Assembly (NCBI GenBank): GCA_018397065.1
Contig: JAGTRI010000007.1
Coordinates: forward strand, 1-53,533
From: Candidatus Bathyarchaeota archaeon
Lineage (GTDB): Archaea; Thermoproteota; Bathyarchaeia; Bathyarchaeales; DTEX01
Length of the DNA stretch: 53,533 nucleotides
Direction of reading: 5' to 3'
The translations under genes were made by a program, and so were the position numbers. Each line of letters opens with the position of its first letter. Position 1 is the first letter of the stretch. Below, piece by piece: positions 1 through 53,533 of this stretch. The notes beneath the pieces were generated by a model, which saw nothing but the letters and a program-made list of their open reading frames with translations, did not search any database and was not told where the DNA came from.

Positions 1-315
1 GTTAAGCTGATCGATGTGGACCTGTATTATGCCTTTAAGATGTTTAGCAGCATATTCAGATAGACCGACTCTGAAATTACCCTCAGGAGTTGCCTGCACC
101 CACGTATGTTTGGGAGAGTAAAGCACCATTTCTGGAGTTTCTAACATCTTATGTTTTTCAGTTAGAAGACCTTCTGTTCGCATGATTTCTTCAAGTCGTA
201 AGCGAATTGCTTCTGAGACGAACTCTGAAGTACTTCTGTATCGACCTGTTTTAATAGCTTTTTCAACTTCATTAGTTAATTCTTCTCTTATGCTTATCGT
301 TTTCCATTTACCCAT
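1..315 (-). CDS. Ribbon-helix-helix / glycine-cleavage-H-like fusion protein (3' end cut by window edge)
   Basis: The 105 codons present read through to the window edge, so the C-terminus is missing. Residues 1-45 form a CopG/Arc-type ribbon-helix-helix DNA-binding domain (KTISIREEL, then RYRSTSEFVSEAIR). After a short linker, residues 65-105 match the start of an H-protein lipoyl domain: YSPKHTWV, then RVGLSEYAAKHL, which line up with YSKDWMWI and RIGITDYAQKQL of the complete H-protein in this same window (8717-9130). The lipoyl-lysine region lies beyond the edge and cannot be judged. The ATG is preceded by AGGAG and TATA-like sequence further upstream. Seen: both domains in one frame. Inferred: a transcription factor whose second domain senses or carries a lipoyl-type group, or a former H-protein reused as a ligand-binding module. 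Confidence 0.8.
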   Translation of the reverse strand, partial: MGKWKTISIREELTNEVEKAIKTGRYRSTSEFVSEAIRLRLEEIMRTEGLLTEKHKMLETPEMVLYSPKHTWVQATPEGNFRVGLSEYAAKHLKGIIQVHIDQLN

Positions 316-555
316 TCTTTTTCAGCTCCTATTAAGTTTGATCTATATATACGTTAAATGTGTAATATATACATAGTGTTTATACAATTAGAATTAGTAA
401 ATACTATATTTATGCTAGACTGGCGGCGAAGGAGATTGTTCAAAGAATAATACAATCCTTAGTTGAATGTAATACGCTTAAGATCAACATTAAAGAAAGA
501 ACGAAACTAATCCAGAAGATATAATAATAAATGCAAGACAAATATTGTAAATAAT

Positions 556-565
556 AGTAAATACT
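556..565. promoter_or_regulatory. AGTA-N2-TACT inverted repeat upstream of AbrB-PhoU gene
   Basis: The 10-mer AGTAAATACT is an inverted repeat lying 17 nt before the TTG start of the AbrB-PhoU gene. The same 10-mer occurs at 396-405, and a four-base-spaced version lies before the second AbrB-PhoU gene (47701-47712). It may be an autoregulatory operator. The region is AT-rich, so chance is a real alternative. Confidence 0.3.
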
Positions 566-582
566 TTCGTGGCTGTAAAAAA

Positions 583-1659
583 TTGGAAGGAAGAAAAATA
601 CAAAAAGTTGGTTATTCAACAATGGCAGTGTCACTTCCAACAAAATGGGTCAAACAAAACAACATCAAACCCGGTGACATTGTTTTTCTTGTCCAAGAGA
701 AAGACGGCGCCTTAAAAGTTCTGCCAAGTCATAAGGCGCAGAGAGAAGAATCGGAAGAGTTTATAATTTACGCTGATGCTTGCAAGGAACAAGGTATGCT
801 TAAGAGGATAATAATAGGTAGCTACTTACTTGGACATGACGTTATTAGGATAACATCATCTACTAGAATTGAAAAAACACATATCGATGAAGTTAGAGAG
901 GTTATTCCTAAACTCATCGGGCTTGGAATATTGGAAGAAACATCAAACAGGATTCTGCTTCAATGCTCTATTGATCCATCAAAATTCAAGCTAGACATGC
1001 TCATTAGACGATTATCAATAATATCAGCAACAATCCTATCAGAGACAATGCAATCGCTGTTTGATAATAACAAATCTTTAGCTGAAGAAGCAATCAGCAG
1101 AGAAGAAGGCGCAAACACAATATATTTTTTAGCTGTACGTTTACTTATTTTAGCGCAGGCAAAACCTGAAATTGCTGAACAAATAGGCATTGAGGATATT
1201 GTCCTAATTCCAGCTACTCGTCTAATTCTACAGTGTTTAGAGCTAATTGCCGACTATTCGCAGGATATAGCCAAAAAAGTTATTCTTTTACAATCCAATG
1301 AGAAAACATTGTCTCAAGATGTCATTCAAAGAATATATCATCTTGGGGAGCTAGTTTTAACTGTTTTTCAGAAAGCTATAGACTGCGCTTTCACTAGGAA
1401 TCTTGAAATTGCCAACAACTTATTGCAAATAAGCGACGATATATATGTCGAAACAGAGAGACTTATTCGTGAACTGCCAGCAGTTCCATACTTAAGAGCC
1501 ATTGTATCTTCATTAAACAAAATATCTGATATGGGTGCAATCATAGCTGAACTTGCGATTAATGGAGCATTAAGAGAACCTAATAAGTATGTGGAAAACA
1601 TTGTAAAATCGGTGAAACATGAACGAATAATACCACTGCAAGCTAAGAAAGGTAAATAA
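583..1659 (+). CDS. AbrB-PhoU fusion regulator (archaeal PhoU-like)
   Basis: The protein has 358 aa. Residues 1-45 are a SpoVT/AbrB swapped-hairpin DNA-binding domain (RKIQKVG, AVSLPTKWVKQ, IKPGDIVFLV). The rest is helical with two PhoU-type repeats, including the acidic pattern SDDIYVETERLIREL. Such fusions are widespread in archaea and usually annotated as phosphate uptake regulators, but no pst transporter genes are visible here, so the ligand is uncertain. The start is TTG at 583: no ATG, GTG or TTG lies upstream in frame, and starting at the internal ATG (622) would delete the first AbrB strand that the paralogue at 47736 keeps. No clear SD is seen. The gene faces away from the RHH fusion gene. 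Confidence 0.8.
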   Translation: MEGRKIQKVGYSTMAVSLPTKWVKQNNIKPGDIVFLVQEKDGALKVLPSHKAQREESEEFIIYADACKEQGMLKRIIIGSYLLGHDVIRITSSTRIEKTHIDEVREVIPKLIGLGILEETSNRILLQCSIDPSKFKLDMLIRRLSIISATILSETMQSLFDNNKSLAEEAISREEGANTIYFLAVRLLILAQAKPEIAEQIGIEDIVLIPATRLILQCLELIADYSQDIAKKVILLQSNEKTLSQDVIQRIYHLGELVLTVFQKAIDCAFTRNLEIANNLLQISDDIYVETERLIRELPAVPYLRAIVSSLNKISDMGAIIAELAINGALREPNKYVENIVKSVKHERIIPLQAKKGK

Positions 1660-1747
1660 TTTTTCATCAATTATTTTTATGCTATATATAACATGAAAAT
1701 GCTTAATAACATAATTTTAAATACAATAAATACTAGTATAAGGGAGA

Positions 1748-2176
1748 ATGTATACGAGAAATTTCAATAAAACAAATCAAAATTTTGATATTTTCTGTAA
1801 AATTCTGGCTCAAAAAATAGTTCAACCTAATGAAGAAGAAAATTGTAATAAGTTATTTGATCCTATAGAAAAATTGCTTTATAAAAAATGCGTTTTAACA
1901 AAATCAACAAAAATTATGGATCAACCTACATTTTTGGATTTAGAGTCTAACAAACCCTTAATCGATATATTAGAAAATGAAAGAGAGATTAAGGTTTTAG
2001 TCTGGCATCCCATAAAAAACCGAGAGTATGTTATTAAAACAGGGAAAAATAAACTTGAAATATGTGCAGATAGATGTAAAAAAATTAAATTTCCTTGCAT
2101 GAATCTTCGAATTGAGGGAATGATATCTAGAATTTGCAGTAATGGAGTCCTCGAGATAACCATACCAAAAACATAA
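1748..2176 (+). CDS. Hsp20/alpha-crystallin-like small heat-shock protein (divergent)
   Basis: The protein has 142 aa. The C-terminal half has the alpha-crystallin pattern: an EIKVLVWHP strand, a LEICADR segment, and the terminal signature NGVLEITIPKT, which matches the hallmark G-V-L-x-I/L-x-x-P of Hsp20 proteins. The N-terminal 70 residues are polar and carry no recognised domain. Family members are ATP-independent holdase chaperones forming oligomers. A weak SD (AGGGAGA) directly precedes the ATG, and TATA-like TTTTAAATAC lies about 30 nt upstream. It follows the PhoU-like gene in the same direction with 88 nt between and probably has its own promoter. The central part is more divergent than in typical family members, so the assignment rests mainly on the C-terminal motif. 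Confidence 0.6.
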   Translation: MYTRNFNKTNQNFDIFCKILAQKIVQPNEEENCNKLFDPIEKLLYKKCVLTKSTKIMDQPTFLDLESNKPLIDILENEREIKVLVWHPIKNREYVIKTGKNKLEICADRCKKIKFPCMNLRIEGMISRICSNGVLEITIPKT

Positions 2177-2236
2177 TTGACCTAAAAAGGCCTATTTCTT
2201 CGATAAAGTGTTTTTTATTAATGTATAAAGAACTGA

Positions 2237-3112
2237 TCATCCTATTTTGTTTAGGATGCTGTCTATTTTTATCTTATGAAATTCCAAGGCTAGTTCTTTT
2301 ACATCAACTCCGAGTGCTAGGCTTAGAAGTTCAGAGTAATGAAGAATAGGTAAATTGTGTTCTTCTTGGTACGTTGACTTCATGAGCACTTGACCTAAAT
2401 CTAACGTAAGGTAACAAAATGGACAAATAGTAACGATGCAGTCTGCCCCTGCTTTAGATGCGTTTATGATTTTTTCTCTAGCAATGGCTAAGGCAATATC
2501 ATCAGCATAGCCTCTTAGCAGTCCGCCGCAACATTTTTGTTTATTTCTGTACCAGATGCTTTTGGCTCCCAATGCTTCTATGAGCTCATCGTAAGCATGC
2601 GGATGTTCCGTGTCGTCAAACTTAAGAATTTTGCTTGGTCTTAATAGATGGCATCCTGAAAACGACGCTACTCTCAAGTTACCCATCTTTCTAGCTATAT
2701 TTGCTTTAATTTTTTCTTTTCCTACCTCTTCTGATAAGACTTGAAGGTAGTGCTTAACTTCTATGCTGCCTTTGAATTCCTTTCCAGCTTCTGCAAGAAT
2801 TCCGTTAACTTTTGCTTTTAATGGTTCATTCTGTTTTAGCGTTTCGTTAGCTACTGTTAATGACTCAAAGCAGCCGCTACACAAAGTTATCATGTCAAGA
2901 TCAGCTTCTTCAGATAAACAAATGTTATACGCTGCAATCGCAAGGCTTGTTTCCAAGTCCAAAGATTGCACAGGAGGAGGAGCACAACACGTCATGCCTT
3001 CTAAATCCACTAGATCAATGTCAAGTCTACTGAGTGCTTTTCTAGCTGAAACCTCATAGTTAGGTAAACGTGCGGGAATTGTGCATCCTAAAAACAAAGA
3101 ATAGCTAGTCAC
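2237..3112 (-). CDS. hdrB: Heterodisulfide reductase subunit B (CCG-domain protein)
   Basis: The protein has 291 aa and two CCG domains: C10, C42-C43, C78/C81, and C154, C194-C195, C230/C233. These bind the two noncubane [4Fe-4S] clusters at the disulfide-reducing site of HdrB. HdrB works with HdrC and HdrA to reduce a heterodisulfide (CoM-S-S-CoB in methanogens; the substrate in non-methanogens is unknown). The start is GTG, overlapping the hdrC stop (GTGA), with an ideal AAGGAGG seven bases upstream. It is the last gene of the five-gene mvhG-mvhA-hdrA-hdrC-hdrB operon. All canonical cysteines are present, so the active site looks intact. Confidence 0.95.
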   Translation of the reverse strand: MTSYSLFLGCTIPARLPNYEVSARKALSRLDIDLVDLEGMTCCAPPPVQSLDLETSLAIAAYNICLSEEADLDMITLCSGCFESLTVANETLKQNEPLKAKVNGILAEAGKEFKGSIEVKHYLQVLSEEVGKEKIKANIARKMGNLRVASFSGCHLLRPSKILKFDDTEHPHAYDELIEALGAKSIWYRNKQKCCGGLLRGYADDIALAIAREKIINASKAGADCIVTICPFCYLTLDLGQVLMKSTYQEEHNLPILHYSELLSLALGVDVKELALEFHKIKIDSILNKIG

Positions 3113-3618
3113 GATTCAACCTCCTTTTTCAACAGTAGTTTGTCAAATCCGGTTACAGCCAAAATTTTTCTTAAAGCCTCAGTACCAATGGTTTTTAGAG
3201 GAGGCAACCCAATTTGTTCCCTTTTTCTTTCAATAAATTTCGAAACAGGGACGATTCTGCCGTCGTTCATCAAGGCGAAAGCGAACTCCGAGTATATTTT
3301 TGGTAAATGGCCCTCTTTAGCAGCAATGTTCCGTAAAGCGAAAAAGACATCGACAAGTTCAACCATCTGGGGGCATCGTTCCTGACAGTTGTAACATGAA
3401 CTGCACAACCATATTGCGTTGCTCTGAAACACTTCTTGTCTTTCACCAAGAAGAACAAGTCGGAAAATCTCTCTTGGATTAAACTTTTCTGTTGTCTTTG
3501 CAACTGGGCAACTGCTCGCACAAGTTCCACATTGATAACATAGCATTACAGTTTCTCCGCCATATCTACTTGCAACCTCCTTAGAAAACGGAACATTGAA
3601 TTCCTTAGTTTCTGTCAT
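3109..3618 (-). CDS. hdrC: Heterodisulfide reductase subunit C
   Basis: The protein has 169 aa and two [4Fe-4S] motifs, C27/C30/C33/C37P and C72/C75/C78/C82P. HdrC passes electrons from HdrA to the catalytic HdrB. The ATG is preceded by GGTGA with six bases of spacing, located just past the hdrA stop. The end overlaps hdrB by four bases. Nothing is truncated and the length is usual for HdrC. Confidence 0.94.
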   Translation of the reverse strand: MTETKEFNVPFSKEVASRYGGETVMLCYQCGTCASSCPVAKTTEKFNPREIFRLVLLGERQEVFQSNAIWLCSSCYNCQERCPQMVELVDVFFALRNIAAKEGHLPKIYSEFAFALMNDGRIVPVSKFIERKREQIGLPPLKTIGTEALRKILAVTGFDKLLLKKEVES

Positions 3619-3634
3619 GCTTGTTCACCTTTTC

Positions 3635-6055
3635 TCAAACCTCTTTCGAAAACCTTAGCGGTCCAAGTTTTTCCAGTCTCCCAGTCATTGCACATGCAGC
3701 CTCTGCGAATTTGTCACCTTCAACGAAGATTGTGTTGAAAAGCTCAACTCTTTCAGGCTCTATGCCATATTCCTTGAGCAGTGTTTTTGCTGCATCGATT
3801 CTCTTTTCAACCATCTTTATTCCCTCTTCATGGTGGCAGCCGTCACTCATACATCCTACTACCATAACGCCTTGAGCTCCATTTTTAATTGCTGTAAGAA
3901 AGTGTTCGATGCGAAGATAGCCAGTACAAGGAACCTTGACAATTCTCACGTTGGTCGGATAATTTGACATGGTCATTCCTGCGGAGTCCACAGATGCACC
4001 GCCACATTCTGAGCAACAGAAAGCCAAAATGAGCGGTTTGTCCTGCCCATTTATCGATAGGATAGCCTTAGTTTGCGAAAGCAACTCACTTTGCTTGAAA
4101 TGTCTAAGGTCTATGGCATTTAGAGGGCATGTTCCAATGCAGATTCCGCATCCTTCACATAAGAGGTCTGAAACCTTTGCAACTACGTGTTTTTCATCGA
4201 TTTTCACCAGTTCAATTGCGTTATATGGACATGATACTGGACAAAATTCGCAGTCACCGCAATATTCCTCGTTCACTACAGCAGTTCTTTGGTCTTTGAC
4301 GATTTTGCCAGTATTAAGGAACTTAACAGCCTTGAGTGCTGCTGAATGAGCTTGAAGAGAGCTTGATGGGGCATCTTTTGGAAAAGTTGCTCCCCCACAA
4401 AGGAAGATTCCCCTCATTTTTGTTTCAGTAGGTCTTAACTTGGCATTGTACTCTTTGAAGAAGCCGTCTTTGTCTATATCTATTTTTAAAATTTCAGCCA
4501 GGGTCTGTGTATCTTCAGACGGCACCATAGCTGTGGCAAGAATAACAAGATCAGTCTCTAGTTCTAAGAACCTTCTTAAAAGAGAGTCCTCAACGTCAAC
4601 AATTAGCACATTTGATTCAGGATCATGCGAGATTTCTGTCGGTCTGCCTTTTATGAATTTTACTCCTAATTCTCTCGCTTTTTCATAGTATTCTTCGTGT
4701 TCCCGTCCTGTTGTCCTAATGTCTATGTAACATATTGAAACATCAATTTCTGGGAAAACTGTTTTAATCATTATAGCATGTTTAAGGGATATCATACAAC
4801 AGATACTTGAGCAATAGTCATTCCACCTTTTGTCTCTGGACCCAACACATTGAACAAACACAATTCTTCTTGCAGGTTTTCCATCTGAGGGTCTAATGAT
4901 CCTCCCTCCAGTGGGACCAAAAGCATCGAGCATCCGCGCTAGCTCAAGATTAGTTATTACATCATGATATTCGCCATAATGGTATTCTTTGATGACCGAA
5001 GGGTCATATTCTTTAAAGCCTGTGGCCACAATTATTGCGCCCACATTGATTGTAGAAATTTCAGGCTTTTGGTCAAGTTCGACGGCTTTAGTAGGGCAGA
5101 CTTGGACACACTTTTCACATTCATGAAACTTACACGATTGTTCATCGATTACATAAGTTGGCGGATAAATATTGGGAACAATTGCGTAAATTGCCTTCCG
5201 GTTCATTAGGTTCGCATTATATTCATCTGGCACCTCGATTGGACAAACTTCTGAACAGAGGTTGCAGCTTATGCATTTTGTTTCATTAACGTACCTTGGC
5301 TTCTTTTCTAGTGTTATTCTGTAGTTGCCTGGCTGCCCCTCTACCTTAATGACTTGAGAATTTGTGTGAATTTTTAAGCCTGAAATGGCAGCGATTCCTG
5401 AACGATAAATACACTTTCTAGAGGTGTGCGTTATGGTCTTAACGTCTGAAGTAGGGGATTGTATACAAGCAGCACAGTCATCAGTTGGGAAAAATCGGCC
5501 GGCGCGGGCTGCTATTCCTCCTAGAAATGGCGCTTTCTCAATAAGATGAACCTCAAATCCTAAGTCAGCCAGGTCCTCAGCTGCTTGTATGCCGGATATT
5601 CCGCCTCCTATTACAAGAACAGATTTTAGGGCAGGAAACTCAAGCTTATGAATTGGTTCAAGGATTTTGGCTCTTTCAACGGAAGCTAAAAGCATCGCCT
5701 TAGCTTTTTCTGTTGCTTCTTTGGGAACGTTTCTGTGAGGCCAAGCGCAGTGGTTTTTTAGATCGATCACTTGTACAAAATTTTGGTTAAGACCAGCTGC
5801 CTCTGCTGCTTCGACAATCTTTATTTCGCTAAGTTTAGGCAAGCTTTCAGCGACAATAATTCTGTTTGCCTTTTGCTCTTTAATGGTTTTCACTATTGTT
5901 TGTAACCCCGAGCCTTTCCAAAACTCTGTTCCTCTTTCGACAACGGTAACATCTGGAATCTCTTTAAGAAAAGATATTATATTATCAAAGTCTAGAATTT
6001 TGGTCAATACCTTTCCGCAGTCAGATAAAAATACGCCGATTTTCAGGTTTTCCAT
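3635..6055 (-). CDS. hdrA: HdrA-MvhD fusion: FAD-containing heterodisulfide reductase A with C-terminal MvhD domain
   Basis: About 806 aa. The N-terminal 130 residues are the HdrA leading domain. A Rossmann FAD motif (VLVIGGGISGIQAAEDL) follows near residue 147, then ferredoxin-type clusters (CISCNLCSEVCP; CEKCVQVCP), a second pair (CGDCEFCPVSCP; CEGCGICIGTCP), and finally an MvhD/FlpD-like [2Fe-2S] domain (FCCSECGG, VPCTG, VVGCMSDGCHH). HdrA bifurcates electrons at its FAD. MvhD normally is a separate small protein docking the hydrogenase to HdrA; here it is fused, which explains why no mvhD gene lies in the operon. A GTG at 6064 overlaps the mvhA stop, but the ATG at 6055 has AGGTGA five bases upstream and is preferred. 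Confidence 0.93.
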   Translation of the reverse strand: MENLKIGVFLSDCGKVLTKILDFDNIISFLKEIPDVTVVERGTEFWKGSGLQTIVKTIKEQKANRIIVAESLPKLSEIKIVEAAEAAGLNQNFVQVIDLKNHCAWPHRNVPKEATEKAKAMLLASVERAKILEPIHKLEFPALKSVLVIGGGISGIQAAEDLADLGFEVHLIEKAPFLGGIAARAGRFFPTDDCAACIQSPTSDVKTITHTSRKCIYRSGIAAISGLKIHTNSQVIKVEGQPGNYRITLEKKPRYVNETKCISCNLCSEVCPIEVPDEYNANLMNRKAIYAIVPNIYPPTYVIDEQSCKFHECEKCVQVCPTKAVELDQKPEISTINVGAIIVATGFKEYDPSVIKEYHYGEYHDVITNLELARMLDAFGPTGGRIIRPSDGKPARRIVFVQCVGSRDKRWNDYCSSICCMISLKHAIMIKTVFPEIDVSICYIDIRTTGREHEEYYEKARELGVKFIKGRPTEISHDPESNVLIVDVEDSLLRRFLELETDLVILATAMVPSEDTQTLAEILKIDIDKDGFFKEYNAKLRPTETKMRGIFLCGGATFPKDAPSSSLQAHSAALKAVKFLNTGKIVKDQRTAVVNEEYCGDCEFCPVSCPYNAIELVKIDEKHVVAKVSDLLCEGCGICIGTCPLNAIDLRHFKQSELLSQTKAILSINGQDKPLILAFCCSECGGASVDSAGMTMSNYPTNVRIVKVPCTGYLRIEHFLTAIKNGAQGVMVVGCMSDGCHHEEGIKMVEKRIDAAKTLLKEYGIEPERVELFNTIFVEGDKFAEAACAMTGRLEKLGPLRFSKEV

Positions 6056-6060
6056 CTTTC

Positions 6061-7515
6061 TCACCTACTGATTTTTTTAAGTAATTGCTTTTTGTGATCG
6101 TAAATCTCGATTGTTAGGGGCATCTCGCCAAAAGCGTAATGGGTAGCACAAGCGAAACATGGGTCATAAGCTCTGAAGGCCATTTCAACTCTATTCAGTA
6201 GCCCGTCGTTGATTTCGCCTTTGTGAATAAGTCCTTTTGCTACTTTCTTAATTGAGATGCATATGCCCGGCGTATTGTGGGTTGTAGCAACAATTAGATT
6301 CACCTTCTTAGCTAAAGCCTTCTCATCCAAAATGTAGTGATGAATCAAGGTTCCTCTTGCTGCTTCAACTATTCCTACACCTTCTCCCGGTTTTCCTAGA
6401 TCGTTTCTTATGTTTCTACTTGTTATTTCTGGGTCTTTTGCCAGCTCCAGTCCTCGTTCCGCAGCATACAACAGCTCGATAAGTCTCGCCCAGTGGAAAG
6501 CTAGCGTAGAGTGAACGGGCTTTCCGCCTAGAGTGTTCATCATTTTTTCATATTCATCTTGAGCTAAAGGCGTCGCCATACCATCTGCGGCATTCAGCCT
6601 CGCTAAGGGTCCAACTCTGTAGATTCCGCTCTCGACGCCGTCAGTAAGGTTTCTCCAGCCTACGTTCTTTAGGTATGGCATCTTTACGTACGTCCAAGGC
6701 TCAACATGCTCCTCTATTACGTCTAAATATTCAGAAGGCGAGAATTTTACGTATTCATGTCCTTCAGGGTCAACAACCCGTATGTTTCCATCGTAAAAGT
6801 TCAATTTATTATTCTTATCAACAGTTCCCATATAGTATGTCCTAAGGGTATAGTGTTCGCTTTTAATCATTTCAACATAGTCTGAGTTTTTCAGAACGAT
6901 GTCACCGAAGACCTGTAATGTAAACTTAGCAAAGTCTATACAGCTCTCTAGCATCTTCACAATTTCCTGCTGCTCTTCCTTCGAAATAGACTTTGAAACC
7001 CCACCAGGTAACGCATTAACAGGATGCGTTGGTTTTCCGCCAATTATACCCGTAATTTTCTGTCCATAAGCTCTATGCTCTATTACTTTTTTGGCAATGT
7101 CAAGGCCTACTTTTTCTATAACCCCAAGTATGTTTCTTTTGGCAGCCGGAGCGTCTGGTCCAACAATGAAGTCTGGCCCTCCTAGGAAATAGAAGTGCAG
7201 AATATGATCGTAGATCATGTAGCCGCAATACTCGAGTTCCCTTAGTTTCTTAGCAGTCTCTGTAGGCTCTGTTTGAAAAGCCGCGTCAATAGCCTTCGCG
7301 CTTGCCATGTGATGGGCAACTGGGCAAACTCCGCAAATTCGTGTCGTTATTATGGGTAGGTCTTCAGCTCGTCTTCCTTCACAGAATTTCTCGAATCCTC
7401 TGAGTTCTGGAACCTGCAAATACGCATCTTCGACTTCTTCTTTGTCGTTTAGAAATATTATGATTTTTCCGTGACCTTCTAGCCTCGTGATTGGATCTAT
7501 AACTACCTCTTTCAT
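6061..7515 (-). CDS. mvhA: F420-non-reducing [NiFe] hydrogenase large subunit (MvhA)
   Basis: The protein has 484 aa. Both nickel-binding motifs are intact: the N-terminal RICGVCPVAH (C61, C64, H68) and the C-terminal DPCFACATH (residues 451-459). Twenty-five residues follow the final His. The protein oxidises H2 and passes electrons through MvhG to the MvhD domain of HdrA. Its ATG overlaps the mvhG stop (ATGA), so the two are translationally coupled. It belongs to the cytoplasmic group 3 hydrogenases; no membrane anchor gene is nearby. Confidence 0.94.
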   Translation of the reverse strand: MKEVVIDPITRLEGHGKIIIFLNDKEEVEDAYLQVPELRGFEKFCEGRRAEDLPIITTRICGVCPVAHHMASAKAIDAAFQTEPTETAKKLRELEYCGYMIYDHILHFYFLGGPDFIVGPDAPAAKRNILGVIEKVGLDIAKKVIEHRAYGQKITGIIGGKPTHPVNALPGGVSKSISKEEQQEIVKMLESCIDFAKFTLQVFGDIVLKNSDYVEMIKSEHYTLRTYYMGTVDKNNKLNFYDGNIRVVDPEGHEYVKFSPSEYLDVIEEHVEPWTYVKMPYLKNVGWRNLTDGVESGIYRVGPLARLNAADGMATPLAQDEYEKMMNTLGGKPVHSTLAFHWARLIELLYAAERGLELAKDPEITSRNIRNDLGKPGEGVGIVEAARGTLIHHYILDEKALAKKVNLIVATTHNTPGICISIKKVAKGLIHKGEINDGLLNRVEMAFRAYDPCFACATHYAFGEMPLTIEIYDHKKQLLKKISR

Positions 7516-8450
7516 TCCTTGATTTTCCTCCTTAAAATTGAGTTGGCGAGAGAATACTTGTAGAACGTTCCTACTGGGTCAGCTGCTTGGCTCAAAACTT
7601 TAGGATCAGCAGCAACAGAGGCTACTGCATTTAGCATGGCAGCGCCTTGGTCAGAAGATTGTGGACCAGGACCTCCACATCCAGTGCATGGTACGTTCAC
7701 TTTTAGGCATTGGGCGCCACAACCTGCCCTAGTAGCGGGTCCCATGCATACTACGCCTTGATCCCAGAAACACGTGATTTTATCGTCTTCAATCTCATAG
7801 ATGCGTTTGATGTTCGAGATTTTTCTGTCTTTCTTCTCTCTTGGACATTCGTCGCAAACTGATTTGTTTGGAAGAAAACTTGACCCTTTTGGTGGAAGCT
7901 TATTGTTAAGAATTATTTCAAAAGCATTTGCGATACATGCAACTGGCGGCGGGCAGCCCGAAATAAAGTAGTCGACATCAACTACATGGGATAATGGTTT
8001 CACGGTATCATAGAAAACTGGAAGTTCAAGTTCCTTATCGTTAACCTTCACTTTATTTTGCGGGAAAATAGATGCTGGGTTTATTGTTGATGGTGTTTCA
8101 ATATAAACTCGTTTAAAAATGGATTCTTTGTTCCAAAGATTTGCAAGCCCTACGACACACCCATCACAAGCGCATGATCCGAATGCTATCAAAATTTTTG
8201 ACTTTTGTCTTAAAAGTTTAGCCATTTTTTCGTTTTCTGAATTTCTTATTGCCCCATTGAAAAAACAAAAATCTATGCTCTTATCCGGCATTGCTTGTAT
8301 GTTCTTGTATTTGGTGTCAAGTGCCACGGGCCAAAAAACGATGTCCACAGCTGCAGCGACATCAAGAATCTTTTCGTTTACGTCAAGAACTGCTATTTCG
8401 CAACCGCCACAACTGGCTGACCAATAAAGAGCAAGTTTTGGCTTTTGCAT
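7512..8450 (-). CDS. mvhG: F420-non-reducing hydrogenase small subunit (MvhG)
   Basis: The protein has 312 aa. The proximal-cluster motif is at the N-terminus (SASCGGCE, C14/C17), with further cysteines in GSCACDGC, SGCPPP, CDECPRE and the terminal CMGPATRAGCGAQC and PCTGCGGP segments, giving three Fe-S clusters. There is no twin-arginine signal, consistent with a cytoplasmic enzyme. It is the first gene of the operon: GGTGA lies six bases before the ATG and a TATA-like element sits about 55 nt upstream. Confidence 0.94.
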   Translation of the reverse strand: MQKPKLALYWSASCGGCEIAVLDVNEKILDVAAAVDIVFWPVALDTKYKNIQAMPDKSIDFCFFNGAIRNSENEKMAKLLRQKSKILIAFGSCACDGCVVGLANLWNKESIFKRVYIETPSTINPASIFPQNKVKVNDKELELPVFYDTVKPLSHVVDVDYFISGCPPPVACIANAFEIILNNKLPPKGSSFLPNKSVCDECPREKKDRKISNIKRIYEIEDDKITCFWDQGVVCMGPATRAGCGAQCLKVNVPCTGCGGPGPQSSDQGAAMLNAVASVAADPKVLSQAADPVGTFYKYSLANSILRRKIKE

Positions 8451-8502
8451 ATGCTTTCACCATTCAATTTGTATTAAATTTGCCTCAAATTTAGCGTAAA
8501 GG

Positions 8503-8514
8503 ATTTAAATAAAT
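8503..8514 (-). promoter_or_regulatory. TATA-like box for the mvh-hdr operon
   Basis: On the minus strand the sequence ATTTATTTAAAT lies about 25-30 nt upstream of a plausible transcription start near 8478. That leaves a leader of about 28 nt that contains the mvhG SD. Assigned by pattern and position only. Confidence 0.4.
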
Positions 8515-8716
8515 ACTTCTAATTACAACATCACACATTTAAGCCTTAGCTGAATCTCATTCGGCATTTTCGCTGGGAGTTGCTGTGAAATTGATTGTCC
8601 GATTAAAGCATCCATGTGTGATGTGGCGGTTGCAGGCGGATTTGGTGAATAAAAAAGATATGAGTTTAATTTAATATAGGAAGACAGAGATTAAATTTCA
8701 TTTCAAGGTGATAGAA

Positions 8717-9130
8717 TTGAAGGTTGAAGGATACGAAGTTCCAGAAGGTTTATACTATTCAAAGGACTGGATGTGGATCAAGGTAGAGGACGGAAAGGTT
8801 CGAATTGGTATAACTGACTATGCACAGAAGCAGCTAAACGAGGTTGTTTTCGCTGAGCTCCCAAAAGTAGGGGACGAAGTAGTAAAAGGAGAACCATTCG
8901 GCACAGTTGAGTCGGTTAAATCCGTTTCTGACCTTGTTGCGCCGGTCAGTGGCAAAGTTCTTGAAGTCAACAGCGAAGTTAGCAGTACACCTGGAACCCT
9001 AAACGAGGATCCATACAATAAGGGTTGGATACTGGTTGTTTCGCCAACGAACTTGGAGGAAGACCTTAAGGCATTAATGACCTTTGAGCAGGCAGTTGAG
9101 TGGCACAAAGAACTTGCTAAGGAAAGTTAG
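8717..9130 (+). CDS. gcvH: Glycine cleavage system H-like lipoyl protein
   Basis: About 137 aa, a full H-protein fold. The lipoyl-lysine signature is TVESVKSVSDLVAPVSG, with the modified Lys in ESVK. It carries lipoate as a swinging arm. No gcvP or gcvT is visible in the window; the partner encoded next is an FAD/NAD disulfide oxidoreductase, so it may serve a redox role rather than glycine cleavage. A GTG at 8708 is the longest start, but it lies inside the SD AAGGTGAT; the TTG at 8717 has proper spacing and is preferred. A promoter-like TTTAATTTAATATA is found about 45 nt upstream. It stands divergent to the mvh-hdr operon. Confidence 0.88.
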   Translation: MKVEGYEVPEGLYYSKDWMWIKVEDGKVRIGITDYAQKQLNEVVFAELPKVGDEVVKGEPFGTVESVKSVSDLVAPVSGKVLEVNSEVSSTPGTLNEDPYNKGWILVVSPTNLEEDLKALMTFEQAVEWHKELAKES

Positions 9131-9135
9131 GTGAT

Positions 9136-10476
9136 ATGCAAAAGAAAATTGTGATTGTTGGAGCAAACGCTGCAGGTGTTGATGCCGCTGTTGCGGCTCG
9201 AAAAACGGATAGAGAAGCTGAAATTACGCTGCTAACTAAGGACAGATACTATACTTATTCCAGATGTGGGCTTCCATTTGTTTTAGGTGGACACATCGAA
9301 TCTTTCGAGAACCTAGTTGTCTATCCGCCAAATTTCTTTAAAGTTAACAGGATGGATTTGCGTCTTGAGACCACTGCAACTAGCATTGATACTAAATCTA
9401 AGACTGTTGAGGCACTGTCAAATGACGGAACAAGCGAAACGTTTGAGTATGATAAACTTGTTCTTGCAACTGGCGCAACTCCGTTCAGGCTTCCTATTGA
9501 GGGAATTGATAAACAAGGTGTCTACACGCTTCACACTTTAAGCGACGGCTTGAAATTGGCTGAAGCCATGAAGACTGCTAAGTCAGCTGTCGTGATAGGT
9601 CCAGGTCTTGTGGGGTTAGAAGCTACAGAGGCGTTTGTTGAGCGTGGAATAAAGACCACTGTGGTTGAAATGTTGCCCACGGTTCTTCCTAGGCTTCTCG
9701 ATCCTGACATGTCAAGTGATGTGCAGAGAAAGTTTGAGGAAAGCGGAGTAACTTTTGTTCTCGGAAAATCCGCAAACGCAATTCTAGGCGACAATAAAGT
9801 AAAAGGTGTGTCAGTTGGCGGAGAAGAAATTCCAGCCGACATTGTTTTGAACGCAGCAGGTGTTAGACCAAACACTGAATTAGCCCAAAAAGCAGGCATC
9901 GCTATTGGTGAAACCCGCGGCATCAAGACGAACAGTCGGATGCAGACAAGCGACGAGAACATTTATGCAGCTGGAGACTGCGCGGAGACAATCCATCTTG
10001 TTACAGGAAAGCCAGCTTTACCCCTTTTAGGTTCAGCTGCAGTGAAGATGGGTAAGGTGGCTGGTATAAACGCTGCTGGCGGAGACGCAGTTTATCCTGG
10101 AACCCTTTTTTCGTGGGTTTCACGCGTTTTCCATCTTGATGTTGGCGGCGTCGGGGTTACAGAGTTTTGGGCAAAACAGATCGGCATGGACGTTGTTGTT
10201 GGTAAAATAACCAGCAAGACAAGAGCTTCGTATTTTCCAGGAGGCTTGCCTTTAAAGGTTAAAATCTTAGTTGAAAAGAACACTAGACGGGTTGTAGGCG
10301 GCCAAATAGTTGGCGGTGAAGAAGTAACCCAACGAATTAACATACTTTCCTTGGCGATCCAGAACCGCATGAACATTGACGACCTCGCTAAGGCTGACAC
10401 TTGTTATGCGCCATCAGTTTGTGAGGCTTGGGAGCCAATAGTTCTAGCTGCAGAAATTGCCCAAAGAAGACTTTAG
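9136..10476 (+). CDS. FAD/NAD-dependent disulfide oxidoreductase (CoA-disulfide reductase / NADH oxidase family)
   Basis: The protein has 446 aa. It has an N-terminal FAD motif (IVIVGANAAGVDAAVAA), the single redox cysteine of the class III family in YSRCGLPF near residue 43, a central NAD(P) motif (VVIGPGLVGLEA), an FAD-contact motif (IYAAGDCAE) and a C-terminal dimerisation domain. Family members use one cysteine with CoA or a small thiol. The ATG follows the H-protein stop by five bases, with an SD overlapping the junction, so the two are co-transcribed. That linkage suggests it oxidises or reduces the lipoyl group of the H-protein, or couples it to NAD(P)H. This is inference; the family also includes CoA-disulfide reductases and polysulfide reductases. 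Confidence 0.82.
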   Translation: MQKKIVIVGANAAGVDAAVAARKTDREAEITLLTKDRYYTYSRCGLPFVLGGHIESFENLVVYPPNFFKVNRMDLRLETTATSIDTKSKTVEALSNDGTSETFEYDKLVLATGATPFRLPIEGIDKQGVYTLHTLSDGLKLAEAMKTAKSAVVIGPGLVGLEATEAFVERGIKTTVVEMLPTVLPRLLDPDMSSDVQRKFEESGVTFVLGKSANAILGDNKVKGVSVGGEEIPADIVLNAAGVRPNTELAQKAGIAIGETRGIKTNSRMQTSDENIYAAGDCAETIHLVTGKPALPLLGSAAVKMGKVAGINAAGGDAVYPGTLFSWVSRVFHLDVGGVGVTEFWAKQIGMDVVVGKITSKTRASYFPGGLPLKVKILVEKNTRRVVGGQIVGGEEVTQRINILSLAIQNRMNIDDLAKADTCYAPSVCEAWEPIVLAAEIAQRRL

Positions 10477-10792
10477 CAGCTATTCTTTTCCTTTTTGTTA
10501 GCTAAATTCTGAAAGATGCGCTCTCGGAGGATTTTCTTGACCATTTTTGATTAAGCTTTCTGAAACACTTTTTAAACCAAGTTTTTTATTTAATAGTTCA
10601 AGGTTAGAATCTGCAGCTCAATAAAATTGATCTTCGCATTGTTTGACGTGAGTCTGACAAAACTCATTCGCACAAACCGGTTCGCCCAGTTTTTAATCTC
10701 TTGCTTTAGCGAATAAAGAGGTTATTACTCAAAAGTCTAATAAGAAATAAACAAAAGATATCATTTGTATCTAATGGTTGGAGACTGGTCGT
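10477..10792. other. Intergenic region, 316 bp, no gene seen
   Basis: A T-rich stretch just after the oxidoreductase stop (10482-10500) could end that transcript. The remainder is AT-rich with several TATA-like stretches that may serve the following dehydrogenase. I see no convincing ORF or RNA fold. Confidence 0.5.
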
Positions 10793-11998
10793 ATGTCAAA
10801 AAATACGTTAAAGCTTGCAATGATTGGGTGTGGTGGAATAGCTCAGGTTCACCTGAACGCTTACAAGCAGATAAAACAGAAGGAACCCGTGAAGTTTGAG
10901 TTTGCAGCCATGTGCGACCCATTGATTAAAGCAGCTGAAAATTTCGCCGAACAAGCTACAGCTTTCCAGAAAAACAAACCTAGAGTTTACACAAGTGTCC
11001 ATGAGATGTTGGAAAAGGAGGACCTTGACGCAGCGGATATTTGTACACCTCATTCTGAACATCATGTTGCAGGAATAGCGTGCCTCGACGCAGGTGTCAA
11101 CGTAATGATTGAGAAGCCCTTAGGCGTCACGGTTAAAGCAAGCAAGGCTATAATTGCTGCTGGAAAGAGGAGTGGCAGGATTGTTGCCACTGCTGAGAAT
11201 ATTCGAAGGGGACTTAGCCAGCGAACATCCTACTGGATTATTAATGAATTGAAGCTTCTAGGCATGCCGAGGCTTCTTTATTCGCAGCAGGCTGTTTGGT
11301 CCGATCCGTCTGTTGAAAGACGGTGGCATTGGAGGATAGACAAGTGGATGGGCGGCGGAGGCATGGTGATGGATAGTGGAGCACACTTCTGCGACACATT
11401 ACGTTATCTTTACGGAGATCCAGACACAGTCTACGCCAAGGTTCAGCAGCTCGAAAAGTGGCCTCATAAGAAGAACAGCGAAGTTGTGTTTGACGATAGA
11501 GAAGACACGTGGGTTGCAACGATCACTTTCAAGAACGGCTTGGTCGCGGTTTGGAGTTGGACAATGGCAGCTCCTGGTTATGCGTATACAAACGTTATTC
11601 ACTACGGCAGCAAAGGATGCATCCTCGACCACGGAGACGCTTTCCACGGCCCATTCAGCTCTGCTGAGGTAATAGTTCAAGAAGGCCCGAAAAGAATCGT
11701 GACGCCGATGGCTGAGATGCAGAAACAGTTCTTGGCGCAACTCGACGAATCTAAGAAGAATGCTTTGTTTCCATATGGGTTTACGGACGGGTTTGTTCTT
11801 GAGTGCTACGACTTTTTGGATGCAGTTGAAAAGAAGCGGAAGCCAGAGGTTGACGGAGAAATGGGATTACGGGCTAAGGCAATCTGCGAATCCATCTTTG
11901 AATCTGCCGCGCTTGGGCAAGCTGTAAAATACGACGATGTCCTTAGTGGCAAAATCGAGGAGTACCAAAAACCCATAAACGAACATTGGGGCCTATAG
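10793..11998 (+). CDS. Gfo/Idh/MocA family sugar dehydrogenase/oxidoreductase
   Basis: About 401 aa. The N-terminal Rossmann motif (AMIGCGGIAQVHLNAY) binds NAD(P). EKPLGVT carries the family catalytic lysine, and GAHFCDTLRYL holds the substrate-site His and Asp. Such enzymes oxidise or reduce a hydroxyl/keto group on sugars or cyclitols. The ATG at 10793 is preferred over the TTG at 10778, which lies within the GGTTGGAG stretch that could act as SD. The next genes encode a DegT-type aminotransferase and a deacetylase, so this may make the keto-sugar that is then aminated. It ends with TAG inside a GC-rich hairpin. Confidence 0.87.
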   Translation: MSKNTLKLAMIGCGGIAQVHLNAYKQIKQKEPVKFEFAAMCDPLIKAAENFAEQATAFQKNKPRVYTSVHEMLEKEDLDAADICTPHSEHHVAGIACLDAGVNVMIEKPLGVTVKASKAIIAAGKRSGRIVATAENIRRGLSQRTSYWIINELKLLGMPRLLYSQQAVWSDPSVERRWHWRIDKWMGGGGMVMDSGAHFCDTLRYLYGDPDTVYAKVQQLEKWPHKKNSEVVFDDREDTWVATITFKNGLVAVWSWTMAAPGYAYTNVIHYGSKGCILDHGDAFHGPFSSAEVIVQEGPKRIVTPMAEMQKQFLAQLDESKKNALFPYGFTDGFVLECYDFLDAVEKKRKPEVDGEMGLRAKAICESIFESAALGQAVKYDDVLSGKIEEYQKPINEHWGL

Positions 11999-12005
11999 GC
12001 GCCCC
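11988..12005 (+). terminator. GC-rich hairpin at the end of the Gfo/Idh gene
   Basis: GGGGC pairs with GCCCC around a small loop and overlaps the stop codon. Only a weak T-rich tail follows, so termination is uncertain. Confidence 0.3.
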
Positions 12006-12129
12006 TATTATTTATGGATGCATTTTCTTAACGGCTTTTCATAGTGATTTCCCCTTCTGTCATAATCAGGATTTTTAAGGCTTAACTTTTATCTATCCAA
12101 TCTTCCTTAGGTATCAAAGAGGGTTAGTA

Positions 12130-13464
12130 ATGAAAACCTACTCTGAGAAGGATTTGGCAATAAATGGAGGCGATAAGACTATACAAGGTTTCTCTGGTAA
12201 ACAGGAGCCAAAGATTGGTGTCGAGGAGTTTCTTGAGCTCGCAGACACTTGGGGATACAGCCCAGACACAATTTCGAAGATTAGAACAATTATTGAGAAA
12301 GAAGATGTTCCATCTCCTCATCTTGCCAGATACTATGGTTTTAGGACTTCAAAAGTTAAGATGCTTGAGGAGTACGCGAAGACCCTTTTCGGCGTCCAGC
12401 ACGCGTTGGCTGTTAACTCGGGAACTTCAGCTCTCAGCGCTGCTTACGTTGGCTGCGGCATTGGCCCTGGAGACGAAGTTATTGTTCCAGGGTACACGTT
12501 TTTTGCGACGGCAGCCGAGGTTGTCGCTGTTAAGGCGATTCCAGTTATAGCTGAGGTGGATGATTCGCTTACGCTTGACCCTGACGATGTGGAGAGTAAG
12601 ATTACTCCTCAGACGAAGGCCATTGTTCCGGTTCACATGGCAGGCAACTGCAGTAACATGGATGCTGTCATGAAAATTGCTAAAAGGCACGGTTTGAAGG
12701 TCATTGAAGACAACGCTCAGGCTTGTGGAGGAAAATATAAGGGCAGGTGGTTAGGCACAATCGGCGATGCTGGATGTTTCAGCCTAAGCACCTTCAAAAT
12801 TACAGGTGCTGGAGAAGGAGGCATGGTGGTCACGAACGACGAACGCATCTACGTTAGAGCTACGAGCTACCATGACACTGCGGCATGCTGGAGACCTGAC
12901 AGATACGCTCCTGAACGGTTTCCAGGAGAACTGTTTTGTGGGCAAAACTATAGGATGTCTGAGCTCGAGGGTTCAGTGATTCTTGTGCAGCTGAAAAAGA
13001 CAAAGGCGCAGGCTGAAAGGTACAACACTAACATGAGGCGTGTGCTGTGTAATGTTGGAAAATTCAGTAAGGTGAAGCCTAGGCGAAGCAACGACATTTA
13101 CGGCGATGTGGGTAACAATCTTGTGTTTTTTGCCGAAACTCCTGAGTTAGCTGGTAAACTAGCTGCGGCCCTTGAGGCTGAGGGTGTTCACGCTTGGGCT
13201 CGTGGAGGGAAAACAACGAGGGACTGGCACATTTACGTTTATTGGGAGCACATTTTGGAGCATAAGACGGCGACTCCTGAAGGTTGCCCTTTCACTTGTC
13301 CTTATTACAAGGGTAAGCTTCCCAAGTATTCGGTTGATATGTGTCCGAACACTTTGGACTACGTTAATAGGGCACTTTTTGTAGGCATCAGCCAATGGTG
13401 GAACGAAGAGGATTGCCTTAATGTTGCTAAGGCCTTGAACAAGGTTTTCAGTGTCTACTGTTAA
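12130..13464 (+). CDS. DegT/DnrJ/EryC1/StrS-type PLP-dependent sugar aminotransferase
   Basis: The protein has 444 aa. It opens with the LAINGGDKT motif typical of cyclitol/keto-sugar aminotransferases. Fold-type I landmarks include the NSGTSAL phosphate site, VPGYTFFATA, EDNAQACGG, and the PLP-lysine segment SLSTFKITGAGEGG with the catalytic Lys. Members convert keto-sugars or keto-cyclitols to amino derivatives. GAGGGT precedes the ATG with five bases. It lies downstream of a Gfo/Idh dehydrogenase and just upstream of a polysaccharide deacetylase, a combination that suggests biosynthesis or remodelling of an amino-sugar. The length is somewhat above the family average because of insertions in the C-terminal part. 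Confidence 0.87.
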   Translation: MKTYSEKDLAINGGDKTIQGFSGKQEPKIGVEEFLELADTWGYSPDTISKIRTIIEKEDVPSPHLARYYGFRTSKVKMLEEYAKTLFGVQHALAVNSGTSALSAAYVGCGIGPGDEVIVPGYTFFATAAEVVAVKAIPVIAEVDDSLTLDPDDVESKITPQTKAIVPVHMAGNCSNMDAVMKIAKRHGLKVIEDNAQACGGKYKGRWLGTIGDAGCFSLSTFKITGAGEGGMVVTNDERIYVRATSYHDTAACWRPDRYAPERFPGELFCGQNYRMSELEGSVILVQLKKTKAQAERYNTNMRRVLCNVGKFSKVKPRRSNDIYGDVGNNLVFFAETPELAGKLAAALEAEGVHAWARGGKTTRDWHIYVYWEHILEHKTATPEGCPFTCPYYKGKLPKYSVDMCPNTLDYVNRALFVGISQWWNEEDCLNVAKALNKVFSVYC

Positions 13465-13477
13465 GGAGGCTGTGATC

Positions 13478-14302
13478 TTGACTGTTTTTGTTCCTGCTTA
13501 CGATGTTGAGGCACCTAAGTGTCTGCCAGCCTGCCGAAAAATAGTTGAGGTTCACAGGCGGTTCGATGTTCCAGCTACCTTTTTTATTGTGGGTAAGATG
13601 CTTGAGGCAAACCCAAGCGAGTATCGGGAGCTTCTTTCAGACTCAGCTTTCGAGGTTGCTTCGCATTCGTATTCGCATAAAATGCTTAGAGACCACCCGA
13701 TTTGTGGGCCTGCTGCTTCAACTGAACAAGTAAAGACTGAAATTTTTAAGGGCAAAGCCTTGGTTGAAAACGTTTTTAATCGTTTATGTCTAGGGCTGAG
13801 GCCTGGATGCGGATTTGTTGACGGTTTAAAGGGCGCTCCAGAGCTGCTTAGGCTTGTTTCTGAAGCTGGATACCGTTACGTGAGTAGCATGCTTTGGGGT
13901 CCTGACTTTTCGATGCCTGCTCCTCTTAATCAGCCTTTCACTTACAGCAGCGAGGGGTACCCGAATTTATGGGAGTTTCCAGGTCACGGTTGGCACGAGA
14001 ACGTGTTTAAGATTTCCAGCGCGAAAGCCAGGCGAATTCTACTTTTTCCTCCCCTTTATCCTGAGATGGTTCCATCTTCGTTTGTTAAGACGCCTTTGGA
14101 AGAGTTTCGGTTTAACAATAGACCGATGATTGACCGTGCAATGTCTGAGCATGCGATGTATGTAAGTTTGGTTTGGCATCCTTGGAGCTTAAATGCTTTT
14201 GACCCTGAGATGAAGATGCTTGAGATGACTTTTGAGTATCTTAAGAAGCTTGGTGTGCAGTCCATGTCTTTTTCGGAGGTACTTTCGCTTATTTCAAAAT
14301 GA
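13478..14302 (+). CDS. Polysaccharide deacetylase family protein (NodB-like)
   Basis: About 274 aa. The fold has the metal motif YDVEA near the N-terminus (replacing the usual T-F-D-D), the H-x3-H metal pair in ASHSYSHKML, and VPATFFIVG. Members remove N- or O-acyl groups, or related groups, from sugars. An earlier GTG at 13451 would overlap the aminotransferase, but the strong SD AAGGAGG at 13463-13469 points to the TTG at 13478, eight bases on. The aminotransferase and this gene are therefore coupled. The substrate is unknown. No signal peptide is seen, so it probably works in the cytoplasm on a soluble sugar. Confidence 0.8.
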   Translation: MTVFVPAYDVEAPKCLPACRKIVEVHRRFDVPATFFIVGKMLEANPSEYRELLSDSAFEVASHSYSHKMLRDHPICGPAASTEQVKTEIFKGKALVENVFNRLCLGLRPGCGFVDGLKGAPELLRLVSEAGYRYVSSMLWGPDFSMPAPLNQPFTYSSEGYPNLWEFPGHGWHENVFKISSAKARRILLFPPLYPEMVPSSFVKTPLEEFRFNNRPMIDRAMSEHAMYVSLVWHPWSLNAFDPEMKMLEMTFEYLKKLGVQSMSFSEVLSLISK

Positions 14303-14421
14303 TGCCGATTCGTAGTTTTTTATTGTTTTTTCTTTGTTTTTTCAAAAAATTAATATTCTCTTAGACTCATACTGGTTCAATTTAACTGTAATCTGGTTAG
14401 TCCTAATTTGAAAGGTGGCGG

Positions 14422-16101
14422 TTGACTTTGGGTTTGAATGTTCTTTTGACAAAGATGAGCCCAGTTGAAAAGGAGATTTTCGAAGTTTGGAAAGAGGCGT
14501 ATCCAAGTTCTGCGTATGTTTATGGTCTAGACGAGTATGCTGGAAAAATTTTAGTTCCATCCAAAGATAACTTGACGCGTCTCAAGAGGAAAATTAAGAG
14601 TTTAATGGAAAAGACAACAAATAAGGAGCATTTGAAGTTTCTCAGTTCGTGCTATGTTGATTTGGATTTTTTTGAGCCTTACATGCCGCCTTCAGCTGCG
14701 ACTGGCACCTTCTTTTATCATCTCGTTAAAGAGGGAATAAACGTTGAACACATGAAGTCTTTAGCTAAGTTAACGTGCGAGTCTCTTGGACAGGCTTGCG
14801 CTTGGCTGTCTAAGAAGAAGTGGCCAGTTGAGGTGCGAATCATTACTAGGCAGAAAACAATCGGGTTGATCGGCATCGTAAACGTCATCAATGGTGACAC
14901 TGATGACTCTTCTCTCAGACAGGCTCTTGACAGGGTGTTTGCGGCAGCCACTGAGTACGCGAAGGCTTTTCCAGTTGAGGGCATTGTTGAAGGAGACTTC
15001 ACTGAGGTTTTTCCAATTCTGCAGAAGCAGGGAGGAAATGTGGATCGCAGAAGAGTGTATCCGAGGATTCTTAGGGACCAGTACGATTATCCTGAAACTC
15101 CAGATGAGGTTGAGGAGAAGGCTCTTAAGTGGTTGAGAGCTTGGATGCCTAGGCTTATTGAGACTACTAGGAGGCTTGCTGAGAAGTATGGGGTTTCACC
15201 GGAAGTCCAAAAGGTTGAGAAGGAAATGGCTAAGAGGCGTTGCGTTCCGAAGGCTCAGCTGTTAGATTTCGTTAAGGAACTTCGGTCCGTGGCGCAGAAG
15301 GTTTTTGACAAGCACATTGTTAGGATTACGCCTAAGTACGTTACTCGGGTCATTGAGACTCCATCTTACCTTGTTAACTTTATTCCTTCTGGAGCTGCGT
15401 CGGCTCTTAACGTGGCGACTGATGATCCTTTTAACCTGTTTTTTGTGACGACTGATGAGAAGCGTTCTCCTGCGACTAATGTTCCTGACCTTATGCAGCT
15501 GGTTCTTCACGAGGAGTACGGGCACTGTGTGAACTTTTCGAATTCTGCAACTGCGTTTGGAGCTGAGCCTTCGCCGTTAAGCATCTTGGACACTACGCTT
15601 TCTCTTCCGATTTCTGACGGCATAGCGTTCTACAGGGAGCTCGAGTTTGTGAACCTGCTTAAGGAGCTGGTGAAACGTGGAGACTTGGACTCTGACGAAA
15701 GGAGACTGCTTGAGATTCTCCGCGGCGAAGGAGATGATGAGACGATGGTTCTTGAGAACGAGTTCGTCATGCTTACGTGGCGGGTGATGAGGTTCCTCAG
15801 AGCGGTCTTCGACGTGCGGGTTAACATGGGAAAACAAACAATAGCTGAGTTCCTAGAGTGGGCAAGCAGGGAAACGGGGCTAAGCCTAAAGAAGATTTAT
15901 GACCAGACTTTCCTGTTCTTGGCTACGGTTGGCTATGCGCCATGCTACTCCATGGCAGGCGAAGCCTTAAGAGAACTTCAGGAGCTCGCGGTGAAAAATG
16001 GGAAAGCGGCTATAGACTTCAACACTTATGCCTCGTCGCTTGGTTTCCCAGGAAGAACCATATTCGAAGAAAAACTATACGAGTACGCGATCTCAAAATA
16101 A
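14422..16101 (+). CDS. Putative zinc metallopeptidase with HEXXGH-type motif
   Basis: The protein has 559 aa, soluble and largely helical. LHEEYGHCVNF gives an H-E-x-x-G-H motif like that of M49 peptidases; about 40 residues later SDGIAFYRELEF resembles the glutamate-containing helix (EGWALY) of DUF885/M32-type gluzincins. This suggests a zinc peptidase, but I cannot place it in one named family. The TTG at 14422 follows AAAGGTGG; a second TTG two codons later has better spacing. It lies in the same direction 119 nt after the deacetylase, so it may be part of the same unit, though its own leader is AT-rich. Confidence 0.6.
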   Translation: MTLGLNVLLTKMSPVEKEIFEVWKEAYPSSAYVYGLDEYAGKILVPSKDNLTRLKRKIKSLMEKTTNKEHLKFLSSCYVDLDFFEPYMPPSAATGTFFYHLVKEGINVEHMKSLAKLTCESLGQACAWLSKKKWPVEVRIITRQKTIGLIGIVNVINGDTDDSSLRQALDRVFAAATEYAKAFPVEGIVEGDFTEVFPILQKQGGNVDRRRVYPRILRDQYDYPETPDEVEEKALKWLRAWMPRLIETTRRLAEKYGVSPEVQKVEKEMAKRRCVPKAQLLDFVKELRSVAQKVFDKHIVRITPKYVTRVIETPSYLVNFIPSGAASALNVATDDPFNLFFVTTDEKRSPATNVPDLMQLVLHEEYGHCVNFSNSATAFGAEPSPLSILDTTLSLPISDGIAFYRELEFVNLLKELVKRGDLDSDERRLLEILRGEGDDETMVLENEFVMLTWRVMRFLRAVFDVRVNMGKQTIAEFLEWASRETGLSLKKIYDQTFLFLATVGYAPCYSMAGEALRELQELAVKNGKAAIDFNTYASSLGFPGRTIFEEKLYEYAISK

Positions 16102-16549
16102 ACCTTGGATTTTCGACATCATTGCCTAAACTGGTTTGAACTAGCTAATTGTGCGCTTGGAGGGGGGAGTATAGGGGGTATATATACCTATATAAAGAGA
16201 AGAGGACAGATTTTATAGCTATCTTCTTCTTGTATTTAGGCGTAGGCAATACCAAAAGGAAAAGTGAGAAACTGGTTGTAAAGGGTTAATTTTTCAGTTT
16301 TCAGCTTGTTCGCTTCAGCATGTTGAATGATTTTCGGTATCTGTCTTCTCCTCTTAACTCATCAAAGACTCTTTCTATTCCTGGCACTGTGTCAAATCCA
16401 GTGTCGGAGGATTATACCTTTTTAATGCCAAAGTATTCTTATTCATCAATTTTTAGGGATGTTATTTTTTCAATTTGGGCGCTAAGATTTGAACCCAGGT
16501 TACTAGGAATTGGTTATATTGTTTATGCTGTCTATTTGGAAATTTATAA
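16102..16549. other. Intergenic region, 448 bp, with palindrome and a gene-fragment remnant
   Basis: GGTATATATACC at 16177-16188 is a perfect 12-bp palindrome next to more TATA-like sequence. On the minus strand 16301-16387 encodes a short piece (ERVFDELRGEDRYRKSF...) ending in TGA that looks like the C-terminal tail of a larger protein, with a stop just upstream. It is probably a leftover of a lost gene. No intact gene seen. Confidence 0.35.
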
Positions 16550-16789
16550 TTATTGTTTGGCTTGTAAAATTATAAGCTCGGACGCTTTTTTGCGGTTTTT
16601 CCGGTTGAATTCTATGTTCTTTGTTAATTCAGCGAGTTTCTCATCTGGTTTATCAGGTAATGGTTGAACAAGAATCCCATTTCCAAACGGAATAATAGCC
16701 ACTTTTTGCCCAATCTTTAGTGGCACAATGTCTCTTATTGGACGCGTAATAGTGATTCGGTGCTTGTCCGCAACTTCAACTACTTCCAA
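16550..16789 (-). CDS. AbrB/SpoVT-type antitoxin-like DNA-binding protein
   Basis: About 79 aa. The N-terminal half is an AbrB swapped-hairpin domain (VVEVADKHRITITRPIRD, then LKIGQKVAIIPFG); the C-terminal half is a charged helix that could neutralise a toxin. A GTG at 16801 is possible, but GGTGA sits five bases before the TTG at 16789, which is preferred. It stands back to back with a PIN-domain gene, with two operator-like repeats between. In VapBC-type modules antitoxin and toxin are normally in one operon; here they are divergent. Confidence 0.75.
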   Translation of the reverse strand: MEVVEVADKHRITITRPIRDIVPLKIGQKVAIIPFGNGILVQPLPDKPDEKLAELTKNIEFNRKNRKKASELIILQAKQ

Positions 16790-16810
16790 GGTGCTCACCA
16801 CGTAAAGTTT

Positions 16811-16844
16811 TATATTGTGTCACGATATAAACTTTTTGTGCCAC
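16811..16844. promoter_or_regulatory. Two GTGNCAC palindromes between the divergent AbrB and PIN genes
   Basis: TATATTGTGTCACGATATA (16811-16829) is an almost perfect palindrome centred on GTGTCAC. A second core GTGCCAC lies at 16838-16844, exactly 21 bp further on, i.e. two helical turns. Both sit in the 69-bp gap shared by the two divergent starts. This is a good operator candidate for the AbrB-type protein. Confidence 0.6.
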
Positions 16845-16858
16845 ACGGAGGTTAAGCT

Positions 16859-17293
16859 TTGTATATCGTTGAAACCGAGTTTCTCTTCGGGTTAAGAAAA
16901 AATGATAAATGGAATAAACAAGTTTCTAGTATCATTGAGCTCTACAAAAACAGGAAACTTGAATCTCTTTTTTCTTGTGCTTCAGCCTTTTTGGAAGCTG
17001 GATTAGTTCTACAAGCACATGGGCTTCCAGCTGACCAAATAAGGGATGCGATTTTTCTGATGAAACAGAAAATGGCAGAAGCGAATATAGCGGAAGTTGA
17101 ACTTAATTCAGACGACATACTACGATTGTACGAGCTGCTTAGGCGACATGACATAGAATACTTTGACGCCATGCAAGCTGCGGTGGCGCTGGGAAGAAAT
17201 GCCATTCTAATAACTAACGATAGAATTTTCAAGAACCTCGGTGTCAAAACTTTGACCTTTCAAGAACTGATAGAGAAAACAAAAAACTCTTAA
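16859..17293 (+). CDS. PIN-domain protein (VapC-like ribonuclease)
   Basis: The protein has 144 aa. PIN-type acidic residues are visible: E in the first strand (YIVETEFLF, where an Asp is usual), E in SAFLEAGLVL, D in YFDAMQAA and D in LITNDRIF. VapC toxins are Mg-dependent RNases, often cutting tRNA or rRNA. The start is TTG, with GGAGG seven bases upstream. The first acidic residue being Glu instead of Asp could lower activity or mark a subfamily. The adjacent divergent AbrB gene is the likely antitoxin. Confidence 0.75.
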   Translation: MYIVETEFLFGLRKNDKWNKQVSSIIELYKNRKLESLFSCASAFLEAGLVLQAHGLPADQIRDAIFLMKQKMAEANIAEVELNSDDILRLYELLRRHDIEYFDAMQAAVALGRNAILITNDRIFKNLGVKTLTFQELIEKTKNS

Positions 17294-17309
17294 AAAAAGC
17301 GTTTTGTGT

Positions 17310-17387
17310 TGGTGCGGCTGCCGGGATTTGAACCCGGGTCACCAGCGTGGCAGGCTGACGTCCTAGACCAAACTAGACTACAGCCGC
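17310..17387 (-). tRNA. tRNA-Gly (GCC)
   Basis: Complete cloverleaf on the minus strand: acceptor GCGGCTG/CAGCCGC, anticodon stem TCAGC/GCTGG around loop CTGCCAC (anticodon GCC), and T-arm CCGGGTTCAAATCCCGG. Discriminator A is followed by an encoded CCA (17310-17312). No intron. Confidence 0.95.
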
Positions 17388-17465
17388 GTGGTTGTGTGTT
17401 GTATTGTATTTTGTGTGTTGTCTTAAAATCTTTTTGTGTGCCTTGCGCTTTATTTCCGCGTTCGC

Positions 17466-18113
17466 TTATGTGGTTTGGGTTTGGTTCCATTTCGCCATTA
17501 ATCCGTGGTTCTTGATGTACCTTAGCTCAAGTAATGTTAAGGGTCCAAGCGCTACTGTGAAGATGAGCCAAAGCTGATTGTAGTGTGTGACCTCCCATGT
17601 TCCAAAAAATGGCAGGTTCAATGTTGTGTATTCAACCAGGAACCAGGCTGGCATCTCCGCCTCGAAGAAGGGCAACAGGTAGGTTATCCGCCTGTGAGTT
17701 GGGAGGTCAAGCAGAAAATGCGTTAGGACGCCAAGCACGATGGAGTAGGTTGCCACAACAAGCCATTTTGGAGTAAGCTTCTTCCTTTTCTGAAGGCTCC
17801 ACTCGTCTACGCCGAAGTAGGCTAGGCATTGGGAAACCGGGCCTAAACGGTTGTTGCCTGCAAGGTACGCCGTTGCTGGAAACACGACCCTGTCAAGAAT
17901 GACGATTAAGGCGAGAGACAAAGGCACCAGGTAGACCAGGTCGCCTAAGGAATGAAAAGTGCGGCTTGGCAAGTTCGCGATTAACGGAGAAAAAAACCAT
18001 TGAAGGTCAGGGACAAAGGAGCCTACGCATAGGCTTGTGCCGTCGAACTTTTCAGGCCACTTCGCTTTGAACGGAATCACAACCGCCTGATGGGACAAAA
18101 TCGCGGAAGGCAT
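17466..18113 (-). CDS. DUF4184-like membrane protein
   Basis: The protein has 215 aa. The N-terminus MPSAILSHQAVVIPF and the motif HFLLDLPTHRRITY match the DUF4184 family of integral membrane proteins; histidine/aspartate pairs in such proteins hint at a metal site. I see about four to five hydrophobic segments (around residues 60-82, 120-135 and 180-197 are clearest). Function unknown. It follows the tRNA-Gly gene and stands alone. Confidence 0.65.
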   Translation of the reverse strand: MPSAILSHQAVVIPFKAKWPEKFDGTSLCVGSFVPDLQWFFSPLIANLPSRTFHSLGDLVYLVPLSLALIVILDRVVFPATAYLAGNNRLGPVSQCLAYFGVDEWSLQKRKKLTPKWLVVATYSIVLGVLTHFLLDLPTHRRITYLLPFFEAEMPAWFLVEYTTLNLPFFGTWEVTHYNQLWLIFTVALGPLTLLELRYIKNHGLMAKWNQTQTT

Positions 18114-18339
18114 CGTAAAAGGCTCCTGAACTGTTCGCTTTTACCTTGCCATCTACACGGACCACGTAATAAAGTATTTCGTGAATAAACTCCACATTAT
18201 CTTAAAGTGGGAAAAATTGAGAGAAAACAACAAAAATCTTCGTAACAATGGATTGGCTTAGCAATAGGGTTTTCAAATATTTAGGCCAAAAAAGATGACG
18301 GCACAAAAATATATTGTAGAATTTTGGGCAATTCAAACT

Positions 18340-19407
18340 TCAGATTTGCTGCTTTAAGTATCGAATTTGTTTCTCCATGCTTTCCATGTTTTTCTTTACT
18401 GCCTCAAACAGTCCCGTGGCGGTTTCTTTTAATGTTCTCTGCGACACAGTTAAACTGTTCATTTTCGTAGCTTTGTCGACCGTTTCAATCCAATCTTTAG
18501 GCATGCCACCGATTCCAGAGAAAGCCCCAGAAAGCCCCCCTGACACGGCGCATAGGCAGTCTGTGTCCCGACCGAAGTTCGCTGCTCCTATGAGGCTTTT
18601 CATGAGATCGCCTTTTGTGACGTAAAAGATGGCGAATCCCTTTGTCACAATCTCGTAGGACATGCTGATGTCCCAAATCCAAGTGTAATTCGCAAAAGGC
18701 TTTATTTCAGCCTTATAATGCTCATAGAAAACTGGACGCATATCGAAAACGTCCTTAGATTTCCTGGCAATCTCGATGCCTCCCAAAATCTCAGTTCTAA
18801 CAACATCGGCAACGTTTGCAACGGCGGCTTCTACCACAGAGTCAACCGTAGCATCTGGCTTCATAGCTTCAGCTACGCCCGCTGCAACGGCGGCTGCCCA
18901 ATCGAGACCATACCCATTTATTGGCTGATAGATTCTTCCAACGTCGAATGCGTCAATGACTGCTTGCTGGGGGTTGCAGGCGTTAATTATTCCAATCGGA
19001 TAGCAGCTGCGAGCAAAGCTAACTATTCCAGGCCAATTGCTGTATTTTCCCACATCAGCTGGCGGAATACCTGTCTTAACAAGTTCGTATAAAATCTTGT
19101 CTGCCCAAAGCATCAAGGGTCCGAAGCTCTCAGGTTTAATGTATTTTAACCAAGCTTTTGCTAGGTCGTCTACGGTTATGCGTCCGCCCTTATCTATTAT
19201 CGCATTGCACATCAGGCGTATTCTTTCAACGCCGTCTTCTGTGGTACCTGGTGGCAACCCATGGCGTGGCAACAGCTTGTCTACGAACCCAATTTCCTTC
19301 TGAACTCGCTCGATGCTCCATCCTTCAATTGGAGCCCCCAACGCAGATCCAACTTCTGCTCCAGCTATACAACCATATATCTTATCAAACAAACTTGCCC
19401 AAACCAA
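18340..19407 (-). CDS. ADP-ribosylglycohydrolase family protein (DraG-like)
   Basis: About 355 aa. The N-terminal GCIAGAEVGSALGAP and C-terminal FGRDTDCLCAVSGGLSGAFSG motifs match the di-magnesium site of the DraG/ARH family, which removes ADP-ribose from proteins or small molecules. The usual GDALG is GSALG here, and DTDT is DTDC, so a metal ligand may be altered. An ATG at 19428 is possible, but the TTG at 19407 has GAGGTG seven bases upstream and is preferred. No DraT partner is in the window. Monocistronic as far as can be seen. Some members act on ADP-ribose derivatives instead of protein. Confidence 0.8.
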   Translation of the reverse strand: MVWASLFDKIYGCIAGAEVGSALGAPIEGWSIERVQKEIGFVDKLLPRHGLPPGTTEDGVERIRLMCNAIIDKGGRITVDDLAKAWLKYIKPESFGPLMLWADKILYELVKTGIPPADVGKYSNWPGIVSFARSCYPIGIINACNPQQAVIDAFDVGRIYQPINGYGLDWAAAVAAGVAEAMKPDATVDSVVEAAVANVADVVRTEILGGIEIARKSKDVFDMRPVFYEHYKAEIKPFANYTWIWDISMSYEIVTKGFAIFYVTKGDLMKSLIGAANFGRDTDCLCAVSGGLSGAFSGIGGMPKDWIETVDKATKMNSLTVSQRTLKETATGLFEAVKKNMESMEKQIRYLKQQI

Positions 19408-19645
19408 AGATTCACACCTCGTTTCCATATTTTAGAAAATAAACGTCTATTTAGAACTACCCTCACAAACGAAATGAAACAATTGGAAAACAAAAGTTCT
19501 CCTAACAGTTTATGGCGTTGCATGGGTGATTTGTACCTAGCCCTTGGGTCAAAAAGCAGATGAGGCAAAAAGAAAAATGGAAAAGATTAAGAAGAAGGAT
19601 TTTGTTGCTTTTCGTAGAGAACGTGACCACAGTTAGGGTGAACCC

Positions 19646-20476
19646 TTGATTGAGTTACCGGAAGCTGCTGTTTTAGCTAAGCAGATAAACGAGACGGTTG
19701 CTGGTAGGAAAATAAATAAGGTAGTAGCTGCTCAAAACCCGCATAAATTCACTTGGTATTATGGTGATCCAAAGAAGTACGATGGCTTGCTTGCAGGAAA
19801 GGTTATCAACACTGCTGTAAGCTGCGGCGGATACGTTGAAATAAAGGCAGGCGACGCCGTTATACTTTTCAATGATGGAGCAAGTATACGGTATTACGAA
19901 AAAGGTGAAAGGCTGCCTACGAAACACCAGTTGTGGGTCGAATTAGATGACGGTTCGTCCTTAGTAAGCACCGTTCATATGTACGGCGGCATATGGGCGT
20001 TTCCAGAAGGCACCTTCGACAATAAATATTTCAGGATAGCAAAAGAGAAACCCTCGCCTCTAACAGCAGCATTCGACAAAGCCTATTATAATTCTCTGTT
20101 CAGCGAAAATGCTGGTAAACTTTCATTAAAGGCTTTTTTGGCAACTGAGCAGCGGATCCCAGGATTAGGAAACGGAGTTTTACAGGATATCCTGTTCAAC
20201 GCTAGGATGCATCCGAAAAAGAAGGTTAACACGCTTTCTGAAAAGGATAAGGAAATACTGTTTGATTCTCTGAAGTTAACGCTGACAGAGATGGTTGCTG
20301 GCGGAGGACGCGATACAGAAACAGACCTGTACGGCAGGCAAGGCGGCTACAAGACGATACTTAGCAGGAACACCGTAAATAAACCTTGTCCAGTCTGTGG
20401 GGCAATTATTAAGAAAGAGGCGTATTTAGGCGGAAGCATCTATTACTGCCCCAAATGCCAGACGATGGAAAAATAA
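19646..20476 (+). CDS. Fpg/Nei-like DNA glycosylase family protein lacking the catalytic proline
   Basis: The protein has 276 aa. The N-terminus reads MIELPEA, so the Pro that follows Met in Fpg/Nei (MPELPE) is Ile, while E3 and E6 remain. A helix-two-turn-helix (RIPGLGNGVLQDILFNARMHP) and a C-terminal zinc finger (CPVCG...CPKC) are intact. Fpg/Nei enzymes use that proline as nucleophile, so classic glycosylase/lyase chemistry is doubtful; it may bind lesions or use another residue. The TTG is preceded by AGGGTGA with six bases of spacing and gives the expected frame. A pyrimidine-rich terminator follows. Confidence 0.8.
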   Translation: MIELPEAAVLAKQINETVAGRKINKVVAAQNPHKFTWYYGDPKKYDGLLAGKVINTAVSCGGYVEIKAGDAVILFNDGASIRYYEKGERLPTKHQLWVELDDGSSLVSTVHMYGGIWAFPEGTFDNKYFRIAKEKPSPLTAAFDKAYYNSLFSENAGKLSLKAFLATEQRIPGLGNGVLQDILFNARMHPKKKVNTLSEKDKEILFDSLKLTLTEMVAGGGRDTETDLYGRQGGYKTILSRNTVNKPCPVCGAIIKKEAYLGGSIYYCPKCQTMEK

Positions 20477-20571
20477 AGAAGACATTCTATTTTTTGTATT
20501 AAGGGCAAAAATACAGGATGCAAAACTTGAAAGTTTCTATCTGTTTAGATTGGAGATAAAAATTTTAATTA

Positions 20572-20606
20572 TTTCTTCTTCTCTTTTGTTTGTTCTTTCT
20601 TTTTTT
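20572..20606 (+). terminator. Pyrimidine-rich terminator after the Fpg-like gene
   Basis: A run of T and C with several T-blocks, the last of seven T residues, lies about 100 nt after the stop. Poly-T tracts of this sort end archaeal transcripts without needing a hairpin. Confidence 0.5.
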
Positions 20607-20664
20607 AGCTTTATTTGATAAGTTAAGAAAGTATTTTATAGTTTAAATGAAATAAATTGTTTAA

Positions 20665-21627
20665 ATGTCTAAAAGGTTTTTTGTTCGCCTTGTGAGGATT
20701 CTTGTAATAACATTCCCTATTTTGGCAGGTATCTTCGCCACTCTGTATGGATTATATCTCTATAATTAGACGCAGATATTTAATCTGGGGGGGCGTGGAG
20801 TTCCTTCAGGGTTTCTTGTCTTTAGTTCTATGGAGCTAAGTTCCGTCGATCTTTCCTTTGTTATCATGGATGTAAACTTCGAAAAGAGCCTGTCGGACAA
20901 GGCAGGTATAATATGCAGCTTTGATTTAGCTTCTTCTCTGACAAATGATCAGACAATAGGCTTTCAGATTCCATATGTGGTAGAGAATATAATATGGATT
21001 GAGTCGGAATTTGATATGGTGTCTGAAGGTGAAATTGTTCGTGAAACTTTCCCAGCAACAGGAGGCGGACAACAAACCGATGTTACAATAGTTTATTTTA
21101 GATTTAGACCAAATCCAAATATATTGCATTACTCGTTCAGCGTTTGGTACAATTGGAGCGGTTTCTTGTCGAAGATAGAATATGCTACTTACAAGCTTGT
21201 CGTACCTTTCGCTCGAGATGAGAGGTCGCTTCATGAATCTATCAGCAGTCTTCTTCCAGATGCGAAGATACGATACATAACTCGAAGTGAAAGTGATCAT
21301 GCTTCCATCTTAGTGAACGCAGCTGCCCACATTAAGGAAGCTTATCCAACACCTAGCAGGGTCATGGGCATGACTGGATATGATATTTCAATGGTTATGT
21401 GGGACCTAAACTACCAAGGTAGCATCTTAGAATCAAGAATGCAGCCCTTAGATGAAGTAGTCGTCTACTTCGAATTAAGCTCAGAAGTTGCCCAGAGAGA
21501 CAGGTACATATACGAATCTGGCATATACACTGGCCTCGGAGTCAGCCTTCTATTCAGTGGCATACATGAAGCATTAAAAGCTTTAGAAGAGTCTAAGAAA
21601 CCAAGGTCAATAGAGAAGAGCAACTGA
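20665..21627 (+). pseudogene. Membrane-anchored protein interrupted by an in-frame TAG
   Basis: The frame starting at ATG 20665 runs 34 codons (a basic start MSKRFF and one membrane segment), meets TAG at 20767-20769, then stays open through 21627 with no other stop. The downstream part alone could start at ATG 20830 (265 aa) but has no SD. It is a beta-rich domain with a hydrophobic segment near its end (YTGLGVSLLFSG). A TATA-like box at 20633-20640 lies 26 nt before the first ATG, fitting a leaderless transcript that begins there. The simplest reading is a nonsense mutation in one ancestral gene. Readthrough or a sequencing error are alternatives. Family not recognised. Confidence 0.6.
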
Positions 21628-21862
21628 TCAGCTACAATTGGTTTAGCGATCTCTTCTCTGGGATTGAGAAATAAAATTTAATCTTTTTCTTCTTCTGTTA
21701 AGTTACGTTCTCTGCTCTGCTGTTCTGTATGCTGTCTACTCTACTCTCTACACTACTCTCACAAACAACAAAAAAAGAAAACTGTATGGGGTTATATTTT
21801 ATACTGCCCAAAATCCACTTATTTTACTTCTCGTTTTTATGATTAGAAGAAGGAATCCTGTA

Positions 21863-22309
21863 ATGATTAAGGGTATTGCACATGTGTGTTACGTTGTTAA
21901 GGATCTGGAAAAAGCAATTCAATTCTACTGCGGCACATTGAAGCTCAAGCTGGCATTTGAGTTTCTTGATGAGAAAGGTGAAAGGTTCGGGGTCTACATC
22001 TACGTCGGCGGACGAAACTTCATAGAGCTTTTCGAAGGCGAATCCACAAGCCAGAAGGAAACTGGATCGTACCGTCATTTGTGTTTGGAGACCGACAATA
22101 TCGACGTGACCGTTAAAGAGTTACGGGAGCAAAAGGTCGATGTGACCGATCCCAAGATGGGAGGAGACGGAAGCTGGCAAGCTTGGCTAGCAGACCCAGA
22201 CGGTAACCAAGTTGAACTCCACCAGTATACAACAAAAAGCAAGCAAGAGGCAGCATTAAGACCCACCCCAGAAAAGAAGAAGAAAAGATTAAAATTAATC
22301 CAAACCTAG
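21863..22309 (+). CDS. VOC (glyoxalase/methylmalonyl-CoA epimerase-like) metalloprotein
   Basis: About 148 aa. One vicinal-oxygen-chelate fold: IAHVCYVVKDLEKAIQFY at the start with metal His, FIELFE with metal Glu, GSYRHLCLETD with the second His, and WLADPDGNQVELHQY with the closing Glu. This resembles methylmalonyl-CoA epimerase and lactoylglutathione lyase, but the substrate cannot be told. The ATG at 21863 has AAGGA eight bases before it and is preferred over 21839. The C-terminal tail is short, lysine-rich and likely disordered. It converges on the GH20-like gene. Confidence 0.82.
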   Translation: MIKGIAHVCYVVKDLEKAIQFYCGTLKLKLAFEFLDEKGERFGVYIYVGGRNFIELFEGESTSQKETGSYRHLCLETDNIDVTVKELREQKVDVTDPKMGGDGSWQAWLADPDGNQVELHQYTTKSKQEAALRPTPEKKKKRLKLIQT

Positions 22310-22335
22310 TCCAAATCCAAGATAGACTGATTTGA

Positions 22336-23325
22336 TTAGGCCTTGCGAACATGGAGCTTCTGCATTGCTGTTTGGATAGGTGGCCACTGAGCAAGTTGAT
22401 CAAGCTTAACAGCACCCCACGTTGTGCATAGGTGACCAAGCATACGTTCAGTCTTGTATTTCTGCGAGGCATTTATTAACGCCTCAGTTGCCTCAACCTC
22501 CTTCCATCCGCTAGGCCAAACGCGGAATCCCTTTTCTAAGAACAGCGGTATCGAAGGATAACTTTCTCGAACCGTGTAATGCCAGTCGCATATCACTATG
22601 TCTTTAGGGATCATGTCAATCGCCTTGTGGGTCTGGTTTTCCGCAGCCTCCCACATACCGTAGCCTGTGGAAGCACTGTCAAGTAAACGGTCTCCCCACA
22701 TGAGCATCTCAACTCCGCGTTCGCCACATAAGTGCGAGTGGTAATCATTTACTGCTTTAGCGAAAAGCTTAGCTGGATCGTGACCCCTGCAGCGGGGGCA
22801 ATACTCGGAACCGATGAGGAACACCTCGTCCATGCCTACGTGCAGTGCGTCTGCCTCGAATACATCTATCAGTTCGTCGAATAGTTCGAAGACGATGGGG
22901 TTCACCTCAGGATGTTGAGGGCACCAGCTCCTGCAGTAGATGCCTTCGTTACTTGGGAACTGGCCGGGCGTCTCGTCGAATTCGGGGTACTGAACCAAGA
23001 GCGGATGAGTGACTTTTGACCATGACTGGTGACCTAAACATTGAAACTGGGGAATGGGACGAAGGCCATGTGTGCGGCAAGTTTCCGCTAAGGTGCGGAC
23101 GCAGTTACGAGTTATTGGTTTGGGGCCTCGTAATTCAGGGTGCGATACATAAGCGTAGTTGTAATCCACCTCGATAACAAGAACGTTTACGCCAATTTTT
23201 GCAATCTTCGGGACTTCTTTGGAAAGAGTATTGACCTCCTCGTCGTTGTTGACTAACACGTGAACCCCAAACCATTGTCCATCGTGTTTGGGGAACCCGC
23301 GTTTTTGGAGAATAGTTTTGGTCAT
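22336..23325 (-). CDS. GH20-like beta-N-acetylhexosaminidase family protein
   Basis: The protein has 329 aa, a single TIM barrel with no export signal. ALHVGMDEV carries the Asp-Glu pair of the GH20 catalytic motif (H-x-G-x-D-E). Aromatic residues (WGDR, MWEAAENQ, WPSGWKE) line the expected pocket. Retaining GH20 enzymes use substrate-assisted catalysis to release terminal N-acetyl amino-sugars. GAAGGGA before the ATG and TTTATAAGT about 40 nt upstream form a reasonable start region. It lacks the extra N-terminal domain of classical GH20 enzymes, so the exact family is not certain. Confidence 0.75.
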   Translation of the reverse strand: MTKTILQKRGFPKHDGQWFGVHVLVNNDEEVNTLSKEVPKIAKIGVNVLVIEVDYNYAYVSHPELRGPKPITRNCVRTLAETCRTHGLRPIPQFQCLGHQSWSKVTHPLLVQYPEFDETPGQFPSNEGIYCRSWCPQHPEVNPIVFELFDELIDVFEADALHVGMDEVFLIGSEYCPRCRGHDPAKLFAKAVNDYHSHLCGERGVEMLMWGDRLLDSASTGYGMWEAAENQTHKAIDMIPKDIVICDWHYTVRESYPSIPLFLEKGFRVWPSGWKEVEATEALINASQKYKTERMLGHLCTTWGAVKLDQLAQWPPIQTAMQKLHVRKA

Positions 23326-23462
23326 ATAAGTCCCTTCAATGATACTTGTTATCTAATATTTTGACTTATAAATCATTAAGCTAATTTTATGTGTCTTAGG
23401 TTCTTTCCACACTTCACTGTATATGTGATTTCATTGAAGAAGAAATGTTCAGTAAAAAATAG

Positions 23463-23556
23463 GCTGCTACCAGAATCGGTGCAGTGCCACCCGAGTGACT
23501 AAAAACCTGTGAGCGCGGGAGACATCTTCACTTCCCCCGCTTCTCCAATCTTTTTT
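23463..23556 (+). ncRNA. Possible structured RNA in the intergenic region
   Basis: The gap 23326-23614 holds a GC-rich island in AT-rich surroundings. On the plus strand GGTG (23478-23481) pairs with CACC (23488-23491). GAGCGCGGGAG (23511-23521) can pair with CCCCCGCTTCTC (23534-23545). A run of six T (23551-23556) follows directly, as at an archaeal transcript end. I do not recognise a known family (not tRNA, 7S, RNase P or box C/D). Confidence 0.35.
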
Positions 23557-23614
23557 GTCTTAATGGGGGGTTGGGTGAAAAGTTTGGTTACTATGATAAT
23601 CTATGGAGGATTTG

Positions 23615-23749
23615 TCAGGTATGTCGAGACTTTAGGTTTGGCTGTGCGTCGGTATGCAAGTTTCGAGCTGCTTTAAGGTTGCCTTCTTCTCTTCCAGAAT
23701 CAATTACTATAGCATAGTGCCTCATCTTAATTTCAGAACCAACCTCCAT
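23615..23749 (-). CDS. Small ORF, 44 aa, possible DsrE-like fragment
   Basis: ATG with GGAAGG directly upstream encodes 44 aa. The stretch MRHYAIVIDSGREEGNLKAARNL resembles the first strand and helix of DsrE/DsrF-like proteins, after which it ends. It may be a fragment of such a gene or a small protein; the gap around it has no other gene. Weak evidence. Confidence 0.3.
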   Translation of the reverse strand: MEVGSEIKMRHYAIVIDSGREEGNLKAARNLHTDAQPNLKSRHT

Positions 23750-23868
23750 CCTTCCAAATGAACTTGACGCTTGCTGTTTCTTAACTTTTCTTTTCTGACA
23801 AAAAGTAAGACAACCTAAGTTAGCTACTAAGAAGCATCATCATTGGTTGCTAGTTGATTTGAGATTTA

Positions 23869-24042
23869 CTATCTGCAACTACAAGAACCGCTTGACGAGC
23901 CTGATCCAGATATTATGAGATTTTCCTCATTAAGCTTTATCCAACATTCTTGGCAAACCATAATATATCCAAGTTCTTTATGGTTTGCGCCAAACAAGCT
24001 TAGGTCTTCACCGCTTTTGGAGCAAAGAACGCATTTCCTCAT
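23869..24042 (-). CDS. Small zinc-ribbon-like protein with Ser/Gly/Cys tail
   Basis: The protein has 57 aa. MRKCVLCSKSGEDL and MVCQECWIKL give two C-x2-C knuckles of a zinc ribbon. The C-terminus is SGSGSSSGSCSCR, an unusual Ser/Gly run with two extra Cys. GGTGA lies seven bases before the ATG at 24042; a longer form from 24102 has no such signal. The function is not known. It lies alone, with 120 nt before the small DsrE-like ORF in the same direction. Confidence 0.6.
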   Translation of the reverse strand: MRKCVLCSKSGEDLSLFGANHKELGYIMVCQECWIKLNEENLIISGSGSSSGSCSCR

Positions 24043-24677
24043 CTGACACTCACCTTTTTTATTTTTCACTCTTAAGTTGAAATGACAAGCCATAAGATTC
24101 AATTAGATCTGTTTTAAGCTCAAGTTGTTCTTTCCTATTTTTCTTTAAAAAACTTTTCTATTAAGTTGCATGCAGAAATTAGAGCATCATTTGACACGTC
24201 AACTATCTTGAACATGTTACGTTTTTGGTCGATTAACTCAACTTTAGCTATAGACGTAGAACTAACGAAAGCCTCTTGCAGCATCTACGATGAACTACGT
24301 GTTTTTCTCTCAGCAACTGATTTCATTTCGTTCAAGTTTCATTGGTAATTGTGCCTTTAATTTTGCTTTGTTCCTAGAAAATTCTTTTTAACATAACTTG
24401 TGTTCTGATGTCCCTCGACGATTTTCCGCGATCTTTTCTTTTTCATTTTTGATATAAATAGAAAATTTGAATTCGATTTTTATTCAATCTTCATTAAGAT
24501 TTGCTGTCAGATAAAAAAAGAGTACACCGCCTGTCATGAAAGCAGAAACGGAATATGAGGCATCTTCACATCTCGTCTGTCGAGCAACAGTTTGATAAGT
24601 TTCCTAAGAGTACGCGCTTTATCACAACTTGCGCAATATGGGTTTGGGTAAAAAAAACTCTGCAATCACTGTTTTTA
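24043..24677. other. Intergenic region, 635 bp, with a small TAG-interrupted reading frame
   Basis: On the minus strand 24135-24326 is a 64-codon frame broken once by TAG at 24285-24287; the part after it (MLQEAFVSSTSIAKVELIDQ...) reads like a real 49-aa helical peptide. It may be a decayed small gene. The rest is AT-rich without a convincing gene. The plus-strand ORF 24166-24348 is its antisense and looks spurious. Confidence 0.3.
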
Positions 24678-24965
24678 TTATACTTGCTTGTATCCGTATT
24701 TTTCCCTTAGCGCCCTAAGCATCTGCTTCAGCTCTATCCTTGAAGGGAAGCTTATGGCTCCGACTGGGCATCTTGGTCTACACGACTCACAGCCTACTAA
24801 GCAGTCATAGGGATGTGCAACCACTGCTATGTCTCCTTGTTTTTCGTAAACGTGTTCATGGCAAAAATCTACGCAAATTCCGCAACCAGTGCAAAGATCA
24901 TGATTGACGGTGGGATACCATTTTATCTCCTTTCTAGGCAATCCTGAGTAGGTCTTTTCGCCCAA
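24678..24965 (-). CDS. Ferredoxin-like protein (two [4Fe-4S] motifs) with GLPRKEI-WYP signature
   Basis: The protein has 95 aa. The first cluster is CTGCGICVDFC, followed by HEH instead of the usual Pro; the second is CLVGCESCRPRCP. The segment GLPRKEIKWYP before the clusters is shared with the next gene upstream (25013-25369), so the two are paralogues. The start is TTG; GGAG lies ten bases before it. Third gene of a minus-strand unit with the second ferredoxin and an HdrA-N-like protein. Probably an electron carrier for that set. Confidence 0.82.
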   Translation of the reverse strand: MGEKTYSGLPRKEIKWYPTVNHDLCTGCGICVDFCHEHVYEKQGDIAVVAHPYDCLVGCESCRPRCPVGAISFPSRIELKQMLRALREKYGYKQV

Positions 24966-25012
24966 ATAACTTCAGCTCCAAAAAAGCAAAGTAAGCATGC
25001 AAGTCTCCCTTG

Positions 25013-25369
25013 TTAGGGAACGGTTGTGGCGTACCCGTATTTTCTCCTCAGTTCTCTAAGTTGGCGTTTTAATTCTTCTTTTGAAGGAAAGATGATGGCT
25101 CCAGTGGGACAGCGCGGTGCACAAGATTGGCTAGGTACATTGCAGTTGTAAGGATCGTCAACAACCACTTTATTTCCAACTTGCTTGTATACCTTCATGT
25201 GGCAGTAGTCAACGCAGAAGTAGTCACATTTGCTTGGATCGCACTTTTCGTAGTCTATTTTTGGATACCATTCTATTTCCTTTCTTGGCAGTCCGTAAGG
25301 ATTTTGTGGAGCTATAACCTTCTCTCCATAGTAGCGCTCTTCAGCAAGATATTTCTTCTTTCCTTCCAT
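25013..25369 (-). CDS. Ferredoxin-like protein with altered first cluster motif
   Basis: About 118 aa. It shares GLPRKEIEWYP and the C-terminal helix (KRQLRELRRKYGY) with the neighbouring ferredoxin, but its first motif is spaced C-x4-C-x3-C-x3-C (CDPSKCDYFCVDYC) and the second is CNVPSQSCAPRCP. The changed spacing could tune the cluster potential. The ATG at 25369 follows the preceding stop by one base (TAA-C-ATG), with GGAG six bases upstream, so it is tightly coupled to the HdrA-N-like gene. The longer start at 25405 would overlap that gene. Confidence 0.8.
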   Translation of the reverse strand: MEGKKKYLAEERYYGEKVIAPQNPYGLPRKEIEWYPKIDYEKCDPSKCDYFCVDYCHMKVYKQVGNKVVVDDPYNCNVPSQSCAPRCPTGAIIFPSKEELKRQLRELRRKYGYATTVP

Positions 25370-25370
25370 G

Positions 25371-25751
25371 TTATACTCCAACCAGTTTGTTAACGACTTC
25401 TTCAACCTTCTTCATAGCTTCAGGCGTTTCCATATTCCTGAGATCAAGCGAAACTACTTGTTTATCAAAATCCAAACCCTTATCTGCGAAGGCATCCTTG
25501 AACATCTTCCTCTGCATCCTAGGGTCACATCCTCCAACAACGTATATAGTGTCTTTATCTCCCTCTCGGAGGTAGTCTCTCCAGAAGTTGTCGCCATCAG
25601 TTACACAGAGCTGAGGATGGACAATGACATACTCCACATCAAGCTCGTTTCTAACGAAGTTAACAAGTTTCCACAAATCCAATTTCGCAAATCCCGGGCA
25701 TTCACCTGTGCAGAAGCACATTATAAATCTCGGAAGTTTCTTCTCGCCCAT
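25371..25751 (-). CDS. Stand-alone HdrA-N-terminal-like iron-sulfur/redox protein
   Basis: About 126 aa. The layout MCFCTGECPGF near the N-terminus, then HPQLC, then VVGGCDPRMQRKMF matches the leading domain of HdrA proteins (CxCxxC, a later Cys, and C-x-P-R-x-x-x-x-x-F) but stops where HdrA would go on to its FAD domain. It is the first gene of a three-gene unit with two ferredoxins, preceded by TATA-like TTTAAATA. The ATG at 25751 has AGAGGT seven bases upstream and is chosen over 25781. A domain normally inside HdrA, here alone with two ferredoxins, suggests an independent electron-transfer module. Partner unknown. Confidence 0.7.
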   Translation of the reverse strand: MGEKKLPRFIMCFCTGECPGFAKLDLWKLVNFVRNELDVEYVIVHPQLCVTDGDNFWRDYLREGDKDTIYVVGGCDPRMQRKMFKDAFADKGLDFDKQVVSLDLRNMETPEAMKKVEEVVNKLVGV

Positions 25752-25822
25752 ATACCAAACCTCTGACCTCAGACAATTCAAATCATAATATTTAAATTTA
25801 TCGATACGTGTTTCTTCTTCAA

Positions 25823-26353
25823 ATGTTGAGATATGAGAGAATGTCTAGGGTCTCAACAATTCCTACTTCGGTGCGAACACATCTTTTCATGCCTCAGAAT
25901 CCCTTGCTTAGGCTTATGACCCATTTTTCTAGAGGTTGTTCGAAATGCGGAAGGCGTTATCTGAAGGTAGCCTTAGACGACCTTATTAGAGACAAGAGAT
26001 TTGCCTTTTCTTTAAGTGATAAATTAATCTCTAGCAATCCTAATATAATGGATATAACTACTGAGTTGGGCTATGAAACTTTTAATGTGGAAAGAAATCA
26101 GACGAAGGAGGCACTGAAAGTTCTATACTTCAAGAAAGGATCATTAGAGATGTTAAGCAGTATAGGCGGATATAGTCACTGTGAATACACATATATTTGT
26201 AGAGGGTGTAGAGCAGGTGAATATGCATACTACAGAGACTGCTTGACGCCTGATCCAAGATGCATAAGAGAACTAGAAGAGTCGAGTACGCTATTCGCTC
26301 TGAAAACCGAAGCAGAACATGAACCCACACTCATTTATTCGACGGTGAAGTGA
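25823..26353 (+). CDS. Hypothetical protein with zinc-finger-like cysteines
   Basis: The protein has 176 aa. CSKCGRRYL near residue 40 and CRGCRAG near residue 127 could bind one zinc. No known domain seen. The ATG at 25823 is taken; GTG at 25808 is possible, and neither has an SD, so the transcript may be leaderless. It starts divergently from the HdrA-N-like gene and precedes a polyferredoxin gene. A real gene is likely from length and cysteine pattern, but this is not sure. Confidence 0.45.
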   Translation: MLRYERMSRVSTIPTSVRTHLFMPQNPLLRLMTHFSRGCSKCGRRYLKVALDDLIRDKRFAFSLSDKLISSNPNIMDITTELGYETFNVERNQTKEALKVLYFKKGSLEMLSSIGGYSHCEYTYICRGCRAGEYAYYRDCLTPDPRCIRELEESSTLFALKTEAEHEPTLIYSTVK

Positions 26354-26503
26354 TATGTCAAGCCGAGGAAAGGTGCTGTATGGCTCCTCACTTTAAAGGA
26401 TAGACGAATTTTGGGAGTGAGATAGTATTTTGCTTGGCTGGTCACAGTATATGGCGACCACACCATAATGAGGCTTTGAAGCGCACATTTTAGGGTGAGG
26501 AGG

Positions 26504-27151
26504 ATGCAACAAGCTAAATTTGACGTGAGAAGATTTGTTTCATCTGATCCGAGTAAGTGTACAGGTTGTGGCCTTTGTGAATATGTTTGCGCTTTAGAGA
26601 AAGAGAGATTTCTACTGAACCCTTTAAGGTCTAGAATACGGGTTGTTCGCTTGACTTCATTTTTAAATATAGCTATGACTTGCAGGTTCTGTGAAGATGC
26701 TCCATGTGTGAAAACTTGTTCTCGAAAAGCTCTGAAGCAGTCTGAGAAAGGCGGTGTTCTCATTGTTGATGAGGATAAATGTGATTCGTGTGGCTGGTGT
26801 GTCCAGGCCTGTCCTTACGGTGGTATCGTATTACATCCTGAGAAGAAGACAGTTGTGGCTTGCGATCTCTGCGGCGGGGAGCCAAAATGCGTTGAATTTT
26901 GTCCAGAAGAAGCGTTAGAACTCGTAACAGACGATGCGGTTTCTCAGAAGACATTGATTTCAGCAGTAGAGAAACTGCTCTCAGAAACTGAAAGATTGAC
27001 TAATCTAATCATGAAAAGAGCGTTAACAGATATATTCGCAGAGGCAGAGGAGAGGGCGAAAAGGCTAGGGCAGAAGCTGGAAGCACTAAATGAGAGAGAG
27101 ATGAAACTTCAACTAGATCTAAGGAATAAAGGAAAAAGGATCAATGAGTGA
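26504..27151 (+). CDS. Four-cluster ferredoxin (HycB/CooF-like electron transfer protein) with helical tail
   Basis: About 215 aa. Four cysteine groups of the dicluster-type electron-transfer subunits are present: CTGCGLCEYVC, CRFCEDAPCVKTC, CDSCGWCVQACP and CDLCGGEPKCVEFCP. The last 80 residues are charged and helical and likely form a coiled coil. Such proteins feed electrons to or from hydrogenases, formate or CO dehydrogenases and aldehyde oxidoreductases; none lies adjacent. GGTGA sits five bases before the ATG at 26504. An earlier GTG at 26495 lies within that SD. Confidence 0.82.
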   Translation: MQQAKFDVRRFVSSDPSKCTGCGLCEYVCALEKERFLLNPLRSRIRVVRLTSFLNIAMTCRFCEDAPCVKTCSRKALKQSEKGGVLIVDEDKCDSCGWCVQACPYGGIVLHPEKKTVVACDLCGGEPKCVEFCPEEALELVTDDAVSQKTLISAVEKLLSETERLTNLIMKRALTDIFAEAEERAKRLGQKLEALNEREMKLQLDLRNKGKRINE

Positions 27152-27553
27152 AAGCATGCAAGGGAAAGCACAAAAGCACATTATGACCTCTCGATTTTCA
27201 CTATGCTTTCCCTTCCTTTAGTCATCAATTGACAATAAGAATAGTGGCCAGAACTACCAAAACCCGATACTGGGCGATTTTCAGCGTAGACATCTTGTCA
27301 ACTGCCTCAGCAAATTTTGATAAGTCTCCCCAAATTTTAATATTTGGCGTACAATAAACTTTATAGGCGGTAAAGAGGATGTGCCCAAAAGATTAAAATA
27401 TTCGTCGAAGAAATTGCAAAAGATTGCGCAGAAGTTTCAAAACCGGCCCAAATTGCCAAGAAAAAAGAAATACATCGCGTGACCTGTCAATTGTGCAACC
27501 ATTTTTAAGTACCAATAATAATGGGCGTATTTTTTGTGCAAAGAGCTTACAAG
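27152..27553. other. Intergenic region, 402 bp, with hairpin and possible gene remnants
   Basis: A perfect inverted repeat is listed separately. On the minus strand a frame open from about 27384 to the TGA at 27225-27227 reads like the tail of a protein with a final hydrophobic segment (VLVVLATILIVN) but has no proper start. On the plus strand 27391-27510 shows short open pieces. Probably debris of lost genes. Confidence 0.3.
27160..27214. terminator. 11-bp perfect inverted repeat after the polyferredoxin gene
   Basis: AAGGGAAAGCA (27160-27170) is repeated inverted as TGCTTTCCCTT (27204-27214), separated by 33 nt. It lies 8 nt past the stop and may form a stem that ends or stabilises the transcript; a binding site is the alternative. 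Confidence 0.4.
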
Positions 27554-27739
27554 TTATTTTTCACAGCGGTGAGACGCTCGTATTTCCCGCATAGTTCTCT
27601 CTATGCCTATGATATGAAAGAATACTCCTGTTATGATTATTGGAGCTCCTAGAAAGATGTTAAAGCCAAATGTACATATTATTCCCATTATCAACAAGAC
27701 AAATCCCACCCAGACTAAAACGATTGAAGCACATTCCAT
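27554..27739 (-). CDS. Small two-helix membrane protein
   Basis: The protein has 61 aa with two hydrophobic segments (about residues 5-25 and 27-45) and a short basic tail. No family recognised. ATG with an adenine/guanine-rich leader. It could be a small stress or transport accessory protein; the coding case rests on the clean hydrophobic pattern. Confidence 0.45.
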   Translation of the reverse strand: MECASIVLVWVGFVLLIMGIICTFGFNIFLGAPIIITGVFFHIIGIERTMREIRASHRCEK

Positions 27740-27972
27740 TTTTCATTCTTTCTTCCTTTTTGAATTGAAGAAGAAAGGACTCGATCTGATTTTTCTCGTG
27801 GGTTAGATCTGTATAAGCGCAACTTTAACCCCTATCATTGGTTTGACAAACGTGGTTAACGTCTGCTTCAGCGTAAAGTCAACTTAGATAAATAATGCTG
27901 AATACATATTTAAATATCTCGTTTTATTAACTCAGTATCATAGCAAAATACCCAAGCGAGTTAGTTGAAAAA

Positions 27973-28353
27973 ATGTCTAAGTTTGACGAAAGGCTTGTAC
28001 GTTTGCTAAGTTCAAAAACATATCCACCTGAGGACGCATCAAAGTATGCCGCAGAACTGAAACATATTGCAAAAGAGGTTGCTCCAATCGAAGCATGTGA
28101 TAAGCATAGTAGATTTTTCAAGGCGCTTGCTGATAAGACTAGACTAAGAATTCTGAAACTTCTTGAATTTAGGAAGATGTGTGTCTGTGAGATCATGGTT
28201 GCTTTAGGTTTAACTCAGCCTACCGCATCTCATCATTTGAGAGTTTTGGAAAATGTTAAACTAGTGAAGTATGAAAAAGAGGGAAAATGGGTTTTCTACA
28301 GTATAGCTGATCCTAAAATGATTGAAAATATGTCCAAGCTGAATATTCTGTGA
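27973..28353 (+). CDS. ArsR-family winged-helix regulator with CVC metal-site motif
   Basis: The protein has 126 aa. The winged helix covers residues 45-115: RFFKALADKTRLRILKLL, the recognition region TQPTASHHLRVLE and the wing YEKEGKWVFYSI. MCVCEIM in the metal-sensing helix places two Cys where ArsR/SmtB sensors bind arsenite or soft metals. The N-terminal 40 residues are an extra helical stretch. TATA-like TTTAAATAT lies about 60 nt upstream; no SD, so a leaderless or TTG (27964) start is possible. No resistance pump is next to it, so its target is unclear. Confidence 0.85.
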   Translation: MSKFDERLVRLLSSKTYPPEDASKYAAELKHIAKEVAPIEACDKHSRFFKALADKTRLRILKLLEFRKMCVCEIMVALGLTQPTASHHLRVLENVKLVKYEKEGKWVFYSIADPKMIENMSKLNIL

Positions 28354-28657
28354 GAAATACTAGAACAGTAAATTTAAGTCTGAATGCACGTTTTTACTTG
28401 TCTTTTATGCATGGAAGTCACCATGGGCGCTGTTCATTCGTCTAACAAAGAGTGTGAATTGCGAAGGTCTTGACTTTTTGCATAACTTCTGAAGAAGGAG
28501 ACATTAAGCTCTTAACAACTCATTAAACATGCTTTAAGTCGCCAAAAAGAAAGGAAACAAATAAAGTATTCAGCAAAAACCTAAGAACCATAAGATGACT
28601 GCCAAAAACAAATAACGACCCCCTCATATAACTTCAGAATCAATAACTGTTAGAAAT

Positions 28658-28938
28658 AAAACTCCATACTATAAGACATTGGAAAACAACGATGCTCTAC
28701 CACGAAACCAAGGATTACTCTACGTGACGCAGTTTCTTGGACACAAGAAAATCAGCAACTCTTTAAATTACATTCAACTTAACATTGTCTAAAAAACTTG
28801 TGAAGTGTTTGCTTATAAAATTACAAAGACAATTGAAGAAGCGAAAGAACCATCGAAAGCGAATTCGAATATGTCTGCGACTTCAACAAAGCTAAAATGT
28901 TCATAAAGATGAAGCAGACGAAAAATATCGCTGGATAA
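28658..28938 (+). pseudogene. Decayed tyrosine recombinase (archaeal integrase C-terminal part)
   Basis: In changing frames the plus strand encodes LHTIRHWKTTMLYHETKD, then VTQFLGHKKISNSLNYIQL, then a tail ending in EFEYVCDFNKAKMF. These match the catalytic R-H-x-x-H region, the LGHK...Y tyrosine motif and the C-terminal tail of archaeal integrases. At least two frameshifts and a stop break it. It ends three bases before the CCA end of the adjacent tRNA. Archaeal integrases target tRNA genes, so this is the scar of an element once integrated here. Confidence 0.8.
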
Positions 28939-28941
28939 TTG

Positions 28942-29073
28942 TGGTGCCGCGGGGGTGATTTGAACACTCGACAACCCGGTTTCCGACCGTTGCTCAGTGT
29001 TTGGGCTTCAGCTTCACCCTTCGCCGTGTCTCGGCGGACAGTCGGGTGCTCTCCCAAACTGAGCTACCGCGGC
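28942..29073 (-). tRNA. Intron-containing tRNA, tRNA-Phe-like by acceptor and T arm
   Basis: Minus strand. Acceptor GCCGCGG/CCGCGGC, D-arm GCTC...GAGC, variable loop TTGTC, T-loop TTCAAAT, discriminator A and encoded CCA are all present; acceptor, variable loop and A73 are as in archaeal tRNA-Phe. About 55 extra bases lie in the anticodon arm. Joining at the usual 37/38 site does not give the Phe anticodon (it gives GTC) and leaves an A31-C39 mismatch; a CTGAAG block, the expected Phe loop, lies inside the insert (29006-29011), so two introns or a damaged gene are possible. The T-stem has an A-C mismatch. Function uncertain. Confidence 0.65.
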
Positions 29074-29135
29074 TTGCACAAAAATGAATGTTATTGTCGT
29101 TATTTAAGATTTTAGATTTTCGGTGTCTTCGCCGC

Positions 29136-30023
29136 CTAGTTGTCGGTGACAATTGGGTTTCTCAGCTTCCCGATTTTTTCGATTTCAACCTCGACTATGT
29201 CGCCTGGCTGCAGGAACTTAGGTTTTGGCTTCATGAAGGCTGCTACGCCTGCAGGTGTTCCTGTGGCTATGACATCGCAGGGTTCAAGGGTCATGACCTT
29301 GCTTAGGTGGTGGACGATTTCGTACACATTGAAAAGCATGTGCTTCGTCGACGAGTTCTGCCGTGTTTCGCCGTTTATTCTGGTCCACATGCGAAGATTG
29401 TTCGGGTCGTCTATCTGGGAGGCTGTCACAATGCATGGTCCCAACGGAGCGAAAGTGTCGAAGCTTTTCCCCCTTGTCCACTGTCCGTCCTTGAATTGGA
29501 TGTCCCTTGCTGAAATGTCGTTGAAAACAGTGTACCCGAAGATGTGCTCCTTCACCTTTGAAACTGGAATGTTCCTGCCCACTTTACCTATGACTACGCC
29601 TAACTCAACCTCGTAGTCTAATTTCTCGACAAAACTAGGCTTCTTCACAGGCTCTTCAGGACCAACAATGGCTGTTCTCGGCTTCATGAAAATTATGGGT
29701 TCGTCTGGAAGGCTGGCTCCTGCCTCTTTAGCGTGGTCCCTGTAGTTAAGGCCTAAGCAGATGACCTTCGGCGGAGATGCCACAGGTGCCCTCAACACAA
29801 CTTGGCTGAAATCCAGAACAAATCTTCGGCTCCGCGGAGCATCGCTTAGCATTTCTACTATGAGATTTTCAGCTTGGTCGCCGAGAGAAATTAGTGCGTC
29901 AATGGTTTTCGGAACCTTCTTTCTCAGGGTTTTTCCAAGCTTCGGAACGTCGACGATGCTGTTGTCTTCTCGCATGACGCCGTATGATTCTTTTCCATTT
30001 ACTGTGTAACGGGCAACCTTCAA
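29136..30023 (-). CDS. Fumarylacetoacetate hydrolase (FAH) family protein
   Basis: About 295 aa. The C-terminal FAH domain begins with CLGLNYRDHAKE. The metal ligands are in DYEVELGVVIG (two acidic residues) and NDISARD, and the active-site lysine region in RGKSFDTFAPLGP. Members hydrolyse or decarboxylate beta-keto acids or act as hydratases. A GTG at 30038 is possible; the TTG at 30023 gives the usual MKVARY start and has GTGAGG nine bases upstream. It stands alone, divergent from pus10. The substrate cannot be told. Confidence 0.85.
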   Translation of the reverse strand: MKVARYTVNGKESYGVMREDNSIVDVPKLGKTLRKKVPKTIDALISLGDQAENLIVEMLSDAPRSRRFVLDFSQVVLRAPVASPPKVICLGLNYRDHAKEAGASLPDEPIIFMKPRTAIVGPEEPVKKPSFVEKLDYEVELGVVIGKVGRNIPVSKVKEHIFGYTVFNDISARDIQFKDGQWTRGKSFDTFAPLGPCIVTASQIDDPNNLRMWTRINGETRQNSSTKHMLFNVYEIVHHLSKVMTLEPCDVIATGTPAGVAAFMKPKPKFLQPGDIVEVEIEKIGKLRNPIVTDN

Positions 30024-30144
30024 TCTTGTTCGCCTCACGAAACTTAGGAGATATGTAAATATAAATCCTTCAGATAATCATACCACGGGTGTTCAGTGGC
30101 GAACGTTTTAGGCCTTTTGGAACGGTGCTGGTGAAGTTTTAAGC

Positions 30145-31473
30145 ATGGAAATTGTTGAAAAGGCTCAGGCGATGCTTGAGAGGTACCCGTTGTGCGACAA
30201 CTGTTTAGGTAGGCAGTTCGCTTTTCTAGGCTACGGTGTGGACAACGCTGAACGCGGAAGGACGCTGAAGACGATGCTGGCTATGAAGGGCCACCAATTG
30301 GCTCTGCAGAAAAGTGAAGAAGGCGTTCTTCTCCTCAAGGTTCTCGCTGAAAACGGCTCGTTCCCGATGGCTGTGGAAATCCTGAAGAAGCTTAGGCGGA
30401 GACCGAAGAAGAGTAAGAAGTGCTTTTTGTGCGAAGGCTGCTTCGAATCCCTGCCTATTCATGTCGCAAAGGCGTCTGAGAAGCTGCGTGACTACGAGTA
30501 CGAAACGTTTCTGGTCGGAGCCAAGGTGCCACCCGAAGTTGAAGAAAAAGAAGACGAATTCAAGGCTCAATTTGAGGTTCAACACGGCGAAAACTTCAGG
30601 AACGAGCTAAGCCGAGTTTTTGGGAAAATGTTTCAGGAAAAAACTGGAAAAACCGTTGATTATTTGAACCCGCATGTGGTCGTTTTGATAAATCCTTTCG
30701 CAGGCGACGTTCGGCTTCAGGTGAACCCGCTTTTCATCATGGGAAGATACGTGAAGCTTGTCCGAGGAATTCCGCAGTCGAAGTGGTTCTGCCCAAAATG
30801 CAGAGGAAAAGGATGCGGTGAATGCAATCACACTGGGAGGCTTCATCCAGAATCTGTTGAGGAGCTCATCGCTGGGCCAACAATAGAGTTGACGCTTGGA
30901 GAAACCGCCTCATTTCATGGAGCTGGACGAGAAGACGCTGACGCACGTATGCTTGGAAAGGGCAGACCGTTCATAATTCAAGTTAAGAGGCCTCGTAAAC
31001 GGTGGATTAACCTTAATGAACTCCGCCGAGAAATCAATAGGAGAGCTGAAGGCAAAATCAAGGTTTCAAGCCTAAAGATTGTTGGCAAAGAGATGATTAG
31101 AACCCTGAAGCGGATGGAGGCGTCCCAAAAGACCTATAGGGTTACGGTGCGTTTCGACAGGGAAATCTCAGACGACGAAATTGCTAATCTTCAACGTTCA
31201 TTAACAGATGTAAAAGTTCTTCAGCAGACGCCGTTACGTGTGCTTAGGCGAAGGGCAGATAAGACTCGAGAAAAACACATATATGAGACTGTGGTTAAGA
31301 GAATCTCTCCGAACAGCGTCGAAATGAAGATTCGATGCCAAGGAGGCCTTTACGTCAAGGAGCTGGTCACAGGGGACGGGGGGCGCACGAAGCCAAACGT
31401 GTCGAAAATCGTCGACGCGAAGGCTGAACCCGTCGAACTTGACGTGTTAGGCGTTTCAGTTAAAGGTGGATGA
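30145..31473 (+). CDS. pus10: tRNA pseudouridine synthase Pus10
   Basis: The protein has 442 aa. The N-terminal zinc-binding region has CDNCLGRQFA and CFLCEGCF. Further paired cysteines occur in CPKCRGKGCGECNHTG. The catalytic region contains GAGREDADARMLGKGRPFIIQVKRP, where the Asp is the nucleophile. Archaeal Pus10 makes pseudouridine 54 and 55 in the T-loop of tRNA. It heads a run with L21e, RpoF, DUF655 and KsgA, and L21e begins six bases after its stop. Confidence 0.95.
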   Translation: MEIVEKAQAMLERYPLCDNCLGRQFAFLGYGVDNAERGRTLKTMLAMKGHQLALQKSEEGVLLLKVLAENGSFPMAVEILKKLRRRPKKSKKCFLCEGCFESLPIHVAKASEKLRDYEYETFLVGAKVPPEVEEKEDEFKAQFEVQHGENFRNELSRVFGKMFQEKTGKTVDYLNPHVVVLINPFAGDVRLQVNPLFIMGRYVKLVRGIPQSKWFCPKCRGKGCGECNHTGRLHPESVEELIAGPTIELTLGETASFHGAGREDADARMLGKGRPFIIQVKRPRKRWINLNELRREINRRAEGKIKVSSLKIVGKEMIRTLKRMEASQKTYRVTVRFDREISDDEIANLQRSLTDVKVLQQTPLRVLRRRADKTREKHIYETVVKRISPNSVEMKIRCQGGLYVKELVTGDGGRTKPNVSKIVDAKAEPVELDVLGVSVKGG

Positions 31474-31479
31474 ACGCAT

Positions 31480-31791
31480 ATGCCGAAGTCGCAGGGATAC
31501 AAGAACAAAACTCGAAAGCTGCTTAGCAAGAAGCCTAGAGAGCACGGTAAGCTCGGGTTAAGCAAGATCCTTCAAAGGTACGAACCGGGTGACAAGGTAG
31601 TTATCACCATTGACCCAAGCGTCCACAAGGGTATGCCGCATCGAAGGTACCAAGGTAGAGTTGGAGTTATAAAGTCTAAAAGGGGAAGGGCTTACGCTGT
31701 TGACGTAACGTTGGAGGACGCTGTTAAAGAAATCATCGTTCGACCTGAACATCTGAAAATGTTTGAAGAGGAAAAAATGAATGTCCAGTAA
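31480..31791 (+). CDS. rpl21e: 50S ribosomal protein L21e
   Basis: The protein has 103 aa, basic N-terminus (MPKSQGYKNKTRKLL), a KOW-type SH3 fold with YEPGDKVVITIDPSVHKGMPHRRYQGR. Typical archaeal/eukaryotic eL21. It overlaps rpoF by 11 bases. The rpl21e-rpoF order is common in archaea. Confidence 0.96.
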   Translation: MPKSQGYKNKTRKLLSKKPREHGKLGLSKILQRYEPGDKVVITIDPSVHKGMPHRRYQGRVGVIKSKRGRAYAVDVTLEDAVKEIIVRPEHLKMFEEEKMNVQ

Positions 31792-32128
31792 AAGAGTGAT
31801 TAAGAGGCAGTCAGTTACGGTTCCTCAGGTTAAGGCGATTCTTGAATCCTTAGGAGAGGAGAACCTTGACCAGTTTCAACGTAGGTCATTGGATTACGCT
31901 TCAAAGTTTTCTAAAATTGACGCTGCCTCAGCGGAGAAGCTTCTTGGCCAGTTAAAGGAAACCGGTTTGCTTGATGAGAACGAGGCAGTTCAAATTATTA
32001 ACTGCATGCCTAAGACGGTGGAAGAACTGCGGGTTTTTCTAGCTGGCGGACGGAAGATTGTGGAAACATCTAAGCTTGAGACAATCCTAAGCCTTTTAGA
32101 CAAGTACAGGAAAAAGGAACAGGCCTAA
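31781..32128 (+). CDS. rpoF: DNA-directed RNA polymerase subunit F (Rpb4)
   Basis: The protein has 115 aa, helical. SVTVPQVKAILESL and the C-terminal INCMPKTVEELRVFLAGG match Rpb4/RpoF, which forms the RNA polymerase stalk with RpoE. It overlaps the end of rpl21e, so translation is coupled. A hairpin begins at its stop and a small ORF follows. Confidence 0.94.
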   Translation: MSSKRVIKRQSVTVPQVKAILESLGEENLDQFQRRSLDYASKFSKIDAASAEKLLGQLKETGLLDENEAVQIINCMPKTVEELRVFLAGGRKIVETSKLETILSLLDKYRKKEQA

Positions 32129-32159
32129 AGGGTGAAGAAAAAGGTTATTAGCCCTTTAG
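32125..32159 (+). terminator. 8-bp hairpin at the rpoF stop
   Basis: CTAAAGGG (32125-32132) pairs perfectly with CCCTTTAG (32152-32159) around 19 nt. It spans the stop. With only a short T-rich tail it may weaken rather than end transcription into the downstream genes. Confidence 0.35.
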
Positions 32160-32193
32160 ACGTATTTTATTGGTTGCTTGGTGAGGTCTAGGT

Positions 32194-32307
32194 ATGTGTT
32201 TAGAACATTCTATCATTGTTGCCCTATCGTTATCGTCTGATGAAGAACGCCTAGTTACTGTGTGCTCTGTTTTCTTAACTCAGAATAAAAGGTTTGAAGC
32301 TACATAG
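32194..32307 (+). CDS. Small ORF, 37 aa, between rpoF and DUF655
   Basis: ATG with an excellent GGTGAGG seven bases upstream. It encodes 37 aa, starting MCLEHSIIVALSLSSDEER with a hydrophobic segment and two Cys, and ends in TAG. No family recognised. It fills most of a 250-bp gap inside the conserved run. The SD is the main reason for listing it. Confidence 0.4.
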   Translation: MCLEHSIIVALSLSSDEERLVTVCSVFLTQNKRFEAT

Positions 32308-32381
32308 CATGCCTTAGACCTTGTTTCCTATAATAGTTCTGTTCAAAATGACCAAAAAAATGAAAAGGGGAAAGGCAAGAG

Positions 32382-32954
32382 TTGACTGAAGAAAAGGAGA
32401 TTCGGCAGCTATACGAGGAAAACGCGTACATCCTAGACTATTTGCCGTTCGGTAAGCCTGGAACTAAGGGAAAGTTTCGGGCTGGAGCAGTGGTCCAAAT
32501 GATTGGAACCAGCTATTTTACTTTGCTTGAGGCAAACGTTAGGTCGGGGGTTGTGCTTAAGCCCTTGGACAAGGTTTACGTGGGCAAGGAGTCCCGCCGC
32601 GAGATAACGTACATTTTGGGTCGAGTTGGGTACGATGAGTTAACTGCAAACGCTAGGATGGAGCTTGAGCCAGCTATTGAAAAGATTGTTTTGGAACGGG
32701 AAAAATGGTTTGTGAACTTCTTTAACACCTCTCAGCCGATTACGCCTCGGATGCACGCTTTGGAGCTCATTCCCGGAATTGGAAAAAAATACATGTGGGA
32801 CATTTTGAACGCTAGGGAAAGGAAGCCTTTTGTGAACTTCGAGGACTTGCAGAAGCGAATTAACATTCCAAGCCCTTCTAAGCTTATTGTTAAAAGGGTC
32901 ATAGAGGAACTTTCAAGCGACACTAAATACAGGTTGTTCACAAGAGCCTCGTAA
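32382..32954 (+). CDS. DUF655 protein (archaeal, RNA-associated)
   Basis: The protein has 190 aa. An N-terminal OB/S1-like strand set (AYILDYLPFGKPG) is followed by a helix-hairpin-helix region (LELIPGIGKKYMWDILNAR). This is the conserved archaeal DUF655 protein found between rpoF and ksgA; it is predicted to bind nucleic acid. The TTG start follows GGGGAAAGG with seven bases. KsgA lies 94 nt further on. Confidence 0.9.
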   Translation: MTEEKEIRQLYEENAYILDYLPFGKPGTKGKFRAGAVVQMIGTSYFTLLEANVRSGVVLKPLDKVYVGKESRREITYILGRVGYDELTANARMELEPAIEKIVLEREKWFVNFFNTSQPITPRMHALELIPGIGKKYMWDILNARERKPFVNFEDLQKRINIPSPSKLIVKRVIEELSSDTKYRLFTRAS

Positions 32955-33048
32955 GTCAAGCCTATACTGTTAGACTGCCATCTTTTGGCAGGCTGGTTGC
33001 AACAAAAATTTTGATTTGAAAACTAAACGTGCTGGCTGTTGACAAACA

Positions 33049-33888
33049 ATGAGCCTAAAAGAGGAAGCTAAGAGAAACCTGCGGGAACACGGCGTTATCC
33101 CAAAGAAACATTTTGGCCAAAGTTTTCTCGTGAACAGAGAATCGTTGCTGAAAATTGTTGACTGCGCCTCTTTGAGCCGAGATGACGTGGTTCTTGAGGT
33201 TGGAGCTGGGCTTGGCTTTCTCACAGAGTATCTTGCTGAAAAAGCAGGTAAGGTTATCGCCGTCGAGGTCGATCCGAGGCTGACGCAGATCTTAAGAAAT
33301 AGGCTAAGGGGCTTTGCGAACGTTAGCCTAATTGAAGGAGACATCTTAAAAATTGATGTTCAAGGTTTCAATAAAGTTGTTTCCACGCCTCCTTACTCTA
33401 TCTCTTCGCCCTTGCTTTTTTGGCTACTTGAAAAAGGCTTCGATCTCTCTGTCCTTGCGTTTCAGGAAGAGTTCGCTCAACGTTTAGCTGCGCCTGTTGG
33501 GTCAAGAAACTACGGAAGGTTGACTGTTGCCGTGTATTGCCGCACTGAGGTTGAGCTTTTAAGCCTCATACCTAAAGAGCACTTCTGGCCGGTGCCTAAA
33601 GTGGATTCAAGAATTGTCCGTTTGCGGCCTAAGAAGCTGCCTTTTAAGGTTGACGACCAAGGCTTTTTTGACGAGCTGATCAAAGCAGTTTTTTCGCAGA
33701 GAAACAGGAAGATGCGGAACGCCTTGTCGCCACTTCTAAGTAGGCTCGGGGTTCCAAAAACTGAGGCCTTTGAGATGGCGGATGCTTTGCCCTTCTGCGA
33801 CAGAAGGCCGAGGGAACTAGCTCCTGAAGAAATTGGTTTGTTGGCGAATGAGGCTTTGAAGGTGTTGAGACAGAAATGGAAGGATTAA
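33049..33888 (+). CDS. ksgA: 16S rRNA dimethyladenosine transferase (KsgA/Dim1)
   Basis: The protein has 279 aa. The SAM motif I is VLEVGAGLGFLTEYL. The catalytic NxxY-type motif is replaced by STPPYSISSP where family members have N-L/I-P-Y, so position one is Ser-Thr-Pro here. HFGQSFLVN starts the domain. It dimethylates two adjacent adenines in helix 45 of 16S rRNA. Its last four bases overlap the converging thioredoxin gene. Confidence 0.93.
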   Translation: MSLKEEAKRNLREHGVIPKKHFGQSFLVNRESLLKIVDCASLSRDDVVLEVGAGLGFLTEYLAEKAGKVIAVEVDPRLTQILRNRLRGFANVSLIEGDILKIDVQGFNKVVSTPPYSISSPLLFWLLEKGFDLSVLAFQEEFAQRLAAPVGSRNYGRLTVAVYCRTEVELLSLIPKEHFWPVPKVDSRIVRLRPKKLPFKVDDQGFFDELIKAVFSQRNRKMRNALSPLLSRLGVPKTEAFEMADALPFCDRRPRELAPEEIGLLANEALKVLRQKWKD

Positions 33889-34292
33889 AGGTGCCGCGTT
33901 ATTCTCTGTTCCATGATCTTTCTGGCCATTCCGCCGACGATTCTGTCTACAAGGTCGCCGTTTTTGAAGACCAATATCGTGGGTATGCTCATTATTTGGT
34001 ACTTCGTCGGAACCTCGATGTTTTCGTCCACGTTTAGCTTGCCAAAAATAATTCTTCCCGCGTAATCTTTGGCTAAACCCTCAATTATTGGCGCTATCAT
34101 GCGGCAAGGCGCACACCACGGCGCCCAGCAATCCACGACAACCAAGCCCCTTTGGCTAGTGAACTCCGTGAAATTTTGGTCAGTCACCTCAACAACGTTT
34201 GCCGCGGAGACAGCTGGTTCCTGCTGTTTCATACGTAGCAGTTCCTCGAGCTTTCTTCGTTTCAGCTCCTCGAGCTCCTTGTCCTCACTCAT
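33885..34292 (-). CDS. trxA: Thioredoxin with N-terminal helical extension
   Basis: The protein has 135 aa. The active site is WAPWCAPCRM; the cis-Pro loop is SIPTILVF. About 30 residues before the fold are charged and helical (EELKRRKLEELLRMKQQE), probably a coiled coil or contact surface. It reduces protein disulfides. Converges on ksgA with a four-base overlap. Confidence 0.93.
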   Translation of the reverse strand: MSEDKELEELKRRKLEELLRMKQQEPAVSAANVVEVTDQNFTEFTSQRGLVVVDCWAPWCAPCRMIAPIIEGLAKDYAGRIIFGKLNVDENIEVPTKYQIMSIPTILVFKNGDLVDRIVGGMARKIMEQRITRHL

Positions 34293-34410
34293 AATTCACG
34301 CCTTCGTTTAATGTAAGGTTAAAAACAGGACGATGAGTTTAAGCCTTTTGCTGCCTAGCTTTTTTCTTATTGCATTGTAGAGGCTGTATGGCGAAACCTT
34401 TCTCATAAGG

Positions 34411-34418
34411 TTTATATG
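34411..34418 (+). promoter_or_regulatory. TATA-like box for the NfnA/PyrK-like gene
   Basis: TTTATATG lies about 27 nt before a likely transcription start near 34439. That start would be downstream of the GTG at 34436 and so supports the ATG at 34472. Confidence 0.4.
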
Positions 34419-34471
34419 TTGTTGTTTTCCATAATGTGCAATCCACGTTCGGCGATTTCGAGGACTCTTTT

Positions 34472-35293
34472 ATGGCGCAAAAATTCAGAATTTTGAAAAA
34501 GGACGCATTGGCGCCTGGAATCAAGCGGATAGTGGTTTCGGCACCTCTCATCGCTAGGAAGGCTCAGGCTGGGCAGTTTGTGATTCTCAGGATTGATGAG
34601 CGCGGCGAAAGGTTTCCGCTTACGCTTGTTGACTGGAACCCTGAGGAAGGCAGCATAGTGCTCATTTTTCAGGAGGTCGGCGCCTCTACCCGGAAGCTTG
34701 GAAGCCTAGAAGTCGGCGACTACGTCGAGGACATCGTTGGGCCTCTTGGCAACCCAACTGAGGTTGAAAAATTCGGCGAAGTAGCTGTTGTAGGCGGCGG
34801 CGTGGGAACCGCGCTAATTTACCCGTGGGTCCGCGTGCTGAAGGCGGCTGGAAACCGTGTTGTAACAATTCTCGGAGCCCGAAACGCTAGTCTGCTGCTT
34901 TTGGAAGATGAGCTGCGAAAAATAAGCGACGAGCTACACATCTCAACCGACGACGGGTCTAAGGGGTTCAAGGGCTTCACTGCTGATGTTTTGAAAAGCC
35001 TATTAGAAAAGGGCAAAAAATTCAACCTCGTAATGGCTGCAGGTCCAGTGCCTATGATGCGGGCAGTGGCCGAGGTAACCCGTCCATACAACATTAAGAC
35101 CGTTGTCAGCTTGAACCCAATCATGGTTGACGGAACAGGAATGTGCGGAGGATGCCGAGTTTCGGTTGGCGGAGAAACCAAGTTCGCATGCGTGGACGGA
35201 CCTGAATTCGACGCACACCAAGTAGACTTCCGAGAACTAACAAACAGGCTCAGAACATACATAGAAGAAGAAACCAAAGCCACAACAGCATAA
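34472..35293 (+). CDS. FAD/[2Fe-2S] oxidoreductase subunit (NfnA / sulfide dehydrogenase beta / PyrK-like)
   Basis: About 273 aa. Ferredoxin-reductase fold: FAD-binding RFPLTLVDW, an NAD(P)-binding VVGGGVGTALIYPWV, and a C-terminal [2Fe-2S] motif DGTGMCGGCRVSVGGETKFAC. In NfnAB and sulfide dehydrogenase this subunit pairs with a large GltD-like flavoprotein; in PyrDK it pairs with PyrD. Neither partner lies next to it here. GAGGA seven bases upstream marks the ATG at 34472, not the GTG at 34436. Confidence 0.88.
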   Translation: MAQKFRILKKDALAPGIKRIVVSAPLIARKAQAGQFVILRIDERGERFPLTLVDWNPEEGSIVLIFQEVGASTRKLGSLEVGDYVEDIVGPLGNPTEVEKFGEVAVVGGGVGTALIYPWVRVLKAAGNRVVTILGARNASLLLLEDELRKISDELHISTDDGSKGFKGFTADVLKSLLEKGKKFNLVMAAGPVPMMRAVAEVTRPYNIKTVVSLNPIMVDGTGMCGGCRVSVGGETKFACVDGPEFDAHQVDFRELTNRLRTYIEEETKATTA

Positions 35294-35396
35294 AAACAAA
35301 ACCACACTTTCACCTTGTTTCCACAGAGCCCATATAAAGAAAAAATTCTTCAAGGCGCACGGAACAAGAAAAATTGTATATTCAGAGCAATTGCCA

Positions 35397-36440
35397 TTAT
35401 TTTTTGAACAGGATTTCGTAGGCTTCTTTAAGGGCGTAATATGCTGGCTTAGGCTTACCTTGAACGTTAAGAAGGCCCCAGCCGCATTCAGATGGACACT
35501 CAGGCTGCCCGCACTGCCAACAGGTCGGAGGGTCACGCCAACGGAAGAAGAAGTTGCCTACAAGGTAAGGAATCCCAGCGAAAAACTCCATAGCGGCCTT
35601 CACAAACTCCGCTTGCTCAGCCTCTGAATGCTCTTTTTTCCAAACGTTGTACCAAGCCTTCTCGTAACAGTTCCAGCCGTTCCAACCCTCAGGCGGAGAA
35701 CCACTAGGCCTTTCTTTCACACGACCAATGGAGGAGTAGCCCCACTCGTGAATGATGACAGGCATCTTTGTGATTCGGTGAATCTCCTCTAAAACAGGAA
35801 GCCAGCTTTCAGGACCACCAGGAGCCCACGAACCGAAATACCCGTCAATCCCAGCGTAATCAAAAACTCTCTTGCCCTCGGCATACAAGGTTTCGAAAAG
35901 CCACCTGCCATCTGCACCTAAACCCGCAGGATTAATGCTGGTCTCAGCCTCAGGGTTACCCTCTTTGACGCCGTTGCTGCCCTCAGTTAGGAACCGTCCA
36001 GCCTGCTCAACTGTCATGGATCCTCGGAAGATGCGGATGTCCATCTCGTTCGAAATCTGCCACAACCCTACAAGCCCAGCTGTCCGCCTGCCAATTTCCT
36101 TGCATCCTTCGCGGTAAGCCTCATAGAAACTGTCCATATCATAGGTTCCAGCCCAAGCAGGTAGGTCAGAATGCCAAACAGACTTGCCTATCTCCTTGCT
36201 GAAACGAAAAGACCCCGCAAGCGGCGTTACACCCATCACCTTGAACCCTTTTTTAACTAAGCCTTTGACGTGCTCTACTCTTTCGAGAAACCTTTGACTT
36301 AGCTCTCCGTTCAGCCTGTCCCTGAACGGGTATGGAAAGCCCACCCTGATCCAGTCGATTCCCGCCTTCTTCATCAAGGCAAAATCAGCCTCAGAATAGA
36401 TGTAGGCGCAAATCCCCCTCAGGTGCCCATCAACGTTCAT
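35397..36440 (-). CDS. Glycoside hydrolase of clan GH-A type (TIM barrel)
   Basis: The protein has 347 aa and no signal peptide. ISNEMD after strand 4 and IIHEWGYS after strand 7 provide the acid/base and nucleophile glutamates of clan GH-A. A short cysteine-rich loop (CWQCGQPECPSECGW) lies near the C-terminus and could bind metal. Retaining glycosidase is likely; the exact family is not clear. First of several sugar-related genes, facing away from the URO-D gene. Confidence 0.72.
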   Translation of the reverse strand: MNVDGHLRGICAYIYSEADFALMKKAGIDWIRVGFPYPFRDRLNGELSQRFLERVEHVKGLVKKGFKVMGVTPLAGSFRFSKEIGKSVWHSDLPAWAGTYDMDSFYEAYREGCKEIGRRTAGLVGLWQISNEMDIRIFRGSMTVEQAGRFLTEGSNGVKEGNPEAETSINPAGLGADGRWLFETLYAEGKRVFDYAGIDGYFGSWAPGGPESWLPVLEEIHRITKMPVIIHEWGYSSIGRVKERPSGSPPEGWNGWNCYEKAWYNVWKKEHSEAEQAEFVKAAMEFFAGIPYLVGNFFFRWRDPPTCWQCGQPECPSECGWGLLNVQGKPKPAYYALKEAYEILFKK

Positions 36441-36583
36441 GCCACATCAAGATAGACAACGACCTTAACAAATAAAAGCATATGGTAAAAAATCCAAGAT
36501 GTCCACGGTCTTCAGCAAGACTTCATTAAGAATCGACTAATTAAATACAATAAACGAATAATAAAGAAGCGGTGAATTGTGAA

Positions 36584-37648
36584 ATGATTCCTCGTGAAAG
36601 AGTGAAACTTGCATTAAGCCATCGTGAGGCAGATAGAATTCCAATCCACGACAGCCCTTGGGCAGCCACAGTTGACAGGTGGAGAAACGAGGGACTACCA
36701 TCAGGAATCTCAGCAGCAGACTACTTCCATTATGAACTAGCAGGCTTCGGACCGGACACGTCACCTATGTTTCCAGTTGAGGTTCTCCAAGAAGACAACG
36801 AGTACATCGTGGAAAGAAACATTTATGGCGGAATCCGGAAAAACCACAGAGACTACTCAACTACGCCGATGATTATAGATTACCCATGTAAAAACAGGGA
36901 AGACTGGGAAAAAATTAGGCCGAGGCTTATACCAAGCGACTACAGAGTAGACTGGGTCACAAGCCTACAGAACTACCACAGGGAACACAGCCGAGGATTA
37001 TTCATCACATACAACGTGGCTGTCGGATATGACAAGATTCAAAACTACGTAGCATCGCCGCGGCTGCTAAGGGCGGTTCTACAAGAACCCGAATGGGTAA
37101 AAGACATGTATTGGACCGACGCCAAACTAGCCATAGAAATGTGCGACCGGATGATGAAGGCAGGATTCAAGTTCGACGGCGCCTTCATGTACTGCGACCT
37201 AGGCTACAGGGGCGGACTGTTCTTTTCGCCAAAACACTACGAGGACCAGCTGCACCCCGTTTTCAAGGAACTCTGCCGATACTTCCACAACCACGGCATG
37301 CCCGTCATCCTCCACTGTTGTGGCAAGGTTAAAGACCTCATTCCATACTTCATCGAGGAAGGAATCGACTGCCTCCAGCCTCTTGAAGTTAAATCAGGCA
37401 TGGATCTTATTGAGCTTAAAGAAAAATATGGGGACAAAATCGCGTTTATGGGCGGAATCGACGTGAGGCTCATGTCCCTAGACGACCCAAAACCTATAGA
37501 AAAAGAAATTAAAACAAAAATCACGGTTGCAAAAGTGGGGGGAGGCTACATATACCATTCCGATCACTCGGTGCCTAAAGACGTCAGCTTCGAACAATAC
37601 AAAAGAGTAATAGCCCTAGTTCAAAAATACGGGAAATACAAAGCCTAA
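36584..37648 (+). CDS. Uroporphyrinogen decarboxylase (URO-D) family protein, probably methyltransferase-like
   Basis: About 354 aa, a TIM barrel. VILHCCGKVKDLIPYFIEEG has the zinc-type H-x-C-G motif of the MtaA/MtbA/cobamide-dependent branch rather than the haem enzyme, and the haem-type arginine-rich N-terminus is absent. Members move methyl groups from corrinoid proteins; many of this subtype in sugar clusters have no assigned role. GGTGA lies eight bases before the ATG at 36584, preferred over GTG 36572. It precedes a GH4 gene with 70 nt between. Confidence 0.75.
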   Translation: MIPRERVKLALSHREADRIPIHDSPWAATVDRWRNEGLPSGISAADYFHYELAGFGPDTSPMFPVEVLQEDNEYIVERNIYGGIRKNHRDYSTTPMIIDYPCKNREDWEKIRPRLIPSDYRVDWVTSLQNYHREHSRGLFITYNVAVGYDKIQNYVASPRLLRAVLQEPEWVKDMYWTDAKLAIEMCDRMMKAGFKFDGAFMYCDLGYRGGLFFSPKHYEDQLHPVFKELCRYFHNHGMPVILHCCGKVKDLIPYFIEEGIDCLQPLEVKSGMDLIELKEKYGDKIAFMGGIDVRLMSLDDPKPIEKEIKTKITVAKVGGGYIYHSDHSVPKDVSFEQYKRVIALVQKYGKYKA

Positions 37649-37718
37649 AAAGGAAACTTTCCTGGGAAAACGTAATATACTGTCTTCAAGCATATTTTCC
37701 GAAAAAGGAGACCCTTGA

Positions 37719-39023
37719 ATGGTTAAGATCACTTACCTCGGAGCGGGAAGCGCATTTGCCCCAGTTTTAAGTAAAGACATATTCCAAATTCCAGGACTCG
37801 AAAAAGGCGAACTTTGTCTCGTAGACATAGACCCAGAAAGGCTGGATCTTTCCCAAAGAGCGACAAAGATAGTTAACGAAAAACTGAAGACGAAATGGAA
37901 GATCACAGCCTCAACCGACAGAGAAGAAGTCATGAGCGACTCCGACTTCATCATAAACACAATCGAGGTCAGCGGGGTACAAACAGTCAAATACGACTAC
38001 GAAATCCCGCTGAAGTATGGGGTAGACCAATGCATCGGCGACACCGTGGGACCAGGCGGAATAATGAAAGCCCTAAGAACCATCCCGCCGTGGCTCGAAA
38101 TCCTCAAAGACGCCGAAAAACTCTGCCCAAAAGCATACGTGCTGAATTATACGAACCCGATGTCCATGATGATGCTTGCAACCTTCCGCGCCTCAAAAAT
38201 GAAGGCTGTGGGACTATGCCACTCGGTGCAGGGAACATCAATGGACCTTGCAAGGTACCTTGAAGTGCCGTACGAGGAACTTGAATGGAAATGCGCAGGA
38301 ATCAACCACATGGCTTGGTTCACGGAACTGGTCCACAAAGGCAGGGACATGTACCCAATTCTTAAGAAGAAAGCGAAAGATAACAAGGCGCTGTACGAAA
38401 TGGACCCAGTAAAGTTTGAGCTACTGTTTCACCTCGGCTATTTCGTGACGGAGTCAAGCGGTCACATGTCGGAGTACGTGCCCTACTTCCGCAAAAGACC
38501 TGAGCTGATCGACAAATACTGCAGAGAAGGATACCTCGGAGGCAGAGGATTCTACGCCAAGAACTGGCCGAAATGGAGACAAGACCTAGACGAAAAACGC
38601 AAACGGATAATCGCCGGACAAGAAGAACCCGACCTACGTAGAAGCGTAGAGTACGCAGCTGAAATCATAGAAGGTATCGTCTTCAATAGGCTGAAAGTCA
38701 TATACGGCAACGTGCTCAACACGGGACTCATCACAAACCTACCGCAAAACGAGGTTGTAGAAGTCGCCTGCCTAGTTGACCGAAACGGCGTCCGCCCAAC
38801 GTACTTCGGGGAGCTCCCACCGCAAGTGGCTGCGCTTTGCAGGTCAAACATGGCAGTCTACGACATGACCGTGAGAGCCATCATGAACAACAGCTACGAA
38901 ATGGCGGAACAGGCACTCATGCTTGACCCACTAACAGCCGCAGTATGCTCGCTGGAAGAAATAAGAAACATGTTCGCAGAACTCTATAAAGCAGAAAAAG
39001 ACTACATACCAAAACTCGAATAA
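37719..39023 (+). CDS. Family 4 glycoside hydrolase (NAD- and metal-dependent, alpha-galactosidase/glucosidase-like)
   Basis: The protein has 434 aa. NAD-binding KITYLGAGSAFAP, the sugar/metal motifs NYTNPMSMM, GLCHSVQGT and GINHMAWF, with the metal Cys and His, are intact. GH4 enzymes cleave alpha- or beta-glycosides by oxidation at C3 and elimination, using NAD+ and Mn2+. The sequence resembles the alpha-galactosidase/alpha-glucuronidase branch, but linkage specificity cannot be assigned. Confidence 0.9.
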   Translation: MVKITYLGAGSAFAPVLSKDIFQIPGLEKGELCLVDIDPERLDLSQRATKIVNEKLKTKWKITASTDREEVMSDSDFIINTIEVSGVQTVKYDYEIPLKYGVDQCIGDTVGPGGIMKALRTIPPWLEILKDAEKLCPKAYVLNYTNPMSMMMLATFRASKMKAVGLCHSVQGTSMDLARYLEVPYEELEWKCAGINHMAWFTELVHKGRDMYPILKKKAKDNKALYEMDPVKFELLFHLGYFVTESSGHMSEYVPYFRKRPELIDKYCREGYLGGRGFYAKNWPKWRQDLDEKRKRIIAGQEEPDLRRSVEYAAEIIEGIVFNRLKVIYGNVLNTGLITNLPQNEVVEVACLVDRNGVRPTYFGELPPQVAALCRSNMAVYDMTVRAIMNNSYEMAEQALMLDPLTAAVCSLEEIRNMFAELYKAEKDYIPKLE

Positions 39024-39168
39024 AGAGCACAATCTTTTCATTTTTTCCAAATAAATCATACTCTTGACGGTAACGAATCTCAATCAAATTTGAAAACCAA
39101 AAAATAGGCAATAACTTTAAATAAAAAACGATTTTACTTTTCACTACTACAAATTTGTACTTAATGAT

Positions 39169-40260
39169 CTAAATCTTATACTCCAAGTATTCGTTTTGAC
39201 AAGGCTTACCCTCACAAATCTGTATCCTCAACAATTGTGGATCATAAACATAGGATGAGCCAGTTGGACGCCAACCGCCATGACTACAAATTGAGTTTTC
39301 ACCATTTGCATGATCCCTAAGAACCATCTTAAGCGTTTCATGATCGATCTTACCCTTTTGTGGAACAAGCAGTTCAAGTATCCGATCTATCCTTAGCACC
39401 GAATCTTTAATGTTTGGAACCATCTTCCTAGTCCACAAAGGCCTCATGCTAGCTGTCAAGAAGACATTTACGCCTATTAGAATACCGTCTTCAGGGTATC
39501 TCTCAGCCTGGAGGCTATGCGTCTTTTCTACTAAAACAACATTAGCCTTTTTATCAGCCAGCATTAAATTGATCCCGGCTACAGCATAATTATGAGCGGA
39601 AATAAAGTCCAACGCCTGCTCAACATTACTGCATCTTTCCATCATTAGCCTGAACAATATTAGTCTTGGATACCCAAAACCAATGTCATTAACGACACCG
39701 GCGCTTGACTGAGAAAAACATAATCCCGCCTCATTAAAACCAATATAAGCAGCAATCCTTCCAGGTTGAAAGAGCATTATGAACCTGTTTCCGTCTTCTG
39801 GCTCAATTTTTACATGCGCATATTCTCCTTGATTCCACTCTCCACCGTCCTCGTTCTTCCCTATTAAAAGTCTGTGATTTGAAGTGATGTCGCCAGTAAC
39901 CGCAATTTGAGTACAACCAAACGGGTTTGACAAATAAAACATTTCAAGCCTTATTTCTTCAAGTACATTTAAGAGTAGAATCTCCTTGTAAGACATGCCC
40001 GAGCCTTCAGCAATGCCTCTAATTTCATCCAAAACCTCAGGAGCATCATTTCGAAATAATGCTTCAAATCTTGGCAAACCCCTTTCTATGTTCTTTTCAA
40101 CCTCGTCAACACCATTTGCCTTAACCCAACCATTATACCACGTGCTGTAAAGTCGCCGAATTTGTGCTTTCAGTTCCTTCCCGTGGCTTAGGCCTATTTC
40201 ATATGGTTTTCCTTTCCAATGAAACAAATTTTTCAACCCCACCTTTTCATAAACTAACAA
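39169..40260 (-). CDS. C45-family acyltransferase/amidase-like protein, copy 1
   Basis: About 363 aa. It matches the acyl-CoA:6-aminopenicillanic acid acyltransferase family. GCTQIAVTG has the Cys that becomes the N-terminal nucleophile after self-cleavage before it. Supporting motifs are IGKNEDGG, QPGRIAAYIGFNEAGL and DHANGENSICSH. Family members transfer or cleave acyl groups on amines. A paralogue lies at 43473-44522. Several TTG starts are possible; 40260 has AGGAG five bases upstream, 40236 also fits the paralogue's shorter N-terminus. It is the last gene of the run and overlaps the transaldolase-like gene. Confidence 0.8.
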   Translation of the reverse strand: MLVYEKVGLKNLFHWKGKPYEIGLSHGKELKAQIRRLYSTWYNGWVKANGVDEVEKNIERGLPRFEALFRNDAPEVLDEIRGIAEGSGMSYKEILLLNVLEEIRLEMFYLSNPFGCTQIAVTGDITSNHRLLIGKNEDGGEWNQGEYAHVKIEPEDGNRFIMLFQPGRIAAYIGFNEAGLCFSQSSAGVVNDIGFGYPRLILFRLMMERCSNVEQALDFISAHNYAVAGINLMLADKKANVVLVEKTHSLQAERYPEDGILIGVNVFLTASMRPLWTRKMVPNIKDSVLRIDRILELLVPQKGKIDHETLKMVLRDHANGENSICSHGGWRPTGSSYVYDPQLLRIQICEGKPCQNEYLEYKI

Positions 40261-41308
40261 TTTTTCTCCTACTTTCAATTTCGTTCAAAGTTTTTTTGTA
40301 GCCCTCCTCGCATGCCTTTTGAAATTTTACACACGGCCCAAAATCCTTAAACTCGCTCGGACACAGCTCATATTCATAATATGCTTTACAGAAATCAGGT
40401 ATTTCTTCAAGCATATTCAAAATGTTTGAAGGTGTTTCTACATCAATTCTTTTCACAACAGGGGGATTTTCGTTTATCAAAGGCTTTGCCTGCGAAGGAC
40501 TTATCGTAATAGCTACATCTCCTCCAACAAGGTCGGTGAAATGATAAGGTTGACGGGAACCTCCAAACATCAAACGTGCCCTGTAATTGTTCTTTTTAAA
40601 AATTTTGTAAAGCTTACGATTCATCGATACTCCTGCATGTCGAATATATCTTGAATCAATGTTCATGCCTAATTCCATAATTTTTTCATTTAGATAGTCA
40701 TCAAGAATACCTGCAATATTAACGACATAACATGCAGGAGCAGCATCAGTCTTGTCTAACCCTCTTTCATATGCTTCCGCCATTGCTATGCCCTGAGCCA
40801 CTGAGAATCCCTTTGTACAAATCGTATTTATTCCTTGACTCGTGAGATATTCAACTGCTTTGATTCCGCTTTCAGTTGATTGAATTTTTACAGCAACATT
40901 TTCTCCAAGCTTGCTAAAGATCTCGGCTTCTTTAATGACTAACTCAAGATCCTCGTTAGTAAACGGATTTCCTTGAATAGCAACATATCCATATTTACCT
41001 TTACTTTTTTTGTAAAGAGGCTCAAACATCGATAGCGACCTTAATGTTATTTTCTGCAGAACTAAACTTGCAACTTCATCGTTTGAGAGTTCGAAATTAG
41101 ATTTTAGAATGCCGTCAATTACAGGATACCAAATATTCTTATCATTACTCAAAGCAATTGGAATGTGCGTTGGATTACTGGTATTTCCCATAGCACCTTG
41201 AGCCAAGTAATATTCTAAGTCCTCCTGCAAGGCAGTGTTGATCCAAAATTCGGTGGGTGTCATTTCTGCAACCCTATAGAAGTAACTTTTCTGCGAAATA
41301 CCCTTCAT
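40247..41308 (-). CDS. Transaldolase-like protein
   Basis: The protein has 353 aa, a TIM barrel. GNTSNPTHIP matches the transaldolase signature (G-x-T-T/S-N-P-T). VAVKIQSTESGIKAVEYL includes the Schiff-base Lys, and TKGFSVAQGIAMAEAY the later motif. True transaldolases move a three-carbon unit between sugar phosphates; the C-terminal extension with cysteines and the operon context suggest a different aldol-type substrate. The ATG overlaps the stop of the upstream TIM-barrel gene (ATGA), with GGAG eight bases before it. Confidence 0.8.
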   Translation of the reverse strand: MKGISQKSYFYRVAEMTPTEFWINTALQEDLEYYLAQGAMGNTSNPTHIPIALSNDKNIWYPVIDGILKSNFELSNDEVASLVLQKITLRSLSMFEPLYKKSKGKYGYVAIQGNPFTNEDLELVIKEAEIFSKLGENVAVKIQSTESGIKAVEYLTSQGINTICTKGFSVAQGIAMAEAYERGLDKTDAAPACYVVNIAGILDDYLNEKIMELGMNIDSRYIRHAGVSMNRKLYKIFKKNNYRARLMFGGSRQPYHFTDLVGGDVAITISPSQAKPLINENPPVVKRIDVETPSNILNMLEEIPDFCKAYYEYELCPSEFKDFGPCVKFQKACEEGYKKTLNEIESRRKIVSL

Positions 41309-42291
41309 TTTTTTCTGCTCCTTCGTTTCGGTCCAAAATCTATTAACATTTTATGTGTCGTATTCCATGTCAGTTCCGGATTTTGGGTGCCCCTCCAGTA
41401 AGTAAACCCGCAAAGAACGTCCGCGCCATTCTCCGCCGCAAGCCTTCCAGCCTCATAAATCTCAACCTCACGACCAGAAGGAACGTGGAAGTTCTGTATC
41501 ACAACCCATAGGAGCTTATTATTCTTGTCGCAAATTTCTCTAGCTTCTTTTGTCATCTCAGCTACGAAAGTTACTGGTTTATTAAACATCCAGTAAGGAT
41601 CGATACCAAAGTAGTCTAAGCTTCTGATTTCTGCTAATAATTTATGGAAATATGCTTCCTTAGGCTGAAGGTATGTAACAGACGCTGAAAATACGCCTTT
41701 TTGTTTTGCCATGTCGCTTATCATGGCGACATATTCAGCTAGTGATTCAGCTTGAAACCTTAGGTTTTCCTCATCTCCTCTCCCAGACATCTTCCTATGG
41801 TTCAATTCCTCAAACTTTCTCTGACAATACTTACAGACACAAGGAATTTCTCTCGGTTCGTCAAAACCTACGCCGTCAACATCATAATTGTCAAATAAAT
41901 CTGAATAAAATTGTTTGGTATACTTCAGGAACTTCGGGTTATTGACACACGATACTTCTCTACGCCGAAAATAATGATCCGTTGTGTTCGCCATATCAGG
42001 AGGAAGCCTAAACCAAGTTTCTGGATGACTGAAATGCCACGTGCTCGGATTAATTGCAGAAAATCTTCCGCCAGTTCCAACTGAAACTATGACTCTTAGA
42101 CCATGGTCATGGATAATCTTTACAGCGTCCTTGAAAATTTCAGAATCTGCGTAAGGATGTATTTCATGTTCGTTTGCATATTCGTAGATTGTGTCTGCGC
42201 ATCCTGCAATTTCTCTGATGTCTCTTCGAAAGACAGGATGAACCCAAAGTGGCAAGCTACCAGGTTGAATTACCCATGTCTCTTTCACCAT
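41305..42291 (-). CDS. TIM-barrel glycoside-hydrolase-like protein, copy 1
   Basis: About 328 aa. DVDGVGFDEPREIPCVCKYCQRKF contains an acidic pair at a strand end next to a CxC-x2-C group, as in several uncharacterised hydrolase-like families. The N-terminal QPGSLPLWVHPVFRRD segment is shared with its paralogue (44578-45546). GGTGA lies five bases before the ATG at 42291; the longer TTG form starts at 42303. No signal peptide. I do not recognise a characterised family. Confidence 0.65.
   Translation of the reverse strand: MVKETWVIQPGSLPLWVHPVFRRDIREIAGCADTIYEYANEHEIHPYADSEIFKDAVKIIHDHGLRVIVSVGTGGRFSAINPSTWHFSHPETWFRLPPDMANTTDHYFRRREVSCVNNPKFLKYTKQFYSDLFDNYDVDGVGFDEPREIPCVCKYCQRKFEELNHRKMSGRGDEENLRFQAESLAEYVAMISDMAKQKGVFSASVTYLQPKEAYFHKLLAEIRSLDYFGIDPYWMFNKPVTFVAEMTKEAREICDKNNKLLWVVIQNFHVPSGREVEIYEAGRLAAENGADVLCGFTYWRGTQNPELTWNTTHKMLIDFGPKRRSRKK
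41411..41483. repeat. 73-bp tract identical to 44669-44741
   Basis: Within the two otherwise diverged TIM-barrel paralogues this stretch is base-for-base identical, including third codon positions. It suggests recent gene conversion. Confidence 0.85.
41764..41846. repeat. 83-bp tract identical to 45028-45110
   Basis: A second base-for-base identical block between the TIM-barrel paralogues, covering the segment before and around the cysteine motif. Flanking sequence is clearly diverged. Confidence 0.85.
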
Positions 42292-42309
42292 ATTTTTCAC
42301 CAACCACTT

Positions 42310-43428
42310 TCACTTTAAAGGTATCACGTACAGCTGACTTTTCCCAGTTTGAGCTGAATTATATATTATCTGAGTACCATCATGATTCCACGCACAATGA
42401 GGGTGTGTACCAGCATGGCTTTGGTTAAATCTGGGATTAAAAACGCAAAGTCTTTCAACAGTCTTTTTTCTGATATCAATTAGAACAACTCCTTGATCGT
42501 CAGAAGTTAAGATATATCTGGATGAAGGATCCGTTACTGGATGACCCGCGTAAGGTTCGTCAACCACAAAATGTTTTTCCGTCCCATCCCTATTTATCAT
42601 CGTGATACGAGGTTCACTTTTATGAACAAAGTCTTTCCAATCTCCCCAAATTAGGTTCTTACTGTCTGAAGTAAAACTATGATGGTGTCCAACATAGCTT
42701 AGCCAATATTTTTCCGCTCCATCCTCGCTTAAAATTACCACACTTCCCCGAATTGAACTTCCAGCACGGCTATCGACCCAAGTTAGTGTTGCAATGTATT
42801 TACCGTCAGGCGACCATTTAGATAAGCCAAAATAAAATTTCTCTTTGTCAAAAGCACCCTTGTATGGGCTCACTATGTAAAGTTCCTCATCAGAGGCAAT
42901 AAGCCTAATGTCTGAGCAATCTTCATCCATTACATAGATGCCTCTTCCTTCTAATTTGGAGGAATCAAGGTTATCGAAAACGAATTTTTCGCCATCAGGA
43001 CTAAGGCCAAAGAACCTGTAGAATTGAGGTTCCTTAAAGTACACAATTTCTTTTGATCTTACGTTTATGACCCCAACTTTCAAATCTGGCAGATAAAAAT
43101 ATACTTTGTTTTTCCTATAGTTCCAAACCTGTTCTGATCCTTGATGCGAATGATAAAACGCCTTATCTGCAATCTTAATTCTTTTAAACTTTTGTGTATC
43201 TATAAGGTAAATCGCACCCTTTTGTGTCGCCCGAACATTTCCCTGTAAACTTAGATCGTTTGGATTTGCCGAAGAAAAAAGAATATATTTCCCATCAAAA
43301 CTCCATGGACACCTATCGTAATACGTGTGTACTTCCTCATTTTCACTGTTTGTGATACGCCATACTGTTCTTCCAGTTTCTTCGTCAATAAGTTCTGATT
43401 TCTCCGAACTATAATCTTCTTCTTTCAA
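42310..43428 (-). CDS. Beta-propeller protein, oligogalacturonate lyase (PL22)-like
   Basis: The protein has 372 aa. Repeated blade motifs (CPWSFDGKYILFSS; LSPDGEKFVFDN; WSPDGKYIAT; HCAWNHDGTQIIYNS) give a seven-bladed propeller. His residues in FYHSHQGSEQ, YVGHHHSF and GTHPHCAW are placed as in PL22 oligogalacturonate lyases, which bind Mn2+ and cleave uronic-acid dimers. A regulatory or sensory propeller is an alternative. The TTG start has AGGAG nine bases upstream. It sits between the two copies of the C45/TIM-barrel pair. Confidence 0.7.
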   Translation of the reverse strand: MKEEDYSSEKSELIDEETGRTVWRITNSENEEVHTYYDRCPWSFDGKYILFSSANPNDLSLQGNVRATQKGAIYLIDTQKFKRIKIADKAFYHSHQGSEQVWNYRKNKVYFYLPDLKVGVINVRSKEIVYFKEPQFYRFFGLSPDGEKFVFDNLDSSKLEGRGIYVMDEDCSDIRLIASDEELYIVSPYKGAFDKEKFYFGLSKWSPDGKYIATLTWVDSRAGSSIRGSVVILSEDGAEKYWLSYVGHHHSFTSDSKNLIWGDWKDFVHKSEPRITMINRDGTEKHFVVDEPYAGHPVTDPSSRYILTSDDQGVVLIDIRKKTVERLCVFNPRFNQSHAGTHPHCAWNHDGTQIIYNSAQTGKSQLYVIPLK

Positions 43429-43472
43429 GTACTTATTCTCCTAAGTCCGACATCATATTTCTTCAGATATTA

Positions 43473-44522
43473 TCAAATTGTAAATATCTCGTAACTTTTT
43501 TCACAGGGTCTACCCTCTGCTATCATGATTTTTTTAGCCTCTGGAAGATAGATGTATGAAGAAGTTGTCGCTTGATGATTACAAATAGCATTATTGCCAT
43601 TCGCGTGGTCGCTCAATATGGTTTTGGTTACTTCAAAATCTATTTTCCTTTTGTTTTTCTCAAAAAGTTCCATGACCCGATCTGCTCTTAATATTGAATC
43701 CTTCACGATTGGAAATGTTTCTTTCTTAAAATAGGGCCTCATACTTTCTGAAATGAAAATGTTTGTTGCGACAAGAAACCCGTTTTCAGGATATCTTAAG
43801 TTCTGGCGGCTGTGCGATTTCTCAATCAAAACGACATTGCCATTAATGTCTGATAACGTTAGATTGATGCCTCTTGATGCAAAATTATGTGCCGAAATAA
43901 AGTCAAATGCTTCCTGCACTGTACTACATTTTTCAATCATCAACCTAAAGAGTAACAGTCGCGGCCATCCAAATTCCATATCTCCTTCAACATTTGCACT
44001 AGACTGCGCGAAGCAGAGACCGTCCTCGTTTAGTCCTATATAAGCACCGACTCTTCCAGGCTGCATTAGTGTCAAAAATTTTTTTCCTTTCTCTGGTTTA
44101 ATCACTGTATGCATGTAATATCCTCTTTCCCAAGGTCCACCGTCTTCATTTTTTCCTATGATTGTCTTTCCATCAACGGTAGCTTCACCAGTTGCAATTA
44201 ACTGTGTACAACTAGAAGAGTAGCTGTTTGGGTATAGTAGGAAACCTAATTCTTCAGCGATGTTCATAAAGAGTATTTTCTCATAAGCAACTCCTGAGCC
44301 GTCGGCAATACCTCTGAATTCTTCACATATTTCAGGTGCCTCATTTTGGAAAAGTGCCTCAAACCTATTGATGACTTTATTTTTTATGGATCTGATTTTT
44401 TGAATCCCAAAATAATTTGCTAATCCAGAATACCCCATTTCAAAAAATTCTGGTATCTTGTTCTTCATTTGCTTTCCATGGAGAAGCCCAATTTCATAAG
44501 GCGTTCCAATCCAATTATACAT
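43473..44522 (-). CDS. C45-family acyltransferase/amidase-like protein, copy 2
   Basis: The protein has 349 aa, clearly homologous to 39169-40260 along the whole length (WIGTPYEIGLLHGK, SSCTQLIATG with the nucleophile Cys, IGKNEDGGPW, QPGRVGAYIGLNEDGL, DHANGNNAICNH). It shows that the C45 gene was duplicated and that both copies keep the catalytic Cys, Asn and Asp residues. Its ATG sets a short N-terminus, which argues for a short start in copy 1 as well. Confidence 0.8.
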   Translation of the reverse strand: MYNWIGTPYEIGLLHGKQMKNKIPEFFEMGYSGLANYFGIQKIRSIKNKVINRFEALFQNEAPEICEEFRGIADGSGVAYEKILFMNIAEELGFLLYPNSYSSSCTQLIATGEATVDGKTIIGKNEDGGPWERGYYMHTVIKPEKGKKFLTLMQPGRVGAYIGLNEDGLCFAQSSANVEGDMEFGWPRLLLFRLMIEKCSTVQEAFDFISAHNFASRGINLTLSDINGNVVLIEKSHSRQNLRYPENGFLVATNIFISESMRPYFKKETFPIVKDSILRADRVMELFEKNKRKIDFEVTKTILSDHANGNNAICNHQATTSSYIYLPEAKKIMIAEGRPCEKSYEIFTI

Positions 44523-44577
44523 TTTCTACGACCTTTATTCCCTGTTCATATCCTTTGTATGTTGACCCTGTTTCTTC

Positions 44578-45546
44578 CTACCTTTTTTGGCCGAAGTCAA
44601 TTAACATTCTAAAAATCGTGTCCCACGTAGCTTCAGGGTTTTCGGTACCTCGCCAGTGAAAATACCCACAAAGAACGTCCGCGCCATTCTCCGCCGCAAG
44701 CCTTCCAGCCTCATAAATCTCAACCTCACGACCAGAAGGAATGTTGTGTCCTTGTATTACGACCCACAAAAGCTTTTTGCCTACATCACAAATCTTTCTG
44801 TAAGCTTTTGTCATTTCAGAAACCCATGAAATGTCTTTTTGTGAACCTGGGTAAATCCAATATGGGTCTGGACCAAAGTAATCTAGGTCTTTTGTTTTTA
44901 CTAGCAATTCATGTAGGTAAGCCTCCGGTCTTGGGCCTACAACACATGCTGTTTTCAAATCAGTTTGTTTTGCTATATCGCTTATCATACTAATGTACTC
45001 AGCTAGTGATTCAGCTTGAAATCTTATGTTTTCCTCATCTCCTCTCCCAGACATCTTCCTATGGTTCAATTCCTCAAACTTTCTCTGACAATACTTACAG
45101 ACACAAGGAAATTCGTGTGGTTCATCAAAACCTACGCCGTCAACATCATAATTGCTAAACAGGTTCGAGTAATACTGCTTTGTATATTCGATGAAAACAG
45201 GATTATTCACACATGAGCGCTTTATCCACGGAGTTGGGTCAATCGCATCAGGTGGCCACTCAATCCATGTTTCTGGATGAACTAAGTGCCATGTACACGG
45301 ATTTATTACTGAAAATCTGTCGCCTGTGCCCAAGGAGACAAAAAATTTCATGCCATGGTCATGAATTATTTTTATCGTGTTCTTGAAAATCTCGGTGCCT
45401 CCATATGGCTTAATTTCATGTTCACTTGCGTATTCGTAAATTACGTCTGCACAGCCAGATAGCTCTCTTACATCTCTTTTAAAGACAGGATGCACCCATA
45501 ACGGGAGACTACCTGGTTGTATCATCCAAGTTTCTTTAACTACCAA
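44578..45546 (-). CDS. TIM-barrel glycoside-hydrolase-like protein, copy 2
   Basis: The protein has 322 aa. Paralogue of 41305-42291 with the same GVGFDEPHEFPCVCKYC motif and IPSGREVEIYEAGRLAAENGADVL. The two share blocks of identical DNA. It starts at TTG 45546; a strong AAGGAGG is 12 bases upstream. It is followed by the second C45 gene. Unknown substrate. Confidence 0.65.
   Translation of the reverse strand: MVVKETWMIQPGSLPLWVHPVFKRDVRELSGCADVIYEYASEHEIKPYGGTEIFKNTIKIIHDHGMKFFVSLGTGDRFSVINPCTWHLVHPETWIEWPPDAIDPTPWIKRSCVNNPVFIEYTKQYYSNLFSNYDVDGVGFDEPHEFPCVCKYCQRKFEELNHRKMSGRGDEENIRFQAESLAEYISMISDIAKQTDLKTACVVGPRPEAYLHELLVKTKDLDYFGPDPYWIYPGSQKDISWVSEMTKAYRKICDVGKKLLWVVIQGHNIPSGREVEIYEAGRLAAENGADVLCGYFHWRGTENPEATWDTIFRMLIDFGQKR
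44669..44741. repeat. 73-bp tract identical to 41411-41483
   Basis: Partner of the first identical block in the TIM-barrel paralogues. Confidence 0.85.
45028..45110. repeat. 83-bp tract identical to 41764-41846
   Basis: Partner of the second identical block in the TIM-barrel paralogues. Confidence 0.85.
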
Positions 45547-45654
45547 TTTACATCAAAACCTCCTTTCCAAGCAATGCATAATTCTATGACTAAAAATTGA
45601 GGCGTCCATTTTTTGTGTTTTCAATTTTTTTCCTTCCAATATTTTTATTTGAAA

Positions 45655-47472
45655 TTATTTTTGTCCCACAGCCTTTTGCGGAAACTGGCTTCGCTTCATT
45701 TTTCGCTCCAGCAATCCAGGATGACTGTCAATTACCTTTTTGAATTTCGTAATAGACCCGGGTGGTATCTCGTCAGGATCAATAACGACATCAATTATAG
45801 CAGGCTTACCTGAATCGAAGGCGTTCTTTAGCGCGTCTTTTATTTCTCCTGGCTTTTCCACCCTTTGACCATATACATGGCATGCTTCAGCAAATTTTAC
45901 AAAATCCATATCGTATAAACCAGGTCCGCTTGCCACGTATCGGTCGGGTTCCCAAATGCCATATCCAAACTTGCATACTACATGTGCAATCATTCCTAAA
46001 GCATTATCATCAAGTATAATCCAAACAACGGGAATTGAATATGAACTGGCCGTCACAACTTCCTTGCACAACATATGGAATCCACCATTTCCCAAAACAG
46101 CAACTACCTGCCTGTCTGGAAAACCGAGCTTGGCTCCAATTGACATGGGTATGCTGGCGCCCATTGAGGTGTGAGCGCCATCAACAATGAAGGTTCTGGG
46201 AAAGTACGTTTGGAAATAACGTTCAACCCAGACCATGTTGTTTCCACAGTCAGTGAAAACTATTGCATCCTTTTCCAAGAAATCTCTGAGCTCTTTCATG
46301 ACTCTTTGAGGTTTAATTGGAACAGCATCAGAAAACATTGGAAGTTCCGAATAGTACTTAGTTTCATTTTTTAAGGCCAGAAGCCTTTCAACTCGTTCAC
46401 GTTTCATGTTCTCCAGATGATTTCTTTCATTTGGCGGCATAGTTAATAACAGATTTTTTACACAATCCACAAGGTCTCTAAGAACTAATTTGATGTCGCC
46501 AACGATTCCGACATCTACGGGGTAATTTTTTCCGATTTCCGCTGGATCAATATCAACTTGTATCAGCATGTCTCCGCCGAAAGACTCCACCCAGCCATAA
46601 GTAGATTTGTCATGGAAAACTGTTCCCAAAGCTAAAAGAACATCAGTTTGCCCTTTTCTCAAAATCCTAGCAGGGATGTCATGACCGAACGCCCCAGTCA
46701 CCCCCATTGCTAAAGTATGATCTTCAGGGAAACAGGATTTTCCCATCATAGTCGTAGCAACAGGAATACTTAGAATCTCGGAAAGCTCCAAGAGCTCTGG
46801 TGTGGCTTGTGAAATTTGTACGCCTCCACCTGCAAGTATAGCTGGTCTTTGGGCATTAACAAGCAATTTGGCGGCTTTATTTATGTATTCGGGATCGCCT
46901 CTGATGCGGCACATAGGGCGATATTTGTAAGGAGGTAAAATGTTGTCTGAAACTTCTGGAAAGAAGGCGTCAAAACATATGTCGAGAAGGACAGGTCCTG
47001 GTCGACCTGAATACATGATCCTAAAGGCTCTTCTTAAAGCTTCTGGTAAAACCTCTGCGTTAAAAACAAGTGTAGACCATTTTGTCACTGATTTTGACAT
47101 GTCCAGCTGTGATATTGTCCTAGGACCCCAGCCACTTGCGTCTTGCGTAGCCATTTTTCCAAAAACCGATGCTTTATTATTTGCAACAATTGCCAGCACT
47201 GGTTGGGAGTTTTGATATGCAGGATGCAATCCTGAGATGAGATTTACTGCTCCTGGTCCAACTGTTCCTACGCACATTTGCGCAACTCCAGTTGCCCAAG
47301 CATATCCAGTTGCTTCCAAAGAGGCGCCTTGTTCGTGACGAGACATTATTGTTGTGATTTGTGAATCAAGAACCTCGTTAAACAAGGGAGATATGTGTCC
47401 GCCTTGTACTCCGAACATGTATTTGATGCCTTCAGTTTGGCATTGCTCAACAAGATATCGGACAGCTTTCAA
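45655..47472 (-). CDS. Thiamine diphosphate-dependent enzyme (acetolactate synthase-like large subunit)
   Basis: About 605 aa, three-domain POX/AHAS fold. RHEQGASLEATGYA carries the catalytic Glu of the N-terminal domain. The ThDP motif is GNGGFHML...DDNALGMI, so the usual Asp of GDG, a Mg2+ ligand, is Asn. Such enzymes decarboxylate or condense 2-keto acids; sequence alone does not separate acetolactate synthase from other members. The TTG at 47472 has AGAGGG six bases upstream; GTG 47499 is the longer option. No small regulatory subunit gene is adjacent, so it is probably not a biosynthetic AHAS. Confidence 0.8.
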   Translation of the reverse strand: MKAVRYLVEQCQTEGIKYMFGVQGGHISPLFNEVLDSQITTIMSRHEQGASLEATGYAWATGVAQMCVGTVGPGAVNLISGLHPAYQNSQPVLAIVANNKASVFGKMATQDASGWGPRTISQLDMSKSVTKWSTLVFNAEVLPEALRRAFRIMYSGRPGPVLLDICFDAFFPEVSDNILPPYKYRPMCRIRGDPEYINKAAKLLVNAQRPAILAGGGVQISQATPELLELSEILSIPVATTMMGKSCFPEDHTLAMGVTGAFGHDIPARILRKGQTDVLLALGTVFHDKSTYGWVESFGGDMLIQVDIDPAEIGKNYPVDVGIVGDIKLVLRDLVDCVKNLLLTMPPNERNHLENMKRERVERLLALKNETKYYSELPMFSDAVPIKPQRVMKELRDFLEKDAIVFTDCGNNMVWVERYFQTYFPRTFIVDGAHTSMGASIPMSIGAKLGFPDRQVVAVLGNGGFHMLCKEVVTASSYSIPVVWIILDDNALGMIAHVVCKFGYGIWEPDRYVASGPGLYDMDFVKFAEACHVYGQRVEKPGEIKDALKNAFDSGKPAIIDVVIDPDEIPPGSITKFKKVIDSHPGLLERKMKRSQFPQKAVGQK

Positions 47473-47700
47473 AATATTCCCTCTTAACGTGTAGTGCACC
47501 TTTGCATGTTAAATTTTTTGTATATAAAAAAACCATAGACTCTATAGAATTACGGCACATAATGTTTTGAAATTTGACAATTCAATCCTCTCCTCTCGCT
47601 TGATCAATGAACCATTTTATTGTTTTAACTTTCTAGAACGATTTCACCGTCCACTATTCTGGAAAGAAATACTGATAAATAACCCAACTAGAATGAATAT

Positions 47701-47712
47701 AGTAGAAATACT
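47701..47712. promoter_or_regulatory. AGTA-N4-TACT inverted repeat upstream of second AbrB-PhoU gene
   Basis: AGTAGAAATACT lies 23 nt before the ATG, comparable in place to the AGTA-N2-TACT repeat before the first AbrB-PhoU gene. Possible operator; spacing differs and the region is AT-rich. Confidence 0.3.
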
Positions 47713-47735
47713 CTATGTATTAATAGTGAAATAAA

Positions 47736-48758
47736 ATGGCAAGAAATTTGGAGTTTAGAAAGATTCAGGTTACGGGAGGAAACACTTACGTTGTCTCTCT
47801 TCCTAAGAAATGGATTAATGAAATTAACATAAAACCAAATCAACAGGTAGCAATTATCCCTCAACCTGATAAAACTTTACTTATTGTTCCGTACGGTGAA
47901 CAAAGGATTAAGGAAGACATAGAAATCACTATTGATTCTACTAATATTACGAAAACTCAAGATCTTATAACAGAATTTATGGGTTACTATATAATGGGTT
48001 ATGACATCATAAGAGTTAAAGTTGAGGAAAATAGTGATCGACAAGCCCTCAAAGATTTTATTCACAATAAATTAATAGGTACTGAGATAATTAATGAAAC
48101 TCCTCAACAAGTCACAACTCGCTGTTTAGTTTCTGAAACTTCAGTTCGCTTGGACCAAGCAATAAGCCGTATGCATATTTTAACACTTATATTGGTCGAA
48201 GGGTTCATTGAGGCATTAGAAAAGAACGATTTCTCAAAAGCCAAAGATCTCATTTCGACAGATGATGAAATTGACAGATTTTATCTTTATGTGGTTAGAC
48301 AAATTAAATTATTGCTAAATAATCGACTTTTTCTAGAAGAGGTGGGATTGGAAAGTATTCATGACGCTTTTGCATATCGAGAAGCCGCGAAATGCATAGA
48401 AAGAAGTGCAGATCATGCTGTCAGAATTATATCGATTTTGTCAGGAATTAATATGCCTCTTTCGAAGAAACATGTGGAAAACCTAGTTGAGGCAGGTAAA
48501 ATAGCGAGGGAAGTGCAAGTAAATGGCATGAAGGCTTTCAATAAATATGTTAGCTCTTTGCTCAGTAAATGCATTGAAGAAAATAAACAATTACAGCAGC
48601 TTGAGGAAGAAACTATACAAAATCTAATCTCTTTAGGTGTTAAACCGCCAAACATAACCTTGCTAGCCTTTGTTGCGGAAAACATAAAAAGAATCGCTGA
48701 ATATGGTGTAGACATAGCTTACATAGCAAAAAGAAAAAGCATAAAAATAATATCATAA
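47736..48758 (+). CDS. AbrB-PhoU fusion regulator, second copy
   Basis: The protein has 340 aa, the same architecture as 583-1659: AbrB domain (RKIQVTGGNTYVVSLPKKWINEI) followed by PhoU-like helices (ISTDDEIDRFYLYVVRQ, EAAKCIERSADHAVRI). It starts with ATG, no SD seen. It stands between the ThDP enzyme and the M20 gene and might control the catabolic island. Two paralogues in one window suggest several specialised versions in this genome. Confidence 0.82.
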   Translation: MARNLEFRKIQVTGGNTYVVSLPKKWINEINIKPNQQVAIIPQPDKTLLIVPYGEQRIKEDIEITIDSTNITKTQDLITEFMGYYIMGYDIIRVKVEENSDRQALKDFIHNKLIGTEIINETPQQVTTRCLVSETSVRLDQAISRMHILTLILVEGFIEALEKNDFSKAKDLISTDDEIDRFYLYVVRQIKLLLNNRLFLEEVGLESIHDAFAYREAAKCIERSADHAVRIISILSGINMPLSKKHVENLVEAGKIAREVQVNGMKAFNKYVSSLLSKCIEENKQLQQLEEETIQNLISLGVKPPNITLLAFVAENIKRIAEYGVDIAYIAKRKSIKIIS

Positions 48759-48927
48759 GCCAAATCTGAGCATAGTCATAGAATTTGAAAATCCATCTAG
48801 CTTAGATTTTCATGTTTGTAATCAAGAAAAATTGAAGCGGATTTTCAAAAGATTTTGAACTTTTATTTAATTATGTTGTTTCCTTACTTTCAATTATACG
48901 TTGCAAATCAAAACATTTGAGCCCAAC

Positions 48928-50226
48928 TTAACTGTTACACCATCTATATATTGTCAAAGCATAAATTTTAGTAGCCAAAACGAGTTCATGAATTGAAATG
49001 GATTCATCTATGTTGTGGGCTGAAAGCGCGCTTCCAGGTCCGAAAATTACGGTTGGAATCTTGGCATATTTGCTAAATAGAAAGGCATCGCATGTTAGAC
49101 CGGCGGTAACTTTAGCACCTTTGCAAGTTATCTTTCGAACAGTAGATTTTAAAGTTTCAACAAAGGGATCGTCGGGGTCTGTTATCCAAGGCTCTAAGTA
49201 CCGACCTAAACATGAAACCTCAGGCGGATTTTCTTCTAATATCGGAAAGTCTTTTGAGATAATCTCGAAATAGTTGGCAATCTGGTTTAAAACATCGGCT
49301 TTTTGTTCATTTGGTAATGTTGCAATCCAAGCCCTTATCGTACAAGATGGTGCTAATCCCCCGCCAACATGCTCTCCTGTATTAAAGCTACGTATCATTA
49401 TTGGGCATGCAGGATCAAAGTAGGAAAAAAGCGGTGTTTCTCGGGCTTTTTTTGAACGATTGTTCTCCAATCTCTTGAGGGCTTCAACGATTTTTATTCC
49501 CACATCTATGGCATTAACTCCTTGTTTCTTATAGAAGGGATGAGCGTTTTTACCTTTAACTTTGACATCAAAAAGAAAACCGCCGTATCCCACAGGGCAA
49601 ACCCTTAGTTCACTCGGTTCACCGCAAATTGCTGCGTGGGCTTGGTATCCTTTCAAAATTGTTGCCAAAGTTCCGTTTCCGCCTCCAAATTCCTCATCAA
49701 CGACACTTTCGAAAATTATGTCGCCTTTAGGTTTGATGCCAGCTTCTTGAAGACATTCCATTGCCATCAACATCGCCCCTAAACCACCTTTCATATCCGA
49801 AGCGCCTCTTCCATAAATCATACCGTTTGCAGTTTTCGCTGCCCATGGATCAAAAATCCATTTCTCATTTGTCATAACAGGGAAAACGTCGACGTGGCCA
49901 TTGAGTATAATTGATCTTCCATCATGCTCTGATTTCCAGACACCTACGACGTTTGGTCTATTTTCATATATTCGCGGAGAACCTGAGCTACCGCACGGGG
50001 CGTACGCAGGATGAGTCTTCATTACGCCAACTTCATCAGGTGTAAACATGTCTACCTTCAAATCAAGTTCTTTCAATTTTTTTGCAATAAATTTCTGACA
50101 TTCCAATTCTCTGCCTGTTGGCGGTTCGTTAACACTCTGATATTTGATCAATGATCTGACAAACTCTATTATTTCGCATCTTTTTTTCTCAACGCTTTCA
50201 ATAATACGTTTTTCTATATCTTTCAT
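48928..50226 (-). CDS. M20-family deacylase/peptidase (ArgE/DapE/ACY1-like)
   Basis: The protein has 432 aa. Metal site: LNGHVDVFP, GRGASDMKGG, VVDEEFGGGNG and the final SAHNIDESISI, all with the expected His, Asp and Glu. A dimerisation domain lies between. These dinuclear zinc enzymes remove acyl groups from amino acids or cleave short peptides. AGGA lies seven bases before the ATG, and the CehA/McbA-like gene ends 29 nt upstream, so they share an operon. Confidence 0.9.
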   Translation of the reverse strand: MKDIEKRIIESVEKKRCEIIEFVRSLIKYQSVNEPPTGRELECQKFIAKKLKELDLKVDMFTPDEVGVMKTHPAYAPCGSSGSPRIYENRPNVVGVWKSEHDGRSIILNGHVDVFPVMTNEKWIFDPWAAKTANGMIYGRGASDMKGGLGAMLMAMECLQEAGIKPKGDIIFESVVDEEFGGGNGTLATILKGYQAHAAICGEPSELRVCPVGYGGFLFDVKVKGKNAHPFYKKQGVNAIDVGIKIVEALKRLENNRSKKARETPLFSYFDPACPIMIRSFNTGEHVGGGLAPSCTIRAWIATLPNEQKADVLNQIANYFEIISKDFPILEENPPEVSCLGRYLEPWITDPDDPFVETLKSTVRKITCKGAKVTAGLTCDAFLFSKYAKIPTVIFGPGSALSAHNIDESISIHELVLATKIYALTIYRWCNS

Positions 50227-50255
50227 TTCACATTCCTCAGAAAAATAGATAAAAA

Positions 50256-52382
50256 TTAGTGGTGAGGTGCTGATGTCTTCAAATTTTCTTCATTCTTTTT
50301 TGAGGTAGAGAGGTCATCAATGCGTTTCTTATAATATTTAATGCCTTTATCGCATAGCTCTAAAACTTCTGCCTTTTGCCTCTCATTTTCAAATTTGGCC
50401 TGGGTATCAACCCACCGCCTAAGTTTATTGACTATCTCAAGCATTTTCTGCAAATCTTTTTTAACAGCAAACTGTTCACCTGAAACCTCTAAATATACTG
50501 GGTTTGTGTGCGCCCAAAAATTTTTGTCTACAGAGAAACAGCGTGCAGCTATCCATCCTGATTCCTTCACAGGCAATTCAAAACTAAGTTCTAAAGATTC
50601 CTTCTTTCCAATGTTTTTTATTGATTTTATTTTTTTCCCATTGAAAATTATTTCCAAACGTTCTATATTGTCTCTATGATTCTTGGCTAAACATCTAATT
50701 TTTACACTTTTTCCCTTATTTATCGTAATAATTGAGCCTGGTTTCTTATCGTCTACTGTCAGAAAAAGCATCGGACCATTTGTGATAAAGCTTTTTCCCT
50801 TCTTCAAGTTTTGAAGCCAAAGTTTAGTACTAAACTTTTTACCCGTGTATACGTAAACTCGTCTGCAATCTGATAGAAAAAAGTCAGGTCCTGTAGCAGC
50901 TGGAACCCTGAAACCACAGTTTAATGCCATGTACCACTCGGCTGTTGTTTCAAGACTGTTAACTTCCAGAAGATCAATTTTTCCCAGTGCCAAATCTATC
51001 GGTGTTTCAAAACTTCCAGGATTAGAAACCTTTGGAACCTCAAGTTCAAACACTTGATTGAACCCAGAATGAGCTATGACGATTCCTCCTTGATTATGCG
51101 TTTCATCACATATCTGTGCATTAGGTGGATAATCGGGCTGACCCTTTCCCCCTAGAATGCCGGTGCTAATTGGTGGAATAATCTTCTTTATGTTAAGCAA
51201 ACATAGGTGACCGTAAACGTTATTGCGAAATTCCTCGCAAAAGAAGATTTTACTGTTATCACGCAATTTATGACAAACTTCACCTATAGGATACTCATCA
51301 GTAAATATTTGCCCGTGACAATTCCATGTTTGAATAAAAGCCAATTTTAATCCTTCAGCTTCTGGCAGAATCTCCCAGCCAGAAGTGTCGTTTAGATGTG
51401 GAAGCATGTTAGAATGTAAGTGCACTTCTCCAGCATACCAACCCATTTGCGGCATATTGATCCAACGCCGCAGTAGAACACGAAAAGTGTCATTTGAAAC
51501 GTTATCTGAACATATCTTTAAGGTCTCGTTTTGATATTCGAAGCCTTTCGATATATTTAAAGAAATGCTCCCATCCAAAGGAACATCAATCTCAAAAACC
51601 CCATTTGTATAGAACCACATGGGACGATAAAGTGTACCAGTATCTAAAAGTATTTGCTGTTCTGCTGGAAAAAAATAGTTTCCACGGTTATCATGTAACT
51701 TTACGCGAGCTGGCACAATCCTTTTTGTCTCATTATCAAAAATTTCGAATCTTACACGACCAGTTATCACTCGATTTACCCTAATGGTAGCTGAATAATA
51801 CTGTTTTCCATGAATAATGAAAACAACTATATTCTCAAGGTTTTTATCGTTTGGAATCTTCAAAAAAAACAAATTTGGTAAACCTTTTTCCAAACACGAA
51901 GATTCTTCCCAGACTATGCCATCCGCCTTAATTCCTATTTTGGCCACAACAGAATCATCCAAGTTATTCTTCAAACAAATTATGACTGGATGCAATTGAG
52001 CATATATTTGTAGAATTGTTGTCTGAGAATGTAACCCTTTATTATCTAATGTTAAATCAATAAAACCTAAAACTTCGGATGGACATATGGCTCTAAGCAC
52101 ATTAATAGTTTTTTCGATGTTAGGCAACAACTCTTGAAGGACTTCATTGAATTGAGACTTTTCATTTCCATAGCTACTTTCTGTTATCGCCTGAAATGAG
52201 CCCATTCTTTCTTTAGCATTAGTAAGTTTGAGAAGCCCATATTTTGTAAAAACTGCAACCTCAAGCCCTCCCCAAGATAAATAGTCTATTGGATGGAAAT
52301 AATCAAGCCAACGTAGGATTGCCTCATAGTTACAAAGTAAATCTAGAAATTTTTCACGTAAACAATTTTCCTTAGTGATAAT
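50256..52382 (-). CDS. CehA/McbA-type PHP-domain metallohydrolase, possibly starting at ATT
   Basis: From the first ATG (52205) the protein has 649 aa. MGWYAGEVHLHSNM near residue 260 and later IVIAHSGFNQ and GKIDLLEVN fit the PHP-type metal site of CehA/McbA-like hydrolases; the N-terminal part is beta-rich and the last 50 residues are helical. The frame stays open for 59 more codons upstream and reads as good protein (DYFHPIDYLSWGGLEVAVF), with no ATG, GTG or TTG. GGTGA lies six bases before an in-frame ATT at 52380-52382, so I take the gene to start there (708 aa). Lost start codon or sequence error are alternatives. Confidence 0.7.
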   Translation of the reverse strand: MITKENCLREKFLDLLCNYEAILRWLDYFHPIDYLSWGGLEVAVFTKYGLLKLTNAKERMGSFQAITESSYGNEKSQFNEVLQELLPNIEKTINVLRAICPSEVLGFIDLTLDNKGLHSQTTILQIYAQLHPVIICLKNNLDDSVVAKIGIKADGIVWEESSCLEKGLPNLFFLKIPNDKNLENIVVFIIHGKQYYSATIRVNRVITGRVRFEIFDNETKRIVPARVKLHDNRGNYFFPAEQQILLDTGTLYRPMWFYTNGVFEIDVPLDGSISLNISKGFEYQNETLKICSDNVSNDTFRVLLRRWINMPQMGWYAGEVHLHSNMLPHLNDTSGWEILPEAEGLKLAFIQTWNCHGQIFTDEYPIGEVCHKLRDNSKIFFCEEFRNNVYGHLCLLNIKKIIPPISTGILGGKGQPDYPPNAQICDETHNQGGIVIAHSGFNQVFELEVPKVSNPGSFETPIDLALGKIDLLEVNSLETTAEWYMALNCGFRVPAATGPDFFLSDCRRVYVYTGKKFSTKLWLQNLKKGKSFITNGPMLFLTVDDKKPGSIITINKGKSVKIRCLAKNHRDNIERLEIIFNGKKIKSIKNIGKKESLELSFELPVKESGWIAARCFSVDKNFWAHTNPVYLEVSGEQFAVKKDLQKMLEIVNKLRRWVDTQAKFENERQKAEVLELCDKGIKYYKKRIDDLSTSKKNEENLKTSAPHH

Positions 52383-52519
52383 ATTTTTTCACCTTTTTTA
52401 TGATATAAATGTGAGTAGCAAAGATTTGATATTAATTTCTTTTGTTCATATGTTACATATGATCCATAAAAATTATCACAAATTATATTATTTTATATAA
52501 AATCTCAAGAATTGAGTTT

Positions 52520-53533
52520 TTAGAAAATTCCGGTCCAAGCGGTTTTAGTAAGCATTACAGCAGCAACAGAAATTGCAATGGACAGTCCTTCTCCTGCTGC
52601 TACGCCTGCAAATAATATATATCTGTAATTATTCCATTTTTCCTTACCTATAATACGTTGAATTATATACTTTCCTATTAAAGCTCCAATGAAGATAGGA
52701 ACTGCGATGTATGGTAATTGACCAGTTCCAGCGACTAAAGCGACAAGTGAAAAAGGTATAGAAGTGTATCGCGCAAGAGTTTCTCCTAGAACCCCAATGA
52801 TTATTATGATTATGAACGAGATAATTATACTATCTGTTTGAAAAGTAATTTTCTTAGTCCACCAAGTTCCGGATGTTAGTACATTTACTGGCCATTGAAC
52901 CATAGTCCAAGGATAGGCAGAAGATGGTATTGGAGCTAATTTCCAGAAAAAGGACACGAAGAGGAAACTTAGTATAGAGCTGACAACTATTGATATCAAG
53001 TAAGCCTTAAAGAAACTTACTGGTTTAGTCTCAGTCAAATAAGCTATTTTGATTGTTTGGGTAAAGTTTGCAGGAGCTCCACCTTCAAATATAGGACTTA
53101 TCAACCAAGGACCAATACCTCCATATCCACTTAACAATATTGTACCCTCCCATATGTATGGAATGGTAATGCCAAACCCTGTTTCTCCAACACTTCGCGC
53201 TGAAATCAAAGCATACACTGGACCAATCAAAAAAGCGATAACTAATGATATCCATATAGGAAAATCAGGTACTAAAAAATAAACCAAAACAACAGATCCC
53301 AAGGTCCCAACAAGGAAAAAGATTAAAATAATTTTAAATGGAAGAATCCCACGCTTTTGAAAAATCTCTGGTGAAGAGGAAATCTTTACCAAACTTCTTA
53401 GTGCATTAATAATTGCTCGATGATGTTTAGCTATTGTTAAAGTAGCGACAGCTAAGCCAAAACCTATGAAAGGAGCTATCCAAACTCTAATGAACGACCT
53501 CTGATAAACAAGTGACATAGTCATACCTTGAAC
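52520..53533 (-). CDS. Multi-pass membrane protein, transporter-like (5' end probably outside window)
   Basis: At least 334 aa with about eight to nine hydrophobic segments, for example IILIFFLVGTLGSVVLVYFL and SIIISFIIIIIIGVLGETL, and loops rich in Gly/Pro (GETGFGITIPYIWEG). The reading frame runs on to the window edge without a clear start, so it is probably the C-terminal part of a larger oligopeptide- or sugar-transporter-like protein. The OPT family is my best guess from layout, not certain. Following the hydrolase genes, it could import their substrate. Confidence 0.6.
   Translation of the reverse strand, partial: VQGMTMSLVYQRSFIRVWIAPFIGFGLAVATLTIAKHHRAIINALRSLVKISSSPEIFQKRGILPFKIILIFFLVGTLGSVVLVYFLVPDFPIWISLVIAFLIGPVYALISARSVGETGFGITIPYIWEGTILLSGYGGIGPWLISPIFEGGAPANFTQTIKIAYLTETKPVSFFKAYLISIVVSSILSFLFVSFFWKLAPIPSSAYPWTMVQWPVNVLTSGTWWTKKITFQTDSIIISFIIIIIIGVLGETLARYTSIPFSLVALVAGTGQLPYIAVPIFIGALIGKYIIQRIIGKEKWNNYRYILFAGVAAGEGLSIAISVAAVMLTKTAWTGIF

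Follow-up and report, generated by a model that had tools for sequence, protein, structure and literature searches.

A ribbon-helix-helix (RHH) DNA-binding protein fused to an H-protein-like domain that has lost the lipoyl lysine probably serves, in one order of Bathyarchaeia, as a local autoregulating transcription factor for Hdr and hydrogenase genes, with the non-lipoylated H-like module binding a signal or a partner. The gene lies at the edge of the 53,533-nucleotide stretch of DNA analysed here (the window). Only its first 105 codons are present (positions 1–315, minus strand, ATG at 315); the open end of the frame is the end of the contig (G000:C44), and the 3′ part lies beyond it. A ribosome-binding-site-like AGGAGCT is found at 324–330 on the same strand, where most homologues have AAGGAGG. 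Residues 1–45 (181–315, minus strand; WKTISIREEL...STSEFVSEAIRLRLEE) constitute the RHH domain, matching Pfam RHH_1 (E = 1.2e-3, residues 6–43) and ParD (1.1e-3); S30, F32 and A36 of this domain do not vary among 44 full-length fusions. Residues 65–105 (1–123, minus strand) correspond to positions 2–39 of the GCV_H profile (E = 3e-4, residues 65–102) and include the H-x-W motif; the lipoyl-hairpin part falls outside the window. All three matches of the truncated frame are slightly below the cut-offs.

That these matches are not due to chance follows from a complete homologue of 195 amino acids (L033:8342-8929) in 'Candidatus Bathyarchaeota archaeon' QZM_B1_bin_12_1, which belongs to the same genus and is 94% identical over the common 105 residues. 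The full-length protein matches GcvH models of NCBIfam at 3e-33 and, by sequence, the pea H-protein 1dxm of the PDB at 4.6e-22. The initial annotation had proposed that an RHH domain is joined in one frame to an H-protein-type domain and that the latter aligns with a complete H-protein encoded further along the window. Both statements were borne out: the L033 homologue is 37% identical to the H-protein at 8717–9130, and altogether 44 distinct full-length fusions were recovered, all from a single order of Bathyarchaeia. Comparison of the window gene with L033 gave dN of 0.027 and dS of 0.48 (dN/dS about 0.06), indicative of purifying selection and thus of a maintained protein. The window gene is cut by a contig end, which could point to a frame joined by an assembly error. 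Since a 94%-identical complete homologue exists and the full-length fusion recurs in about 40 separate genomes, the chance that the fusion is an artefact is negligible.

Using a threshold of E < 1e-70, we searched the class and found full-length fusions confined to families f1, f6, f7 and f8 of the window's order. From the remainder of the class, and from 398 genomes drawn from across the phylum, we obtained stand-alone GcvH-type matches and no fusion. No relatives came from viral contigs, and among the matches listed for plasmids and phages there was only ordinary GcvH, the phage matches extending over the GcvH part only. One match on an Arthrobacter plasmid (H2) that spanned both domains turned out to be an ordinary GcvH of 128 amino acids. 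In a tree of H-domains, 12 canonical GcvH proteins form one clade (100/100) separate from all fusions. Another clade (100/99) comprises subtype B of the fusions that occur as tandem copies, mostly with ETWWF or ESWWF motifs; in tandem genomes the B copy is located immediately upstream of the A copy. Near a contig start in genome G062, an H-like ORF with a degenerate ETWNF motif (L032:238-723), whose listed frame has no RHH part, is perhaps a form that has been truncated or separated. We found nothing relevant in the literature searched on fusions of RHH with H-protein or lipoyl domains, and no published precedent for an RHH protein with an H-protein-like sensor module.

The C-terminal part of the full-length fusion is a complete H-protein-like domain. 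It shares with GcvH (PF01597, TIGR00527) a complete H-fold profile match, the H-x-W motif, the NEDPY..GW core and, in most members, the length of the hairpin. Positions G84, P129, G132, N138, P145, P152 and W157 of the fold core are invariant in the 44 fusions. It differs from GcvH in having an N-terminal RHH domain, in scoring below the GcvH equivalog cut-offs and, above all, at the lipoyl site. The alignment through the hairpin is ungapped and places fusion residue 121 opposite K63 of the pea protein, the lipoyl lysine. This lysine is kept in 12 of 12 stand-alone GcvH proteins, whereas the fusions have methionine (33), tryptophan (8), proline (2) or leucine (1) and never lysine (0/44). They are therefore not lipoylatable at the canonical site. 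The preceding residue 120 is tryptophan in all 44 fusions and the following residue is phenylalanine in 42, so that most of them carry E(T/S)W(M/W)F in place of canonical ES(V/I)K; the adjacent V-E-L-P strand of the H-protein is likewise replaced. Judged from the alignment, the lipoyl-hairpin face of the fusion is rebuilt on a retained fold and is not a product of decay. The earlier suggestion of a lipoyl-type or H-protein-like sensor thus stands as far as the H-protein-type domain is concerned and fails as to lipoyl, the lysine sought at the ESVK-like position being absent throughout. An AlphaFold2 model built from a three-row alignment had a pLDDT of 53.5, too poor to use, and the exposure of the W-M/W-F tip is accordingly deduced from the alignment.

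The retained fold core could also be explained if the H-like domain were a decoy or docking module for enzymes of lipoyl metabolism or for the lipoylated H-protein, coupling lipoylation to the hydrogenase and Hdr genes. The presence of an LplA-type ligase in 21 of 21 genomes tested agrees with this explanation, which we nevertheless consider doubtful: the lipoyl-hairpin face and the adjacent ELP strand are rebuilt, and several genomes with the fusion have no match to the glycine-cleavage P-protein (G000, which is the genome of the window, G001, G004, G008 and G012, the first two being incomplete). A physical link between the fusion and gcvH is not conserved either. In genomes with large contigs the two genes are far apart: in G082 they lie on one contig at 945 kb and 632 kb, respectively, and in G098 they are at 143 kb and 577 kb. 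The fusion is unlikely to be tied to glycine cleavage itself. At 8708–10476 the window carries a canonical gcvH gene (lysine kept, WMW instead of HEW) immediately followed by a gene for a flavoprotein similar to CoA-disulfide reductase or NADH oxidase. The product of this gcvH may be a lipoyl carrier that acts outside glycine cleavage, in a genome where no P-protein was detected. A connection between GcvH-like proteins and Hdr-type genes has been described for the sHdr sulfur-oxidation system, where the lipoate-binding proteins LbpA are genetically tied to Hdr-type genes, are lipoylated and have a role in metabolism (PMC6067878). Unlike LbpA, the fusion has no lipoyl lysine, contains a DNA-binding domain and is located in HdrABC/hydrogenase clusters rather than in sHdr clusters.

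The gene divergent from the fusion in the window (583–1659, plus strand) encodes a protein with AbrB/MazE and PhoU domains (Pfam PhoU 4e-14, MazE 6.6e-9). Such archaeal proteins are likely regulators too, with domains unrelated to those of the fusion. Beyond this gene lies, in the window's genus, an HdrABC-hydrogenase set that is transcribed in the same direction as the fusion. In the window it comprises genes for an HdrB-like protein with CCG domains (2237–3112), an HdrC-like protein with Fer4 (3109–3618), HdrA with a C-terminal MvhD/FlpD domain (3635–6064), the large subunit of [NiFe]-hydrogenase (6061–7515, PF00374) and the small subunit (Oxidored_q6, 7512–8450), all on the minus strand; the assignment of the HdrB-like gene comes from Pfam matches of the L033 orthologue. 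A small ORF downstream of the AbrB-PhoU gene (1748–2176), whose C-terminal part looks Hsp20-like, is kept at 12 of 31 loci. A small membrane protein resembling DUF2061 is encoded in or near the fusion/AbrB-PhoU region of some genomes (L121:3311-3511 and the long intergenic regions of L044 and L045).

The AbrB-PhoU family is the most constant neighbour of the fusion, present at 26 of the 31 loci whose context was compared (these, like the palindrome counts below, come from genomes of common ancestry and are not independent) and divergent from it in nearly all. Two types of context can be distinguished. In the first, the fusion is divergent from AbrB-PhoU and is followed by a GltD-like gene, HdrA, HdrB and hydrogenase genes; in the second, it is followed by TauE, a small conserved protein, NuoE/F/G-like genes and hydrogenase genes. 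In L033, TauE comes after the fusion. The initial annotation had suggested that the fusion possibly links lipoyl or redox state to the expression of the nearby Hdr and H-protein genes: adjacency to Hdr is kept across the order, and linkage to gcvH (8708–9130 in the window) is not general. The phyletic profile of NiFe-hydrogenase is uninformative, since the enzyme is found in 212 of 257 genomes. With ParD among the top profile matches to its RHH part, the fusion might be taken for a ParD-like antitoxin of a toxin-antitoxin pair. Gene context disfavours this, as no toxin gene adjoins the fusion in the neighbourhoods examined and the association with Hdr/hydrogenase clusters is constant, and we regard an antitoxin role as very improbable.

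The region between the fusion and AbrB-PhoU contains a candidate operator, the palindrome TAGTAWWTACTA. We scanned 43 genomes of the window's order, nearly all of which have the fusion, and found 16 exact matches, at most one per genome. Eleven of these are in the fusion/AbrB-PhoU intergenic region, four are within ORFs, and one (G045) is upstream of a related RHH gene with a Cys-rich tail, divergent from an HdrA-like gene. The sites are positioned about 75–80 bp upstream of the fusion start and 12–21 bp upstream of the AbrB-PhoU start. Both are present in long intergenic regions (181–526 bp), at −76 to −81 and −12 to −20, respectively, while short ones (about 106–112 bp) usually have one shared site. 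In the window, candidate operator 1 (TAGTAAATACTA, 395–406), the sole exact match in this genome, precedes the start of the fusion by 80 bp, a position that is fixed in relatives. Candidate operator 2 (TAGTAAATACTT, 555–566, one mismatch) is 16 bp upstream of the start of the AbrB-PhoU ORF. The promoter of the fusion probably has its TATA element at 363–374 (minus strand, ATGTATATATTA), an assignment made by position and AT content; the element is conserved in homologues. With up to two mismatches allowed, the background frequency of the palindrome is 0.13 per kb. At two mismatches there is no enrichment genome-wide or across the window as a whole, and hence no sign of a large regulon. In about one third of 34 intergenic regions, mostly those of one f1 genus and some f8 genera, the palindrome is degenerate or unrecognisable. 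Single-strand DNA folding of the intergenic region was not better than that of shuffled sequences.

The position of the palindrome so close to the AbrB-PhoU start codon, together with the constancy of this neighbour, is what one would expect if the AbrB-PhoU protein controlled the palindrome and the locus, with the fusion being an accessory factor or anti-repressor that contacts AbrB-PhoU or the Hdr complex. A sister family of RHH proteins speaks against this arrangement. Its members have a short Cys-rich tail (YTC...CPMFGWF...GC..KKxCxWFVG) and are encoded at L114:5695-6054 (G045), L115:1261-1620 (G042), L116:2678-3037 (G081) and in L030 (G054). The palindrome occurs 70–85 bp upstream of three of these four genes, a distance similar to that at the fusion; the match is exact in G045 and has two mismatches in G042 and G081. 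In G045 and G081 the neighbours observed are Hdr genes; the stretch read there revealed no AbrB-PhoU gene. The presence of the palindrome at such loci favours the RHH protein as the binder, and we consider control by AbrB-PhoU possible but unlikely. A different tail is found in G056 (L037/L029), where an RHH domain joined to DUF2096_N is encoded at the equivalent locus, divergent from AbrB-PhoU and with HdrA downstream; this represents a swap of the sensor domain at the same locus. Together with the Cys-rich tails encoded beside other Hdr genes, it suggests that the tail of the fusion is an exchangeable input module.

In NikR-type one-component regulators, an N-terminal RHH domain is followed by a C-terminal regulatory module, which in NikR is an ACT-like nickel domain; these proteins bind palindromic operators and have an autoregulatory location. 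The fusion appears similar in its N-terminal RHH domain and in the candidate palindromic operator in its own promoter region. It differs from NikR in that its C-terminal module is GCV_H-like, not ACT-like and nickel-binding, and no logic of a metal site is seen. The NikR model matched the L033 fusion with an E-value of 0.03, in the RHH region only.

If the fusion is a local autoregulator, its N-terminal RHH domain would bind, as a dimer, the TAGTAWWTACTA palindromes of the divergent promoter region from which the fusion itself is expressed. On the AbrB-PhoU side, with the site 12–21 bp from the start codon, such binding would be expected to cause repression. On the fusion side, a protein bound about 75–80 bp from the start, next to the TATA element on its upstream side, could bring about activation or autoregulation. 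The fusion would thereby set the expression of its own operon and, with it, of the surrounding GltD-like/HdrABC/[NiFe]-hydrogenase or TauE/NuoEFG/hydrogenase genes. The C-terminal H-fold with its conserved hydrophobic E(T/S)W(M/W)F tip is probably the module that binds a signal or a partner, and it may serve in oligomerisation as well.

A more speculative proposal, for which we would claim little confidence, is that the fusion represents a new class of transcription factor, whose dead H-protein directly reads a lipoyl/dithiol or electron-carrier state and so couples thiol redox to the expression of electron-bifurcating hydrogenase and Hdr genes. Its W-M/W-F tip might contact a lipoylated protein, the lipoate ligase or a subunit of Hdr. 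The fusion would then belong to a larger family of RHH regulators linked to Hdr, whose exchangeable sensor tails are of the H-like A and B, Cys-rich or DUF2096 type.

In the literature searched we found no study of how Bathyarchaeia regulate their Hdr and hydrogenase genes. The fusion and the TAGTAWWTACTA palindrome provide a concrete, testable candidate regulator-operator pair for these genes. The H-protein fold, which ordinarily carries a lipoyl group, was apparently reused as a regulatory module with its cofactor site lost, and the sensing of redox or lipoyl state by such a module, if true, would be a new sensing principle.
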